The notes beneath the pieces are model-generated. The model saw nothing but the letters and a program-made list of their open reading frames with translations. It had not been told where the DNA came from and did not search any database. 64,000 nt of DNA from Paenibacillus durus ATCC 35681. GTDB lineage: Bacteria; Bacillota; Bacilli; Paenibacillales; Paenibacillaceae. This document shows, one piece after another, positions 1-64,000 of this stretch. Numbering within the stretch: position 1 is the first letter of the stretch; each line of letters opens with the position of its first letter. The stretch lies in contig NZ_CP011114.1 in NCBI RefSeq assembly GCF_000993825.1, forward strand, positions 5,511,485 through 5,575,484, read 5' to 3'. Both the position numbers and the translations under genes were made by a program.

Positions 1-361
1 CAGCCTTGAGGCCGTATTTTTTACGTTCCTTCATACGTGGGTCACGAGTCAGGAATCCGGCTTTCTTCAAGGAAGAACGGTATTCCGGATCTGCTTTCAG
101 CAGAGCGCGGGAAATGCCGTGACGGATTGCACCAGCTTGGCCGGAAATTCCGCCGCCGTGAGCGATAACCAGAACATCGTAGCTGCCCAGTGTTTCAGTC
201 AGAGTCAAAGGTTGTTTTACAATCAGTTTGAGTGTTTCCAAACCAAAATATTCGTTAATGTCGCGTTTGTTAATGACAATGCGTCCTTCACCCGGTACGA
301 GGCGAACACGTGCTACCGAATGTTTACGACGACCTGTCCCATAGTATTGTACTTGTGCCAT
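1..361 (-). CDS. rpsI: 30S ribosomal protein S9 (partial)
   Basis: Small-subunit protein S9, whose basic C-terminal tail reaches toward P-site tRNA. The visible 120 residues begin [19 protein letters not shown] and run to [12 protein letters not shown]. Roughly the last ten residues, including the conserved lysine/arginine end, lie beyond the window edge. The ATG is preceded by GGGAGG at a normal distance. It is the second gene of the rplM-rpsI pair, 20 bases after rplM, and should be made from the promoter at 961-989. The truncation is caused by the window, not by mutation. Confidence 0.97.
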
Positions 362-381
362 GAAACTGTCCTCCCTTATTC

Positions 382-819
382 TTATCCGCGAAGTTCGTAA
401 ACTTCAGGTTTTTGTGCTGCGTGTGGATGCTCGGCGCCGGCATAAACTTTCAATCTCAGCTTCATCGCGTTGCCTTGACGGGTCTTCGGAATCATGCCGT
501 GAACGGCGGATTCAATTACACGCTCAGGTTTGCTGTTCAGCAAAGTTTCAGCTGTGGTTACTTTCAGACCACCCGGATGCAGCGAGTGACGGTAGTATTT
601 CTTGTTTTGCAGTTTCTTGCCAGTCAGATGAATCTTCTCTGCGTTGATGACAATAACGAAATCGCCAGTATCCACGTGAGGGGTAAATTGCGGTTTGTGT
701 TTGCCGCGGATCAAAGCGGCGGCTTCACTTGCCAGACGGCCGAGTGTTTTGCCTTCGGCATCAATGATATGCCAGTTGCGTTCTACTTCGTTCGGCTTCG
801 CCATGTAGGTGGTACGCAT
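382..819 (-). CDS. rplM: 50S ribosomal protein L13
   Basis: Early-assembling large-subunit protein L13 that binds 23S rRNA. The 145 residues are close to the usual 142-145 and hold the typical [16 protein letters not shown] start and the HPGGLK and GMIPKT motifs. The ATG has GGAGGAAC upstream. It leads the rplM-rpsI operon. A near-consensus promoter and a hairpin leader lie upstream, so autoregulation by L13 is plausible, as described for low-GC Gram-positives. Confidence 0.98.
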
Positions 820-904
820 GAATAGTTCCTCCTTGTTCTCGTACGAAAATCTCGTATATCTGATTTCTCATCGAAATTACATTTTTGGTTGTTAGGTAAA
901 GCAT

Positions 905-955
905 TTTCAGGGCTTTCTTGATCGGGGCTGTGGGATAGCCATCAAGAAAACACAA
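905..955 (-). promoter_or_regulatory. Candidate L13 leader hairpin
   Basis: In the rplM 5' untranslated region a 9-bp stem (914-922 with 941-949) continues after a three-base bulge into a 4-bp stem (926-929 with 937-940) with a 7-base loop. It sits just downstream of the promoter. Bacilli are known to carry an L13 leader upstream of rplM-rpsI. That this hairpin is that family is inferred from position and shape, not from a covariance model match. Confidence 0.5.
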
Positions 956-960
956 CTTTT

Positions 961-989
961 ATTTTACAGGATAACCACACCGAGTGCAA
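961..989 (-). promoter_or_regulatory. Sigma-A promoter of rplM-rpsI
   Basis: TTGCAC (984-989) and TAAAAT (961-966) are separated by 17 bases, a good sigma-A match. It gives rplM-rpsI its own transcript with a leader of about 135 bases, separate from truA upstream. Confidence 0.75.
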
Positions 990-1039
990 GAGTTTTTCGA
1001 TCATTAAATTGTCTTTTTTCAACAAAATCAATGTGAATC

Positions 1040-1816
1040 TCATTCTGCGTCCCGGTAGCTTACATTCCAAAGCGCCAATCCCTTAGCCACCGCCGTCGAG
1101 CCGGCGGCAGCCCGGTCGCATGCCGCCAGAATGTCCGCTATGGACTCCGGCCGGCGTTTACCCTCTCCCACTTGAATCAGCGTACCCATGATGATCCGTA
1201 CCATATGCTGCAAAAACCCGCTGCCGGTAATATAAGTGTGAATGACTCCCTGATCGGACGATCCTGGTCTGCACATGCTTCGGTCAATCTCCATATACGC
1301 CTCGTAAATTGTACGGACATGCGAGGTCTTCGTCGATTTCCGCGATGCGAAGGAAGTGTAGTCGTAGGTGCCGATCAGAAGCTGCAGCCCCTGCTCCATT
1401 GCCTTCACATCAAGCGCTACGGGATGATGAAACTGAAATCGCCGCTGAAAAGGATCCGGAAACCGGTTGCCATTGATCGTATATCGATAGGTCTTCCGCT
1501 TGGCTGCCCGGCGGGAATGGAAAGAGAGCGGCACTTCGTACGCTTCCGTAACCACGATATCCTTCGGCAGACGCGCGTTCAGTGCCAAACACCAACGCTC
1601 CAGCGGAATTCGTGAGGCTGTCTCGAAATTAAAAGGCTGTCCATATGCGTGAACGCCAGCATCCGTACGTCCGGAAGCGGTAATCTTCAACACTTCACCT
1701 GTCAGATGGGTAATAGCCTGTTCCAGCTTATCCTGAACTGTATTGCCTCCGGGCTGAGTCTGAAAGCCGTCATAGTTTGTACCGTCATAGGTGACTTTCA
1801 TGAATAGATTGCGCAT
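1040..1816 (-). CDS. truA: tRNA pseudouridine(38-40) synthase TruA
   Basis: Converts uridines 38-40 in the tRNA anticodon arm to pseudouridine. The catalytic aspartate is Asp52 in the GRTDAGVHA motif. The start ATG (MRNLFMKVTYDG) is chosen because GGGAGGAG lies 8-10 bases upstream; an in-frame upstream extension to 1870 has no such site and does not look like TruA. The resulting 258 residues are normal for the family. In B. subtilis truA follows the ecfA1-ecfA2-ecfT transporter genes. Here those genes are absent and truA follows rplQ after a terminator-like hairpin. Confidence 0.95.
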   Translation of the reverse strand: MRNLFMKVTYDGTNYDGFQTQPGGNTVQDKLEQAITHLTGEVLKITASGRTDAGVHAYGQPFNFETASRIPLERWCLALNARLPKDIVVTEAYEVPLSFHSRRAAKRKTYRYTINGNRFPDPFQRRFQFHHPVALDVKAMEQGLQLLIGTYDYTSFASRKSTKTSHVRTIYEAYMEIDRSMCRPGSSDQGVIHTYITGSGFLQHMVRIIMGTLIQVGEGKRRPESIADILAACDRAAAGSTAVAKGLALWNVSYRDAE

Positions 1817-1929
1817 TTCGGCTCTCCTCCCAAGAAGAAACGGCTGCGCCGTCCTCACAGGAGGGGGCACCCGTTTCTCGCAGAAATATAAGGCCAGGGA
1901 TAAGTGCAGAGCTTATGAACTCTTATATT

Positions 1930-1963
1930 TCAAAAAAAAGAAGCCCCTTCGGGAGCTCCTTCC
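1930..1963 (-). terminator. Candidate terminator after rplQ
   Basis: On the minus strand a short GC-rich hairpin (GCTCC, CGAA loop, GGGGC) is flanked by a further GAA/TTC pairing and followed by eight T residues. It lies 220 bases beyond the rplQ stop and would end the S10-spc-alpha transcript before truA. Confidence 0.7.
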
Positions 1964-2184
1964 ATTGAACAAGCGGATTTCCGCGGTTTACTGCACGACT
2001 GGCGGACACCTATGCAGATATCCGGTAGATCACGCCGTCGGTAGGAGCCGGGACATGACGCCGCCTCTCCGAAAGAAGAGCCGGGCCATATTCCACTGAT
2101 ACAATAACGCGGATCATCCCCCTACCCTTCTCCAAAAGAGATGGATAACAGGGGCAATCGGGAAATCAAGCTTGCTGCTATTAA

Positions 2185-2550
2185 CTAGGCACGATCTACC
2201 AGTTCAAGGTAAACCATAGGTGCCGAGTCGCCGCGACGAGGTCCGAGCTTCAGGATACGAGTGTATCCGCCTGGACGTTCCGTATAGCGCGGTGCGATTT
2301 CAGCGAACAGTTTTTGAATTGCATCCTGCTCTCCGTCGGCAGTTTCGCGGCGTACGAATGCAGCTACTTGACGACGGGCATGCAGATCGCCCTTCTTCGC
2401 TTTGGTGATCAGTTTTTCGGCGATGGTACGAACTTCTTTCGCTTTCGCTTCCGTGGTTTGGATGCGCTCGTATAAGAACAGGTCCGTTACCAAGTCGCGG
2501 AACAATGCTTTACGCGCACTGGAATCACGGCCCAACTTTTGGTATGCCAT
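2185..2550 (-). CDS. rplQ: 50S ribosomal protein L17
   Basis: Large-subunit protein L17 near the exit tunnel. The 121 residues start [20 protein letters not shown], the standard opening, and contain the [16 protein letters not shown] and [17 protein letters not shown] blocks. It is the last gene of the alpha operon, 33 bases after rpoA, with an AGGAGGG ribosome binding site. Length and motifs match the Bacilli form. Confidence 0.97.
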
Positions 2551-2583
2551 GTTTTTCCCTCCTCTACTTCGTCAATCTTACGC

Positions 2584-3528
2584 TTATTCTTCGGTACGCA
2601 GACCCAAACCGAGCTCTTCCAGCTTTTCCTGAACTTCTTCCAAAGATTTGCGGCCCAGGTTGCGGACCTTCATCATATCTTCTTCCGTTTTCGTGGTAAG
2701 CTCCTGCACCGTATTGATGCCGGCGCGTTTGAGACAGTTGTAGGAACGGACCGAAAGATCCAGCTCTTCGATTGTCATCTCAAGCACTTTTTCTTTTTTG
2801 TCTTCTTCTTTTTCAACCATAATTTCGGCATCCTTCGCTTCATCCGTAAGACCTACGAACAAAACAAGATGCTCATTCAAAATTTTGGCTCCAAGGCTGA
2901 CGGCTTCCTCCGGTCTGATGCTGCCATCTGTCCAGATTTCCATCGTCAACTTGTCGTAGTTGGTCACTTGACCGACACGGGTGTTGTCAATTGTGTAGTT
3001 CACACGGGAAATCGGAGTGTAGATGGAATCTACCGGAATGACGCCGATCGGCTGGTCTTCGCGCTTGTTACGGTCCGCTTGGACATAGCCGCGACCCCGG
3101 CCTGCAAAAATACGCATGTGAAGTCTCGCGCCAGGTCCCAGCGTTGCAATATGAAGGTCCGGGTTAAGGATCTCAACATCGCTGTCCGCACGGATGTCAC
3201 CTGCGGTTACGACGCCTTCCCCTTCAGCATCAATCTCGAACACTTTCTCTTCGTCTGAATGAATCTTCAGGGAAAGAGCTTTGAGGTTCAAAATGATTTC
3301 GGTCACGTCTTCCATTACGCCGGGAACGGTGGAGAACTCATGCAGAACGCCGTCAATTTGGACCGAGGTCACTGCGGCTCCCGGAAGGGAGGACAGCAGG
3401 ATCCGGCGAAGCGAGTTCCCCAGAGTCGTGCCATATCCACGTTCCAGCGGTTCTACTACGAATTTCCCATAGGTTCCTTCATCATTAGCTTCTACGGTCT
3501 CAATCTTCGGCTTTTCGATTTCTATCAC
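2584..3528 (-). CDS. rpoA: RNA polymerase alpha subunit
   Basis: Alpha subunit: it scaffolds assembly of core polymerase and contacts promoter UP elements and activators. The 314 residues show the dimerising N-terminal domain ([14 protein letters not shown] near residue 45) and the C-terminal helix-hairpin-helix domain ([20 protein letters not shown] and [12 protein letters not shown] after about residue 245). It starts at GTG behind AGGAGGG. A 130-base gap separates it from rpsK, wider than most gaps in this operon, but I found no convincing internal promoter there. Confidence 0.98.
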
Positions 3529-3658
3529 GAGTGTAACCCTCCTTCAACGTCGCTCCTATATGAAACTGTCACCCCATCAGGTGTATCATGTAGTATGCCT
3601 AAACAACCATTATTAGCAAATGTTGCCGGATTTATACCACATTTACATCGCTGATTCA

Positions 3659-4054
3659 CTATACGCGGCGACGTTTCGGCGGACGGCATCCATTATGCGG
3701 AACCGGAGTGACGTCTTTAATGAGGTTAACTTCAAGGCCAGCGGCTTGAAGGGAACGGATGGCTGCCTCGCGGCCCGCGCCCGGTCCTTTAACCATAACT
3801 TCAACATTTTTCATGCCGTGCTCCATAGCTGCCTTAGCTGCAACTTCTGCCGCCATTTGGGCTGCGAACGGAGTCGACTTACGGGAACCTTTAAATCCTT
3901 GGCCGCCGGAGCTTGCCCAGGAAATAGCGTTGCCGTGAGGATCCGTGATGGTAACGATGGTATTGTTGAACGTGGAACGGATATGTGCCACGCCGGATTC
4001 GATATTTTTACGGTCGCGACGTTTCGTACGTACGACTTTTTTCGGTTTAGCCAT
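3659..4054 (-). CDS. rpsK: 30S ribosomal protein S11
   Basis: Platform protein S11 of the small subunit. The 131 residues carry the [20 protein letters not shown] and [11 protein letters not shown] blocks and end in the basic [13 protein letters not shown] tail typical of S11. It lies 19 bases after rpsM in the alpha operon. Confidence 0.98.
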
Positions 4055-4073
4055 TGTCTCTTATCCCCCCTTA

Positions 4074-4442
4074 TTATTTCTTCTTGTTTGCTACCGTACG
4101 ACGCGGGCCTTTCCGGGTACGGGCATTTGTCTTGGTACGTTGACCGCGAACCGGCAAGCCGCGACGGTGACGAACACCGCGATAGCAGCCAATCTCGGTA
4201 AGACGTTTAATATTCAAGGAAATTTCACGACGCAGGTCGCCTTCCACTTTGACCGATTTGTCGATCGTTTCACGTAGTTTGCTGACTTCATCTTCCGTCA
4301 AATCACGGACACGTGTATTAACATCGATCCCTGTTTCTTTAAGAATTTTCTGGGAAGTCGTTCTACCGATTCCGAAAATATAAGTCAAGGCGATCTCAAC
4401 GCGTTTGTCACGTGGCAAATCCACTCCAGCTATACGAGCCAT
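4074..4442 (-). CDS. rpsM: 30S ribosomal protein S13
   Basis: Head protein S13, which contacts P-site tRNA and the subunit bridge to L5. The 122 residues include [20 protein letters not shown] at the start, the [11 protein letters not shown] helix and the [19 protein letters not shown] loop, ending in a lysine-rich tail. It follows rpmJ by 20 bases. Confidence 0.98.
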
Positions 4443-4462
4443 TTTACGCTACACCCCCTTCT

Positions 4463-4654
<192 letters not shown>

Positions 4655-4693
4655 GCTTCAAAAGCATACGTGCATGTTCTGCATAAAGCAGAT

Positions 4694-4909
4694 CTATTTA
4701 CGGTAAGTTATACGACCTTTAGTCAAATCATAAGGCGATAACTGTACGACCACTTTGTCACCGGTCAAAATACGGATAAAGTGCATCCGCAGCTTACCGG
4801 ATACGTGGGCAAGAATCTGATGACCGTTCTCCAGTTCAACCTTAAACGTTGCATTCGGCAACGGTTCAATGACGGTGCCTTCCACCTCAATGACATCTTC
4901 TTTGGCCAC
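4694..4909 (-). CDS. infA: Translation initiation factor IF-1
   Basis: IF-1 is a single OB-fold protein that blocks the ribosomal A site during initiation. The 71 residues, [20 protein letters not shown] onward, include the [19 protein letters not shown] core and [14 protein letters not shown] at the end. It lies only two bases after the KOW-domain gene, so the two are likely translated together. Confidence 0.98.
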
Positions 4910-4911
4910 AG

Positions 4912-5220
4912 CTACTCTCCTTTCTTCATAGCGCTTATTCCGGCGGAACGCACATAATTCATCACTGCATAGCGCAGCTTTCCATTCGTTACCCGTCCGG
5001 TTTCTTTCAGACTGTTCACAACCTCGCTGCTGACGATCGGAGTGAACTCCAGATGAAGGATGTTCTTCTTCTTCGGTCCGTCAAACTTGCGTTTGTCTCC
5101 GTCCGCAATATACACAAACCTGCTGTCCACAACAGCGATGACCACGGCAATCTCTCCAGCTTCCTTGCCTTTGAGTATTTTCACTAATTGACCGACTTGC
5201 GGGCTGCTCTCGGCATTCAA
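4912..5220 (-). CDS. KOW-domain RNA-binding protein (L14e-like, YbzG type)
   Basis: A 102-residue protein with a KOW motif in residues 8-35 ([20 protein letters not shown]), resembling archaeal/eukaryotic L14e-type proteins. Bacilli carry such a gene between map and infA (ybzG in B. subtilis). RNA or ribosome binding is inferred from the KOW fold and the neighbourhood; I know of no firm function. The ATG start is supported by AGGTGATC about nine bases upstream, which begins inside the map stop region. Confidence 0.85.
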
Positions 5221-5230
5221 CGAAGATCAC

Positions 5231-5983
5231 CTACGCATTCAGTTTCGTGAAAATTTCCATGCCTTCCGGCGTAACCGCCACTGTATGCTCAAAGTGAGCG
5301 CACAGCGAACCGTCCACCGTCACGACCGTCCAGTTATCTTCCAGCGTTCGGACATAACGTTTGCCCGCATTGACCATCGGCTCGATAGCGAGCACCATGC
5401 CTGCCTTAAGCCGCGGACCGCGGTCTGCAATGCCGTAGTTCGGAATTTGCGGTTCTTCATGCAGTTCTGCCCCAACACCATGCCCAACATACTCGCGGAC
5501 TACCGAGAATCCGGCATCTTCGATATATTTTTGAATAGCGTGGGAGATTGTAAACAGGCGCACATCCGGCTTAATCAGCTCAAGGCCTGCGTACAGGGAG
5601 CCCTCCGTCACATCCAAGAGCCGCTGGGCTTCTTCGGATATGCTGCCTACCCCATAGGTCCAGGCGGAATCGCCGTGATATCCCTTGTACTGCGCTCCAA
5701 TGTCCAGCGATACGATATCGCCTTCCACCAGTTTGCGTTTGCCAGGAAATCCATGCACCAACTGATCGTTGACTGAAGCGCAAATGCTGGCAGGAAAACC
5801 ATTGTAGCCTTTGAATGACGGCACAGCACCTTGACTGCGAATGTATTGATCGGCGATTCTATCGAGTTCTCCTGTCGTAATCCCAGGCTCGATGGCCTGT
5901 GCCATGAGACGGTGAGTCTCGGCAACAATTCGTCCCGCTTCTCTCATAAAGGCAAGTTCCTGTTCGGACTTACATATGATCAT
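5231..5983 (-). CDS. map: Methionine aminopeptidase type I
   Basis: Removes the initiator methionine from new proteins. The 250-residue form from ATG at 5983 ([20 protein letters not shown]) is chosen because GAGG lies about eight bases upstream, inside the end of adk; a nine-codon upstream extension would overlap adk. The metal ligands of the pita-bread fold are visible in order: [15 protein letters not shown] (two Asp), GHGVG (His), AIEPMV (Glu) and EHTVAV (Glu). There is no N-terminal zinc-finger extension, so it is type Ia. Confidence 0.96.
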
Positions 5984-5987
5984 TACA

Positions 5988-6716
<729 letters not shown>

Positions 6717-6733
6717 TCACCGGAACCTATCGC

Positions 6734-8035
6734 CTATTTGTTAATGAAGCCTTTGTAATGGCGTTTAATCAATTGGCTCTCGATCTGCTTCATCGTATCC
6801 AGTGCGACGCCGATAACGATAAGCAGCGCGGTGCCGCCGATCTGCACCGACCGCGGCAAACCGGACAAAGAGCCGAAGAATACCGGAAGCACAGAGATGA
6901 TGGCCAGGAACAATGCGCCCGACATCGTCAGACGGGACATTACCCGGGTCAAATATTTCTCCGTAGCTTTGCCTGGACGAATACCTGGAATGTATCCGCC
7001 ATTCTTCTTCATATTGTCAGCCATCTGCTGCGGATTCATCTGAACAAACGTATAGAAGAACGTAAATCCGATGATCATGATCACGTAGAGGACCATGCCG
7101 AGCGGCTTGTCATGAGAAAGATTGTTGGAGATCCACTTCGCCCAATCATGGGTCGACCAAAAGTTGGCGATGACAATCGGGAATTGAAGCAGCGATACGG
7201 CAAAGATAACGGGAATTACGCCCGCCGCATTGATTTTAAGCGGAATGTGCGTATTTTGTCCACCATACATTTTGTTTCCGACCACGCGTTTGGCATATTG
7301 TACGGGAATCTTCCGAATTCCTTGCTGTACGAAGATAACACCCGTAATAATCGCCACAATCACGATTGCAACGACCACGACTTTAAGAATATTCAGGAAA
7401 GTCTGCCCCGGCTGGATAAAGCTCGATTGCGCCGTTGCCGTAAAATATCCCGGAATGCCTGCGATGATTCCCGCAAAAATCAGGATCGAGATCCCGTTTC
7501 CGATACCCCGCTCAGTGATTTGTTCACCAAGCCACATCAGAAATGAAGTACCTGCCGTCAAAATAATGGCAACGAGCAGATAATCTGCGATCGTTGCATT
7601 CGGCATCATTTGCGTACCATACATTCGGTTGAAACCGATAGAGGTTGCAAAACCCTGAATCAGAGCCAACACTACCGTACCGTAACGGGTAATTTGCGCC
7701 AGTTGCTTTTTCCCGTGTTCGCCTTGTTTGGCCCATTCGGCAAATTTCGGCACTACATCCATCGACAAAAGCTGCACGATGATAGATGCAGTAATGTACG
7801 GGTAAATGCTGATCGCAAAAATGGAGAAGTTTTTAAGCGCTCCACCCGAAAACGTGTTGAATAGGTTCATCAAGGAATTCCCAGCCTCGTTGCCGGCCGA
7901 TTGAAACACCGTTTTGTCCACACCGGGAACCGGCACGAACGAACCAATGCGGTAGATGATAAATACAAACAGGGTAAACAGAATTCTTTTGCGCAAATCT
8001 TCAACATGCCATATATTCTTAAGCGTCTTAAACAT
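6734..8035 (-). CDS. secY: Protein translocase subunit SecY
   Basis: Pore subunit of the Sec translocon in the cytoplasmic membrane. The 433 residues contain about ten hydrophobic helices, the SFVPVPGVD segment after helix 1 and the GIRPGKATEKYL cytoplasmic loop. Its start ATG overlaps the rplO stop by one base (TAATG), indicating coupled translation. SecE is encoded elsewhere in this window at 35760-35951. Confidence 0.98.
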   Translation of the reverse strand: MFKTLKNIWHVEDLRKRILFTLFVFIIYRIGSFVPVPGVDKTVFQSAGNEAGNSLMNLFNTFSGGALKNFSIFAISIYPYITASIIVQLLSMDVVPKFAEWAKQGEHGKKQLAQITRYGTVVLALIQGFATSIGFNRMYGTQMMPNATIADYLLVAIILTAGTSFLMWLGEQITERGIGNGISILIFAGIIAGIPGYFTATAQSSFIQPGQTFLNILKVVVVAIVIVAIITGVIFVQQGIRKIPVQYAKRVVGNKMYGGQNTHIPLKINAAGVIPVIFAVSLLQFPIVIANFWSTHDWAKWISNNLSHDKPLGMVLYVIMIIGFTFFYTFVQMNPQQMADNMKKNGGYIPGIRPGKATEKYLTRVMSRLTMSGALFLAIISVLPVFFGSLSGLPRSVQIGGTALLIVIGVALDTMKQIESQLIKRHYKGFINK

Positions 8036-8475
8036 TAGATCACCTCGGTTTTACCGCCGGCAGCCTCGATTTTCTCTACCGCAGATTGAGAGAACTTGTT
8101 CGCTTGAACTGTAAGTTTTACAGTGATTTCTCCATTGCCGAGAATTTTGATGCCGCTCTTCGCGTTCTTTACAACGCCTGTTTCGAGCAGCAATTGAGGC
8201 GTAACTTCCGTTCCTTCTGCAAAGCTGTTCAGTTCCTCCAGATTCACAATCGCATACTCTTTACGAGTAGGATTGACGAATCCACGCTTAGGCAGACGAC
8301 GATAGAGTGGGTTTTGGCCGCCCTCGAAGCCCGGACGAACACCACCGCCGGAACGAGAGTTTTGACCTTTATGACCACGGCCGGATGTTTTACCGTTACC
8401 GCTGGAAGTACCGCGACCTACACGGTTGCGTTCTTTACGGGATCCTGGAGCCGGAGCGAGTTCATGTAACTTCAT
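8035..8475 (-). CDS. rplO: 50S ribosomal protein L15
   Basis: Late-assembling large-subunit protein. The ATG at 8475 ([20 protein letters not shown]) is preceded by AAGGAGG; an upstream in-frame GTG lies inside that site and is rejected. The 146 residues include the glycine-rich [20 protein letters not shown] segment. It overlaps secY by one base. Confidence 0.98.
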
Positions 8476-8516
8476 CGTTTGCACCTCCTTATGTCTATTA
8501 ATGGGTAAAAGGCGAC

Positions 8517-8702
8517 TTAGCCTTCAATTTCAGTTACGGATACGAGATGGCTCACTTGTTTGATCATTCCGCGAATCGCAGGATTATCATTATGAACCAC
8601 GGACGAGTTGATTTTACGCAGGCCTAGCGTCTTAACGGTCACACGTTGTGTTTCCGGACGTCCGATCAAGCTGCGAACGAGGGTAATTTGCAATTTAGCC
8701 AT
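8517..8702 (-). CDS. rpmD: 50S ribosomal protein L30
   Basis: A 61-residue L30 of the short bacterial type: [20 protein letters not shown], then [15 protein letters not shown] and a C-terminal [16 protein letters not shown]. It lies between rpsE and rplO with short gaps, as expected for the spc operon. Confidence 0.97.
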
Positions 8703-8716
8703 TGACGTTCCCCTCC

Positions 8717-9214
8717 TTAACCGCGAAGCTCTTCGATAGATTTGCCGCGAAGCTTCGCGACCTCTTCAATGCGCTTCAGACGGGACAATCCCTCCAAAGT
8801 TGCATTGACCATATTCATGGAGTTCGAAGAACCTAAAGATTTTGTCAGAATATCGCCCACGCCAGCCAGTTCCAATACCGCACGAACAGGGCCGCCAGCG
8901 ATAACGCCAGTACCTTCCGATGCCGGTTTCAGCAGTACACGTCCAGCGCCGAAATGTCCGTTAACCAGGTGAGGAATCGTCGTTCCTACGAGTGGAACGT
9001 GGATCAAATTTTTCTTGGCGTCTTCGATGCCTTTGCGGATCGCATCCGGAACTTCGCCGGCTTTACCGATACCCGCACCGACCCAGCCTTTGCCGTCGCC
9101 GACAACAACCAGTGCGCTGAAGCTGAAACGGCGTCCGCCTTTTACAACTTTAGCAACGCGGTTAATGTGAACAACTCTTTCTGTCAGCTCTAAAGTGTTT
9201 GGATCTACACGCAA
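8717..9214 (-). CDS. rpsE: 30S ribosomal protein S5
   Basis: S5 is involved in decoding accuracy and mRNA unwinding. It starts at TTG (9214), eight bases after GGAGG. The N-terminal double-stranded RNA-binding domain has [20 protein letters not shown] and the C-terminal domain has [20 protein letters not shown]. The loop where spectinomycin-resistance changes occur (around VVKGGRRF) looks wild type. Length is 165 residues. Confidence 0.98.
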
Positions 9215-9241
9215 GTCGTTAACCTCCTTTTAAGAATGTTT

Positions 9242-9610
9242 CTAGAATTCAAGACCAGCTTCGCGAGCTGCATCAGCAAGCGCTTGAATCCGTCCATGAT
9301 ACAGGTAACCTCCGCGGTCGAATACCACTACGGTATGTCCTTTTGCTTTGGCGCGCTCGGCAACCAGTTGGCCGACTTTGCTTGCAGCCTCTACGCTGCC
9401 GCCATTGCCTACAGAATCTTTCAATTCTTTATCGAGCGTCGATGCGGATGCGATCGTTACACCCTTAACATCATCGATCAGTTGAGCATAAATGTGTTTG
9501 GAAGAACGGAACACATTCAGGCGAGGGCGTTCAGTAGTACCTTCGATTTTCTTACGTACACGCAGGTGTCTTTTGACACGAGCTTTATTTTTGTCCTCTT
9601 TTGTAATCAT
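9242..9610 (-). CDS. rplR: 50S ribosomal protein L18
   Basis: 5S rRNA-binding protein of the central protuberance. The 122 residues contain the basic start ([20 protein letters not shown]), [20 protein letters not shown] and the glycine-rich [20 protein letters not shown] block. It lies 85 bases after rplF; that gap holds a strong hairpin listed separately. Confidence 0.98.
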
Positions 9611-9655
9611 GACTTCCTTTTCACTCCCTTCAGTTTGCCTTAAGGCAGCTTCACG

Positions 9656-9678
9656 TTAAGACGCCATAGGCATCTTAA
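9656..9678 (-). other. Hairpin between rplF and rplR
   Basis: A 10-bp stem (9656-9665 with 9669-9678, one G-U pair in RNA) closes a 3-base loop in the rplF-rplR gap. No T-run follows, so it is not a standard terminator. A short GCCTTAAGGC palindrome lies about ten bases further along the transcript. RNA processing, stabilisation or pausing are possible roles. Confidence 0.6.
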
Positions 9679-9695
9679 GAACAAGGCCAGCCGGC

Positions 9696-10238
9696 TTATT
9701 TCTTCTTACCGGCTTTACCTTCTTTACGGATAATGCGTTCGCCCTCATATTTAATCCCTTTGCCTTTATATGGCTCAGGTTCGCGTACGGAACGAATCTT
9801 CGCGGCATAGGCGCCTACGCGTTCTTTGTCGATGCCTTTAACGATGATTTTCGTGTTGGCAGGAACTTCGAACTCGATGCCCGGTTCCGGAGTGATCTCA
9901 ACCGGATGGGAGTAGCCGACGTTCAGAACGATTTTATCTCCGGATTTGTTTGCACGATATCCGACCCCAACCAGTTCCAGAGATTTGGAGAATCCTTCGG
10001 TCACGCCGCTTACCATGTTGTTGACAACGGAGCGGGTCGTGCCGTGAAGAGAGCGATGCAGTTTGTTGTCCGAAGGACGAACAACAAGAATTTCGTTATT
10101 TTCAACCGTAACCTTCATATCCTTATGAAGTTCACGAGTCAAAGTACCTTTAGGACCTTTAACGGTGATGACAGTGTTGTTAACCGTCACGTCTACACCG
10201 CTAGGCACTGTGATTGGTTTGCGACCAATACGAGACAT
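9696..10238 (-). CDS. rplF: 50S ribosomal protein L6
   Basis: Two-domain 23S rRNA-binding protein near the sarcin-ricin loop. The 180 residues start [20 protein letters not shown] and end with the signature [15 protein letters not shown] followed by a lysine-rich tail. The ribosome binding site is AAGGAGGTG. It lies 31 bases after rpsH. Confidence 0.98.
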
Positions 10239-10269
10239 GTGTGTTGCACCTCCTTATCTTGTGACGTGA

Positions 10270-10668
10270 TTACCAAACGTAGGCGAGAACTTCGCCGCCG
10301 GATTTTGCTTGACGAGCTTCCTTATCGGTCATAACTCCCTTGGATGTGGAGATAATCGCGATGCCCAGTCCGCCGAGTACACGAGGAACCTCGTTGCTCT
10401 TTGTGTATACGCGCAGGCCTGGCTTACTGATTCTTTTCAGACCGGTAATAACACGTTCTTGTTGCGGGCCGTATTTCAGGAAAATACGGATAAGCCCTTG
10501 TTTGTTATCTTCAACAAATTCCGCATCACGGATGAAGCCTTCGCGCTTCAGGATATCGGCGATTTGTTTTTTCAATGTCGAAGCAGGCAGCTCTACCGTT
10601 TCGTGACGCACGATGTTGGCGTTACGAATGCGAGTAAGCATATCTGCGATAGGATCAGACATAGTCAT
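10270..10668 (-). CDS. rpsH: 30S ribosomal protein S8
   Basis: Primary 16S rRNA-binding protein. The 132 residues include [19 protein letters not shown] and the C-terminal [14 protein letters not shown] segment ending [12 protein letters not shown] at 10668 is preferred because GGAGG is ten bases away; a second in-frame ATG two codons later is too far from it. In other bacteria S8 represses the spc operon; no S8-like target was identified here. Confidence 0.97.
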
Positions 10669-10701
10669 TTGGTGTAAACCTCCTTCCCGTATATAAACTT
10701 C

Positions 10702-10887
10702 TTACCAGCTTGCTTTTTTCACGCCAGGAATCTGGCCTTTATAAGCTAATTCACGGAAACAAATTCTGCAAATTTTGAACTTTTGCAGTACCGAATGTGG
10801 ACGACCGCAACGCTCGCAGCGTGTGTATGCACGCACTTTGAATTTCGGCGCACGTTGTTGTTTAACTTTCATCGAAGTTTTTGCCAC
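10702..10887 (-). CDS. rpsN: 30S ribosomal protein S14, zinc type (S14Z)
   Basis: The short 61-residue S14 with the zinc-binding pattern [10 protein letters not shown] then CRICF, so it is the zinc-dependent form. It starts at GTG with GGAGGTG upstream. In related bacteria a zinc-free S14 paralogue elsewhere replaces it under zinc starvation; that gene is not in this window. Confidence 0.97.
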
Positions 10888-10936
10888 TTTAGCCTGACAC
10901 CTCCTAAACAGTTTCGGAGAATTGAACGACCGAACC

Positions 10937-11479
10937 TTACTTCGCGAAAGGCATTCCCAGCTGAGTCAGCAGCTCGCGGGATTCCTCATCCGTCTTTGCT
11001 GTCGTTACGATTACGATATCCATACCGCGGACTTTGTCCACCTTGTCATATTCGATCTCAGGGAAAATCAATTGTTCTTTCAGACCCAGTGTGTAGTTGC
11101 CGCGGCCGTCGAAAGCTTTGGTCGATACACCGTGGAAGTCACGAACGCGCGGAAGCGTTACGTTGAACAATTTGTCCAGGAAGTAGTACATGCGTTCACC
11201 GCGAAGGGTTACCTTAACGCCGATCGGCATGTTCTCGCGCAGTTTGAAGCCGGCGATAGACTTCTTGGCTTTGGTGATAACCGGTTTTTGACCGGCGATC
11301 AGCTGCATATCGTTCACAGCGGAATCAAGCACCTTCGAGTTTTGCACGGCGTCGCCTACGCCCATGTTGATAACAACCTTCTCGATTTTCGGCACTTGCA
11401 TAACCGTTTTATAATTAAACTTCTGAATCAGAGCCGGCGTAATCTCGTTCAGAAAACGTTCTTTCATTCTTGCTGCCAT
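10937..11479 (-). CDS. rplE: 50S ribosomal protein L5
   Basis: 5S rRNA-binding protein that bridges to S13. The 180 residues include [40 protein letters not shown] and [19 protein letters not shown]. It lies 31 bases after rplX with an AAAGGAGG site. Confidence 0.98.
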
Positions 11480-11510
11480 GAAGAGTTAACCTCCTTTCTT
11501 AAGCGCTATA

Positions 11511-11864
11511 TTAGTCGATGATCTCTCCGGATCTTTTCGCTACACGAACCTTCTTGCCGTTGTCCAGCACTTTATAACCGATACGGGTTACTTTGCCGCT
11601 CTTCGGATCGATGTGCATAACGTTGGATACGTGGATCGCAGCTTCCTGCTCGATGATGCCGCCTTGCGGATTTAACTGGTTAGGCTTCTGGTGCTTCTTC
11701 ACCATGTTCACGCCTTCTACCAGTACGCGGTTTTTGCGCGGATACGCAGCGATGACGCGGCCCTTCTTGCCTTTATCTTTTCCGCTGATCACCATAACCA
11801 CATCGTCTTTTTTCACGTGCAGTTTGTTGTTATGGGATTCCAGAACTTTTTTCACTCTAGGCAT
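11511..11864 (-). CDS. rplX: 50S ribosomal protein L24
   Basis: Assembly-initiator protein with a KOW motif ([16 protein letters not shown], about residues 22-37). Length is 117 residues. The start [20 protein letters not shown] is preceded by AGGAGGTG. The 117-base gap to rplN upstream is unusually long for this operon and contains a structured element. Confidence 0.97.
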
Positions 11865-11924
11865 TTGTTACACCTCCTATGACTAGCCTTTGTAAGCATG
11901 ATTATAAACGATCTCTATCGGGAC

Positions 11925-11975
11925 CCCCGAAAAGTACCCGGTATCAGCTTCGGAGCTTCTCGTCACTTTTTGGGG
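11925..11975 (-). other. Nested hairpin between rplN and rplX
   Basis: An 11-position outer stem with one mismatch (11925-11935 with 11965-11975) encloses a 4-bp AGCT/AGCT hairpin with a 4-base loop (11946-11957). It occupies most of the 117-base gap between rplN and rplX, and the last base of the stem is only seven bases from the rplN stop. There is no T-run, so it is not a standard terminator. A role in differential expression is inference only. Confidence 0.6.
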
Positions 11976-11981
11976 AGTTTA

Positions 11982-12350
11982 TTAGATAACTTCCGGTGCC
12001 AAGGAAACGATCTTCATGTAGTCCTTGTCGCGAAGTTCGCGGGCAACTGGTCCGAAAATACGTGTTCCGCGCGGGCTTCTGTCGTCTTTTACAACAACTG
12101 CTGCGTTTTCGTCAAATGCGATGTAAGATCCGTCCTTACGGCGTACAGAGCGCTTCGTGCGCACAACCACCGCTTTTACTACATCACCTTTTTTGACAAC
12201 GCCGCCTGGTGTTGCTTGTTTTACCGAGCAAACGATCAGATCGCCGATAGCTGCCGTCCGACGTCCAGTACCGCCCAATACGCGGATACACATCAGTTCC
12301 TTCGCACCGGAGTTGTCAGCTACATGCAAGCGTGTAAATGGTTGAATCAT
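11982..12350 (-). CDS. rplN: 50S ribosomal protein L14
   Basis: Subunit-interface protein next to L19. The 122 residues begin [20 protein letters not shown] and include [20 protein letters not shown] and [13 protein letters not shown], all standard. It lies 39 bases after rpsQ, with AGGAGG before the ATG. Confidence 0.98.
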
Positions 12351-12389
12351 TAATATTTCCTCCTTTCGGGAAAACTGCCATGTGACGCA

Positions 12390-12656
12390 TTAGATGATAA
12401 CCGCTTTTTCCACCACTTCAACCAGTCTCCAGCGTTTGTCCTTGGAGAGCGGACGAGTTTCCATGATTTTTACAGTATCGCCGATTTGGGCAGTATTGTT
12501 CTCATCATGCGCTTTAAATTTCTTGGTGTATTTGATGCGTTTGTGGTACAGATCATGTTTTTTGTAAGTTTCAACGGCAACCACGATCGTTTTGTCCATT
12601 TTGTCGCTGACAACTTTACCGATTTGCACTTTGCGCGCGTTGCGTTCTTCGCTCAT
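12390..12656 (-). CDS. rpsQ: 30S ribosomal protein S17
   Basis: Primary 16S rRNA-binding OB-fold protein. The 88 residues include [20 protein letters not shown] and [20 protein letters not shown]. It lies 42 bases after rpmC. GGAGG precedes the ATG. Confidence 0.97.
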
Positions 12657-12698
12657 AATTAGCCTCCTTCCTGATACGGATCATTCCATCCGTTTCAC

Positions 12699-12896
12699 TT
12701 AGCTGATCCCAAGTACTCTCTCATGGATAACGGTTTTAGCACGAGCTATTTCTCTACGCACATCACGAATCCGAGTCGGGTTGTCCAGTTGGCCTGTTGC
12801 CAGTTGAAAACGCAGATTAAAGAGCTCTTCTTTGAAGCCAGCAATCTTTTGTTCAATCTCGGCAGTGGTCAAGTTGCGAAGTTCATTAGCTTTCAT
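12699..12896 (-). CDS. rpmC: 50S ribosomal protein L29
   Basis: Exit-site protein L29 (helical hairpin), part of the SRP and trigger-factor docking site. The ATG at 12896 ([20 protein letters not shown]) gives 65 residues, the usual size. It lies inside the last codons of rplP (11-base overlap) with only a weak GGTGG site, so translation is probably coupled to rplP. A longer in-frame reading upstream is rejected because it does not match the family. Confidence 0.96.
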
Positions 12897-13320
12897 TTGC
12901 TTCACCACCCAATTCTTCACGTTTCACAAACTTAGTCTTAACTGGCAGCTTGTGAGAGGCAAGACGCATCGCTTCACGAGCGATTTCTTCAGACACGCCT
13001 CCGAGTTCGAACATAATCTTGCCCGGTTTAACAACGGCTACCCATTTCTCAACGTTACCTTTACCGCTACCCATCCGAACCTCGAGAGGCTTTTGAGTAA
13101 TCGGCTTGTCAGGGAAAATCTTGATCCAAACTTTACCGCCCCGTTTGATGTAACGGGTCATCGCGATACGAGCCGCTTCGATTTGACGGTTAGTGATCCA
13201 AGATGGCTCCAGAGCTTGCAGACCGAATTCGCCGAAGTTCAGCTCGGTGCCGCCTTTTGCCAGACCCTTCATGTGACCGCGTTGTTGTTTGCGGTGCTTA
13301 ACACGTTTTGGTACCAACAT
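12886..13320 (-). CDS. rplP: 50S ribosomal protein L16
   Basis: Late-assembly protein at the A-site finger. The 144 residues include [20 protein letters not shown], the [19 protein letters not shown] strand and [17 protein letters not shown]. Its 3' end overlaps rpmC by 11 bases and its start is two bases after rpsC. Confidence 0.98.
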
Positions 13321-13322
13321 GA

Positions 13323-13988
13323 TTAGTTGCCTCCTTCCTTAGCAGCTTGTTTCTTAGCCGTAGGAAGTACCTCTCCACGATAGATCCATACTTTTACGCC
13401 GATCCGGCCGTAAGTTGTATGAGCTTCAGCCGTTCCGTAGTCGATGTCGGCACGAAGCGTATGAAGTGGAACTGTTCCTTCGCTATAGCCTTCCGTACGA
13501 GCGATCTCGGCGCCGCCAAGACGTCCGCTGACAGAAGTTTTAATCCCTTTTGCACCAGAACGCATTGTTCTTTGGATAGCCTGCTTAAGCGCACGGCGGA
13601 ACGACACACGACGCTCCAGTTGTTGTGCGATGCTCTCGGCAACGAGAATAGCGTCCAGCTCAGGGTGTTTGATTTCATTGATATTAATGTGTACTTTCTT
13701 GCCGCCTGCGATTTGAGTAACCGCGCTGCGAAGCACTTCGACTTCAGCGCCGCCCTTACCAATAACCATACCTGGTTTGGCAGTATGAATTGTAACGTTC
13801 ACACGGCTAGCCGCTCTTTCAATTTCAATACGGGAAACAGCGGAATCTTTCAGCTTGCCTTTGAGGTATTCCCGAATTTTGACGTCTTCCAGAAGAAGTG
13901 TTCCGAAATCTTTGCCTGCATACCATTTGGATTCCCAGTCACGAATAATCCCGATCCGAAGTCCGACTGGATTTACCTTTTGACCCAC
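13323..13988 (-). CDS. rpsC: 30S ribosomal protein S3
   Basis: mRNA entry-tunnel protein with helicase activity together with S4 and S5. The 221 residues have the N-terminal [20 protein letters not shown] and the KH domain ([13 protein letters not shown] around residues 75-87), followed by [20 protein letters not shown]. It lies 13 bases after rplV. Confidence 0.98.
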
Positions 13989-14001
13989 ACGTTATCCCTC
14001 C

Positions 14002-14334
14002 TTATTTCTCAGATACCACCAAAGTAATGTGGCTGGTGCGTTTGTTAATCCGGCTGGCGCGACCCATCGCGCGCGGACGGAACCGTTTCATCGTTGGACC
14101 TTGGTTAACGAAAACTTCGCTGATAAACAAGTTGTTTACGTCCATCGAATAGTTGTGCTCGGCATTGGCGATCGCCGAGTTCAGCAGCTTTTCAACTACA
14201 GGGGAAGCGGATTTCGGAGTGTGGCGAAGGATAGCAATTGCCTCTCCCACCTGCTTGCCGCGAATCAAGTCAACAACCAGTTTCGCTTTACGAGCGGAAA
14301 TCCGCACCGATCTTGCATGCGCTTTTGCTTGCAT
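14002..14334 (-). CDS. rplV: 50S ribosomal protein L22
   Basis: Exit-tunnel protein whose beta-hairpin helps form the constriction. The 110 residues include [20 protein letters not shown] and the hairpin [20 protein letters not shown], with no visible deletion or duplication of the kind linked to macrolide resistance. It lies 34 bases after rpsS. Confidence 0.98.
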
Positions 14335-14368
14335 TGTTTTCCCTCCTCTCTAAGCAGAGAATCTGTTA

Positions 14369-14647
14369 TTATCTTCTCGTCTTCTTATCGTCACCCGCGT
14401 GGCCTTTGTAAGTACGCGTTGGCGCGAACTCGCCCAACTTGTGACCTACCATATCTTCCGTTACGTATACAGGCACGTGTTTACGGCCGTCATACACGCC
14501 AAACGTATGTCCGATAAATTGAGGGAAAATGGTTGAGCGGCGGGACCAAGTCTTGATGACAACTTTTTTGCCCGAAACGTTCAAGTCTTCAACTTTTTTC
14601 AGCAGGTAGCCGTCGATAAAAGGCCCCTTCTTCAAACTGCGACTCAT
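14369..14647 (-). CDS. rpsS: 30S ribosomal protein S19
   Basis: Head protein forming a pair with S13. The 92 residues start [20 protein letters not shown] and include [20 protein letters not shown] and the basic [18 protein letters not shown] end. A 75-base gap with competing inverted repeats separates it from rplB. Confidence 0.98.
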
Positions 14648-14671
14648 GTATGAATCCTCCCTTCATCAAAT

Positions 14672-14722
14672 GTTCAAGCCGCGATTCGACGCTTCGCGGG
14701 TTCAAGCTCACCTAGAAGCGTC
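14672..14722 (-). other. Competing inverted repeats between rplB and rpsS
   Basis: Immediately after the rplB stop, GACGCTTC (14715-14722) can pair with GAAGCGTC (14688-14695). A second 6-bp stem, 14679-14684 with 14694-14699, shares bases 14694-14695 and the intervening loop with the first, so only one structure can form at a time. A GTTCAAGC direct repeat (14672-14679, 14700-14707) brackets the second stem. Possible RNA switch or fortuitous; no T-run. Confidence 0.45.
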
Positions 14723-15553
14723 TTATTTCGTGCGGCGACGAATAATATATTTATCAGAAGCTTTGTTTTTCTTACGCGTTTTGTATCCGAGAGTCGGTTT
14801 GCCCCAAGGAGACAACGGCGATTTACGTCCGATCGGAGCGCGTCCTTCACCACCACCGTGAGGGTGATCATTCGGGTTCATAACAACACCGCGAACTTCA
14901 GGACGTTGACCTAGCCAACGGCTGCGGCCGGCTTTACCGATCTTGATCAGTTCGTGGTCTTCGTTGCCAACCGAACCGATTGTAGCACGGCATACGCTCA
15001 GAATTCTGCGAACTTCACCGGAAGAGAGACGCACGGAAACGTACTTGTCTTCTTTACCGAGCAACTGCGCTTCCGTACCGGCTGCGCGAACCAATTGGCC
15101 GCCCTTGCCAGGCTTCAGCTCAATGTTGTGGATAACTGTACCTACCGGAATGTTGGACAGCGGAAGCGTGTTACCGATTTTGATGTCCGCTGCAGGACCG
15201 GATTCGATCTTATCCCCAACTTTCAGACCTTTAGGAGCGATGATGTAACGTTTCTCTCCGTCTGCGTAGTGAATCAGGGCAATATTGGATGTGCGGTTCG
15301 GATCATACTCAATCGTAGCAACGCTGCCTGGTATGCCGTCTTTCGTCCGCTTGAAGTCGATGATACGGTATTTACGCTTATGTCCGCCGCCGTGGTGACG
15401 AACCGTAATTTTACCTTGGTTGTTGCGGCCCGCTTTTTTGCTCAGCGGCGCCAGCAGCGATTTCTCAGGCTGGTTTGTTGTGATTTCTTCAAACGTAGAC
15501 ACGGACATTCCGCGTCTAGCCGGAGAAGTCGGTTTGTACTTTTTGATTGGCAC
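14723..15553 (-). CDS. rplB: 50S ribosomal protein L2
   Basis: Essential peptidyl-transferase-centre protein. The 276 residues contain [20 protein letters not shown] near residue 40, the OB and SH3 domains, and the conserved [20 protein letters not shown] loop with the functionally important histidine in HPHGGGEG. It lies 28 bases after rplW. Confidence 0.98.
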
Positions 15554-15581
15554 TTTGTTTCCCTCCTTGCTTTACAGGATA

Positions 15582-15875
15582 TTATTCTACCGCTTCAAAG
15601 AACTCGAGCGGCTTGCTGTCTGGGCTGAGCTTCACGATGGCTTTCTTCCATTCCGGGGTGTAGCCGGAGTAGCGTCCATAACGCTTCAGCTTTCCAGGCA
15701 CGCGCAGTGTGTTCACAGCAACGACTTTTACTTTAAAAATGGCCTCTACAGCCTGTTTGATTTCGGTCTTGTTGGCACGAATGTCCACTTCAAAAGCATA
15801 TTTCAAATCGCTCATGTATTCGGATGTGCGTTCCGTAATCACCGGACGTTTGATGATATCGCGAGGATCTTTCAT
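15582..15875 (-). CDS. rplW: 50S ribosomal protein L23
   Basis: Exit-site protein that docks trigger factor and SRP. The 97 residues begin [20 protein letters not shown] and end with [20 protein letters not shown]. The start ATG overlaps the rplD stop by one base (TAATG). Confidence 0.98.
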
Positions 15876-16498
15876 TACGCGAACACCTCCTCTACCTTAG
15901 AAACTGCATCTTTGGTGATGATCAGTTTGTCGTACGTCAGCACGTCAAGAACGTTAATGCCATCAGCCGCCAAGAACTTCACCCCAGGGATGTTGCGGGC
16001 GGAGAGAGCTACATTGTCGTCATAGCTAGGAGCTACGATCAGAGCTTTTTGAGCTACCTTCAGGTTGTTCAGAATGGCTACGAATTCTTTCGTCTTCGGA
16101 GCATTCAGAGTCAGGCTATCCAGTACGATGATGTTGCTCTCGATAACTTTCGAGGACAACGCGGATTTGATCGCCAGACGCCGAACCTTTCTAGGCAGTT
16201 TCCAGGAATAGCTGCGAGGAGTCGGTCCGAAGACAACGCCGCCGCCTTTCCATTGAGGAGAACGAATCGAACCTTGACGAGCACGGCCTGTGCCTTTTTG
16301 TTTCCAAGGCTTGCGTCCGCCGCCACGAACTTCGGAACGTCCTTTAACTTTGTGTGTACCACGACGCAGGGAAGCTCTTTGCAGAAGAACCGCTTCATTC
16401 AGCACGTGAGTATTCGGCTCGATACCGAAAATCGCGTCGCTCAGTTCAACTTCACCAACTTCGTTACCACTGATATTGAAAAGTGTTACTTTTGGCAT
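15875..16498 (-). CDS. rplD: 50S ribosomal protein L4
   Basis: Exit-tunnel protein; in enterobacteria it also represses the S10 operon. The 207 residues include the tunnel loop [20 protein letters not shown] at about residues 65-85, which looks wild type (no macrolide-resistance change). It lies 25 bases after rplC. Confidence 0.98.
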
Positions 16499-16523
16499 TT
16501 CATGTTCCTCCTTTCTTCAAAAG

Positions 16524-17141
16524 TTATTTCTTAACGGTTTCTTTAACCTTTACGAAGCTGTTCTTAGGTCCAGGAATGGAGCCTTTCACCAGCAAAACAT
16601 TACGTTCTACGTCCACTTTGACGACTTCAAGCTTTTGAATCGTCACCGTTTCATGACCCATATGTCCTGGCAGGCGTTTGCCTTTAGGAACACGGTTGGC
16701 TTGGATGGAACCCATCGAACCCGGTCTTCTATGGTAACGGGAGCCGTGAGCCATTGGTCCGCGGCTTTGTCCCCAGCGTTTGATAACGCCTTGGAAGCCT
16801 TTGCCTTTGGAAATTCCGGTTACGTCAACAAATTCGCCTTCTGCGAAGACGTCAGCCTTCAGTTCTTGTCCAACCTCGAGTGCCCCGAGGTCAACACCGC
16901 GAATTTCGCGAACGTAGCGCTTAGGTGTTGCATTTGCCTTCTGGGCGTGACCTTGTTCAGGCTTGTTGGTGTTTTTCTTATCGGAAAAGCCCAACTGCAC
17001 TGCTTCATACCCGTCGGTATTGAGGTCTTTCTTTTGCAGTACCACACAAGGACCCGCTTCGATAACCGTAACCGCGATTACGTTACCTTCAGGAGTAAAC
17101 ACTTGAGTCATACCGAGTTTTTTTCCTAAGATACCTTTCAT
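16524..17141 (-). CDS. rplC: 50S ribosomal protein L3
   Basis: Early assembly protein close to the peptidyl-transferase centre. The 205 residues start [20 protein letters not shown] and include [20 protein letters not shown] and the loop [20 protein letters not shown]. It follows rpsJ by 39 bases. Confidence 0.98.
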
Positions 17142-17180
17142 GTTGACACCTCTTTTCTTTTCCTGTTTCTAATAGAAGAA

Positions 17181-17622
<442 letters not shown>

Positions 17623-17627
17623 TTATT

Positions 17628-17656
17628 ATTATATAGAATCTTTTCGCCTATTGCAA
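17628..17656 (-). promoter_or_regulatory. Sigma-A promoter of the S10-spc-alpha operon
   Basis: TTGCAA (17651-17656), 17-base spacer, perfect TATAAT (17628-17633). It directly follows the HemAT terminator, so the superoperon has its own start rather than depending on read-through from tuf. Confidence 0.85.
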
Positions 17657-17657
17657 G

Positions 17658-17692
17658 CAAAAAAACAAAACAACGCATGATTTTTTCATGCG
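17658..17692 (-). terminator. Rho-independent terminator of the HemAT gene
   Basis: CGCATGA/TCATGCG stem (17674-17680 with 17686-17692), 5-base loop, followed by a T-rich tract with a run of seven T. It lies 24 bases after the stop of the transducer gene and abuts the rpsJ promoter. Confidence 0.85.
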
Positions 17693-17715
17693 CCGTTATG
17701 TGCAGCTTTTTTACA

Positions 17716-19065
17716 TTATAGATTAGCTGTTGCCAACTTGAAATACTCCGCCGATGCGGCTGTCTGTGCAGTTGTCGCCCCTATTCCTTCTATAGTATGG
17801 ATCAGTGTCCGGATCTCTTCTTCTACCGTTACGATCTCCCGGGTGCTGCTCTGCATCGTATCCAAAATGTCGGAGAACAGTTGGCTGGTCTCATCCGATT
17901 GCTGCTTGCCGCTTTCCGTCAGTTCCTGCACTTTTCGGATTTCTTCCACCACCTGTGTGGTCAGAATACCGGATTTGGCCGTCAATTCTCCGATGTGTAC
18001 AACCGTGCTTTTTGTATCTTCTGCCAACCGGTTGACCTCTTGGGCAACGACGCTGAAGCCTCTTCCGTGCTCACCCGCTCTTGCCGCTTCTATTGTTGCG
18101 TTAAGCGATAATATTTTGGTCTGATCCGCAATTTCCTGAACCGCGCCGACAATCGTCTGAATTTGTTTTGAAAATTGGCTAAGCTCTTTTACCGATTGTT
18201 CCATTTCATTCGTTCTTTCAAAAATATGTCCAATCTGCCCGTTCAGCCTGCTCAGCAGCTCACGTCCGTCTTTTGCCTTCTCTTGAGATTCAAGGGCTGA
18301 AAAAGCGGTGCGTTGGAATGAATTATTAACTTCATTACTGCTTGTAACCAATTGCTCGATCGCTGCATTTGTATCCATACTGAGATCGACCAATTCGCCG
18401 CTGAATTCGGCAATTTTCTGTTTCAACTCATTTTTCACAATTTCATATTGCTCTTCTTTTTCTCTGATATTCTCTTTTTCGTAGGCTTCCAGAACGAGCT
18501 GCTGTTCCAGATTTAAAAGTTTGGTCAGTGTTTGTACCATTTTAAGCCGTTCCGCATCATTAAATGCTTCTTTATAGATAACGCCAATAAATACATTTTG
18601 CAGATTTTGAAAAGCGGACAAATACCACTTCGGCTCTAATCCAACCTTCTTATGGATGTTAGCGATAACCAGCCGTTTCGTTATGTAACGATTGTCCACA
18701 CTGCCGTCAAAAATTTCGACGATATGTTCTCGCAGAGTTTGCTTCAGCCTGTCGATGCTGCTGTGCTTGACGATGATCCGTTCCAGCTTATCCACATCAA
18801 CTACTGAGCTATAAAAATGGTCGGTAATCTCGTCAATATTCCGTACTATCGCAGGCTTCATTCTGCGCAGCAGCTCCAGGTCATCATCAGTCAAGTCTAT
18901 CATTCTCATCTGCTCATTCAATTCTTCCTGACCTTGTATCGAATGGTGAGATTCTGAACCCCGAGCTTGTTCGCTGGCAAGGAGGAAGGAATGAGGTTCA
19001 TAGGGAGCCACTCTCTTCTTTTGAAAAGATAAACCATGTAAAAAAGCAAACGGACATTTCCCCAT
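17716..19065 (-). CDS. hemAT: HemAT-type globin-coupled methyl-accepting chemotaxis protein
   Basis: Soluble oxygen-sensing chemotaxis transducer. Residues about 55-215 form a protoglobin (globin-coupled sensor) domain. His138 in [15 protein letters not shown] matches the proximal heme histidine of B. subtilis HemAT, and Tyr85 in DHFYSSV matches the distal B10 tyrosine. Residues about 240-449 are the MCP signalling coiled coil with the CheA/CheW-binding tip [20 protein letters not shown]. No membrane segment. The ATG at 19065 follows GGGGTGATC; an upstream extension is rejected. It stands alone between tuf and rpsJ with terminators on both sides, an unusual site for an aerotaxis gene. The chemotaxis partners are not in the window. 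Confidence 0.92.
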
Positions 19066-19210
19066 ACAGATCACCCCATATAATCTAATATTTCTTGTTA
19101 CGGTTGAAACAGAGTTGTATTTATATCTTCGGCATTTTATGTAGTTTGCTGAAGACACGAATTAAATTATTTTAAATTTTTATTATTAATTGTGTTTAGA
19201 AAATATAAAT

Positions 19211-19246
19211 AAAAAAACAGGAACCCTTCATTATGAAGAGTCCCTG
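19211..19246 (-). terminator. Rho-independent terminator of tuf (str operon)
   Basis: A long stem of up to 14 pairs, with two G-U pairs in RNA, between 19218-19230 and 19234-19246, followed on the minus strand by seven T residues. It lies 43 bases after the tuf stop and ends the str transcript before the HemAT gene. Confidence 0.9.
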
Positions 19247-19289
19247 CTTGTAAGTCCTTATCTTCCTCTTAAAGAGTAAGAGTCCGAAC

Positions 19290-20480
19290 TTATTTTTGGA
19301 TTGTAGCTACAGTACCGGCTCCAACTGTACGGCCGCCTTCACGAATGGAGAACTTTGTTCCTTCTTCGATAGCGATCGGGGCGATCAGTTGAACAGTTAC
19401 TGTAATGTTGTCGCCAGGCATTACCATTTCAGTACCTTCTGGCAGGTTGATGATACCCGTTACGTCAGTTGTACGGAAGTAGAACTGAGGACGGTATCCT
19501 GTGAAAAAGGGCTTGTGACGGCCACCCTCTTCTTTAGTCAGGACATAGATTTGAGCAGTGAACTCAGTGTGCGGCTTAACGGAATTCGGTTTGGCCAACA
19601 CTTGTCCGCGCTCGATTTGGTTACGGTCAACACCACGGAGCAGAGCGCCAATGTTGTCACCGGCTTGAGCGGAGTCAAGAAGTTTACGGAACATTTCAAC
19701 GCCGGTAACGACGGATTTCTTCGTTTCTTCTTGGATACCAACGATTTCAACTTCGTCGCCCACTTTAACTGTTCCGCGGTCTATGCGGCCAGTTGCCACG
19801 GTACCGCGGCCAGTGATGGAGAATACGTCCTCGACAGGCATAAGGAAAGGCTTGTCAGTGTCGCGCTCTGGCAGCGGAATGTACGTGTCGATCGTTTCGA
19901 ACATTTCAACGATCTTTTGAGCCCATTCGCCGTCAGGGTTTTGCAGAGCTTCACGAGCGGAACCGCGAGTGATTGGAGTGTCGTCGCCCGGGAATTCGTA
20001 TTCGTTCAGCAGGTCGCGAACTTCCATTTCAACCAGTTCCAGAAGCTCTTCGTCTTCAACCATGTCGCATTTGTTCAGGAATACGACGATGTAAGGAACG
20101 CCTACTTGGCGGGACAGCAGGATGTGTTCGCGAGTTTGCGGCATTGGGCCGTCAGCTGCGGATACAACCAAGATAGCGCCGTCCATTTGCGCTGCGCCGG
20201 TGATCATGTTTTTAACATAGTCGGCGTGTCCAGGGCAGTCTACGTGTGCGTAGTGACGGTTAGGAGTTTCATATTCAACGTGAGCTGTGGAGATGGTGAT
20301 ACCACGTTCGCGCTCTTCCGGAGCTTTGTCGATTTGATCGAATGCTACAGCGGCACCGCCGTATTTTTTGGACAATACAGTTGTGATTGCAGCAGTCAGA
20401 GTCGTTTTACCATGGTCGACGTGACCGATAGTACCGATGTTAACGTGCGGTTTAGTACGTTCAAACTTAGCCTTTGCCAT
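19290..20480 (-). CDS. tuf: Elongation factor Tu
   Basis: GTPase that brings aminoacyl-tRNA to the ribosome. The 396 residues show the G-box motifs GHVDHGKTT (G1), DCPGHADY (G3) and NKCD (G4), then domains II and III. It is the last gene of the str operon, 107 bases after fusA, with an AAGGAGG site. The gap holds a 10-bp inverted repeat. Only this tuf copy is in the window. Confidence 0.99.
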
Positions 20481-20519
20481 TTGAACAGTTCCTCCTTAAT
20501 ATTGGTTCTTATTATTGGA

Positions 20520-20573
20520 GCCGTCCGATCTTTAGCTGACTCTATGATGACTGAAAGGAACCAATCGGACGGC
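20520..20573 (-). other. Large inverted repeat between fusA and tuf
   Basis: A perfect 10-bp inverted repeat (GCCGTCCGAT at 20520-20529, ATCGGACGGC at 20564-20573) encloses 34 bases in the 107-base fusA-tuf gap. No T-run follows, so it is not a classic terminator. It could stabilise the highly expressed tuf mRNA or mark a processing site. Confidence 0.6.
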
Positions 20574-20587
20574 AAGTAAAACATGGA

Positions 20588-22666
20588 TTACTCTGCGCCT
20601 TTGTTCTTAGCCACGATCTCGTCCGCAATGGATTTAGGAACTTCTTCGTAGTGGGAGAGTTCCATCGAGAATACGCCGCGGCCTTGTGTACCGGAACGCA
20701 GGGTAGTGGAATAACCGAACATTTCGGAAAGAGGTACTTTCGCACGGATAATTTGGGCTCCGGCGCGGGAATCCATACCTTCGATCCGTCCACGGCGGGA
20801 GTTCAGCATACCCATAACGTCGCCCATGTATTCCTCAGGCACTGTTACTTCCACTTTCATGATTGGCTCAAGCAGGACAGGTTTACACTTGTCTTTGGCT
20901 GCTTTAAGCGCCATCGAACCGGCAATTTTGAACGCCATTTCGTTGGAGTCGACATCATGGTAGGAACCATCAACGATGGTTGCCTTGACATCAACGAGCG
21001 GGAAGCCGGCGATAACGCCGTTCTTCATTTGCTCTTCAATACCTGCAAGCGCAGGGGCGATGTATTCTCTCGGTACGGAACCGCCGACAACCTTACTTTC
21101 GAACTGGCTGCCAGTACCTGCCTCAAGAGGCTCGAATTCAACCCATACGTGGCCGTATTGACCGCGACCGCCGGACTGACGAACGAACTTACCTTCGACG
21201 CGAGCCGGAGCTCTGAACGTTTCACGATAAGCAACCTGTGGTTTACCAACGTTGGTCTCCACCTTGAATTCACGACGCATACGGTCAATGATGATATCCA
21301 AGTGAAGCTCACCCATACCGGCAAGAATCGTTTGTCCCGTTTCTTCATCGGTATGCGCGCGCAGCGTCGGGTCTTCCTCAGTAAGCTTGCCGAGAGCAAC
21401 GCCCATTTTGTCTTGGTCGGCCTTCGTCTTAGGTTCAACTGCGATCTCGATAACCGGATCCGGGAAGTTCATCGATTCGAGAATAACCGGATGCTTCTCA
21501 TCACACAGTGTATCACCTGTTCCAGTGTCTTTCAAACCTACAGCAGCTGCGATGTCTCCGGAATACACAATAGAGATTTCCTGGCGGCTGTTCGCGTGCA
21601 TTTGCAGGATACGTCCGATACGCTCGCGTTTGCCTTTTGTGGCATTCAGAACGTAAGAACCGGACTCCAGAATACCGGAATATACGCGGAAGAAGGTCAG
21701 CTTACCAACATAAGGGTCAGTCATGATTTTAAATGCCAACGCGGAGAACGGCTCTTCGTCCGAAGAGTGACGCTCGGCTTCCGTACCATCTTCGAGATGA
21801 CCCTTGATCGATGGAACATCAATCGGAGCCGGCAGGTAATCAATAACAGCGTCCAGCATCAGCTGAACCCCTTTGTTACGATAAGAAGATCCGCAGATCA
21901 CCGGGAAAATCTTAACGTCCACTACGCCTTTGCGCAGTGCAGCCTTGATTTCGTCAATGGTAATCTCTTCGCCTTCCAGGTACTTCATGGTCAGATCTTC
22001 ATCGAGTTCCGCAACTTTCTCAATGAGCTCGTTGCGCAGCTCTTCGACTTGATCCAGGAATTCGGACGGGATATCCGTCACTTCAATATCACGGCCAAGA
22101 TCGTCTTTGTACATATGGGCTTTTTGCTCTACCAGGTCGATGATGCCGATGAAGTCGTTCTCGGCACCGATCGGCAGCTGAATGGCAACCGCATTTGCTT
22201 GCAGACGCTCACGCATATCCTTAACTACGTTAAGGTAATCCGCTCCGATGATATCCATTTTGTTAACATAGGCGATCCGGGGAACGCCATAACGGTCAGC
22301 CTGTCTCCAAACAGTTTCAGACTGAGGCTCAACGCCCTCTTTTGCACTGAAAACGCCTACTGCCCCGTCCAATACACGAAGGGAACGTTCAACTTCAACG
22401 GTGAAGTCAACGTGTCCCGGGGTATCAATGATGTTGACCCGGTGACCTTTCCACGCAGCAGTGGTAGCGGCGGAAGTAATCGTAATTCCGCGCTCCTGCT
22501 CTTGCTCCATCCAGTCCATCGTTGCTGCACCTTCGTGAACTTCACCGATTTTGTGCGTACGGCCTGTATAGAAGAGAATCCGTTCCGTGGTGGTTGTCTT
22601 ACCAGCGTCAATATGCGCCATGATCCCGATATTACGTGTATTTTTCAAGGAGAACTCTCTTGCCAT
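20588..22666 (-). CDS. fusA: Elongation factor G
   Basis: Translocation GTPase. The 692 residues have [19 protein letters not shown] (G1) near residue 18, the switch [19 protein letters not shown] (G3) and NKMD (G4), then domains II-V ending [16 protein letters not shown]. It lies 47 bases after rpsG. A long open frame antisense to it is a shadow of its codon use. Confidence 0.99.
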
Positions 22667-22713
22667 GAATGGGGTCTCCCTTCAAAAATGAAGTTATTTG
22701 ATTGACCTTGATC

Positions 22714-23184
22714 CTACCAGCGGTAGTGAGCGAATGCTTTATTCGCTTCAGCCATTTTATGCGTGTCTTCACGTTTCTTAACGGAAGCGCCTGTGTTATT
22801 GGAAGCATCGATAATCTCAGCCGCCAAACGCTCTTCCATCGTCTTCTCACCGCGGTTGCGGGAGTAGTTCACGAGCCAACGTAATCCCAGGGAAGTACGT
22901 CTCTCCGGTTTAACTTCGATCGGCACTTGGTAGTTCGCGCCGCCGACACGGCGAGCTTTAACCTCGAGAACCGGCATAATGTTCTTGATGGCTGCTTCAA
23001 ACACTTCCATTGGGTCTTTCCCCGTACGTTCTTCAATCAACTTGAACGCGTTGTACAGAATGCTTTGAGCGACACCTCTTTTACCATCCAGCATTACACG
23101 GTTAATCAAACGAGTAACCAGTTTGCTGTTATACACCGGATCCGGCAGTACGTCTCTTTTGGAAACTGGACCTTTGCGTGGCAT
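22714..23184 (-). CDS. rpsG: 30S ribosomal protein S7
   Basis: Head-assembly initiator. The 156 residues start [20 protein letters not shown] and include [20 protein letters not shown] and [19 protein letters not shown], ending [14 protein letters not shown]. It lies 42 bases after rpsL. Confidence 0.98.
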
Positions 23185-23226
23185 GGATATCCCCCTTTCA
23201 TTAGATTGTTCTTATTCGTTCATTTA

Positions 23227-23646
23227 TTATTTCTTAGCTTTCGGACGTTTCGCGCCGTATTTGGAGCGGGATTGCATCCGGTTGTTCACGCCTGCTGTAT
23301 CCAGCGCGCCGCGAACGATGTGGTAACGAACACCCGGAAGGTCTTTAACCCGGCCTCCGCGAATCAGCACCACGCTGTGCTCTTGCAGGTTATGTCCGAT
23401 ACCCGGAATGTAAGCCGTCACCTCTACACGGTTCGTCAAGCGAACACGGGCATATTTACGAAGTGCGGAGTTCGGTTTCTTCGGAGTCATTGTACCTACA
23501 CGAGTGCACACACCGCGTTTTTGCGGAGCGCTCAAATCCGTAGCCTCACGCTTCAGGGCGTTAAATCCTTTTTGCAGTGCAGGCGATTTCGATTTTTCGA
23601 TCTTGGCTTGACGGCCTTTACGAACCAATTGATTGATAGTTGGCAT
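23227..23646 (-). CDS. rpsL: 30S ribosomal protein S12
   Basis: Decoding-centre protein. The 139 residues carry [20 protein letters not shown] and [20 protein letters not shown]; both lysines where streptomycin-resistance changes arise (in TPKKPNS and GRVKDLPG) are wild type. This contrasts with the altered rifampicin-cluster residue in rpoB. It lies 144 bases after the L7Ae-like gene. Confidence 0.98.
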
Positions 23647-23790
23647 TGTTGTGCCACCCCCTTCCTCTAATAATGATCTCTTATAAACCTTCTCGCTAAG
23701 CCCACAGACCCAGGCGGTTCATAAAAGAACAAATGAAAAGTCTTTGCCACCGGAGTTACTCTCACGACACAAAAACAGTTCTTCACGCTA

Positions 23791-24039
23791 TTATTTTAAG
23801 ACGGCTGCCATTGCAGCGCCCACTTCGATTCCGCAGGCCTTGCCCAACTGCTGCATCGTATCGACATAAGTCAACTTGACGCCATGCTTATTGCAAAGAC
23901 TAACGATTCTTGAAGTAAGCCTGGGATCTCCGTCTTCCGCCACATAGACTTCTGCGGCCTGGCCCATCTCCACCGCTTTGACGGTTTGCTTGGTGCCGAT
24001 CTTGATCTGAGCGTCCCGTAGTCCTCTATCATCAGTCAT
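23791..24039 (-). CDS. rplGB: L7Ae-family K-turn-binding ribosomal protein (YbxF type)
   Basis: An 82-residue L7Ae/L30e-fold protein. In B. subtilis the homologue YbxF at this locus binds kink-turn RNA. The ATG at 24039 (MTDDRGLRDAQIKIGTKQTV) follows TTGGAGGG and gives exactly the family length; a longer reading would begin inside the promoter at 24092-24120 and is rejected. First gene of the str operon. Paralogue names vary (rplGB, ybxF), so the symbol is less certain than the family. Confidence 0.9.
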   Translation of the reverse strand: MTDDRGLRDAQIKIGTKQTVKAVEMGQAAEVYVAEDGDPRLTSRIVSLCNKHGVKLTYVDTMQQLGKACGIEVGAAMAAVLK

Positions 24040-24091
24040 TACAAAACCCTCCAATGAACAAAGATAACAAGGATACTCACGCACCTTTAAC

Positions 24092-24120
24092 ATATTATCA
24101 CTGCCGTCTTACAGTGTCAA
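24092..24120 (-). promoter_or_regulatory. Sigma-A promoter of the str operon
   Basis: Perfect TTGACA (24115-24120), 17-base spacer and TAATAT (24092-24097). It lies ten bases beyond the rpoBC terminator and would drive the L7Ae-like gene, rpsL, rpsG, fusA and tuf. Confidence 0.9.
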
Positions 24121-24130
24121 GAAAATTTCG

Positions 24131-24204
24131 AAAAAAATTTCTCTGCAGACTTCCGCGCCGGACTTAACGAAAGATCGCGCCGGCGCGGATGGACTAACAG
24201 AGAA
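24131..24204 (-). terminator. Terminator of rpoB-rpoC
   Basis: Outer stem TTCTCTG/CAGAGAA (24198-24204 with 24139-24145) encloses a perfect 9-bp CCGCGCCGG/CCGGCGCGG hairpin (24153-24161 with 24180-24188), followed by seven T. It starts nine bases after the rpoC stop. Confidence 0.9.
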
Positions 24205-24212
24205 TTCATGCT

Positions 24213-27200
24213 TTATTCAGCCGGAACAGTTTCCAAAGCTTCCTCTTCGCTTTGCTCTTCTTCCGGATTGACCAATTTGACATTGCGGTAGCGGTTCATG
24301 CCCGTTCCGGCAGGAATCAGCTTACCGATAATAACGTTCTCCTTGAGGCCGAGCAGTTGGTCGACCTTGCCTTTGATGGCCGCGTCGGTCAGCACGCGCG
24401 TCGTCTCCTGGAACGATGCCGCGGAAAGGAAGGAGTCTGTTTCCAGCGATGCCTTCGTAATACCGAGCAGCACAGGCTTCGCAACAGCCGGTTCTTTACC
24501 GGACAGAATTACTTCCTTATTCGCTGCTTCATATTCATGGATATCCGCAAAGGAGCCAGGCAGCAGGTTAGTGTCACCGGCATCAATGATGCGGATTTTA
24601 CGCAGCATTTGTCTAATCATGACCTCAACGTGCTTGTCGTTGATTTCTACGCCCTGGTTCCGGTATACGCGCTGAACTTCCTGAAGGATGTAGTTCTGCA
24701 CGCCGCGGATACCCTTGATGCGCAGCATTTCTTTCGGATCGATGGAACCGTCGGTCAGCTCGTCGCCGGCCTCGACCTCATCTCCTTCGCTTACTCGCAG
24801 GCGTGATCCGTAGGTAATCGAGTAGACTTTTGATTCCGCTTCACCTTGAACCTCGATTTCGCGGCGGTCCTTCGCTTCGCGAATTTCCTTCACGACGCCG
24901 TCGATTTCACTGATGGTCGCTTGCCCTTTCGGGTTACGCGCTTCAAACAGCTCTTGGATACGCGGAAGACCTTGCGTGATATCGTCGCCCGCAACGCCCC
25001 CGGTATGGAACGTACGCATAGTAAGCTGTGTTCCCGGTTCACCGATAGACTGTGCGGCAATAATGCCGACGGCTTCGCCAATCTCGACGTGCTTACCGGT
25101 AGCCAGGTTGCGTCCGTAGCACTTCTTGCAGACGCCGTGACGGGCGCGGCAGCTCAGTACGGAGCGGATTTGCAGCTTGCCTACGCCGGCTTTAACGATC
25201 TCTTCCGCTTTGTCGGAATCAATCAGATCATTGCGATGCACAATGATTGCTCCTGTTTCCGGATGACGGACGGTCTCGAAGCAGTAGCGGCCTTCAATAC
25301 GGTCGTACAGATCCTCGATAACCTCTTTGCCGTCCTGGATACGGCTAACGGTAAAGCCTTTGTCGGTGCCGCAATCATCCTCGCGGACGATTACGTCCTG
25401 GGCCACGTCTACGAGACGGCGTGTCAGGTAACCGGAGTCGGCGGTACGAAGCGCCGTATCCGCCAGACCTTTCCGCGCTCCGTGAGTAGAGATAAAGTAC
25501 TCGAGGACGGTCAGGCCTTCGCGGAAGTTCGCTTTGATCGGAAGTTCGAAAATGCGTCCCGACGGCGTCGCCATCAGTCCGCGCATGCCGCCAAGCTGGG
25601 TAATCTGCGATTTGTTACCCCGCGCTTTGGAATCCACCATCAGCATGATGGAATTGAAACGGTCCATCGATTTCATAAGCACGTTGGTCAGATCATCTTT
25701 CGTCTTGGACCAGATCTCAATGACGCGGTCATACCGCTCTTCATTAGTAATGAGACCGCGGCGGTATTGCTTGGCAACAACGTCGACCTTCTCTTCGGAT
25801 TCCTTCAGAATGGCTTTCTTCTCTTCAGGAACGATTACGTCCGATACAGCGATCGTTACACCCGCACGGGTAGAGTAGGTAAAGCCAAGCTGCTTGATTT
25901 TATCCAGAATAACCGATGTTTTGGTTGTATGGTAAATTTCGAAACAGCGGGCGATAATCGAGCCGAGATATTCTTTGCCGACAGCGCCAGCGATCGGAAC
26001 CGCATCAATCAGTTCGCGGATATTGGCGCCTTTTTCGTAAATGAAATATTTCTCCGGCGTGCCTTGCAGCAGATTGTCGCGTGTCGCTTCGTTGATGTAA
26101 GGAAAGCTTGCCGGGAAAATTTCGTTGAAAATAATTTTGCCGACGGTTGTGATCAGCATAGCGGTCTGCTGCTTCTCGGTGAAGCTGGTCTTGTTAAGCG
26201 CCTTGACCGGAATGGCTACGCGCGCATGAAGACCGGCTGTGCCGCGCTGATATGCGGAAACCGCTTCGTTCACGGTACGGAGAATCATGCCGCTGCCCTG
26301 TTCTTCCTTGTTGTCCATGGTCAGATAGAAGGAACCAAGAACCATATCCTGGGAAGGGGTAACGACCGGCTTGCCGTCTTTCGGGTTCAAAATGTTGCCG
26401 GATGCCAGCATCAGAATGCGTGCTTCCGCCTGTGCTTCCGCGGAGAGCGGAACGTGCACGGCCATTTGGTCACCGTCAAAGTCAGCGTTGTACGCTGTAC
26501 ATACGAGCGGATGAAGACGAATGGCATGGCCTTCCACCAGAATCGGTTCAAACGCTTGAATACCGAGACGGTGAAGCGTGGGGGCACGGTTTAGCAGAAC
26601 CGGATGCTCTTTGATGACCTCTTCAAGCACATCCCAAACTTCCGGGCTTACGCGCTCGACTTTGCGTTTCGCGCTCTTAATGTTATGGGCCAGTCCTTTG
26701 TTAACCAGTTCCTTCATGACGAACGGCTTGAACAGCTCCAGTGCCATTTTCTTAGGCAGACCACATTGGTACATTTTCAGGTAAGGGCCTACGACGATAA
26801 CGGAACGGCCGGAATAGTCAACCCGTTTACCGAGCAGGTTCTGACGGAAACGGCCCTGCTTACCTTTCAGCATATGGCTGAGCGATTTCAGCGGACGGTT
26901 GCCTGGGCCCGTTACCGGGCGGCCGCGGCGGCCGTTGTCGATTAGAGCGTCGACGGCTTCCTGAAGCATCCGTTTCTCGTTCTGCACGATGATATCCGGA
27001 GCGCCAAGGTCAAGCAGTCTTTTCAGACGGTTGTTGCGGTTAATTACGCGGCGGTACAGGTCGTTCAGGTCAGACGTAGCGAAACGTCCGCCGTCCAGCT
27101 GTACCATCGGACGCAGTTCCGGCGGAATAACCGGGAGAACGTCCATGATCATCCAGTCGGGCTTATTGCCGGAGTTGCGGAAAGCTTCGATCACTTCAAG

Positions 27201-27827
27201 GCGCTTGATCGCACGGTTGCGGCGTTGGCCTTGAGCGGTGCGCAGTTCTTCCTTAAGGAATTCCAGCTCTTTTTCGATATCAAGATCCTGAAGCAGCTTC
27301 TTGACCGCTTCCGCGCCCATGCTCGCTTGGAAGCCGTAGCCGTACTTCTCGCGGTAGCTGCGGTATTCCTTCTCGGACAGCAGCTGTTTCTTCTCCAGAG
27401 GCGTATCGCCGGGATCGGTTACGACATAAGATGCGAAGTAAATAATCTCTTCCAGCGATCTCGGAGACATATCAAGCGCGAGACCCATGCGGCTCGGAAT
27501 GCCTTTAAAATACCAGATATGCGAAACCGGAGCAGCGAGCTCGATATGGCCCATACGCTCGCGGCGCACTTTGGCGCGTGTGACTTCGACGCCGCAGCGG
27601 TCGCAGACTACGCCTTTATAACGGACGCGTTTGTATTTGCCGCAATGACACTCCCAGTCTTTTTGCGGTCCGAAGATCCGTTCGCAGAAAAGACCCTCTT
27701 TTTCCGGCTTGAGTGTGCGATAGTTGATGGTTTCCGGTTTCTTAACCTCTCCGCGGGACCAAGAACGAATCTTCTCCGGGGAAGCCAGCCCGATTTTCAT
27801 GAATTCAAAATTGTTTACGTCCAACAA
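24213..27827 (-). CDS. rpoC: RNA polymerase beta' subunit
   Basis: Catalytic subunit of RNA polymerase. The 1204 residues show the N-terminal zinc site (Cys60, Cys62, Cys75, Cys78), the magnesium-binding [12 protein letters not shown] motif with its three aspartates around residue 450, the bridge and trigger regions, and a second zinc site [13 protein letters not shown] near 890. It starts at TTG behind GGAGGG. A 199-base gap with GC-rich palindromes separates it from rpoB. Confidence 0.99.
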
Positions 27828-28026
27828 GGAGCAACCCTCCTTAACCTGATCCTGATTTGGTGCCGCCGTTCCTCTCCCTACTCCTTGCAGCGGGAGAAGC
27901 TGCGGTCATACAACGGAAGGCCACCCCGGGAAAGGATGGCGCAGCCGCTTTATTGTTATCCTCAGCAGTTCAGCGGCGCCGCAGAGCACTTAATCACTGG
28001 GAGCCGCTTCACTGTATGGGGAAAAA

Positions 28027-31000
28027 TTATTCCACTCCGACTTCCGCACCTTCCAGATTGAGGCTCAGCTTGTCGCTTGAAGTCTCATCCTCGTCGTCCA
28101 GTTCTTTCATTTCGATCTCCTGCTCGTCACCGCTCAGGATTTTGACGTCCATACCGAGAGACTGAAGCTCTTTGATCAATACTTTGAAGGACTCAGGAAC
28201 GCCCGGCTCCGGCACATTCTCGCCTTTGACAATGGATTCATATGTCTTCACACGTCCGACAACGTCATCGGATTTAACAGTCAGAATCTCTTGCAGCGTA
28301 TAGGCGGCGCCGTAAGCTTCAAGCGCCCACACTTCCATCTCGCCGAAACGCTGTCCACCGAATTGGGCTTTACCGCCGAGCGGCTGCTGCGTAACGAGCG
28401 AGTATGGTCCAGTGGAACGGGCATGGATTTTATCGTCGACCATGTGCGCCAGCTTGATCATATGCATGACGCCGACCGTAACTTCACGCTCAAAACGTTC
28501 GCCCGTCCGTCCGTCGTACAGAATGGTCTTACCGTTACGCTGCATGCCGGCTTCTTCCATCGTGTCGAACACGTCATACTCACGCGCTCCATCGAATACC
28601 GGCGTTGCGACGTGGATACCCAGACGCATGGCGGCGAATCCGAGGTGAACCTCAAGCACCTGCCCGATGTTCATCCGCGAAGGAACGCCCAGCGGGTTCA
28701 GCACAACCTGTACCGGTGTTCCGTCCGGCAGGAATGGCATATCTTCTTCAGGCAGAATACGGGCTACGACACCCTTGTTGCCGTGACGTCCGGCCATTTT
28801 GTCGCCCTCGGAGATTTTACGCTTCTGAGCGATATAGACACGAACCAACTGGTTGACGCCAGGAGGCAGCTCGTCGCCGTTCTCGCGTGTAAATACCTTG
28901 ACGTCGACGATAATGCCGTCGCTTCCGTGAGGCACGCGCAGGGAAGTATCGCGCACTTCGCGGGCTTTCTCACCAAAGATCGCGTGCAGCAGGCGTTCTT
29001 CCGCCGTCAGCTCCGTCACGCCTTTTGGCGTAACCTTGCCGACGAGAATATCGCCAGCGCTGATTTCCGCACCGATCCGGATAATGCCGCGCTCATCCAA
29101 ATTGCGAAGGGCTTCTTCGCCTACATTCGGAATATCGCGCGTAATCTCTTCCGGTCCGAGCTTCGTATCCCGCGCTTCGGATTCGTACTCCTCGATATGG
29201 ATCGAAGTATATACATCCTCTTTCACCAGCTTCTCGCTCAGCAAGATGGCATCCTCGTAGTTGTAGCCTTCCCAAGTCATAAACGCAACGACTACGTTGC
29301 GGCCAAGGGCCAATTCGCCCATCTCCGTGGAAGGACCGTCTGCCAGGATATCACCTTTCTTGACGATATCGCCTCTCTTGGCGAGAGGACGCTGGTTAAT
29401 GCAAGTACCTTGGTTCGAACGCATAAATTTGTGTAATTTATATTTAACGATGTCGCCTTTAACTTCTTTGCCGTCTACAGTCTCAACACGCCGCAGCCAG
29501 ATTTCGTTGGCAGAAGAGCGCTCGATGATACCGTCATATTTAGAGACGATACATACGCCCGAATCTTTTGCCGATTTATGCTCCATTCCCGTGCCGACAA
29601 GCGGCGCTTTCGGAATGAGCAGCGGAACGGCCTGACGCTGCATGTTGGAACCCATCAGCGCGCGGTTGGAGTCATCGTTCTCAAGGAACGGAATGAGCGC
29701 CGTCGCGACGGATACAACCTGTTTTGGCGAAACGTCCATGTAATCTACTCGGTTGCTCGGCATTGTCGTGATGTTGTCGGACAGCTTGTTGTAACGGACG
29801 ATAACCATCTCATCCGCAAACGTGCCTTCCTCCGTCAAATCGGCATTCGCCTGAGCGACTACGTAATTATCTTCTTCGTCTGCCGTGAGGTAATCGATTT
29901 GTTCCGTGACCTGACCCGTCTTTGGATCGACCCAACGGTACGGCGCTTCAATAAAGCCGTATTCGTTAATGCGGGCAAAAGTGGACAAGGAGTTGATCAA
30001 ACCGATGTTCGGACCTTCCGGGGTCTCGATCGGACACATCCGGCCGTAGTGACTGTGATGGACGTCGCGTACCTCAAAGCCCGCGCGTTCACGTGTCAGA
30101 CCACCCGGACCGAGCGCGGACAGACGGCGTTTATGCGTCAGCTCCGCAAGTGGGTTCGTCTGGTCCATAAACCGTGACAGCTGGGAGCTTCCGAAGAACT
30201 CCTTGATCGACGCGATAACCGGACGGATGTTGATCAGCGCCTGCGGCGTGATCGCATTCGCATCCTGAATCGACATTCTCTCCCGCACCACGCGTTCCAT
30301 CCGGGAAAGACCGATACGGAACTGGTTCTGCAGAAGCTCGCCCACGGAACGCAGACGGCGGTTGCCCAAGTGGTCGATATCGTCGGTGTTGCCGATACCG
30401 TGCAGAAGATTAATAAAGTAGCTGATCGAGGAAATAATATCAGCCTGAGTGATATGCTTGATCGATTTGTCGATATTGCCGTTAGCGATGAGCTTAATCA
30501 CTCTCCCTTCTTCAATCGGGGAGAATACCTCCACCGTTTGGAGAGGAATGTCTTCACTATCCAGAACGCCACCGCTTACGCGGTAGGTCTTGGCAGCCAT
30601 ATTTTTTTCGAAATACGGCAGCAGTTCGTCCAGCAGACGGCGATCTACCATCTGGCCGGTCTCGGCCAGAATTTCCCCGGTCGATTCATCCACCAAAGGT
30701 TGAGCCAGCCGCTGGTTAAAGAGACGATTCTTGATGTGCAGCTTCTTGTTGATTTTGTAGCGGCCCACATTTGCCAGGTCATAACGCTTAGGGTCGAAGA
30801 AACGCGCTACGAGCAAGCTCTTGGCGTTATCAAGCGTCGGCGGCTCGCCCGGACGAAGACGTTCGTAAATTTCGATAAGCGCCTTCTCCGTAGAGTCCGT
30901 GTTGTCCTTGTCAAGGGTGTTCCGAATATATTCATCATTGCCAAGCAGTTCCAGAATTTCAGCGTCGCTGCCGAATCCGAGAGCACGCAGCAGCACAGTA

Positions 31001-31572
31001 ACCGGAATTTTACGGGTACGATCGATCCGGACATACATGATATCCTTCGCGTCGGTCTCCAGCTCCAGCCATGCTCCGCGGTTTGGAATAACTGTGGCCG
31101 TGTAGGTTTTTTTGCCATTCTTATCCACTTTAGTGCTAAAGTAGACGCTAGGAGAGCGAACCAACTGGCTGACAATTACCCGTTCCGCACCGTTAATAAT
31201 AAACGTACCGGTCTCCGTCATCAGTGGGAAATCCCCCATGAACACTTCCTGTTCCTTGACTTCGCCGGTCTCCTTGTTGATGAGCCGCACTTTCACCCGA
31301 AGAGGCGCCGCATACGTCACATCACGCTCTTTGGCGTCGTCCACCGTATATTTCGGTTCACCCAAGCTGTAATCAATGAACTCCAGCACCAAATTACCTG
31401 TGAAATCCTGGATCGGCGAGATGTCCTGGAACATTTCACGCAGTCCTTCCTCCAAAAACCAATCGTATGATTTTTGTTGGATTTCAATCAGGTTCGGGAC
31501 CTCGAGTACCTCGTTAATTCTCGCATAGCTTCGCCGAGTGCGTCGACCATACTGAACAAGATGTCCTGCCAA
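28027..31572 (-). CDS. rpoB: RNA polymerase beta subunit (altered rifampicin-cluster residue)
   Basis: Beta subunit, 1181 residues. It starts at TTG ([20 protein letters not shown] follows) behind GGGGTGA. The rifampicin-binding cluster reads [20 protein letters not shown] with [10 protein letters not shown] following. The first Arg in SRFMDQ is residue 467, codon CGG at 30172-30174, where E. coli (Gln513) and B. subtilis (Gln469) have Gln. CAG to CGG is one base change, and changes at this position are well-known rifampicin-resistance alleles. The other hot-spot residues (Asp in MDQ, His in THKRR, Ser in RRLSALG) are unchanged. The rest of the protein is intact. Confidence 0.98.
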
Positions 31573-31950
31573 CTTTACTCACCCCTCATGTCTACTTACT
31601 TAAAAATTGATTGCGAACCCCTGTTTGTAACCGTATAATGGAACCAAGTAACAGAGATTCATGCCCCAAATAAAGAAAAGCCCTTATCGAAATCTTTCGA
31701 AAAAAGAGCGCATCTCTTCATGGGCGGTATTACTCCATAATCAGTAGATTTGCCCAAAACGTACGTATTATACGTTAACCAGCGTGTGTTTATGCGTTAC
31801 GGCCCTCATCACCCCTCTCCCTCAAAGGAAAACGGCTGCTAATAGGCGTTTCCGCGCAAACTTGCCCTCGGCATGCGCCTGCCGTTGACAATGTTGACGC
31901 TTGACATTTCAGCAAACTAAAGACATGGAGCCTATCTTAATACTGACATT
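31573..31950 (-). other. Long rpoB 5' leader
   Basis: About 375 transcribed bases lie between the promoter at 31956-31984 and the rpoB TTG. No gene is visible. Apart from the structured element at 31672-31725 the stretch holds short inverted repeats (for example ACGTATAATACGT around 31760-31775) and a purine-rich GAGGGAGAGGGGTGATGAGG segment without a convincing reading frame behind it. Confidence 0.6.
31672..31725 (-). promoter_or_regulatory. Terminator-like structured element in the rpoB leader
   Basis: In the rpoB 5' leader, GCCC (31722-31725) can pair with GGGC (31680-31683), enclosing an AAGAG/CTCTT hairpin followed by six T and a TCGAAA/TTTCGA hairpin. A T-rich tract (TTTTCTTTATTT) follows the closing GGGC. 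It looks like an attenuator or pause site about 100 bases before the rpoB start. Confidence 0.5.
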
Positions 31951-31955
31951 TTATA

Positions 31956-31984
31956 ATAATACCACTACCAACATCCCGTGTCAA
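31956..31984 (-). promoter_or_regulatory. Sigma-A promoter of rpoB-rpoC
   Basis: Perfect TTGACA (31979-31984), 17-base spacer and TATTAT (31956-31961). It lies 15 bases after the stop of the methyltransferase gene, so rpoBC has its own start in addition to any read-through from rplJL. Confidence 0.9.
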
Positions 31985-31998
31985 TAATGTCAGCCTAT

Positions 31999-32604
31999 TT
32001 ATTTAGTGATTTTTTCAGCTTTTAAAATTCGGTATCCCTTGTCTTTCCCAATCTCCTGTACTTCTCCGAACAGACTCTCCAGCTTGGCCGCCGCCGAAGG
32101 CGCGCCCTGCTTCTTCTGGATAACGACCCAGAGTGCTCCGTTTTCATTCAAATGCTCATAAGCTTCCTCAAAAATACGATGGACCACCGATTTCCCCGCA
32201 CGAATGGGAGGATTGGTTAGAATAACATCAAAGGTCTGTCCAGCCACTGCAGCCAGCACATCGCTTTCCATGATCTTCACATTTGAAATTCCATTCAGTT
32301 TCGCATTTTCGCGGGCCAGCTCAACTGCCCGGCTGTTAATATCAAGCATCGTCACGATTCCTCCGGGAGCCAGACGCGCTGCTGCAAGACCAATCGGCCC
32401 ATATCCACAGCCCACATCAAGCACCGAAGATCCGTCTGGAATTTCCATGGCTTCAATCAGCGCCCGGCTGCCATAATCCACATCTCCTTTGGAGAACACG
32501 CCGGCATCGCTTGTAAATCGAAAAGTTGTGCCCCTAAGCACTGCGCTAATAACGCGTCTGTCATGACGGGCTTCCGGCTGCTGCGAGTAATAATGCTGGG
32601 ACAT
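31999..32604 (-). CDS. ybxB: Class I SAM-dependent methyltransferase, RsmC-like (YbxB type)
   Basis: Probable rRNA (guanine-N2) methyltransferase of the RsmC family. The ATG at 32604 (MSQHYYSQQPEARHDRRVIS) follows GAGGGAGG and gives 201 residues. The SAM-binding motif is VLDVGCGYGPIGLAAARLAP near residue 62 and the catalytic-type motif is NPPIR near 130. The locus between rplL and rpoB is the same as ybxB in B. subtilis. The exact target nucleotide is unknown here. Confidence 0.88.
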   Translation of the reverse strand: MSQHYYSQQPEARHDRRVISAVLRGTTFRFTSDAGVFSKGDVDYGSRALIEAMEIPDGSSVLDVGCGYGPIGLAAARLAPGGIVTMLDINSRAVELARENAKLNGISNVKIMESDVLAAVAGQTFDVILTNPPIRAGKSVVHRIFEEAYEHLNENGALWVVIQKKQGAPSAAAKLESLFGEVQEIGKDKGYRILKAEKITK

Positions 32605-32665
32605 ACCCATTCCTCCCTCTTCTGGATTGCTCAGTAACCACCTTAGATCCTTGGCATACAGCAAA

Positions 32666-32687
32666 CCCCTTGAACAAGTTCAAGGGG
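32666..32687 (-). terminator. Hairpin after rplL (probable partial terminator)
   Basis: Perfect 10-bp CCCCTTGAAC/GTTCAAGGGG stem with a 2-base loop, 49 bases after the rplL stop. Only TTTG follows on the minus strand, so it may attenuate rather than stop transcription into the methyltransferase gene. Confidence 0.6.
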
Positions 32688-32736
32688 CTGCAATGGATGG
32701 GAGGAATCTCTTCGCTCCCAAGGATGTTGCTTACAA

Positions 32737-33099
32737 TTACTTCACTTCTACAGCTGCGCCTGCTTCTTCCAGCTTTGCTTTGACAGCATCTGCGTCTTCT
32801 TTGCTTACTTTTTCTTTGATCGGCTTAGGAGCGTTGTCTACCAGATCCTTAGCTTCTTTCAGACCCAGGCCAGTGATTTCGCGAACAACTTTGATTACGT
32901 TGATCTTGGAACCGCCAGCGTTTGTCAGGATTACGTCGAATTCAGTTTGCTCTGCTTCAGCAGCTACTGCTGCGCCGCCAGCAACTGCTACAGGAGCTGC
33001 TGCAGTTACGCCGAATTCTTCTTCGATTGCTTTAACCAGTTCGTTCAGTTCCAGTACACTCATGCCTTTGATTTCTTCCAAGATTGCTTCTTTACTCAT
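32737..33099 (-). CDS. rplL: 50S ribosomal protein L7/L12
   Basis: Stalk protein that recruits translational GTPases. The 120 residues have the N-terminal dimerisation helix pair ([20 protein letters not shown]), an alanine-rich hinge near residue 35-50 and the C-terminal domain ([20 protein letters not shown] and [11 protein letters not shown]). It lies 51 bases after rplJ. Confidence 0.99.
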
Positions 33100-33150
33100 G
33101 ATTAAACCTCCAATTATATTGAAATTTTTAGATTGAAATTCCGGTTTGTG

Positions 33151-33654
33151 TTACGCGCTTTGCTCTTCCTTGTCGGCGACAGCTTTGACTGCCAGCGCGA
33201 AGTTGCGCATTGGTGCTTGAAGAACGCTAAGCAGCATGGACAGCAGTCCTTCGCGGGAAGGAAGTTCTGCCAGTGCTTTGATTTGATCCGCGCCGATTAC
33301 TTTACCTTCTACAACGCCGCCTTTCAGTTTCAAAGCGTCGTTCTTTTTGGCAAAATCGTTCAAAATTTTGGCCGGTGCCACTGCATCATTCGCACTGAAG
33401 GCGATAGCTGTAGGACCTGTCAGAACTTCATCCAGTTCGGTCAGCTCAGCCGCAGCGGTTGCGCGGCGAAGCAGCGTGTTCTTAAGAACTTGGAATTCAA
33501 CGCCCGCTTCGCGAAGCTGCTTGCGAAGTTCGGTTACTTGGGAAACGTTCAATCCTCGGTAGTCCGCAACAACAGTAGTTATGCTGTTTTGCAGTTTGCC
33601 GGTAACGACATCAACCGCTTCCTGTTTAGCTTCAATTACTTTAGCATTTGCCAA
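33151..33654 (-). CDS. rplJ: 50S ribosomal protein L10
   Basis: Base of the ribosomal stalk. The 167 residues include [20 protein letters not shown] and the C-terminal L12-binding helix. Expression is probably controlled by L10 (or L10-L12) binding to the leader at 33724-33885. GGAGGTG precedes the ATG. Confidence 0.98.
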
Positions 33655-33723
33655 TGATTACACCTCCTGATAATTTATACGGCGCGCTATTAACGAAAAG
33701 CTCCGCCGTTCCTACGCAGGCAT

Positions 33724-33885
33724 TAGAAAAGCCTCCGCAGATTCACGAAGGCTTGATAAAACGATAGGTATACGGAGCACCGTTTCCTTTGTTTCTATCA
33801 TAACACCTCGGTAGGAAATTAAGCCTTGCGGCACCTACTGTCTACGGCAAGCATATTCAAAGTTAAGTAGAAGACCCTAACTCAT
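33724..33885 (-). ncRNA. L10 leader with attenuator
   Basis: The rplJ leader holds a conserved-looking core at 33803-33846 (GTAGACAGTAGGTGC then CCTACCGAGGTGT), closely resembling the L10 leader of B. subtilis and relatives. Downstream an 8-bp hairpin (33730-33737 with 33746-33753) is followed by TTTTCT, a probable terminator arm. Binding of L10-L12 to the core is the known mode of control for this family. The family match is by eye. Confidence 0.8.
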
Positions 33886-33897
33886 CACAACTGTTAT

Positions 33898-33926
33898 AGA
33901 TTATCAAAGATTGTCCCGAGAGTCAA
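33898..33926 (-). promoter_or_regulatory. Sigma-A promoter of rplJ-rplL
   Basis: TTGACT (33921-33926), 17-base spacer and TAATCT (33898-33903), just after the rplA stop. The leader is about 240 bases long. Confidence 0.8.
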
Positions 33927-33933
33927 TCCCGAA

Positions 33934-34626
33934 TTATCTATAAGAAGCCGTGCTTACACGAGCGCTTGGTCCCATTGTCGAAGATACGGCGATGCCTTTA
34001 AGGTATACCCCTTTGGCTGCAGCCGGTTTCGCACGGTTCAACGCATCGATAAGTGCTTTAAGGTTCTCGTTCAGTTGAGCAGCATCAAAAGACACTTTGC
34101 CGATTGGCGCATGAATTTGACCCGCTTTGTCCAGACGGTACTCGATTTTACCGGCTTTAATTTCTTGAACAGCCTTGGCAACATCGAATGTAACGGTGCC
34201 GGCTTTAGGGTTAGGCATAAGGCCTTTACCACCGAGCAGACGGCCCAGTTTACCGACTTCACTCATCATATCAGGTGTAGCTACGCAGACGTCGAATTCG
34301 AACCAGCCTTGTTGGATTTTGTTGATCATATCTTGATCGCCAACAAAATCGGCGCCAGCCGCTTCCGCTTCCTTCGCTTTGTCACCTTTCGCAAATACAA
34401 GCACGCGCTGGGTTTTGCCTGTGCCATGAGGCAGGACAACAACGCCGCGGACGGCTTGGTCTTGTTTACGAGGGTCTACGCCCAGACGGACAGCCGCTTC
34501 AACGGTTTCGTCGAATTTGGCAGTTGCCGCCTTCTTCACAAGCTCAACGGCTTCTGCAGGCTCGTAAGTCGCTTCGCTGTCAATCAGCTTGACAGCTTCC
34601 AGGTATTTCTTACCATGTTTAGCCAT
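33934..34626 (-). CDS. rplA: 50S ribosomal protein L1
   Basis: L1-stalk protein that helps eject deacylated tRNA. The ATG at 34626 ([20 protein letters not shown]) follows AAAGGAGG and gives 230 residues. It carries [20 protein letters not shown] and the signature [19 protein letters not shown]. It lies 83 bases after rplK. Confidence 0.98.
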
Positions 34627-34709
34627 GAAAATGTTCCTCCTTTGTGGTATTAGCGGAATATCCTCCCACATAATGCGGTCTCCAGGAGACCGGTCTGCAC
34701 GAAGTCGAA

Positions 34710-35135
34710 TTAGTCTTCGATCGTGATGCCCATGCTGCGGGCAGTTCCCTCAACCATACGCATAGCCGCTTCCACGGATGCAGCGTTCAGGTCGGGCATT
34801 TTTTGCTCAGCGATTTCACGCACTGCGGCGCGGTTCAGCTTGGCAACTTTTTTCTTGTTCGGTTCGCCGGAGCCTTTTTCTACTTTCGCAGCGATGCGGA
34901 GCAGAACAGCAGCCGGAGGAGTTTTGGTGATGAACGTAAAGGAACGATCCTCGAATACCGTGATTTCAACCGGGATAATCAGACCGGCTTGGTCGGCGGT
35001 ACGGGCGTTGAATTCCTTACAGAATGCCATGATGTTGACACCTGCTTGACCAAGCGCCGGACCTACCGGAGGCGCAGGGTTCGCTTTCCCTGCAGGAATC
35101 TGCAGTTTCACCATTTTGATAACTTTTTTAGCCAT
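34710..35135 (-). CDS. rplK: 50S ribosomal protein L11
   Basis: GTPase-centre protein and stringent-response sensor partner. The ATG at 35135 ([20 protein letters not shown]) follows AAGGAGGTG, giving 141 residues. The proline pair in [16 protein letters not shown], where thiostrepton-resistance changes map, is wild type. It lies 69 bases after nusG; that gap has two short hairpins (35169-35188 and 35188-35204). Confidence 0.98.
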
Positions 35136-35204
35136 GAGTGACACCTCCTTGACCTAAGTACTGGACTCGAACGGCAAGCCGTCCGTTCACAAGAAACCCT
35201 TGTG

Positions 35205-35738
35205 TTATATTTTCTCCACTTGAGTGAAATCCAACTCCAGCGGGGTTTCTCTTCCAAACATGTTGACATGAACCTTGATCTTGCTCTTGTCAGCCAAAAT
35301 TTCTTCCACGGAGCCCACAAAATTCGCAAAAGGACCAACCATAATGCGTACGGATTCCTTTATTTCGAAATCGATCTTCGGTTTCGGCTCAACCATGCCC
35401 ATATGCTTCAGAATTTGTTCAACCTCTTCCGGAAGCAATGCAGTTGGCTTGGAACCCGAACCCGTCGAACCTACGAATCCCGTAACGCCCGGCGTGTTGC
35501 GAACAACATACCAGGAATCATCCGTCTGAATCATTTCGACCAAAACATAACCGGGGTAAACTTTACGCATGACGGCCTTCTTCTTGCCATCCTTGTTTAC
35601 CACTTCTTCTTCCATAGGAACAAGAACGCGGAATATTTTGTCTTCCATGCCCATGGACTCAACGCGCTTTTCCAAATTGGCTTTGACCTTGTTCTCATAC
35701 CCGGAGTAGGTATGAACGACGTACCATCTTTTTTCCAT
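35205..35738 (-). CDS. nusG: Transcription termination/antitermination factor NusG
   Basis: RNA-polymerase-binding elongation factor. The 177 residues have the NGN domain (MEKRWYVVHTYSGYENKVKA through VVRNTPGVTGFVGSTG) and a C-terminal KOW domain (VRIMVGPFANFVGSVEEILA, from about residue 125). It lies 21 bases after secE. Confidence 0.98.
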   Translation of the reverse strand: MEKRWYVVHTYSGYENKVKANLEKRVESMGMEDKIFRVLVPMEEEVVNKDGKKKAVMRKVYPGYVLVEMIQTDDSWYVVRNTPGVTGFVGSTGSGSKPTALLPEEVEQILKHMGMVEPKPKIDFEIKESVRIMVGPFANFVGSVEEILADKSKIKVHVNMFGRETPLELDFTQVEKI

Positions 35739-35759
35739 ATCAAGCCACCTGGGACCTCT

Positions 35760-35951
35760 CTAAATAATCGCTTCGATCACAGCGGAAATACCGATGTCCA
35801 GAACCCAGAAATAAAGCGCGACAACTACGATTGTACCTAGAACGATCAATGTATAGTTGGTTAGTTCTTTACGATTGGGCCATCGAACCTTCTTAAGTTC
35901 AGTCCAGCTCTCAGTGAAAAAGGAAAACAAAGACTTGAAACTGCGTTTCAC
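35760..35951 (-). CDS. secE: Protein translocase subunit SecE
   Basis: Small SecY partner. The 63 residues have the amphipathic segment FFTESWTELKKVRWPNRKEL and a single membrane helix (LIVLGTIVVVALYFWVLDIG). It starts at GTG with GGAGGTG upstream. It lies between rpmG and nusG, the usual order. Confidence 0.97.
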   Translation of the reverse strand: MKRSFKSLFSFFTESWTELKKVRWPNRKELTNYTLIVLGTIVVVALYFWVLDIGISAVIEAII

Positions 35952-35972
35952 GCCGACTACACCTCCAACAAA

Positions 35973-36122
35973 CTATCTAGTTTCGCGATGAGGAGTTTGC
36001 GCATTGCAAAACTTGCAAAACTTCTTCAACTCCATGCGGTCGGGATGATTACGCTTGTTTTTGGTCGTCGCGTAGTTTCTTTGTTTGCAACTTGTACAAG
36101 CCAAAGTGATAATTACCCGCAT
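35973..36122 (-). CDS. rpmG: 50S ribosomal protein L33 (zinc form)
   Basis: A 49-residue L33 with two zinc-knuckle pairs, CTSC and CKFC, so it is the zinc-dependent type. The ATG at 36122 ([20 protein letters not shown]) follows GGGAGGTG; upstream in-frame codons are rejected. First gene of the rpmG-secE-nusG-rplK-rplA transcript. Confidence 0.97.
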
Positions 36123-36191
36123 GCTGTGCACCTCCCGAAACGTTCTCTCGATTCGCAGAACCGAAAGACGCAAAAATTGATCCCATGAAAA

Positions 36192-36207
36192 AAACGGCTG
36201 TCCGTTC
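36192..36207 (-). terminator. Possible attenuator in the rpmG leader
   Basis: AACGG/CCGTT hairpin with a 4-base loop followed by at least five T, placed about 70 bases before rpmG and downstream of its promoter. The stem is short. The rest of the 395-base gap between sigH and rpmG (36123-36517) holds the promoter, the sigH terminator and nothing else I recognise. Confidence 0.35.
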
Positions 36208-36313
36208 TTTTCGTGGATGGCATCTCTTTTTCAAAATATAATCAAAGCTCCAGCCTAAAGCCTCAACTTTGTTTATATCCAAAAAAAGCCGCGAATTTGG
36301 GCCTACCTAAAAC

Positions 36314-36343
36314 ACTTTATCATAACGCCAAGCCCAATGTCAA
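36314..36343 (-). promoter_or_regulatory. Sigma-A promoter of rpmG-secE-nusG-rplK-rplA
   Basis: Perfect TTGACA (36338-36343), 18-base spacer and TAAAGT (36314-36319). The leader is about 185 bases. Confidence 0.75.
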
Positions 36344-36472
36344 CGAATTTCTGAAACAACTTGTCCAAGCGTGTCCGCATTCCTTATTCTCCAGCTTTCA
36401 CTTGCATCCGCCGGTCTGATATCTAGTATTATATATTTCCGCCATAGTTAAACCATCCGACAGTTCTCCAAT

Positions 36473-36497
36473 TAAAAAAAGACTCGTATACGAGCCT
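36473..36497 (-). terminator. Rho-independent terminator of sigH
   Basis: AGGCTCG/CGAGTCT stem (7 pairs, one G-U) with a TATA loop followed by seven T, about 20 bases after the sigH stop. It isolates sigH from rpmG. Confidence 0.88.
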
Positions 36498-36517
36498 TTC
36501 CGGTTCATATTATATCA

Positions 36518-37162
36518 CTAATTGTCACGCACTTCCAGATATCTTTCAAGTTTCCGCTTTACCCGCTGCAGAGCGTTATCAATCGACTTCACATGCCGCT
36601 TCAGATCCTCGGCGATTTCCTGATAAGACCGTCCATCAAGATAGAGCATCAGCACTTTACGCTCCAAATCGCTGAGAATTTCAGCCATCTTGTCCTCAAG
36701 TCCGATGAATTCTTCCTGATTAATGATCAGTTCCTCGGGGTCGAGCACCTGCGAGCCGCAAATAACGTCCATCAGAGTGCGATCCGAATCCTCATCATAA
36801 ATCGGCTTGTCCAAAGAAACGTAAGAATTCAGCGGAATATGCTTCTGGCGTGTGGCCGTCTTGATAGCTGTAATGATCTGCCGGGTAATGCACAGCTCGG
36901 CAAAAGCCTTGAAAGAGGACAACTTGTCACCCTTGAAATCACGAATCGCCTTGTACAGGCCGATCATGCCTTCCTGCACAATATCCTCGCGATCCGCTCC
37001 GATCAGAAAATAGGACCGGGCCTTAGCGCGCACAAAATTGCGGTATTTGTTGATCAGATGTTCCAACGCGCCACCGTCACCGCTTCGAAAAGCTTCGACG
37101 ATGTCTTCGTCGCTTATGAATTCATACTCGGAAAGCATTAGTTCCTTGAGGTCGACACTCAC
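36518..37162 (-). CDS. sigH: RNA polymerase sigma factor SigH (Spo0H)
   Basis: Sigma factor for the transition to sporulation and competence in Bacilli. The GTG start (VSVDLKELMLSEYEFISDED) follows a GGGGGG stretch and gives 214 residues. Region 2 is ADREDIVQEGMIGLYKAIRD and region 4 ends with DGRSYQEIAEDLKRHVKSID. It has its own promoter and terminator. Its presence points to a spore-forming host. Confidence 0.96.
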   Translation of the reverse strand: MSVDLKELMLSEYEFISDEDIVEAFRSGDGGALEHLINKYRNFVRAKARSYFLIGADREDIVQEGMIGLYKAIRDFKGDKLSSFKAFAELCITRQIITAIKTATRQKHIPLNSYVSLDKPIYDEDSDRTLMDVICGSQVLDPEELIINQEEFIGLEDKMAEILSDLERKVLMLYLDGRSYQEIAEDLKRHVKSIDNALQRVKRKLERYLEVRDN

Positions 37163-37219
37163 CAAGAATCCCCCCGGCTGCAACGCAGGACGCATCGTTA
37201 CTTCGTGAAATATACGAAC

Positions 37220-37249
37220 AGTATATATTACGTTACCTTACACCGTCAA
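37220..37249 (-). promoter_or_regulatory. Sigma-A-type promoter of sigH
   Basis: TTGACG (37244-37249), 18-base spacer and TATACT (37220-37225), about 60 bases before the sigH GTG. In B. subtilis spo0H is repressed by AbrB; no operator can be called from sequence alone. Confidence 0.7.
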
Positions 37250-37326
37250 TAACGTTTTAACCAAGTATCAATCATCAATAACATAAAATTACAGTTTTCT
37301 GGAACTTCCCTAACATGTCCGGATAT

Positions 37327-37848
37327 TTATTGTCTTCGCCAATCTTCCAGCCGGCTGCGTACTTCGGGCGGGAGCTTATCCTCAAGGGTATGCCGGGAGG
37401 AACGGGTATTTCGCGGTTCGATTGTCTTTTTGACCTCCCGCTGCATCTCCTCCACCTCCAGCCGGAGCTCCCTGGCCGAAACTCGCAGCGCTCCCTGTGC
37501 AAAAATGACATGCTGCTCGGTTGAATCGCTGGTGGCCACATAAATCTGCCGGCGGCGGTGGCTGTACTCCCCGACGAGCCGCTCGATACACTCATCCGCC
37601 GTTTCTTTTTCCTTCGTGAAATAGACTTGAACCTTGCCCTGGATAAAAGAACGGCCGAGGCCCGGCACCCGATAGGCGTCAAACACGGCGATAACGCGCC
37701 GCCCCGAATAGGCCTGATAATCGGCGAGCAAATCGAGCAGCCGGTCACGCGCTTCCTGCATGCCGGTCTGGGAAAGCGCAGCGAGCTCCGGCCAGCCGCC
37801 GATCATATTATATCCGTCCACCAGCAACACATCGCGCAGGTCTTTCAT
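37327..37848 (-). CDS. rae1: Ribosome-associated endoribonuclease Rae1 (YacP, NYN domain)
   Basis: A 173-residue NYN/PIN-fold protein. In B. subtilis Rae1 cleaves mRNA in the ribosomal A site. The conserved acidic motifs are VLLVDGYNMIGGWPEL near the start, VIAVFDAYRVPG, and VYFTKEKETADECIERL and VATSDSTEQHV further on. It begins two bases after the rlmB stop. The C-terminal third is rich in charged residues. Confidence 0.92.
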   Translation of the reverse strand: MKDLRDVLLVDGYNMIGGWPELAALSQTGMQEARDRLLDLLADYQAYSGRRVIAVFDAYRVPGLGRSFIQGKVQVYFTKEKETADECIERLVGEYSHRRRQIYVATSDSTEQHVIFAQGALRVSARELRLEVEEMQREVKKTIEPRNTRSSRHTLEDKLPPEVRSRLEDWRRQ

Positions 37849-37850
37849 CG

Positions 37851-38615
37851 CTATTCCGGTCTGCGACGGCGCCGCAGCACCTCGTACATAATAACGCCCG
37901 CGGCTACAGAAGCATTGAGTGAGTTGATTCTACCAACCATCGGAAGCTTCAGCAGCATATCGCATTTTTCGCGGATCAGCCTGCCCATGCCCTTGCTCTC
38001 GTTCCCGATCACTACCGCAACCGGACCGGTAAAGATATCGGAGCCGAACAAATCCTGATCTGTATCGACATCCGTTCCGACAACCCAGATTCCAAGCTCC
38101 TTCAGTCGGTCGATTGTCTGCCCCAGATTCGTTACCCGCGCAACAGGCACATATTCCACCGCACCGGCGGATGTCCTCGATACCGTGGCTGTTATTTGCG
38201 CAGAACGCCGTTTGGGCACAATTACACCATGAACCCCGGTGCAATCGGCGCTGCGGAGGATTGAACCCAGGTTATGCGGATCTTCTATTTCGTCCAGAAG
38301 CAGCAGGAACGGAGGCTCCCCCTTGGCTTCAGCGGCGGCCAACAGATCCTCGACTTCCGCGTAGGCGTAAGGAGCGGCCTGGGCAACCACTCCCTGATGC
38401 TGCAATCCGGGAGCAAGCTGATCCAGCTTGCGCTTATCTACATGCTGGATAATGACGCCCGCCTGACGGGCTTCGGCCACGATGGGAGCCGTCAGCGCTT
38501 TTTGCGCGTTCTCCGCGATCCATATTTTATTAAGTGTCCGGCCTGCGCGCAGCGCTTCAAGCACCGAATGCTTGCCGGCCAATATTTCTTCGGTCTTATC
38601 GTAATCTTCAACCAT
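37851..38615 (-). CDS. rlmB: 23S rRNA (guanosine-2'-O)-methyltransferase RlmB
   Basis: SPOUT/TrmH-family enzyme that methylates G2251 of 23S rRNA. Residues about 8-85 form the L30e-like RNA-binding domain (AGKHSVLEALRAGRTLNKIW); the C-terminal domain has DPHNLGSILRSADCTGVHGV and the knot motifs VIGNESKGMGRLIREKCD and GRINSLNASVAAGVIMYE. Length 254. Confidence 0.95.
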   Translation of the reverse strand: MVEDYDKTEEILAGKHSVLEALRAGRTLNKIWIAENAQKALTAPIVAEARQAGVIIQHVDKRKLDQLAPGLQHQGVVAQAAPYAYAEVEDLLAAAEAKGEPPFLLLLDEIEDPHNLGSILRSADCTGVHGVIVPKRRSAQITATVSRTSAGAVEYVPVARVTNLGQTIDRLKELGIWVVGTDVDTDQDLFGSDIFTGPVAVVIGNESKGMGRLIREKCDMLLKLPMVGRINSLNASVAAGVIMYEVLRRRRRPE

Positions 38616-38633
38616 AATGGTATCCTCCCGGTT

Positions 38634-39044
38634 CTAACTTTCCATTTGCTGAATGCCCCTGTGTATCAATTCCTGCAACCTTGCCTGCTGCCCGGTGTAA
38701 TACAGATAGCCGATCAGGCATTCGAAGGCCGTGGCGTAGCGATACTCCAGCACATCGGCATTTTTCGGTATGGTGCCCGACTTGGCGTTGCGTCCCTGCC
38801 GAATTATGTCCTTCTCCTCATCCGTAAGCTCCGGTTCCAGCAAGCTTAGAATCTTGCTCTGCGCTTTGGCCGACACGAACCCGGTCGCAGCGCGGTGAAG
38901 ATGATTCGGGCGCAGGTTGGGACGCGAAATGAGATACTGCCGTATCGCCACCTCATAAATCGCGTCTCCAATGTACGCAAGCACTATAGGTGAAATCAGC
39001 TTAACCGGCTTGGAAGGCGAATAAGGAAACCAGCCTTCACTCAT
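38634..39044 (-). CDS. mrnC: Mini-ribonuclease III
   Basis: RNase III-like enzyme without a dsRNA-binding domain that matures 23S rRNA in Bacilli. The 136 residues contain the signature LAYIGDAIYEVAIRQYL near residue 23 and the downstream NADVLEYRYATAFECLIGYL with the second acidic set. The ATG at 39044 overlaps the cysS stop in ATGA, and GGTGGA lies upstream; a GTG four codons earlier is possible. Confidence 0.94.
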   Translation of the reverse strand: MSEGWFPYSPSKPVKLISPIVLAYIGDAIYEVAIRQYLISRPNLRPNHLHRAATGFVSAKAQSKILSLLEPELTDEEKDIIRQGRNAKSGTIPKNADVLEYRYATAFECLIGYLYYTGQQARLQELIHRGIQQMES

Positions 39045-40447
39045 TTGCGCTTCCACCGCATTCCCTGCGGAGTATCTTCAAGCACAATACCCATGCCGTT
39101 CAAAATATCGCGAATTTCATCGGCCCGGCTCCAGTTCTTCGCTTTCCGCGCTTCCACGCGCTCCTCGATCAGGCGCTCTATTTCGTCGTCGGTGCCCTCT
39201 TCTTCCGTTTCGGGAACAAGCCGAAGCACGGCGTTCATCTCTTCAAAAGCCTTCAGCAGCGCAGCCAGATCAGCCGCCGGCAGATTATTGTCCGCCATCG
39301 CCGCATTGGCCGCGTTCACCCATTCAAACACAGCCGTAATTGCATCCGGCGTATTGAAATCGTCCTGCATTTTTTCATGGTACTGCTTCAAAATGGCCTC
39401 GAGCTTAGCCGCGAGCTCTGCACTCGGCTCCCCTGCGGCGTCGCCTTCTGCCAAATCCAGGCGGTACTTGACGTTTCCTGCGGCGCTTGCTATCCGTTCA
39501 ACGCTTTTCTCTGCCGACTGCAGCGACTCTTCGCCGAAGTTCAGCGGGTTCCGGTAATGCGTCGAGAGCATGAAGTAGCGGATCGCCCCCGCTTTGTAGC
39601 GGCTGCGGAAGTCTTTGACGAGCAGACCGTTGCCGAGTGATTTCGACATTTTTTCGTCGCCGATATTGAGAAAGCCGTTATGCATCCAGTAATTTGCCAG
39701 CGGCTTGCCGGTCAGCGCCTCGCTCTGCGCGCATTCGCATTCATGATGCGGAAAGGTCAAATCCTGCCCGCCGCCGTGGATATCGATGGTGTCTCCCAGG
39801 AATTCGCGGGCCATGGCCGAGCACTCAATATGCCAACCGGGGCGTCCATTTCCCCATGGGCTGTGCCAGAAGATCTCGCCCGGCTTCGCCGCTTTCCACA
39901 GCACGAAGTCTTCAGGATTCTCCTTGCGCGAATCGACTTCGACGCGAATGCCGAACTGAAGCTCTTCCAGGTTCTGGCGGGACAGCTTGCCGTAGCTCTC
40001 GAATTTGGCGGTGCGGTAGAAGACATCCCCGCCGCTTTCGTAAGCATAGCCTTTATCCACCAATTCTTTGATGAATTCGATAATCAAATCCATACTCTGC
40101 GTCACGCGCGGATTACGGGTAGCCGGTCTAGCCCCAAGACCTTCAATATCCTCAAGGAACGCCGCAATGAACTTCTCGGCCACTTCGGGCACAGTCATGT
40201 TCATCTCTTCGGCCTTGCGGATCAGCTTGTCGTCCACATCCGTAAAGTTGACCACATAATCGACCTCGTTGCCGAGCTGCTCAAGATAGCTGCGAACGAT
40301 ATCGAACACAATGACCGGCCTTGCATTTCCGATATGGATGTATCCGTAAACGGTCGGACCGCATACATACATTTTAACTTTGCCCGGGACAAGTGGAATG
40401 AATTCCTCCTTGCTCCGTGATAACGTATTGTAAATACTGAGCGCCAT
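39041..40447 (-). CDS. cysS: Cysteinyl-tRNA synthetase
   Basis: Class I synthetase charging tRNA-Cys. The ATG at 40447 (MALSIYNTLSRSKEEFIPLV) follows AAAGGA and gives 468 residues; a TTG three codons upstream is too close to that site. Motifs: CGPTVYGYIHIGNARP (HIGH plus zinc Cys), WHIECSAMA, GGGQDLTFPHHECE, and KMSKSLGN near residue 267. The cysteine T-box upstream of cysE should control it. Confidence 0.98.
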   Translation of the reverse strand: MALSIYNTLSRSKEEFIPLVPGKVKMYVCGPTVYGYIHIGNARPVIVFDIVRSYLEQLGNEVDYVVNFTDVDDKLIRKAEEMNMTVPEVAEKFIAAFLEDIEGLGARPATRNPRVTQSMDLIIEFIKELVDKGYAYESGGDVFYRTAKFESYGKLSRQNLEELQFGIRVEVDSRKENPEDFVLWKAAKPGEIFWHSPWGNGRPGWHIECSAMAREFLGDTIDIHGGGQDLTFPHHECECAQSEALTGKPLANYWMHNGFLNIGDEKMSKSLGNGLLVKDFRSRYKAGAIRYFMLSTHYRNPLNFGEESLQSAEKSVERIASAAGNVKYRLDLAEGDAAGEPSAELAAKLEAILKQYHEKMQDDFNTPDAITAVFEWVNAANAAMADNNLPAADLAALLKAFEEMNAVLRLVPETEEEGTDDEIERLIEERVEARKAKNWSRADEIRDILNGMGIVLEDTPQGMRWKRK

Positions 40448-40500
40448 ACTGCTCAATCCTTTCTCGCTCGGCCTTGTCAGGGCCGTCGCCAGTTGCCTGG

Positions 40501-41193
40501 TTAAATTTCGTAATCTCCGAAATACTGCTCGCTTTCCAGCCTGCGCTGCTCCGCCTTTTGCCCGTCTTCCCCGCCGATCTGCTGGCGCAGTTCTTCGATC
40601 TCTTTTTGCAGAAAACGCAAGGAATCGATAACCGGATCGGGCAGCTTCGTATGATCCAATCTGTCTCTTACCCGCTCTCCGTTGCGCTTCACGATGCGGC
40701 CGGGATTACCCACAACCGTACTGTTGTCCGGCACTTCCCGCAGCACGACCGAGTTCGAGCCGACGTTGCAGTTATCTCCAATCCGGAATGAGCCGAGCAC
40801 TTTGGCACCGGAGCCAATAACCACATTATTGCCAACGGTTGGATGGCGCTTCCCTTTCTCTTTACCTGTTCCTCCCAGTGTGACCCCCTGGTAGATGATA
40901 ACATCGTCGCCAATTTCACAGGTTTCTCCAATAACCACGCCCATACCATGATCGATGAACAATCTTTTGCCTATACGCGCGCCGGGATGAATCTCGATTC
41001 CTGTCATAAACCTGCTGAATTGCGACACCATGCGCGCCACCGTAAACCATTCGCGTCTGTATAAGCGATGGGCAATCCGGTGAGCCCAGATCGAATGCAG
41101 ACCGGCATAAGTAAAGAAGACCTCGAACCGGCTGCGGGCTGCAGGATCATTGTCAAGCACCACCTGAATGTCCGCTTTGATATGCTCAAACAT
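40501..41193 (-). CDS. cysE: Serine O-acetyltransferase
   Basis: First step of cysteine synthesis: serine + acetyl-CoA to O-acetylserine. The 230 residues have an N-terminal helical domain and a left-handed beta-helix of hexapeptide repeats ([20 protein letters not shown], then [20 protein letters not shown]). It sits directly behind the cysteine T-box and is followed by cysS, so cysteine supply and tRNA-Cys charging are controlled together. Slightly longer than B. subtilis CysE because of a charged C-terminal tail. Confidence 0.96.
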
Positions 41194-41299
41194 CGCGGTT
41201 CCCCCTCCATGCTTCCTCGCCTCCTGTTGTCAGGCAGAGCGAAGAAGATAATCCGCTTTTTTCTTGATCTCTATAAGCGGCCGCTGCAGTCTCTATATT

Positions 41300-41617
41300 T
41301 CAACAAAAAACGCCCCTGCAGCATAAAGCTGCAGAGACGTCGTCGCGCGGTCCCACTCTGCTTGGACAATGACTCCCGCCTAAAAAACGGCAGGCTCTTT
41401 GTCCCCCTTGGCATCCGTAACGGTGATGTCTCCGGCGCGGCCTAACGGTGCCTAATACGAGCAACCGCTCAACCGCACAGCTCACAGGCGCATTTTCCAC
41501 GGTGTGCCATGAATAACTTCCAGCCTGAAAAGGCAGACCTTTTCGCGGTTATTCTCTCTGTAAATGGCTGTTATACGCGTACTTCTCCTGATCGCAGCTT
41601 TTTCGATTATTTTCTAC
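41300..41617 (-). promoter_or_regulatory. T-box riboswitch, probable cysteine specifier
   Basis: The leader upstream of cysE contains the T-box sequence GAGTGGGACCGCG (41346-41358), part of the antiterminator, followed by an 11-pair terminator stem (41312-41322 with 41328-41338) and seven T (41304-41310). Upstream are Stem I features: AGAGAG then a GAATAAC/GTTATTC stem. A TGC triplet at 41490-41492 in GGAAAATGCGCC fits the specifier position and codes for cysteine, matching the downstream genes. Uncharged tRNA-Cys should allow read-through. Confidence 0.9.
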
Positions 41618-41622
41618 TCTTT

Positions 41623-41651
41623 ATCTTAGCGAAAAGCGCAAGGACTGACAA
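41623..41651 (-). promoter_or_regulatory. Sigma-A promoter of the cysE-cysS operon
   Basis: TTGTCA (41646-41651), 17-base spacer and TAAGAT (41623-41628), just after the gltX stop and directly before the T-box leader. Confidence 0.8.
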
Positions 41652-41677
41652 GAGGATTTGCCTATTCCCCAAGACTT

Positions 41678-43141
41678 TTAGGCTCCTTTTATCTGGGCCT
41701 TGAGACGGTCGATGACACGGCTGCGCCCGATGAGGGCAATAGTCGCATTAAGGTCGCGCCCGTGCGTCTGCCCGGTTACAGCGACACGGATCGGCATAAA
41801 CAGCGCTTTGCCCTTGTTCCCCGTCTCCTTCTGCACTTCCTTAATTAATGCCCCGATCGCCGCAGGTGTAAACTCTCCAGCCGCTTCAATCTTCGTCAAA
41901 AAGGCAGAGAGCACTACCGGAACTTGGCTTTCCGAAAGGATTGACGCCGCTTCCGCATCCAGTTCCAGATGGGTACGGAAGAAAATTCCCGACAGATCGA
42001 CAATATCCGAAGCCGCCACCATCTGCTCCTGATAAAGAGCGACAAGGCTTTCCGCCCAAGCGCGCTGCTCATCGCTGAGCTCCGCAGGCAGTCTTCCGGC
42101 CTTTTGCAAATGAGGGATCGCCAGATCGGCAATCCGCTGCGGATCGGCATGCTTGATATAGTGGTTGTTCAAATGCGCCAGCTTGTTGGTGTCGAATACA
42201 GCCGGACTCTTGGACAGGCGGTCGGCATTAAAGATAGAGATCAGCTCTTCTTTGCTGAAAATCTCTTCCTCCCCTTCCGGCGACCAGCCCAGCAGCGCAA
42301 TAAAGTTGAACAGCGCTTCCGGCAGGTACCCCAGATCCTCGTACTGCGAGATGAACTGGATAATCGATTCATTGCGCTTGCTAAGCTTCTTATGGTCTTC
42401 GCCGACAATCAGGGTCATATGGCCGAACAATGGCGCTTCCCATCCAAGGGCTTCATATATCATAAGCTGGCGGGGAGTGTTGGAGATATGGTCTTCCCCG
42501 CGCAGCACATGGGTAATCTTCATTAAATGGTCATCAACGGCCACTGCGAAGTTATACGTTGGAATTCCGTCTCTTTTCACAATGACAAAATCGCCCATTT
42601 CCGTTGTCTGGAAGGAGATTGGACCCTTGACGATGTCATTAAAGGAATAGGTCCGGTCTTCCGGAACACGGAACCGGATGCTTGCGACGCGGCCTTCCCG
42701 TTCATAAGCGGCGCGCTGCTCATCGGTCAGGTTGCGGTGCTTCCCGGAATAACGCGGTGTCTCTCCCCGGGCAAGCTGCTCCTCGCGCTCCGCTTCCAGT
42801 TCTTCCTCGGTGCAGTAGCAGCGGTAAGCGAGCCCGCGGTCAATAAGATCCTGCCAGTATACACGGTACAGATCAAGCCGCTCCGTCTGGCGGTATGGGC
42901 CGTATTCGCCGCCGACGTCTATGCTCTCGTCCCAATCCATTCCCAGCCATTTCAAATATTTCAGCTGGCTTTCTTCGCCACCGACGATGTTGCGCTTCAC
43001 GTCCGTATCTTCGATCCGGATAATGAATTTGCCGCCTTGGTTCCGGGCGTACAAATAATTGAATAGAGCCGTTCTGGCATTGCCGATATGTAAATGTCCC
43101 GTAGGGCTTGGCGCGTACCGCACCCGGACTTGATCTCCCAT
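41678..43141 (-). CDS. gltX: Glutamyl-tRNA synthetase
   Basis: Class I synthetase; in Bacilli usually non-discriminating (also charges tRNA-Gln). The 487 residues carry [20 protein letters not shown] (HIGH-type) at the start, the [15 protein letters not shown] zinc-like segment near residue 110 and [14 protein letters not shown] (KMSKS-type) near 253. It lies 51 bases after ispF. No Gln synthetase gene is seen in the window. Confidence 0.98.
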
Positions 43142-43192
43142 TTTAGTTCCTCCGCTCTTTCATTTCGTTGATTCGCTCTACTTGCAGTCATC

Positions 43193-43681
43193 TCATGATG
43201 ATAGCATATTTTGGAGCAGGCAGACAATAGATTGAGCCGCAATACCCTCGCCCCGTCCGGTGAAGCCAAGCTGCTCCGTTGTGGTCGCCTTTACGTTGAC
43301 CTGAGACGGCTGCGCCTCCAGCGCCCGGGCGATAATCTCCGTCATTTGCGGAATATACGGCGCCATCTTCGGCTTCTGGGCGATAATGGTGGAATCGATA
43401 TTTCCCAGACGGTAGCCGCGCTCCTTGGCCAGCTCCCAGACATGCTCCAGCAGTTTCAGGCTGTCCGCATCCTTGAAGGCGGGGTCCGTGTCGGGAAAAT
43501 GCCGGCCGATGTCGCCGAGGCCCAAGGCGCCTAGAATGGCGTCGCTGATCGCATGCAGCAGCACATCGGCGTCCGAATGCCCCAGCAGCCCCTTCTCATA
43601 CGGAATCGTTACTCCTCCTATGATGCACGGCCGTCCTTCGACCAGCTGATGCACGTCAAATCCTTGTCCTACAGCGATCAT
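43193..43681 (-). CDS. ispF: 2-C-methyl-D-erythritol 2,4-cyclodiphosphate synthase
   Basis: MEP-pathway enzyme forming MEcPP for isoprenoids. The 162 residues have the metal ligands Asp9 and His11 in GQGFDVHQL, then [20 protein letters not shown] and the [20 protein letters not shown] block. The start ATG overlaps the ispD stop (ATGA), so IspD and IspF are translationally coupled. Confidence 0.97.
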
Positions 43682-44376
43682 GCTTGTCCCTCTCTCCTCA
43701 TAGTTACTGTAAATTCCGCATACTCCAAATCATCGGGCGTTGTAATTTTAATATTGCTGTAGCTTCCTTCCACTACGGCAACCGGTATCCCGGCCCGCTC
43801 GGCCAGGCTGGAATCATCGGTGCCGACAAAACCTTCCTTGTCCGCCGCTTCATAAGCCGCGCGAAGCTGTGACAGACGAAAAGTCTGCGGGGTCTGGATC
43901 GCCCACAGACTGCGCCGGTCCGGCGTGGAGAGCACTCTCCCCCGCTCGTCTACCTGCTTGATCGTATCCTTGACCGGAACGGCAAGGACGGACGCGCCGG
44001 TCCGCCCCGCTTCTTCATAGCAGGCGTCTATATCAGAGGGACGCACAAACGGCCGGACTCCGTCATGGACCATTACCCATTCCGTACTTAGCCGTTCCAG
44101 TCCCCGGTATACGGAATGCTGCCGCTCGGCACCGCCGGCTACGATGTCTTTTATTTTGCTCAGCCCGTACTCCTCGCTCCATTTCCGGCAGCGTTCCATA
44201 TCCTCCGCTCCGGTAACGAGCACGATCTCCGAGATCCGTTCGTGCCGCTGGAACACTTCCAGCGTATGCACGACGATCGGCTTGCCCTGCAGCAGCAGAT
44301 ACTGCTTGCTTTCTTCCGTTCCCATTCGTGTTCCTCTGCCTGCCGCCACAACGACGACGCCGACACTGTTTGCCAT
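43678..44376 (-). CDS. ispD: 2-C-methyl-D-erythritol 4-phosphate cytidylyltransferase
   Basis: MEP-pathway enzyme making CDP-ME. The 232 residues have the nucleotide-binding [20 protein letters not shown] at the start, [17 protein letters not shown] near 105 and [19 protein letters not shown]. It leads the ispD-ispF-gltX transcript and has AGGAGCT before the ATG. Confidence 0.97.
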
Positions 44377-44477
44377 TCTTGTAAGCTCCTGTCTTTATCC
44401 CGAATCCCCCGCATCGTGCATCCCCAATACATTATAGCGACAACACTTATCTGGCGGGTAATTTCACGTATACCCCC

Positions 44478-44506
44478 ATCATAGCGTGTTTGTCCGGCTT
44501 TTCCAA
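44478..44506 (-). promoter_or_regulatory. Sigma-A promoter of ispD-ispF-gltX
   Basis: TTGGAA (44501-44506), 17-base spacer and TATGAT (44478-44483), about 100 bases before ispD. The rest of the gap up to 44648 shows only the low-confidence 20-codon frame discussed in the findings. Confidence 0.7.
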
Positions 44507-44648
44507 GCCTGGCGGCGTTTACGGAAGGCTTTCTCCTATATAGAGAAAGACGGGACAAACGCCAGAAGAAGTATCGCTTCCCCAGTGGGTCCGTCCGAGG
44601 AAGGGGAAGCGTATGAAGAACAGTATGCAGCGCCTTACGAACAGAAAG

Positions 44649-44682
44649 AGGGCGCTTAAACGGTTCCCCGTTTAAGCGCCCT
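44649..44682 (-). terminator. Strong hairpin terminator after the PIN/TRAM gene
   Basis: A perfect 15-bp stem (44649-44663 with 44668-44682) with a 4-base loop, four bases after the stop of the gene at 44687. A pyrimidine-rich CTTTCTGTT follows on the minus strand, which is weaker than a true T-run. Confidence 0.75.
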
Positions 44683-44686
44683 GGTG

Positions 44687-45775
44687 CTACTGTGCTTTTT
44701 CCAGAAGCTTCGGCTTCGCAAAAATCATCCGCCCCGCCGACGTCTGCAGCACGCTGGTCACAAGCACTTCCATCGTGCTGCCGATAAATTCGCGGCCGCC
44801 CTCCACGACAATCATGGTACCGTCATCCAGATAGGCGACCCCTTGTCCGTGCTCCTTGCCGTCCTTGATTACCTGAACGATGATCTCCTCGCCCGGCAGC
44901 ACCACCGGCTTCACCGCATTGGCCAGGTCATTGATATTCAGCACAGAGACGCCTTGCAGCTCGCATACCTTGTTTAAATTGAAATCATTGGTTACGACTT
45001 TGCCATGCAGCACCTTCGCCAGCTTCACCAGCTTGCTGTCCACCTCGGAGATTTCCTCGAAATCCCCCTCGTATATCAGCACCTTAACGTCCAGCTCTTT
45101 TTGTATTTTATTGAGAATGTCCAGACCCCGGCGGCCCCTGTTGCGCTTGAGCAGATCGGATGAGTCGGCAATATGCTGCAGCTCCTCCAGCACAAATTCA
45201 GGGATGACAATGGTTCCCTCAATGAATCCCGTCTTGCAAATATCCGCAATCCGTCCGTCGATGATGACGCTGGTATCGAGAATTTTATGCTCCTCCGGAC
45301 CTGGGGCTTCCGGCTCCGTAGCTTGGCCGAACCTTCCAGTTGCCCAGAGCGCCGCCAGCTCCCTCTTCTTCTCAAGACCTATTCGCAGCCCCAAATATCC
45401 CAAGCCAGCCGTAACAGGCACCTGAAGGAGCTCGCCTGCTTTGCCCAGCCATGTTATGCAAGGATAGAGCAGCAGCGCCAGCAGCAATCCCCCCAAAATT
45501 CCCGCCGTTCCGGCAGCCAATTCATCCATCGGCTTCTGAGAACAGTACCGTACCGCCTTCCGCAGTCTTTCCTCCGCCCAATCTGCGCATAACGCCACCG
45601 CGAACAAAAAAATAATGGCACCCAGCACCGCAAACAAAAGACTTCCTTCAATCGGCAGGGTGTTTCCCAGCCTGTTCATGCCTTCCGGAAAATCCCGCTC
45701 TGCGGCATGATACAGCGAGTAGCCCGAAAAGCCTCCGCATAGTGCGGCAAATAATAAAATCCATTTTTTCCACAT
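44687..45775 (-). CDS. yacL: PIN/TRAM domain membrane protein (YacL type)
   Basis: Integral membrane protein with a cytoplasmic PIN nuclease-like domain and a C-terminal TRAM domain. Residues 1-130 hold about four hydrophobic helices. The PIN domain starts at [20 protein letters not shown] (about 165) with further acids in [14 protein letters not shown] and [15 protein letters not shown]; the TRAM region is [20 protein letters not shown] near 320. Conserved in Bacilli between disA and ispD; its cellular role is not established. The ATG follows AAGGAGGTG. Confidence 0.92.
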
Positions 45776-45908
45776 CGTTTACGCACCTCCTTAATCTCAC
45801 ACCTATCCCCCAGTATGTTCCAATTTTCGGAAAGGTAATCGTGGAAGACCCATTTTTTTATGAAAAATGGACATAGAGCCGCTGCCCTCGATTTGTACCT
45901 TAGACCCG

Positions 45909-45938
45909 TTGAAAAAGAGCTTTTGCGTATCATATAAT
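45909..45938 (+). promoter_or_regulatory. Sigma-A promoter of the gene at 45970
   Basis: TTGAAA (45909-45914), 18-base spacer and perfect TATAAT (45933-45938), on the plus strand, 31 bases before the ATG. An 8-bp hairpin (45850-45857 with 45863-45870) lies between this promoter and the divergent yacL-type gene. Confidence 0.8.
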
Positions 45939-45969
45939 GAACTCAATTAAGAAACGGAGGGAATGGCTA

Positions 45970-46365
45970 ATGAGCGCACCGAGTTTACAGGCTTTTCAAG
46001 ACCAAGTCTCCGAGTTGCTGCTAAGACACCGTAGTCTTCTGGATGTGCTGTCCAAGAACGGTCAAAGCAGCGCATCAGTCAACCGCGCCGTCGTCAAGGC
46101 GATAACGGAGTGCGGCTGTATCGAGCTTCATGCCACCAAGCAAGTGTTTGAATCCGGTGTAAGTCTGGAAGAGGCGAAGGAAAACGCTGGCACTCATGTT
46201 AAGGGAGAGTTGTGCGAGAACTGTCGTGAGGTCATTGGCTCCGAGCTTGGCCGGGAGCTGTTCTACATGTCGGCGCTGTGTAATTTGCTTGGGATCAATA
46301 TGGACGAGGTCGTCGTGAAGGAATCACAAAAATGCGCAACCCTTGGACTGTTCAATTTGTCGTAG
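45970..46365 (+). CDS. Conserved Firmicutes protein of unknown function (DUF1573-like)
   Basis: A 131-residue soluble protein: MSAPSLQAFQDQVSELLLRH onward, with several cysteines (TECGCIEL, GELCENCREVIG, SALCN) that could bind metal or form pairs. The C-terminal LLGINMDEVVVKESQKCATL resembles the end of MazG-like nucleotide pyrophosphohydrolases. From memory, similar short proteins in Bacilli are labelled DUF1573 domain-containing, but I am unsure of the name. The ATG follows GGAGGG. It is a single plus-strand gene with its own promoter and terminator in an otherwise minus-strand block. No function is claimed. Confidence 0.85.
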   Translation: MSAPSLQAFQDQVSELLLRHRSLLDVLSKNGQSSASVNRAVVKAITECGCIELHATKQVFESGVSLEEAKENAGTHVKGELCENCREVIGSELGRELFYMSALCNLLGINMDEVVVKESQKCATLGLFNLS

Positions 46366-46425
46366 ATGCCGGATCTGCCATCCAATCTTCCGTATGGTAT
46401 GCGATCCACCGTAACATAATAAATA

Positions 46426-46470
46426 AGAGCCGGTTACCACACCCTTCAAGCGTGGAACCGGCTCTTTAAT
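46426..46470. terminator. Bidirectional terminator
   Basis: AGAGCCGGTT (46426-46435) pairs with AACCGGCTCT (46456-46465); an inner CCAC/GTGG extends it. T-rich sequence follows in both directions (TTTAATTATT on plus, TATTTATTATG on minus). It lies between the convergent unknown gene and pssA. Confidence 0.85.
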
Positions 46471-46486
46471 TATTAGGATCGGAGAC

Positions 46487-47224
46487 TTACCCGTTCTTGG
46501 AGTGATAAGCCTCGTCATCCGAACGTCTTCTGTTGCGGCGGCGGCGTCTGGCCGCCAGTCTGTCAATATTCTGCTTGAAGCCGTACAAGGCGTATAAGGC
46601 CAGCAGAACAAAGATCATTTTAGAAATCTGGTCCGGAAATACAACAGCAACTGCTACAGCAATGATAACGACGACCGGTGCGCCGATGACCGCTTTTCTG
46701 GGCAGCCCGACTTTTTTAAAATTCGGATACTTCACCGTGCTGACCATCAGGTAGGACAGAAGCAGCGCAGCGATAACCATGAAAACCGGGGGCACATCCT
46801 TATGGAACAGGGACAGCGTCGAAAGTACGCCTCCGGCTGCCGGGATCGGCAGGCCAATGAAATAACCGGGAATACCCGGGTGGACATTGAAGCGGGCCAA
46901 ACGAAGCGCACCGAACATTGGAAAAATAGCGGTAACCGACCAAGCCAACGCATTATGCAAATCGTGCAGACTTGCCACGTACATTATAAGAGCGGGTGCG
47001 ACACCAAAGGAAACAACATCCGACAGCGAGTCCAGCTCTTTGCCAAATTCGCTTTCCGCGCCAAGAGCCCGGGCTACACGGCCGTCCAGGCAATCGGCAA
47101 GCATCGCGATAATGACCATAATTGCCGCCATACCGATTTTACCGTTGAGCGCCATCATGATGCCGAACATTCCGAGCAATAAATTTCCCAGCGTGAACAG
47201 ACTCGGAATTGATTTTTGTATCAT
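46487..47224 (-). CDS. pssA: CDP-diacylglycerol-serine O-phosphatidyltransferase
   Basis: Membrane enzyme making phosphatidylserine, the precursor of phosphatidylethanolamine. The 245 residues show several membrane helices and the CDP-alcohol transferase motif in DCLDGRVARALGAESEFGKE followed by LDSLSDVVSFG (D-x2-DG-x2-AR-x8-G-x3-D-x3-D). The C-terminal tail is strongly basic (RRRRRNRRRS). It is longer than B. subtilis PssA (about 177 residues). It lies 66 bases after disA and may share its transcript. I see no decarboxylase gene (psd) in the window. Confidence 0.93.
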   Translation of the reverse strand: MIQKSIPSLFTLGNLLLGMFGIMMALNGKIGMAAIMVIIAMLADCLDGRVARALGAESEFGKELDSLSDVVSFGVAPALIMYVASLHDLHNALAWSVTAIFPMFGALRLARFNVHPGIPGYFIGLPIPAAGGVLSTLSLFHKDVPPVFMVIAALLLSYLMVSTVKYPNFKKVGLPRKAVIGAPVVVIIAVAVAVVFPDQISKMIFVLLALYALYGFKQNIDRLAARRRRRNRRRSDDEAYHSKNG

Positions 47225-47290
47225 TTCGTCACCCCCTATATTATTCGGTAGGTCTTAACGTTTCTAACAATACGTGTGATTGTATGTTAT

Positions 47291-48364
47291 TTACATTTGC
47301 CTGTCAATAAGAACTTGTTTTTGCAGCCGTTTTAATCCGTCCTGAATTCCCCGCGCCCGCGCCTCTCCGATTCCATCTACCTCATCCAGTTCCGCTATGC
47401 TCGCCATCATGAGATTGGGCAGTATTTCGAAACGTTCCACCAGATTACGGATAATGACATTCGGCAGCCGGGGAATTTTGTTAAGCAGCCGGTAGCCACG
47501 CGGTGTGACCGACTCTTCGGAAGAGACAGAGGTAGACGAGAAGCCGAGAAGCCGGGCGATATGATTGTCGTCCATCAGCTCATCGTCGCTCGCTCGCTTC
47601 AGTCCGGCGATAATTTCGCGGATTTTGTCTTCTTCCTCTTCCCTTGCATAGTCTCTGTACAGAAGCCACGCCTCTTCCTCGGTATTTCCGACCAGTTCTT
47701 CCATCTGCATGCTGATCAGGCGTCCTTCGTTGCCCAGCTCGGTGATATAGCGCTTGATCTCCATCTTGATACGGAGCACCATCTCCACACGCTGAATGAC
47801 ACCAACTACTTCAGGCACGGTAACGATGCCTTCGTACTCGGAGGCCGAGAGGTTCGTCAGCGACTGGGTGAGGACGGCTTTATACTTCTCCAAGGTCTGA
47901 ATCGCTTGGTTGGCTTTGGTCAGAATGACGCCGATATCTTTAAGCGCATACCGGATGGAGCCCTGATAGAGCGTGATGATGTTGCGCCGCTGGGAAATGG
48001 ATACGACCAGCTTGCCTGTCTGTTTCGCAACCCGTTCAGCCGTCCGGTGGCGGATTCCCGTCTCGATCGAGGTAATCGAGGGGTCGGGAATCAATTGAGT
48101 GTTGGCATATAGTATGCGTTTTAGATCTTCACTCAGAATAATCGCGCCGTCCATCTTGGCCAGCTCATACAAATAATTGGGTGAAAAATCACAGTTGATG
48201 GAAAATCCCCCATCCACTACCTCCATCACCTCGGGACTGTAGCCGACGACAATCAGCGCGCCTGTCTTGGCCCGCAGCACATTTTCCAGCCCTTCCCGAA
48301 AGGATGTGCCCGGTGCGGCTAGCCTGAGCAGATCGTTCATATTTTCCAGTTGATAATCTTTCAT
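47291..48364 (-). CDS. disA: DNA integrity scanning diadenylate cyclase DisA
   Basis: Octameric enzyme that makes cyclic di-AMP and pauses at DNA lesions. The 357 residues have the DAC domain with the catalytic DGA ([12 protein letters not shown], near residue 72) and [10 protein letters not shown] (near 105), a helical linker, and a C-terminal RuvA-like helix-hairpin-helix DNA-binding domain ([20 protein letters not shown]). It lies 11 bases after radA, matching the functional link between the two. Confidence 0.97.
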
Positions 48365-48375
48365 TCCTCTGCCCC

Positions 48376-49743
48376 CTAATTTAATGCGACCGCTAATGCG
48401 TCTGCTACGGTACTTACCCCGATAATCTGTATATCCTGCGGATGCTTCCAGCCTTTCAGGCTCTTCTCGGGCATAATAACCCGGCGGAACCCCAGCTTGG
48501 CGGCTTCCTTGACGCGCGTCTCCGCGCGCGCGACGCCTCTGACTTCCCCCGTAAGCCCCACCTCGCCGAAGAATACGTCGTACGGCTGGGTCGGGATATC
48601 CCGGAAGCTCGAAGCAATACTGACCGCGACTGCCAGATCAATGGCCGGCTCATCCAGCTTAACCCCGCCCGCAACGTTAAGATAGGCATCCTGATTCTGC
48701 AGGAACATGCCCATCCGCTTCTCCAGCACAGCGATAATGAGCGCCATCCTTTGGTTATCCAGTCCGGTTGACATCCTCCTCGGCGAGGGGAAATGCGTGG
48801 CGGCGACAAGCGCCTGCAGTTCCACCAGCACCGGGCGCGTACCCTCCATGCTGGCTACAACTGTGGAACCCGCTACGCCAAGGGGCCGCTCGGAAAGGAA
48901 CAGCTCAGACGGATTGCCAACCTCGGACAGGCCGATTTCGCCCATTTCAAAAATGCCGATTTCATTCGTCGAACCGAAACGGTTCTTGACGGCCCGCAGC
49001 AGCCGGTACGTATGATGGCGCTCGCCTTCGAAATACAGCACGCAGTCCACCATATGCTCCAGCATCCGGGGTCCCGCGATTGCGCCTTCCTTCGTAACAT
49101 GCCCGACCAGTACGGTCGCAATGCCGCGAATCTTGGCGATCCGCATAAATCTTGTCGTACATTCGCGAACCTGCGACACGCTCCCCGGCGCGCTTGTCAC
49201 TTCCGGCAGAAACACCGTCTGTATGGAGTCAATGACCAGAAAATTAGGCTGAATCGCCTCAATCGCTTCCTCAATCGCCTCCATATTGGTCTCACAGAGC
49301 ACATACAGCTCGGATGACAGGGCTCCGAGCCGGTCCGCCCGCAGCCTCGTCTGACGAACCGATTCTTCTCCTGAAATGTACAGCACGCGCAATCCCTGCG
49401 TGGTCAGCGCATGTGAGGTCTGCAGCAGCAGCGTCGATTTCCCTATGCCCGGGTCGCCTCCCACAAGCACTAGAGATCCCGGCACAATCCCGCCCCCAAG
49501 CACCCGGTTTAGTTCTCCGATGCCGGTCAATATGCGCGGTTCCTGATCGCTTTCTATATTTATGATGGACTGCGGCTTTTCTTTACTATGAAAAACGGGA
49601 GTGCTCATTCCCTGAGTTTTGACTACGCTTTCCGTTTCCTCCACCATGCTATTCCAAGCCTGACATCCCGGGCATTTCCCGAGCCATTTCGGAGACTCGT
49701 ACCCGCATTCAGTGCAGTAAAATTTTGTTTTTGTCTTTGCCAT
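48376..49743 (-). CDS. radA: DNA repair protein RadA
   Basis: DnaB-like helicase/RecA-family ATPase that aids recombination. The ATG at 49743 ([20 protein letters not shown]) follows GAAGGAG and gives 455 residues. Domains: zinc finger CTECG...CPGCQ (10-28), RecA core with [15 protein letters not shown] near 94, the [11 protein letters not shown] motif near 250 and a C-terminal Lon-like domain. A clpC terminator lies upstream, so it must have its own promoter, which I could not call with confidence. Confidence 0.97.
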
Positions 49744-49884
49744 AATTTCTCCTTCGAACCGTTTAACCATGCCGCCGCTTCTTCAAATCGCGGATTTTTC
49801 CCTGTCAATCAAAGTTTACCATTTAAGGGCGGTGAACGAAAGAGCATTCGGGAAATGGGTACAGCATATATATCCATATATGCC

Positions 49885-49923
49885 AAAAAAGAGAGCCTGC
49901 TTCCGAACAAGGAAGCGGCTCTC
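49885..49923 (-). terminator. Rho-independent terminator of the ctsR-clpC operon
   Basis: GAGAGCC/GGCTCTC and GCTTCC/GGAAGC stems with one bulged base and a 6-base loop, followed by six T. It lies 40 bases after the clpC stop. Confidence 0.92.
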
Positions 49924-49962
49924 CTTCTGTAATTATCCATGCCTATTCATTAGGCTTGTATC

Positions 49963-52413
49963 TTATTCTCCGTCCTTCTCCAGCGATACCGTCTCTTTCT
50001 TGCGCACTGTCAGTTCGCCGTTCTCTTCGTCAATCTTGAGCAAATCGCCCTTGGTAATATTGCCTTTCAGCATCTCTTCGGACAGACGGTCCTCGATATG
50101 CTTCTGGATTGCGCGGCGCAGCGGACGCGCTCCGAAGGCCGGATCAAATCCTTCTTTCGCCAGGAAAGCTTTCGCATTGTCCGTCAGTTCGAAATCGACG
50201 GCGTATTCACGCAGCCGCTTGCGCAGCTCTTCGGACATCAGCGTAACGATCTCGGCGATGTGCTTCTCTTCCAGCGAGTGGAATACGATGATTTCGTCGA
50301 TCCGGTTCAGGAACTCCGGACGGAAGCTCTTCTTCAGCTCATCCATGACTTTGCCCTTCATGCTCGAGTACTCGGCGCCGGCATCCTGTACCGCCGTAAA
50401 TCCGAGCGTGGAGTTGCGTTTGATCGCTTGAGCGCCAACGTTCGAGGTCAGAATGATCAGCGTATTGCGGAAATCGACAACGCGGCCTTTGGAATCGGTC
50501 AAGCGGCCGTCTTCCAGCACCTGCAGCAGAATGTTGAACACTTCAGGGTGCGCCTTCTCAATTTCATCGAGCAGAACTACCGAGTACGGCTTGCGGCGTA
50601 CTTTCTCGGTAAGCTGTCCGCCTTCTTCGTAGCCTACATATCCCGGAGGCGCCCCTACAAGGCGGGAAGTGGAGTGTTTCTCCATGTACTCCGACATATC
50701 AATACGGATAACGGCATTCTCGTCTCCAAACATTGCTTCGGCAAGAGCACGCGCAAGTTCCGTCTTACCAACCCCAGTCGGGCCGAGGAAGATAAAGGAG
50801 CCCATCGGACGCTTCGGATCTTTCAGACCCGCGCGAGCCCGGCGGATGGCCCGGCTGACCGCTTTGACGGCTTCATCCTGGCCGATAACCCGATCATGCA
50901 GCAGGGCTTCCATATTAAGCAGGCGTTCCGTCTCTTCTTCTTTCAGCTTATTAACCGGAATTCCGGTCCAGCTGGCCACCACTTGAGCGATATCCTCAGG
51001 GGTAACCTCGGAATCGGTACGGCCTTGTTTTTCTTTCCATTGATTCTTCGTCGTATCAAGCTCTTCGCGGATTTTTTGCTCCGTATCACGAAGGGCAGCC
51101 GCTTTTTCGAACTCCTGGCTTTGCACAGCGGCGTCTTTCTCCTTGCGGATATCGTCCAGCCGGGTTTCCAGCTCTTTCAAATTCGGCGGAATCGTATAAG
51201 AGTTCAGCCTTACTTTGGAGCCCGCTTCATCAATAAGATCGATCGCCTTGTCCGGCAGGAAGCGGTCGGTGATATAGCGGTCGGACAGCTTCACGGCTTG
51301 AACGATCGCCTCATCCGTAATTTTTACGCGGTGATGCGCTTCATAGCGGTCACGCAGGCCGTAAAGGATTTGAACGGCTTCGTCCGGAGTAGGCTGATCT
51401 ACCGTGATCGGTTGGAAGCGACGCTCCAGAGCCGCATCCTTCTCGATGTACTTGCGGTACTCATCCAGCGTTGTCGCGCCGATGCATTGCAGCTCGCCGC
51501 GGGCCAGCGCAGGTTTCAGAATGTTGGAGGCGTCAATGGCGCCCTCAGCCCCGCCTGCGCCGATCAGCGTATGCAATTCGTCGATGAAGAGCACAATGTT
51601 GCCCGCCTGACGAATTTCATCCATGATCTTTTTGAGACGATCTTCGAATTCACCGCGATATTTGGTGCCGGCAACGACCGAGCCCATATCCAGCGTCATT
51701 ACACGCTTGTCACGCAGTGTTTCGGGAATCTCGTTATTGATAATCTTTTGTGCCAAGCCTTCGGCGATTGCCGTTTTACCTACCCCAGGCTCACCGATCA
51801 GCACCGGATTGTTCTTCGTCCGGCGGCTCAGCACCTGAATGACGCGTTCAATTTCTTTGCTTCGCCCGATAACCGGGTCAAGATGTCCATCTTTGGCATA
51901 AGCCGTCAGGTCGCGGGCCAATCCGTCAAGCGTCGGTGTGCTGACATTGGATGGGCCGCCGCTGTGGCTCGAAGTGGACTCGCTGCTACCCAGCAGCTGC
52001 AGAACCTGTTGACGGGCCTTGTTCAGGCTGATGCCCAGGTTGTTCAGTACGCGGGCAGCTACGCCTTCACCCTCGCGGATGAGTCCAAGGAGGATGTGCT
52101 CGGTGCCAACGTAGGTGTGGCCCAGCTTACGGGCTTCGTCCATCGACAGCTCGATGACCTTCTTGGCTCGCGGGGTGTACGCGATGTTCGTCGGCTGCTC
52201 TTGTCCTCTGCCGATCAGCGTCTCTACCTCGTCCTGAATTTTTTCCAGACCGAGACCAAGGGCAATCAAAGCTTTGGCGGCAATGCCGTCGCCTTCGCGA
52301 ATAAGTCCGAGCAAAATATGTTCTGTGCCGATATTATTGTGTCCCAGCCGAACGGCCTCTTCCTGTGCCAACGCAAGTACTTTTTGCGCGCGTTCTGTAA
52401 ATCTGCCAAACAT
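49963..52413 (-). CDS. clpC: ATP-dependent Clp protease ATP-binding subunit ClpC
   Basis: Hexameric AAA+ unfoldase that feeds ClpP and works with MecA and McsB. The 816-817 residues have two N-terminal Clp repeats (1-150), first ATPase domain with [13 protein letters not shown] near 207, a coiled-coil middle domain with a UVR-like stretch near 420-455, and a second ATPase domain with [20 protein letters not shown] near 547. Two ATGs stand in tandem at 52416 and 52413; either is possible behind GGAGGTG. Last gene of the CtsR-controlled operon. Confidence 0.98.
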
Positions 52414-52452
52414 CATAATCCTGCACCTCCAAATATAATCAAATATCTATAA

Positions 52453-53517
52453 TTAATGTGTAATCCCCAACGTATCCCGGAGCAGCTTCGCCCGGTACAT
52501 ATCGCATTCCGCCGAGCTCAGCTCCTCGCCAAACATTTTCTGCAGAAACCCAGGCTGCGTCTTGACATTCAGCTCATTGAGCACCGAGATGGATGGAGCT
52601 TTCAGGATTCCCAAATCTACGCCAAGCCGCACATCCGACAGACGCTGGGAAGCTTCCTTCAATTCCATTACGGCCGCGTAGGACAAAATCCCGTACGACC
52701 TCATGATGCGGTCTGTAATCCGCAAAGCGGAATCATCCAGCAGCCGCTGGCGCGCATTGCGTTCATGCTCGATAATCTGGATAGCTACACCATGCAAGTT
52801 GTCTATAATCTCAGCTTCGGTCTGCCCCAGTGTAATCTGATTGGAAATCTGAAAGATATTCCCGGCAGCTTCACTGCCTTCCCCGTAAATCCCTCTTGCC
52901 GTAAGCCCCACCTGGTTGACAGCCGAGAGAATACGGCTGATCTGATGGGTCATGACAAGCGCCGGAAGATGCATCATAACCGAAGCGCGAAGTCCTGTGC
53001 CGACATTGGTCGGGCAACTGGTTAAATAGCCTCTTTTGACGTCAAAAGCGTAATCGACGGATTCCTCGAAGATATCATCTATCGCGGTTGCCCTCTCCCA
53101 GGCCTCGCGAACCTGAAAACCGGGAAACAGGCATTGAATACGAAGATGGTCTTCTTCATTTAACATGATGCTGACCGACTCGTCTTCATTCAGCAGCACC
53201 GCCCCGCTGCGGGAGTCATTCACAAGATTGGGACTGATCAGATGCTTCTCGACCAGTACCTTCTTATCCAACTCTTCCAGCTCGTCAAGCTTCACAAGCT
53301 CAAACGTGCCGTATCCCGCCTCCTGATTCTGGTCAACAACCGGAGCCAGTACATTCAAGATTTCATCAGCCTGATTCTTTGTAGCCAGAAGAGGAAAAGG
53401 GTGATGCTGTATATTGCGGGCGATCCGCACACGCGTGCTGATTACAATCTCGGAGTGGCTGCCGCCGCTGCGCATCCATTCACTTAGCGCTTGTTCGGTA
53501 AACCGGAGATCTGGCAT
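52453..53517 (-). CDS. mcsB: Protein arginine kinase McsB
   Basis: Phosphorylates arginines, marking proteins for ClpCP and inactivating CtsR. The 354 residues have the guanido-phosphotransferase fold, with STRVRIARNIQHHPFPL near residue 28 and the CPTNVGTGLRASVMMHLP nucleotide/catalytic block near 170. It lies 29 bases after mcsA. The ATG follows AGGGGGAA. Confidence 0.97.
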   Translation of the reverse strand: MPDLRFTEQALSEWMRSGGSHSEIVISTRVRIARNIQHHPFPLLATKNQADEILNVLAPVVDQNQEAGYGTFELVKLDELEELDKKVLVEKHLISPNLVNDSRSGAVLLNEDESVSIMLNEEDHLRIQCLFPGFQVREAWERATAIDDIFEESVDYAFDVKRGYLTSCPTNVGTGLRASVMMHLPALVMTHQISRILSAVNQVGLTARGIYGEGSEAAGNIFQISNQITLGQTEAEIIDNLHGVAIQIIEHERNARQRLLDDSALRITDRIMRSYGILSYAAVMELKEASQRLSDVRLGVDLGILKAPSISVLNELNVKTQPGFLQKMFGEELSSAECDMYRAKLLRDTLGITH

Positions 53518-53546
53518 CGTGCATTCCCCCTATATATCTTAAGACT

Positions 53547-54071
53547 TTACTCTTGTGCAATTTCTTTTTCAAGTTTTCGAATCTGATCCCTCAGTTCAGC
53601 GGCGCTTTCGAACTCTTCCTCCACTATTGCTTGCTGAAGCTGTTCCTTCAATTCATCAATTTGCCGCTTGAACTGGATTTGCGCACCGATGCGTTTGGGG
53701 ATTTTCCCCACATGGCTCGTGCTGCCGTGCACTCTTTTGAAGAGCGGATCAAGACCCTTGTCAAAATACTTATAGCAGGAGCTGCAGCCAAAGCGTCCGA
53801 GCTTGCTGAACTGCCCGTAGGTCATGCCGCATTCCTCGCAGCGAACTTCGTGAGGCTTTGGTTCGGCAGTGGATTTCCCCTTGCTCGCCCCCTCCAAATC
53901 CAATAAACCCGAAAGCAGGCTGTGAATGGAGAAACCGCCCGACGTACCCGGTATTAATTCACCCTTTTCCCTAGCACAGTTCTCGCAAATATGAAATTCC
54001 GTCTTCTCTCCATTCACAATCTTTGTGAAATGAAGCGTTGCCGGTCTGACACCACACTCTTGGCAAAGCAT
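53547..54071 (-). CDS. mcsA: McsA, zinc-finger activator of McsB
   Basis: Metal-binding partner that activates McsB. The 174 residues contain four CxxC pairs (CQECG, CENC, CEECG, CSSC) that form zinc sites, and a C-terminal UVR coiled coil (QIDELKEQLQQAIVEEEFES). It lies between ctsR and mcsB. The ATG follows AAAGGGAGG. Confidence 0.96.
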   Translation of the reverse strand: MLCQECGVRPATLHFTKIVNGEKTEFHICENCAREKGELIPGTSGGFSIHSLLSGLLDLEGASKGKSTAEPKPHEVRCEECGMTYGQFSKLGRFGCSSCYKYFDKGLDPLFKRVHGSTSHVGKIPKRIGAQIQFKRQIDELKEQLQQAIVEEEFESAAELRDQIRKLEKEIAQE

Positions 54072-54100
54072 ATAACGAAATCCTCCCTTTAAGCGCCGAA

Positions 54101-54562
54101 TTATTTGCTGAGCAGTGAGATCAGCATCGCCTTCATCATTTTGGAACGAATTTCGTCCCGATGGGGGAGCTTAACCGCAATGCATTCACGCGAAATGGCG
54201 GCGCGCATAAGGCAGGCTTCTCGTCTGGTCAAAAACCCGGCCTCCTCGAGCTGATAAATAAGCCCCTCAGCTGTACTCTGGTCGATGCCCGAGCCAATTT
54301 TCTGGTTAAGATGCGTATGCAGCGCCGAGTGCTGCGGAAGCTCAATGCGCTGAATGCGGATATATCCGCCTCCGCCGCGCTTGCTCTCCACCAAATAGCC
54401 CTTTTCAAGCGTAAAGCGTGTGCTGATTACATAATTGATCTGGGAGGGTACGCAGGAAAAAGAGTCCGCCAGATCGTTGCGTTGAATTTCCACTGTGCCT
54501 TCGGGACTTTCATGCAAAATATTCTTCAGATATTGTTCGATGATATCGGAGATATTACGCAT
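54101..54562 (-). CDS. ctsR: Transcriptional repressor CtsR
   Basis: Heat-sensitive repressor of clp genes. The 153 residues have the winged helix with the glycine-rich temperature-sensing loop (SKRGGGGYIRIQRIEL, about 61-76) and SQINYVISTRFTLEKGYLVE before it, then the C-terminal dimer domain. The ATG at 54562 follows GGAGGATG; a GTG one codon upstream is also possible. It should repress its own operon via the heptads at 54796-54817. Confidence 0.97.
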   Translation of the reverse strand: MRNISDIIEQYLKNILHESPEGTVEIQRNDLADSFSCVPSQINYVISTRFTLEKGYLVESKRGGGGYIRIQRIELPQHSALHTHLNQKIGSGIDQSTAEGLIYQLEEAGFLTRREACLMRAAISRECIAVKLPHRDEIRSKMMKAMLISLLSK

Positions 54563-54795
54563 CACTCATCCTCCAGATTCAGAGCTTGCAGATGCAGCCG
54601 ATGGCACCGTTCCTCTCCGGCCTCAACCTTTAAAGGAACTTTAACCAAAGTGCAAAGAGCCGAATCCCGTATAAAGCCGGCTGACAAGCCCGGATTTAGA
54701 TTCTGTTCAAGCCCTACTAGTGTGGCCTAAACTGTACACCGCATACTTGAAAAAGCGAACGGGAACGAATAAGTAATCACCTGCTGTTTGCTCTG
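54563..54795 (-). other. Long ctsR 5' leader with no recognised gene
   Basis: About 260 bases lie between the CtsR-controlled promoter and the ctsR start. No convincing reading frame is seen. The stretch contains AGCCGGCT-type palindromes around 54670-54700 and several T-rich and TTTAAAG blocks, but no clear terminator. Confidence 0.5.
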
Positions 54796-54817
54796 TTGAC
54801 TTTGACTTTCTTTGACT
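54796..54817 (-). promoter_or_regulatory. CtsR operator
   Basis: On the minus strand AGTCAAA GAA AGTCAAA (54811-54817 and 54801-54807) matches the CtsR heptad repeat with three-base spacing, and a third partial repeat GTCAA follows (54796-54800). It lies 10-30 bases after the -10 box, well placed to block transcription. Confidence 0.92.
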
Positions 54818-54826
54818 TTTTTTATT

Positions 54827-54854
54827 ATTATAGCACATTCTTCCGAAATGCCAA
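54827..54854 (-). promoter_or_regulatory. Sigma-A promoter of ctsR-mcsA-mcsB-clpC
   Basis: TTGGCA (54849-54854), 16-base spacer and TATAAT (54827-54832), followed directly by the CtsR operator. No SigB-type promoter was recognised nearby. Confidence 0.8.
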
Positions 54855-55049
54855 GTCCTTGTTCAAAAAAAATCAAACAATGCCGTCCGGGCGTACGGAA
54901 TACGTCCCTCACCCATTTCTCTATCGATACATTACCCATATGAAGTCGCTCTTGATACAGGTTCATCGGCTTTTTGTAACTGAGCAGCACCAGGTTGCCT
55001 GTGAATCATGATCAGCATAACAAGTCCGCAGCCTAAAGCATTTTTTATG
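54855..55049. other. Intergenic stretch with nothing recognised
   Basis: Between the ctsR promoter and the alpha-glucosidase terminator. A minus-strand frame of 87 codons (54990-54727) crosses the ctsR promoter and operator, has no good ribosome binding site and no recognisable motif, and is not accepted as a gene. Confidence 0.5.
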
Positions 55050-55089
55050 AAAAAAACGGCTATCGTCCTCTTTTCAGGGCGGCAGCCGC
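55050..55089 (-). terminator. Rho-independent terminator of the alpha-glucosidase gene
   Basis: CGGCT (55084-55088) pairs with AGCCG (55057-55061) and interrupted inner pairs extend the stem. Six or more T follow on the minus strand. It lies about 40 bases after the stop. Confidence 0.75.
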
Positions 55090-55127
55090 TTTCTTCCGGT
55101 ATATCTTTTCAAGCTGCTGCAAATTTG

Positions 55128-56810
55128 CTACGAGATATGGTTGCGCGCAAGATAGATCCTCGCTTCAAAGGGGCGCAGCCGCAGCGCTGTAAGCGGTTCT
55201 TCCGCAGCGGGATAATTGGCCAGCAGCAGGCTCGGCTGCGAGGTTGGTTCACCCAGATCAACCATCTGCTCCCGCTCGGAGAAGTTGGTAACGACAATCA
55301 GCGCCTCATCATTCAGCGTTCGCCTATATGCGAATACATCAGAATGCTCCTCAAGCAGTGGACTATAATCGCCGTAGACGATCACATCATACCGTTTGCG
55401 CAGCCGGATTAGCTCACGGTAGTAATGCAGAACGGAATCAGGATCGGCGAGAGCCTTCTCCACGTTTACTTCCTTATAGTTAGGATTCACATCAATCCAC
55501 GGCTGCACGGTTCCAAACCCAGCGTACACGCTGTCATCCCACTGCATGGGGGTACGGGCATTGTCCCGGCTTTTCAGATAAATATCCCGCATCACCTCTT
55601 CATGAGAGCGCCCTTTGGTTTCGCATTCAATTCTGTAGTAGTTAAGGGTCTCCACATCCCGGTAATCCTTAATCCTGTCAAACCGGATATTGGTCATGCC
55701 GATCTCCTCGCCTTGATATATGTAAGGAGAGCCTTGGAGCATATGAATGCAGGTAGCGAACATTTTGGCGCTTTCTACGCGGTAGCGGGTGTCATTGCCC
55801 CAACGCGAAACAACGCGCGGCTGATCATGATTGTTCAGATAAAGTCCGATCCAACCCTTGCCCTGAAGCTTGAGCTGCCAGCGTGTAATAATTTGCTTAA
55901 AGGCCTGCAGAGAGAACGGAATGGTCTCCCAGCGACCGCCCGGGCCGTTATCAACATCCATATGCTCAAAATAGATTATGCTGTCCAGCTCTTTGCGGGC
56001 GGAATCCGTATAGAGCAGTCCCTCCTCCGCCGATACCCCGGCCATTTCCGCAACGGTAAACATGGGGTAGTTGGAGAAAACCTCATTGTTCATCTCCTGA
56101 AAAATATCGTGAATCCCTTCGCCATTGGCAATTAAATGCCCGCACGGGGCCAGGCAATGATCCGGTTCGGCCGGCTCCGCATCCTGCCATTCACCAGGCT
56201 TGACCAGAAGGTTAACCGCATCAAGGCGAAAAGCATCCACACCCTTGTCCAGCCAAAAACGCATCATGCTGTACATTTCCTTCCTTAGCGCAGCATGCGA
56301 CCAGTTCAGATCCGGCTGCTTGGCGGAGAATAAATGAAGATAGTAGGCGCGGGCCTCCTCATCGTATTTCCAGGCCGACCCGCCAAAGAACGATTCCCAG
56401 TTGTTCGGCTCACGATCGCCATCACGCCAGTAGTAATAATCACGGTACGGATTGCTCCCCGGCGCTTTGGAAGCCTGAAACCACGCGTGTTCGTCGGAGG
56501 TGTGGTTAAGGATAATATCCATCATGATTTTCATGCCCCGGCGGTGAATTTCGCTGCTTAGGCTCGTCCAGTCATCCATACTCCCGAATTCATCCATAAT
56601 CTCGTAATAATTGCTCACATCATAACCGTAATCATCATTCGGAGATTTATATACAGGTCCCAGCCAAATCACATCGACCCCAAGCTCTTTCAGATAATCC
56701 AACTTTTCTTCAATCCCTTTAAGATCGCCGATTCCATCGCCGTCGCTGTCTCTGAAGCTTCTCGGATATACCTGATAAATAACGGCTTCCTTCCACCATG
56801 TCCTTGTCAC
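55128..56810 (-). CDS. malL: GH13 alpha-glucosidase (oligo-glucosidase family)
   Basis: Cytoplasmic exo-acting enzyme releasing glucose from malto- or isomalto-oligosaccharides. The 560 residues have the EF-hand-like calcium loop DSDGDGIGDL (21-30) and catalytic Asp197 (GVDAFRLDAVN), Glu255 (FTVAEMAG) and Asp329 (NNHDQPR). Residue 198 after the nucleophile is Ala. In this family Val there favours alpha-1,6 bonds and Ala/Thr favours alpha-1,4, so a maltase-like preference is inferred. No signal peptide. It starts at GTG behind AAAGGAG. It is divergent from the sugar transporter genes, suggesting it hydrolyses the imported sugar. The symbol is by family only. Confidence 0.9.
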   Translation of the reverse strand: MTRTWWKEAVIYQVYPRSFRDSDGDGIGDLKGIEEKLDYLKELGVDVIWLGPVYKSPNDDYGYDVSNYYEIMDEFGSMDDWTSLSSEIHRRGMKIMMDIILNHTSDEHAWFQASKAPGSNPYRDYYYWRDGDREPNNWESFFGGSAWKYDEEARAYYLHLFSAKQPDLNWSHAALRKEMYSMMRFWLDKGVDAFRLDAVNLLVKPGEWQDAEPAEPDHCLAPCGHLIANGEGIHDIFQEMNNEVFSNYPMFTVAEMAGVSAEEGLLYTDSARKELDSIIYFEHMDVDNGPGGRWETIPFSLQAFKQIITRWQLKLQGKGWIGLYLNNHDQPRVVSRWGNDTRYRVESAKMFATCIHMLQGSPYIYQGEEIGMTNIRFDRIKDYRDVETLNYYRIECETKGRSHEEVMRDIYLKSRDNARTPMQWDDSVYAGFGTVQPWIDVNPNYKEVNVEKALADPDSVLHYYRELIRLRKRYDVIVYGDYSPLLEEHSDVFAYRRTLNDEALIVVTNFSEREQMVDLGEPTSQPSLLLANYPAAEEPLTALRLRPFEARIYLARNHIS

Positions 56811-56911
56811 TGGCAGCCACTCCTTTTCGATACTAAAAAATGTAATACATGCTGCAAAGCAAGTACTTTTCTTTACATTTTTACATGAAAATAAGTCATG
56901 TCATTGAATCA

Positions 56912-56940
56912 ATAATAGTTAGCAAAAGGAAGAGTGTCAA
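56912..56940 (-). promoter_or_regulatory. Sigma-A promoter of the alpha-glucosidase gene
   Basis: Perfect TTGACA (56935-56940), 17-base spacer and TATTAT (56912-56917). A TGACATGAC motif (minus strand, 56895-56903) overlaps the expected transcription start and resembles a palindrome near the divergent transporter promoter. Confidence 0.9.
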
Positions 56941-57068
56941 CTAAAAAGACAGGGATCACAAGTCATTCTCGAATTAAGATCAGGATTTCCCGCCCTAATT
57001 CATCTCTATAATTAAAGTGAGTAGACTAATTATTAAATTTTTATTGAAAAAACAAATCACAAAAATGA

Positions 57069-57098
57069 TTGACATATAAAAAGATCCTCTTGTATATT
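57069..57098 (+). promoter_or_regulatory. Sigma-A promoter of the sugar transporter operon
   Basis: Perfect TTGACA (57069-57074), 18-base spacer and TATATT (57093-57098). The leader to the binding-protein gene is about 140 bases. The two divergent promoters are about 130 bases apart, and the AT-rich stretch between them shows nothing else I can name. Confidence 0.85.
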
Positions 57099-57104
57099 GA
57101 ACAT

Positions 57105-57143
57105 TGTAAGGAACGGCAACGTGACATGTCATAAAGCCTTACA
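57105..57143 (+). promoter_or_regulatory. Candidate operator or leader hairpin of the transporter operon
   Basis: TGTAAGG (57105-57111) and CCTTACA (57137-57143) form a 7-bp inverted repeat around the expected transcription start, enclosing a perfect 10-base palindrome TGACATGTCA (57122-57131). A related TGACATG half lies at the start site of the divergent glucosidase gene. It is a plausible target for the LacI-type regulator at 60933, but it lacks the central CG common in LacI-family operators. Confidence 0.4.
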
Positions 57144-57246
57144 TATTCCAGTTGAAGATGGGGTCAGGTCTTAGCTTGGTAAATTTAGTCGCTTCTATCG
57201 TGTCTGTCTGCCTTAACATTTTATATTCAAGAGGAGAGGTATGTGT

Positions 57247-58536
57247 ATGAAAAGACGAACCGGACTGATTTCCCTTCTGATGGTGGGTATGCTCGCCTTA
57301 ACCGCTTGCGGCAGTTCTTCGCCTGCGGCTAGTCCCTCATCGCCTGCGGTAAGCGAATCCCCTCAGCCGAGCTCCGATACAGCGATGGACGAGCTGCAGC
57401 CGGAACCGGGGGCCGAGCTGGTCTACTGGGACAAGAAAGACGCTTTTTCCGAATATGCGGTGAAGGAATTTGAGAAAAAATACAATGTTAAAGTAAAGCT
57501 TGAAGAAGTGATGTTCTGGGAGACGGTCGGCCGTCTCATTACGGATGGTCCGGCGGGAACCGGCGCCGATGTGTTTGTCGCTGGTGCCGATCAGCTTGGT
57601 CCCAATGTGAATTCGGGCCTGTTCCTGCCGAATGATTATTTTGGTGAGGAAACAGCTAAAATTTCGGTTGAATCCGCCCTGGATGCGGTAACGGTCGATG
57701 GCATTCTTTACGGTTATCCGCGTAATATCGAGTCGTTCATGATGTATGTCAACAAGGACATCGTGAAGGATGCGAAGCTGGATACATGGGACGATCTGAA
57801 GGCCTTTGCCAAGAAGTATAATGATATCCCGAACAATAAATACGGCCTGTTCTACGAAACCAACAATTTGCTCTACAATTATTCGTTTATGGCAGGCTAC
57901 GGCGCTTACATCTTTGGCAATCACGGGACCGACAAGAACGATATCGGCTTAAACAACGAGGGCGCGGTTAAAGGGATGGAATTCTACCGCTCGCTGAAGG
58001 AAATACTGCCGGTTCCGAGCTCCGATCTTACCGAAGATGTCAAAGTATCACTGTTCGAGCAAGGCAAGGTGGGCATCATTCTGGACGGAATCTGGAATCT
58101 TGGCCGATACAAGAGCCTGCCGTTCGAGGTTGGAATCATTGAAATGCCCAAAATGCCGGGCGGCATCGATCCTAAGCCTTACGCAAGTGTGCCTGCCTAT
58201 TTCGTAAGCGCCTATTCGAAGTATCCGAATGCGTCCAAGCTGTTCGCCCACTTTATGACCACGAAGGAAATGCAGGTTAAGAACTATGAGATGAGAGGCG
58301 TGCTGCCTGCATATGCCGGCATTGAGAACGATGAGAAGCTGAAGTCGGATGACATCATTCAGGTCTTTGCCAAGCACGTAGCGAAAGCGGAGATGCTGCC
58401 GGTCATTCCGGAGGTGCAGTATTTCTTCCAAAATATAACGCCTGTGCTTGAACAAATTTGGAATGGAGCCGACATTAAATCCACACTGGACAAAGCTGTG
58501 GCGGATATGAAGGCAAATATTGCCGCAGCCAAATAG
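57247..58536 (+). CDS. ABC transporter sugar-binding lipoprotein (maltose/maltodextrin type)
   Basis: Extracellular solute-binding protein of family 1 (MalE-like). Residues 1-20 are a lipoprotein signal peptide with lipobox LTAC (lipidated Cys21), followed by a Ser/Pro-rich linker and a two-lobed binding domain (AELVYWDKKDAFSEYAVKEF near 58, then LLYNYSFMAGYGAYIFGNHG). The ATG at 57247 is preferred by spacing from GAGGAG; another in-frame ATG lies two codons upstream. It leads the transporter operon. The exact sugar (maltose, maltodextrin, other glucosides) is inferred from the neighbouring alpha-glucosidase. Confidence 0.9.
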   Translation: MKRRTGLISLLMVGMLALTACGSSSPAASPSSPAVSESPQPSSDTAMDELQPEPGAELVYWDKKDAFSEYAVKEFEKKYNVKVKLEEVMFWETVGRLITDGPAGTGADVFVAGADQLGPNVNSGLFLPNDYFGEETAKISVESALDAVTVDGILYGYPRNIESFMMYVNKDIVKDAKLDTWDDLKAFAKKYNDIPNNKYGLFYETNNLLYNYSFMAGYGAYIFGNHGTDKNDIGLNNEGAVKGMEFYRSLKEILPVPSSDLTEDVKVSLFEQGKVGIILDGIWNLGRYKSLPFEVGIIEMPKMPGGIDPKPYASVPAYFVSAYSKYPNASKLFAHFMTTKEMQVKNYEMRGVLPAYAGIENDEKLKSDDIIQVFAKHVAKAEMLPVIPEVQYFFQNITPVLEQIWNGADIKSTLDKAVADMKANIAAAK

Positions 58537-58554
58537 CGAGGCTGACTATAAACG

Positions 58555-58583
58555 GCCGTTCCGCCGCTAGCGGAGCGGCTTTT
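58555..58583 (+). terminator. Intercistronic hairpin after the binding-protein gene
   Basis: A 10-bp stem (58555-58564 with 58570-58579, one G-U pair) with a 5-base loop and four T. Such partial terminators or stabilisers between a binding-protein gene and its permeases usually give more binding protein than permease. Confidence 0.75.
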
Positions 58584-58604
58584 CTATAAGGAGTGAATAG
58601 CGCA

Positions 58605-59945
58605 GTGGAGAAACAATCCATAATAGAATTCCGAAGACCCTTTCTGTCCGGCCGCCGGACAAGCGCTGTCTTGTCAATTCTCGTTATGGGAGCAGGCCAG
58701 CTTAACAACCGTCAGTACGGTAAAGGAATCGTGCTGATGCTGCTGCATTTTGCGGGTTTGTATGCGGCGATTGCCAAGCTGCCCCATGCGGTATGGGCGC
58801 TGGTTACGCTTGGAGAGACACCGGCCCGTCTCGAAAAGGTCGGCAAGTTGTATCAGCAGGTCATGGGGGATCATTCCATCTATTTGCTGGTTGAGGGGCT
58901 GATTATGATTTTTCTAATGTTCCTTCTTCTGGCTGTTTATGTGCAAAATATCAGGGATGCTTATCACTGCGCCAGACTGCGGGAAGAGGGGGGGCCGCTG
59001 CATACATTCAGGCAGACACTGCATTTTTTGCTTGAGTACCGCTTTCCGCAGATTGCCATTGCCATTCCGGTGCTGGGTGTCGTGTTTTTTACGGTAATGC
59101 CGATTGTGTTCATGATTCTGCTCGCTTTCACTGATTTCACACGCAGCCATATGCCCCCCGCCCAATTGATTAATTGGCACGGCCTGGAGACGTTTCGCGA
59201 TATTTTCCGGCTTCGCGTCTGGAGCAAGACCTTCTACGGAGTAACGCTGTGGACTCTGCTCTGGGCCGTGGCATCGACCCTCACCTGCTTTGCGGCCGGA
59301 TTTATTATTGCGCTGGCGGTGCAGCAGAAAGATATTAAGTTCAAAAAGTTCTGGCGGACGATCTTTATTCTTCCTTACGCCATTCCATTGTTCGTCTCTA
59401 CGCTCATCCTGCGCAACGTATTTAACGGCCAATTTGGACCGGTGAACGACTATCTAGAACTCATGGGGTTTGGGCGTGTTCCCTGGCTGTCGGACCCGGA
59501 ATGGGCAAAGCTCACGCTTGTCCTTGTCAACATGCTCCTCGGCTTCCCTGTAATCATGCTGATGATTATCGGCGTACTGTCCACCATACCGGGGGACATG
59601 TACGAAGCGGCCGATATCGACGGGGCGGACGGACTGCAAAAGCTGCGGCTGATCACTTTTCCTACCGTGATGTACACCATGATGCCGATACTAATTATGC
59701 AATTCGTGGCCAATATCAACAATTTTAATGTGATTTATCTGCTGACCGGAGGCAATCCCGTCAATGGGAATTATCAATTCGCGGGGCATACGGATATCCT
59801 GATTACCTGGCTGTACAAGCTGTCCATGGAGCAGGGGCAGTATAATTTTGCTTCGGTTATCGGAATTTTCATTTTCGTACTCTTGTCGGGCTTTGCCATC
59901 TGGAGCATCCGCCGGACGAAGTCGTTTAAAGAGGAGAGGCTATAA
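58605..59945 (+). CDS. ABC transporter permease, MalF type
   Basis: Inner-membrane permease. The GTG at 58605 (VEKQSIIEFRRP) is preferred because AAGGAG lies about 11 bases upstream; an earlier GTG at 58593 overlaps that site. The 446 residues have several membrane helices and the EAA loop EAADIDGADGLQKLRLITFP (near 335) that contacts the ATPase. The long N-terminal part before the permease core is typical of MalF. Its stop overlaps the next start (TAATG). Confidence 0.92.
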   Translation: MEKQSIIEFRRPFLSGRRTSAVLSILVMGAGQLNNRQYGKGIVLMLLHFAGLYAAIAKLPHAVWALVTLGETPARLEKVGKLYQQVMGDHSIYLLVEGLIMIFLMFLLLAVYVQNIRDAYHCARLREEGGPLHTFRQTLHFLLEYRFPQIAIAIPVLGVVFFTVMPIVFMILLAFTDFTRSHMPPAQLINWHGLETFRDIFRLRVWSKTFYGVTLWTLLWAVASTLTCFAAGFIIALAVQQKDIKFKKFWRTIFILPYAIPLFVSTLILRNVFNGQFGPVNDYLELMGFGRVPWLSDPEWAKLTLVLVNMLLGFPVIMLMIIGVLSTIPGDMYEAADIDGADGLQKLRLITFPTVMYTMMPILIMQFVANINNFNVIYLLTGGNPVNGNYQFAGHTDILITWLYKLSMEQGQYNFASVIGIFIFVLLSGFAIWSIRRTKSFKEERL

Positions 59946-60781
59946 TGACGAATCGCTCCTTACGGAAAGCGGTGCGCCTAACGTCAAGTTACGTACTGCT
60001 GTCACTCGCTGCACTGTTTTGTATTTACCCCGCCCTCTGGGTATTGTTGTCCTCGTTCCGTCCGGGGGATATGCTCTTTAGCGAAACACTGCTTCCGACA
60101 TCATTCACGCTCCTTCATTACAAGCAGTTGTTTGAGAACTATCCGTTCGCTGAGTGGTATGTAAATACGTTTAAAATCGCAATTATCAGCACCGTGATCT
60201 CCACTGTGCTAGTGATGATGACCGGTTATGTGTTCTCGATGTTCCGGTTCACCGGCCGAAAAAGCCTGATGAGCATGCTGCTTACGCTCGGTTTGTTTCC
60301 CGGCTTCATGAGCATGATCGCCGTCTATATTTTGCTGAACCAAATGAATCTGCTCAATACGCATGCGGCGGTTATTATCGTATCTGCTGCGGCAGCGCCG
60401 CTGTTCTTTCTGTTCTCCAAAAGCTATTTCGACACAATTCCGCGCAGTCTGGTCGAAGCGGCGCGAATCGACGGGGCCGGTCATCTGAACACCTTCTTCC
60501 GTATGATTCTGCCTTTGTCCAAGCCTCTGGTGGTGTATGTCGTGCTGATGAATTTTACCGGCCCGTTCACGGACTTCATCTTCGCCAGACTTGTGCTGAG
60601 GACTCCGGAGAAAAAGACGCTGGCCGTCGGGCTGTACGATATTGTTACGGACCGGACGAAGCTTCAATTTACGATGTTTGCTGCCGGCTGTGTGCTGATT
60701 GCCGTTCCGATTACAGCGCTGTTCCTTCTGCTGCAGCGCTATCTGGTAGCCGGATTAACTTCCGGCGCAGAGAAGGGCTAA
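59945..60781 (+). CDS. ABC transporter permease, MalG type
   Basis: Second permease, 278 residues, six predicted membrane helices and the EAA loop EAARIDGAGHLNTFFRMILP near 178. It overlaps the MalF-type gene by one base. No ATPase gene follows; the transporter probably uses a shared MsmX-type ATPase encoded elsewhere, as B. subtilis sugar importers do. Confidence 0.93.
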   Translation: MTNRSLRKAVRLTSSYVLLSLAALFCIYPALWVLLSSFRPGDMLFSETLLPTSFTLLHYKQLFENYPFAEWYVNTFKIAIISTVISTVLVMMTGYVFSMFRFTGRKSLMSMLLTLGLFPGFMSMIAVYILLNQMNLLNTHAAVIIVSAAAAPLFFLFSKSYFDTIPRSLVEAARIDGAGHLNTFFRMILPLSKPLVVYVVLMNFTGPFTDFIFARLVLRTPEKKTLAVGLYDIVTDRTKLQFTMFAAGCVLIAVPITALFLLLQRYLVAGLTSGAEKG

Positions 60782-60834
60782 TGAACAACGCCAGCGTAGA
60801 GGAAGGCTGTCTGTTCGGACGGGGCTGTATCGGG

Positions 60835-60840
60835 TATAAT
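60835..60840 (+). promoter_or_regulatory. Possible -10 element upstream of the LacI-type gene
   Basis: A perfect TATAAT lies 93 bases before the regulator start, but the -35 position (TGTTCG) is poor. The regulator may instead be co-transcribed from the transporter operon, since no terminator is seen in the 151-base gap. Confidence 0.35.
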
Positions 60841-60932
60841 CGAAATAAGAGTGTATAGTTCACTGCAACGTACGGTTCCGAGCGGTCCGATAGGTCGGCC
60901 TCCGGGAAAGAAAGAAACGGAGGGTTACAGTA

Positions 60933-61973
60933 TTGGCGACAATTCAGGATATAGCAGATTATGTGGGGATCTCCATTGCAACCGTGTCCAGGGCGCTAAA
61001 TAAGCCGGCGCTGGTTAATCCGGAAACACGCGAGCGCGTGATGCAGGCGGCAAAGAAGCTTAACTATTTCGACACGGCCAAGTTCAAGCAGACTAATGTG
61101 AAGAACGCAAAAATTTCCCTGGGCATTATTATTCCATATATTACATCGTTCTTCTTCGGCGAACTATTCAGTGGAATCAGCCGGGTCGCGCAGGAGAACA
61201 ATATCGATCTGATTCTGTACGAGCTTAAGAGCGGCAAAATGAATGAGGAGGGGCTGAGCGAGGCGTTCTCCTTCGTGCAGCAGCATCTGGTTGACGGGAT
61301 TATTCTGACAAGCTTTCACATGCCGGCCGAGTATGATAAGTTGATTGATACGCTGCAGATTCCCGTTGTCTTGCTGCTGGATTCTCACGAGAACTCCAAA
61401 CTGCCGGCCTATAAGGTCGATGACATTCGCGCTTCGTTCGACGCCGTCGCTTATCTCGTGTCGCGCGGACACCGGCGAATCGGCATGATATCCGCGATGC
61501 TTACACAGCAGCATGACCGCGGCGAACAGCTCCGGCTCAAGGGCTACAAACAGGCGGTCGACTTCTATGGCCTGCCCTTTTCCGAGTCATTTGTCGCTTA
61601 CGGGGACATGCGTTTTGACGACGGGTATAAGGCGATGAAGGAACTTCTAGCCGAGCGGGAGCAAACCGGGCTGACCGCCGTATTTGCAGCTTCCGACGAG
61701 ATGGCGATCGGAGCGATGCGCTGCATCTACGATGCGGGGCTCAAAGTCCCAGAGGATATCTCGGTCATGGGCTTTGACAATTTGTCAGTAAGCGGAATCA
61801 CGACGCCCAAACTGACAACGATTGAACAGCCCTTTGGCGAGATTGGCGCAGAGGGCGTCAAGCACATGATCAGGTACTTTGCCGAAGGAGGAAAGTTCCC
61901 CGAGAAAGGGCAATTCTACCTCGCCTACAAAATTATTGAACGAGAGTCCGTAGCCGCAATTTCGCTTGATTAA
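60933..61973 (+). CDS. LacI-family transcriptional regulator
   Basis: DNA-binding regulator, probably sugar-responsive. The 346 residues have the N-terminal helix-turn-helix (ATIQDIADYVGISIATVSRA with hinge region to about 60) and a periplasmic-binding-protein-like sensor domain (ISLGIIIPYITSFFFGELFS onward; AASDEMAIGAMRCIYDAGLK; DISVMGFDNLSVSGITTPKL). It starts at TTG eight bases after GGAGGG. By position it should control the transporter and the divergent glucosidase. Confidence 0.93.
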   Translation: MATIQDIADYVGISIATVSRALNKPALVNPETRERVMQAAKKLNYFDTAKFKQTNVKNAKISLGIIIPYITSFFFGELFSGISRVAQENNIDLILYELKSGKMNEEGLSEAFSFVQQHLVDGIILTSFHMPAEYDKLIDTLQIPVVLLLDSHENSKLPAYKVDDIRASFDAVAYLVSRGHRRIGMISAMLTQQHDRGEQLRLKGYKQAVDFYGLPFSESFVAYGDMRFDDGYKAMKELLAEREQTGLTAVFAASDEMAIGAMRCIYDAGLKVPEDISVMGFDNLSVSGITTPKLTTIEQPFGEIGAEGVKHMIRYFAEGGKFPEKGQFYLAYKIIERESVAAISLD

Positions 61974-61981
61974 CCGTATGT

Positions 61982-62015
61982 GAACAGGCCGTTACCTAAA
62001 AAGGGCGGCCTGTTC
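61982..62015 (+). terminator. Hairpin after the LacI-type gene
   Basis: Perfect 10-bp stem GAACAGGCCG/CGGCCTGTTC (61982-61991 with 62006-62015) enclosing 14 bases, nine bases after the regulator stop. Only a short GGTTT follows, so termination is probable but not ideal. Confidence 0.65.
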
Positions 62016-62066
62016 GCGGTTTCCGGAATCGCTCTCCTATCCTCTAGTTTAATATGTCGCGATATA

Positions 62067-62100
62067 CAAAAAACCACTGCTGATACTTCAGCAGTGGTTC
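62067..62100 (-). terminator. Terminator of the rRNA operon
   Basis: Perfect 12-bp stem AACCACTGCTGA/TCAGCAGTGGTT (62088-62099 with 62072-62083) with a 4-base loop, followed on the minus strand by a T-run, shortly after the 5S gene. Confidence 0.92.
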
Positions 62101-62104
62101 ATGT

Positions 62105-62221
62105 GCTTGGCAACGTCCTACTCTCCCAGGACCCTTCGGTCCAAGTACCATCGGCGCTGGAGGGCTTAACGGTCGTGTTCGGGATGGGTACGCGTGGAAC
62201 CCCTCCGCCATCGCCACCAAA
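62105..62221 (-). rRNA. rrf: 5S ribosomal RNA
   Basis: About 117 bases with the standard 5S features on the minus strand: GGTGGCGATGGCGGAGGGGT at the 5' side, CCCATCCCGAACACG, and GGGAGAGTAGGACGTTGCCA before the 3' end, whose ends can pair. It lies 53 bases after the 23S gene with no tRNA between. End positions are accurate to a few bases. Confidence 0.95.
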
Positions 62222-62274
62222 CAGGCAGGCTTGATCGCCTGAAAACTGGATCGAAACGAATCTTGCGTTAATTT

Positions 62275-64000
<1,726 letters not shown>

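Follow-up and report, generated by a model that had tools for sequence, protein, structure and literature searches.

Arginine at RpoB residue 467 of Paenibacillus durus ATCC 35681 is probably a recent rifampicin-resistance mutation

The RNA polymerase beta subunit of Paenibacillus durus ATCC 35681 carries arginine at residue 467, in rifampicin cluster I, where the relatives that we examined carry glutamine. Taken as a whole, the explanation that we regard as highly probable is a recent A-to-G mutation in rpoB, with rifampicin resistance as its expected effect and selection by rifampicin as its inferred cause. The change is a textbook resistance allele, ordinary in kind. The stretch of DNA that was analyzed (the window, 64,000 nucleotides) lies at the end of a genome of 5,575,484 bases, assembled as one contig with 100% completeness, and its relevant features are listed in Table 1 together with those found elsewhere in the genome.

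Table 1. Coordinates of the features discussed; ranges without a label are window positions.
Feature	Position	Strand or extent	Details
rpoB, RNA polymerase beta subunit, 1181 aa	28027..31572	minus	TTG start, stop-free; TIGR02013 1820.7 bits (cut-off 801.15)
Codon 467, CGG (Arg)	30172..30174	minus	plus strand reads ccg
Rifampicin cluster I, residues 461-491	30100..30192	minus	from the RpoB ORF
rpoC, beta-prime subunit	24213..27827	minus	one private residue
rph (putative)	G000:C1:5345234-5347825; L070 1501-4104	full length	NF041857 1490.4 bits
Predicted rph sense promoter, TTGCCT-17-TATAAT	L070 1354-1382	sense	sequence scan
Predicted rph antisense promoter, TTGACA-17-TACAAT	L070 1464-1436	antisense	sequence scan
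Predicted helD promoter pair, TTGATT-17-TAAAAT facing a perfect TTGACA-17-TATAAT	L073:1361-1468		start sites 38 bp apart

A sequence-only reading of the window had placed an arginine codon at the position of E. coli Gln513. This was confirmed: the codon was read in an intact frame, and the residue aligns with the glutamine of the SQLSQFMDQ motif in the solved RpoB proteins 6wvj and 8x6f. Residue 469 of B. subtilis and residue 513 of E. coli are equated in Table 3 of PMC10128067. Arg467 belongs with the cluster I rifampicin-resistance alleles of RpoB in that it replaces the residue equivalent to E. coli Gln513. Arg467 aside, the cluster is identical in 26 of the 29 congeners printed, and the remaining three have Gly in place of Ala476. 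A genome-wide frame search returned one rpoB frame, intact, and the idea of a second rpoB copy was therefore rejected.

Arginine at this position is unusual in the genomes sampled. The motif around codon 467 was found in 99 of 100 genomes of a genus sample and has a Gln codon in 98 of them; the two exceptions to Gln are the genome studied here and G089, a genome of 71% completeness from which the motif is absent altogether. All 98 other motif-bearing congeners thus have Gln (CAG or CAA). A phylum sample, which shares one genome (G038) with the genus sample, gave the motif in 143 of 149 genomes (it is missing from six) and the motif with Gln in 142, leaving our genome as the sole motif holder with another residue. 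A broader scan, for Arg or an AGY serine codon in the same motif, produced six matches, three of each kind, from 84,980 species genomes, a number that is the size of the scanned collection and not of the subset holding the bracketing motif; the scan may omit records very near our own genome. The three Arg carriers are all distant: Gammaproteobacteria bacterium MFB021 (L035), a Microlunatus MAG (L038) and a Syntrophobacterales MAG (L039). Serine at the 513 position (SQLSSFMDQ) occurs in three Bacilli/Bacillales MAGs (L034, L036 and L037), with FFAS and LTNKRR nearby, and these genomes possibly represent lineage-wide altered rifamycin pockets.

We compared RpoB with those of its closer relatives, the nearest congeners by rpoB DNA being G099 (97%, larger piece only), G053 (96%) and G018 (95%). 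Against the 29 best-matching congeneric RpoBs (L041-L069, of which L049, from G099, is partial), the only private residues are Arg467 and Asp578; column 467 is invariant, with Gln in 29 of 29, and column 578 is variable. Because Arg467 is the sole private residue at a column invariant in these proteins, it is by this comparison beyond ordinary variation. Over the whole protein, the differences from our RpoB to that of G053 are I371V, R467Q, D578E and A586K. Six close relatives, whose RpoB proteins are 99-100% identical to ours, were also compared alone, using minus-strand frames (many of them not genes) that had matches of 60% identity or more in no fewer than five of the six. Here V371I and E578D, both conservative, are likewise private at otherwise invariant columns. 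In EF-G (window positions 20591-22681, minus strand), N397H, in stop-to-stop numbering, is also private against the six at an otherwise invariant column. By these alignments Arg467 is not the sole private change in conserved genes: RpoB residues 371 and 578, EF-G and RpoC have others.

A protein search scored 7995 matches, and the best 120 of these comprise 118 proteins with Gln and two with Arg. The best listed match, P0001, is a partial protein of 865 residues from a 9516-base contig, and 863 of the 865 are identical to our RpoB. The two proteins differ at R467Q and at residue 317, the first of P0001, which may be an edge effect; Ile371, Asp578 and Ala586 are common to both. The second match, P0002, is the RpoB protein of G099. 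Named RpoBs in this list begin at 96% identity over the region searched, and the nearest of them carry Paenibacillus names. P0001 and L049 (G099:C661) have different RpoB sequences and both start at residue 317, which in G099 is a contig edge.

Aligning RpoB with close relatives, the check that the sequence-only reading had proposed for recency, gives Gln in the relatives. Since the examined relatives and P0001 have Gln, the change looks recent, a single A-to-G transition that would have turned codon 467 from CAG into CGG. Gln is the wild-type state among the kin, by the 98 congeners and P0001, and Arg467 the derived one. The simplest reading is that Arg467 postdates the split from the organism of P0001 and arose, very probably, inside the species itself. 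The same comparisons bear on whether Arg could be a fixed ancestral residue in a naturally resistant lineage. The three distant Arg carriers indicate that the residue is tolerated, but the Gln of P0001 and of the examined relatives makes this barely credible. The sequence-only reading had offered a lineage with natural resistance as one of its alternatives; with Arg absent from every other motif-bearing congener and Gln in the 29 congeneric RpoBs and P0001, resistance of that kind through RpoB is unsupported, and we rejected it. A narrow literature search, which required all of its terms together, found no paper on intrinsic rifampicin resistance. A wrong base call or a fault of assembly at a single position would also explain a one-base difference, but it is very unlikely given the completeness of the single-contig genome and the 99-100% identity of the rpoB protein to six relatives; such an error would moreover have had to hit, by chance, a base whose change yields a textbook resistance allele.

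The expected effect of Arg467 follows by analogy from B. subtilis RpoB Q469R and E. coli RpoB Q513R, in which the residue, the substitution and the cluster I context are the same as here. Glutamine at this site would sit in the pocket where RNA polymerase binds rifampicin and would hydrogen-bond the drug, as in the direct bond between Gln469 and rifampicin given in PMC5817088, and arginine in its place would weaken rifamycin binding while the enzyme still functions. The B. subtilis allele Q469R lifts the MIC of rifampicin from 0.125 to >4 μg/mL (PMC10128067). It accounts for 51 of the 128 spontaneous B. subtilis mutants from flight samples and for 22 of the 53 from ground controls, shares that we summed from tables 4 and 5 of PMC5817088, and was present among the spontaneous resistant mutants of all six flight units and five of the six ground units in that paper. 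In B. velezensis, Q472R gave an MIC of 0.256 mg/mL, among the two weaker degrees of resistance in its set (PMC5303731); the residue is the same if the numbering is shifted by +3, as H485 and S490 suggest. From these parallels the strain is expected to be rifampicin resistant. The other alternative of the sequence-only reading, a recent resistance mutation, thereby finds support in the Gln of the 98 congeners and P0001 and in the characterized B. subtilis allele.

Changes at this residue are pleiotropic, which leaves room for selection that did not involve the drug: in laboratory culture an effect on transcription, growth, metabolism or sporulation could have been favoured. Sporulation of B. 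subtilis is inhibited by Q469R (PMC5303731, citing earlier work), which also alters how susceptible the cells are to the beta-lactam CEF and fosfomycin (PMC10128067); how E. coli Q513R ranks in fitness varies with the medium (PMC10427823). We nevertheless find such an origin improbable: the same substitution is frequent after rifampicin plating (PMC5817088), and rpoC offers no convincing partner change. The private residue of RpoC, K510Q, was defined against 26 congeners. Glutamine stands at column 510 in 10 of the best 120 listed RpoCs, a search in which no listed match exceeds 91% identity and from which the close clade is therefore missing, and K510Q was dropped as a compensatory change on this ground.

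Rifampicin selection would most simply have been the laboratory picking of a spontaneous resistant, marked strain, and we lean towards this simplest origin with only modest confidence. Its closest precedent comes from the genus itself. Of the best 120 of 7995 matches, the two with Arg are P0105, named P. polymyxa, and P0107, P. polymyxa E681. They are identical over their last 1000 residues and share the Gln-to-Arg change of our RpoB, which lies at residue 467 of 1181 in P0105 and at residue 473 of 1187 in P0107, in a species different from ours. E681 as used in PMC7538429 "is a spontaneous rifampicin mutant", and spontaneous rifampicin-resistant types of E681 served in tests of root colonization (PMC11322358). 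If the listed E681 sequence is that of the marked line of the paper, as we assume, this precedent suggests that marked strains do enter databases. Nothing points to a mutator, as the mutS1 frame (978.7 bits, 985 aa) and the mutL frame (600.4 bits, 693 aa) are both present and stop-free; a mutator origin was set aside on this basis, judged by stops only. The sequence-only reading had also held that the genome is not generally drug-selected, the usual resistance sites in rpsL, rpsE, rpsJ, rplD and rplK looking wild type. The comparison with the six relatives bears on this in part: S12, S7 and L11 carry no private residue, the one private residue in the S10 frame lies ahead of the start of the ribosomal protein, and EF-G carries the one named above.

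The genome likely encodes a second means of resisting rifampicin, a rifampicin phosphotransferase (Rph). The predicted protein matches family model NF041857 (cut-off 999) over residues 4-864 of 867, at full length, and scores 1116.9 against the narrower model NF000283, below its cut-off of 1700. It aligns along its length to 5fbs, and its His823 falls on the histidine at position 825 of that protein in GGLMTHGAVIAREYG, so that the swivel-domain histidine, which we take to be His825 of the Listeria enzyme, is conserved. By similarity to a related model named phosphoenolpyruvate synthase (NF004879), which served as the yardstick for the genus, this layer is common: 84 of 100 genomes in the genus sample, our own included, score over the cut-off, a count by score alone in which the matches of G061 and G074 hold stops and that of G056 is split. 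A 51-residue frame at L071:1501-1656 (G000:C1:151023-151184) matches the N-terminus of rph, ends in a stop and scores 65 bits to NF004879; it appears to be what remains of a second copy that was lost. HelD_BACSU has two matching frames above 1000 bits and a third that reaches 435 bits together with its neighbours (cut-off 419). An Arr enzyme was rejected as a further rifampin defence, since PF12120 has no match in our genome; the control search was positive in Corynebacterium. B. subtilis also has an Rph homologue (Pps) and HelD (PMC12802891), so in this respect the two genomes do not differ.

The presence of a full-length Rph somewhat weakens the case for drug selection, as a target mutation was not obviously needed for survival. 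It also bears on whether Arg467 arose in nature, as a species polymorphism selected by ansamycin-producing neighbours in soil or rhizosphere. Natural exposure is plausible given how common Rph-type genes are in the genus, and the cave isolate Paenibacillus sp. LC231 joins an RpoB change to Rph (RphB) in one genome, as here (PMC5155152). LC231 differs from our strain in its RpoB residue, Ala473Thr, in its cave origin and in that a decreased sensitivity to rifampin was measured (PMC5155152). Against a natural origin, none of the 98 other motif-bearing congeners has Arg, the only Arg proteins among the best 120 of 7995 are those of P. polymyxa and its strain E681, and an inducible Rph would presumably already cover natural exposure. 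We consider a natural origin possible but doubtful, and laboratory selection the better account.

Rifampicin induces helD of B. subtilis by way of two convergent promoters separated by about 39 bp, and pps is preceded by a similar layout (PMC12802891). Predicted pairs of this kind lie upstream of rph and of one helD in our genome (Table 1). The inferred start sites of the rph pair (L070:1354-1464) are 41 bp apart, and the helD distance of 38 bp compares with 39 bp in the published system, whose convergent layout is shared. The antisense spacer is 17 bp here, as found by scans that covered spacers of 16-18 bp, and not the 19 bp of B. subtilis (PMC12802891). With both extended -10 signals required and with thresholds that were fixed after the pairs had been seen, each upstream region was shuffled 2000 times by dinucleotides and never yielded a like pair; under the same conditions the 64-kb window had none, and neither had 116,917 bases from six relatives. 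At a looser threshold the rph genes of G053, G044 and G071 have a like pair at 42 bp, those of G048 and G099 gave only weak pairs, and the other two HelD-type frames scanned (L074 and L075) revealed no convergent pair.

The published alarm needs drug-bound polymerase, and the rpoB change H482Y abolishes induction of helD in B. subtilis (PMC12802891). By analogy with H482Y, Arg467 should disable the alarm and leave rph and that helD uninduced by rifampicin. It is conceivable, if unlikely, that this has taken place in a wild strain, a target mutation laid over an inducible alarm having silenced it because a polymerase with Arg467 would no longer be arrested at the antisense promoters and Rph and HelD would stay uninduced. 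Were this true in nature, selection would no longer act on rph and helD in lineages with Arg467, which would have given up a drug-inactivating defence that also protects neighbours for a private one.

Our findings carry a caution: a genome that stands for its species may hold a recent, possibly laboratory-selected, resistance mutation. On the reading that we prefer, a recent resistance mutation, resistance prediction should not treat the rpoB of this genome as the type for its species. The case is otherwise ordinary, and its interaction with the alarm is of modest interest: with Arg467 and the paired promoters one could test simply whether, in bacteria other than B. subtilis, inducible defences against rifamycins are disarmed by target mutations.
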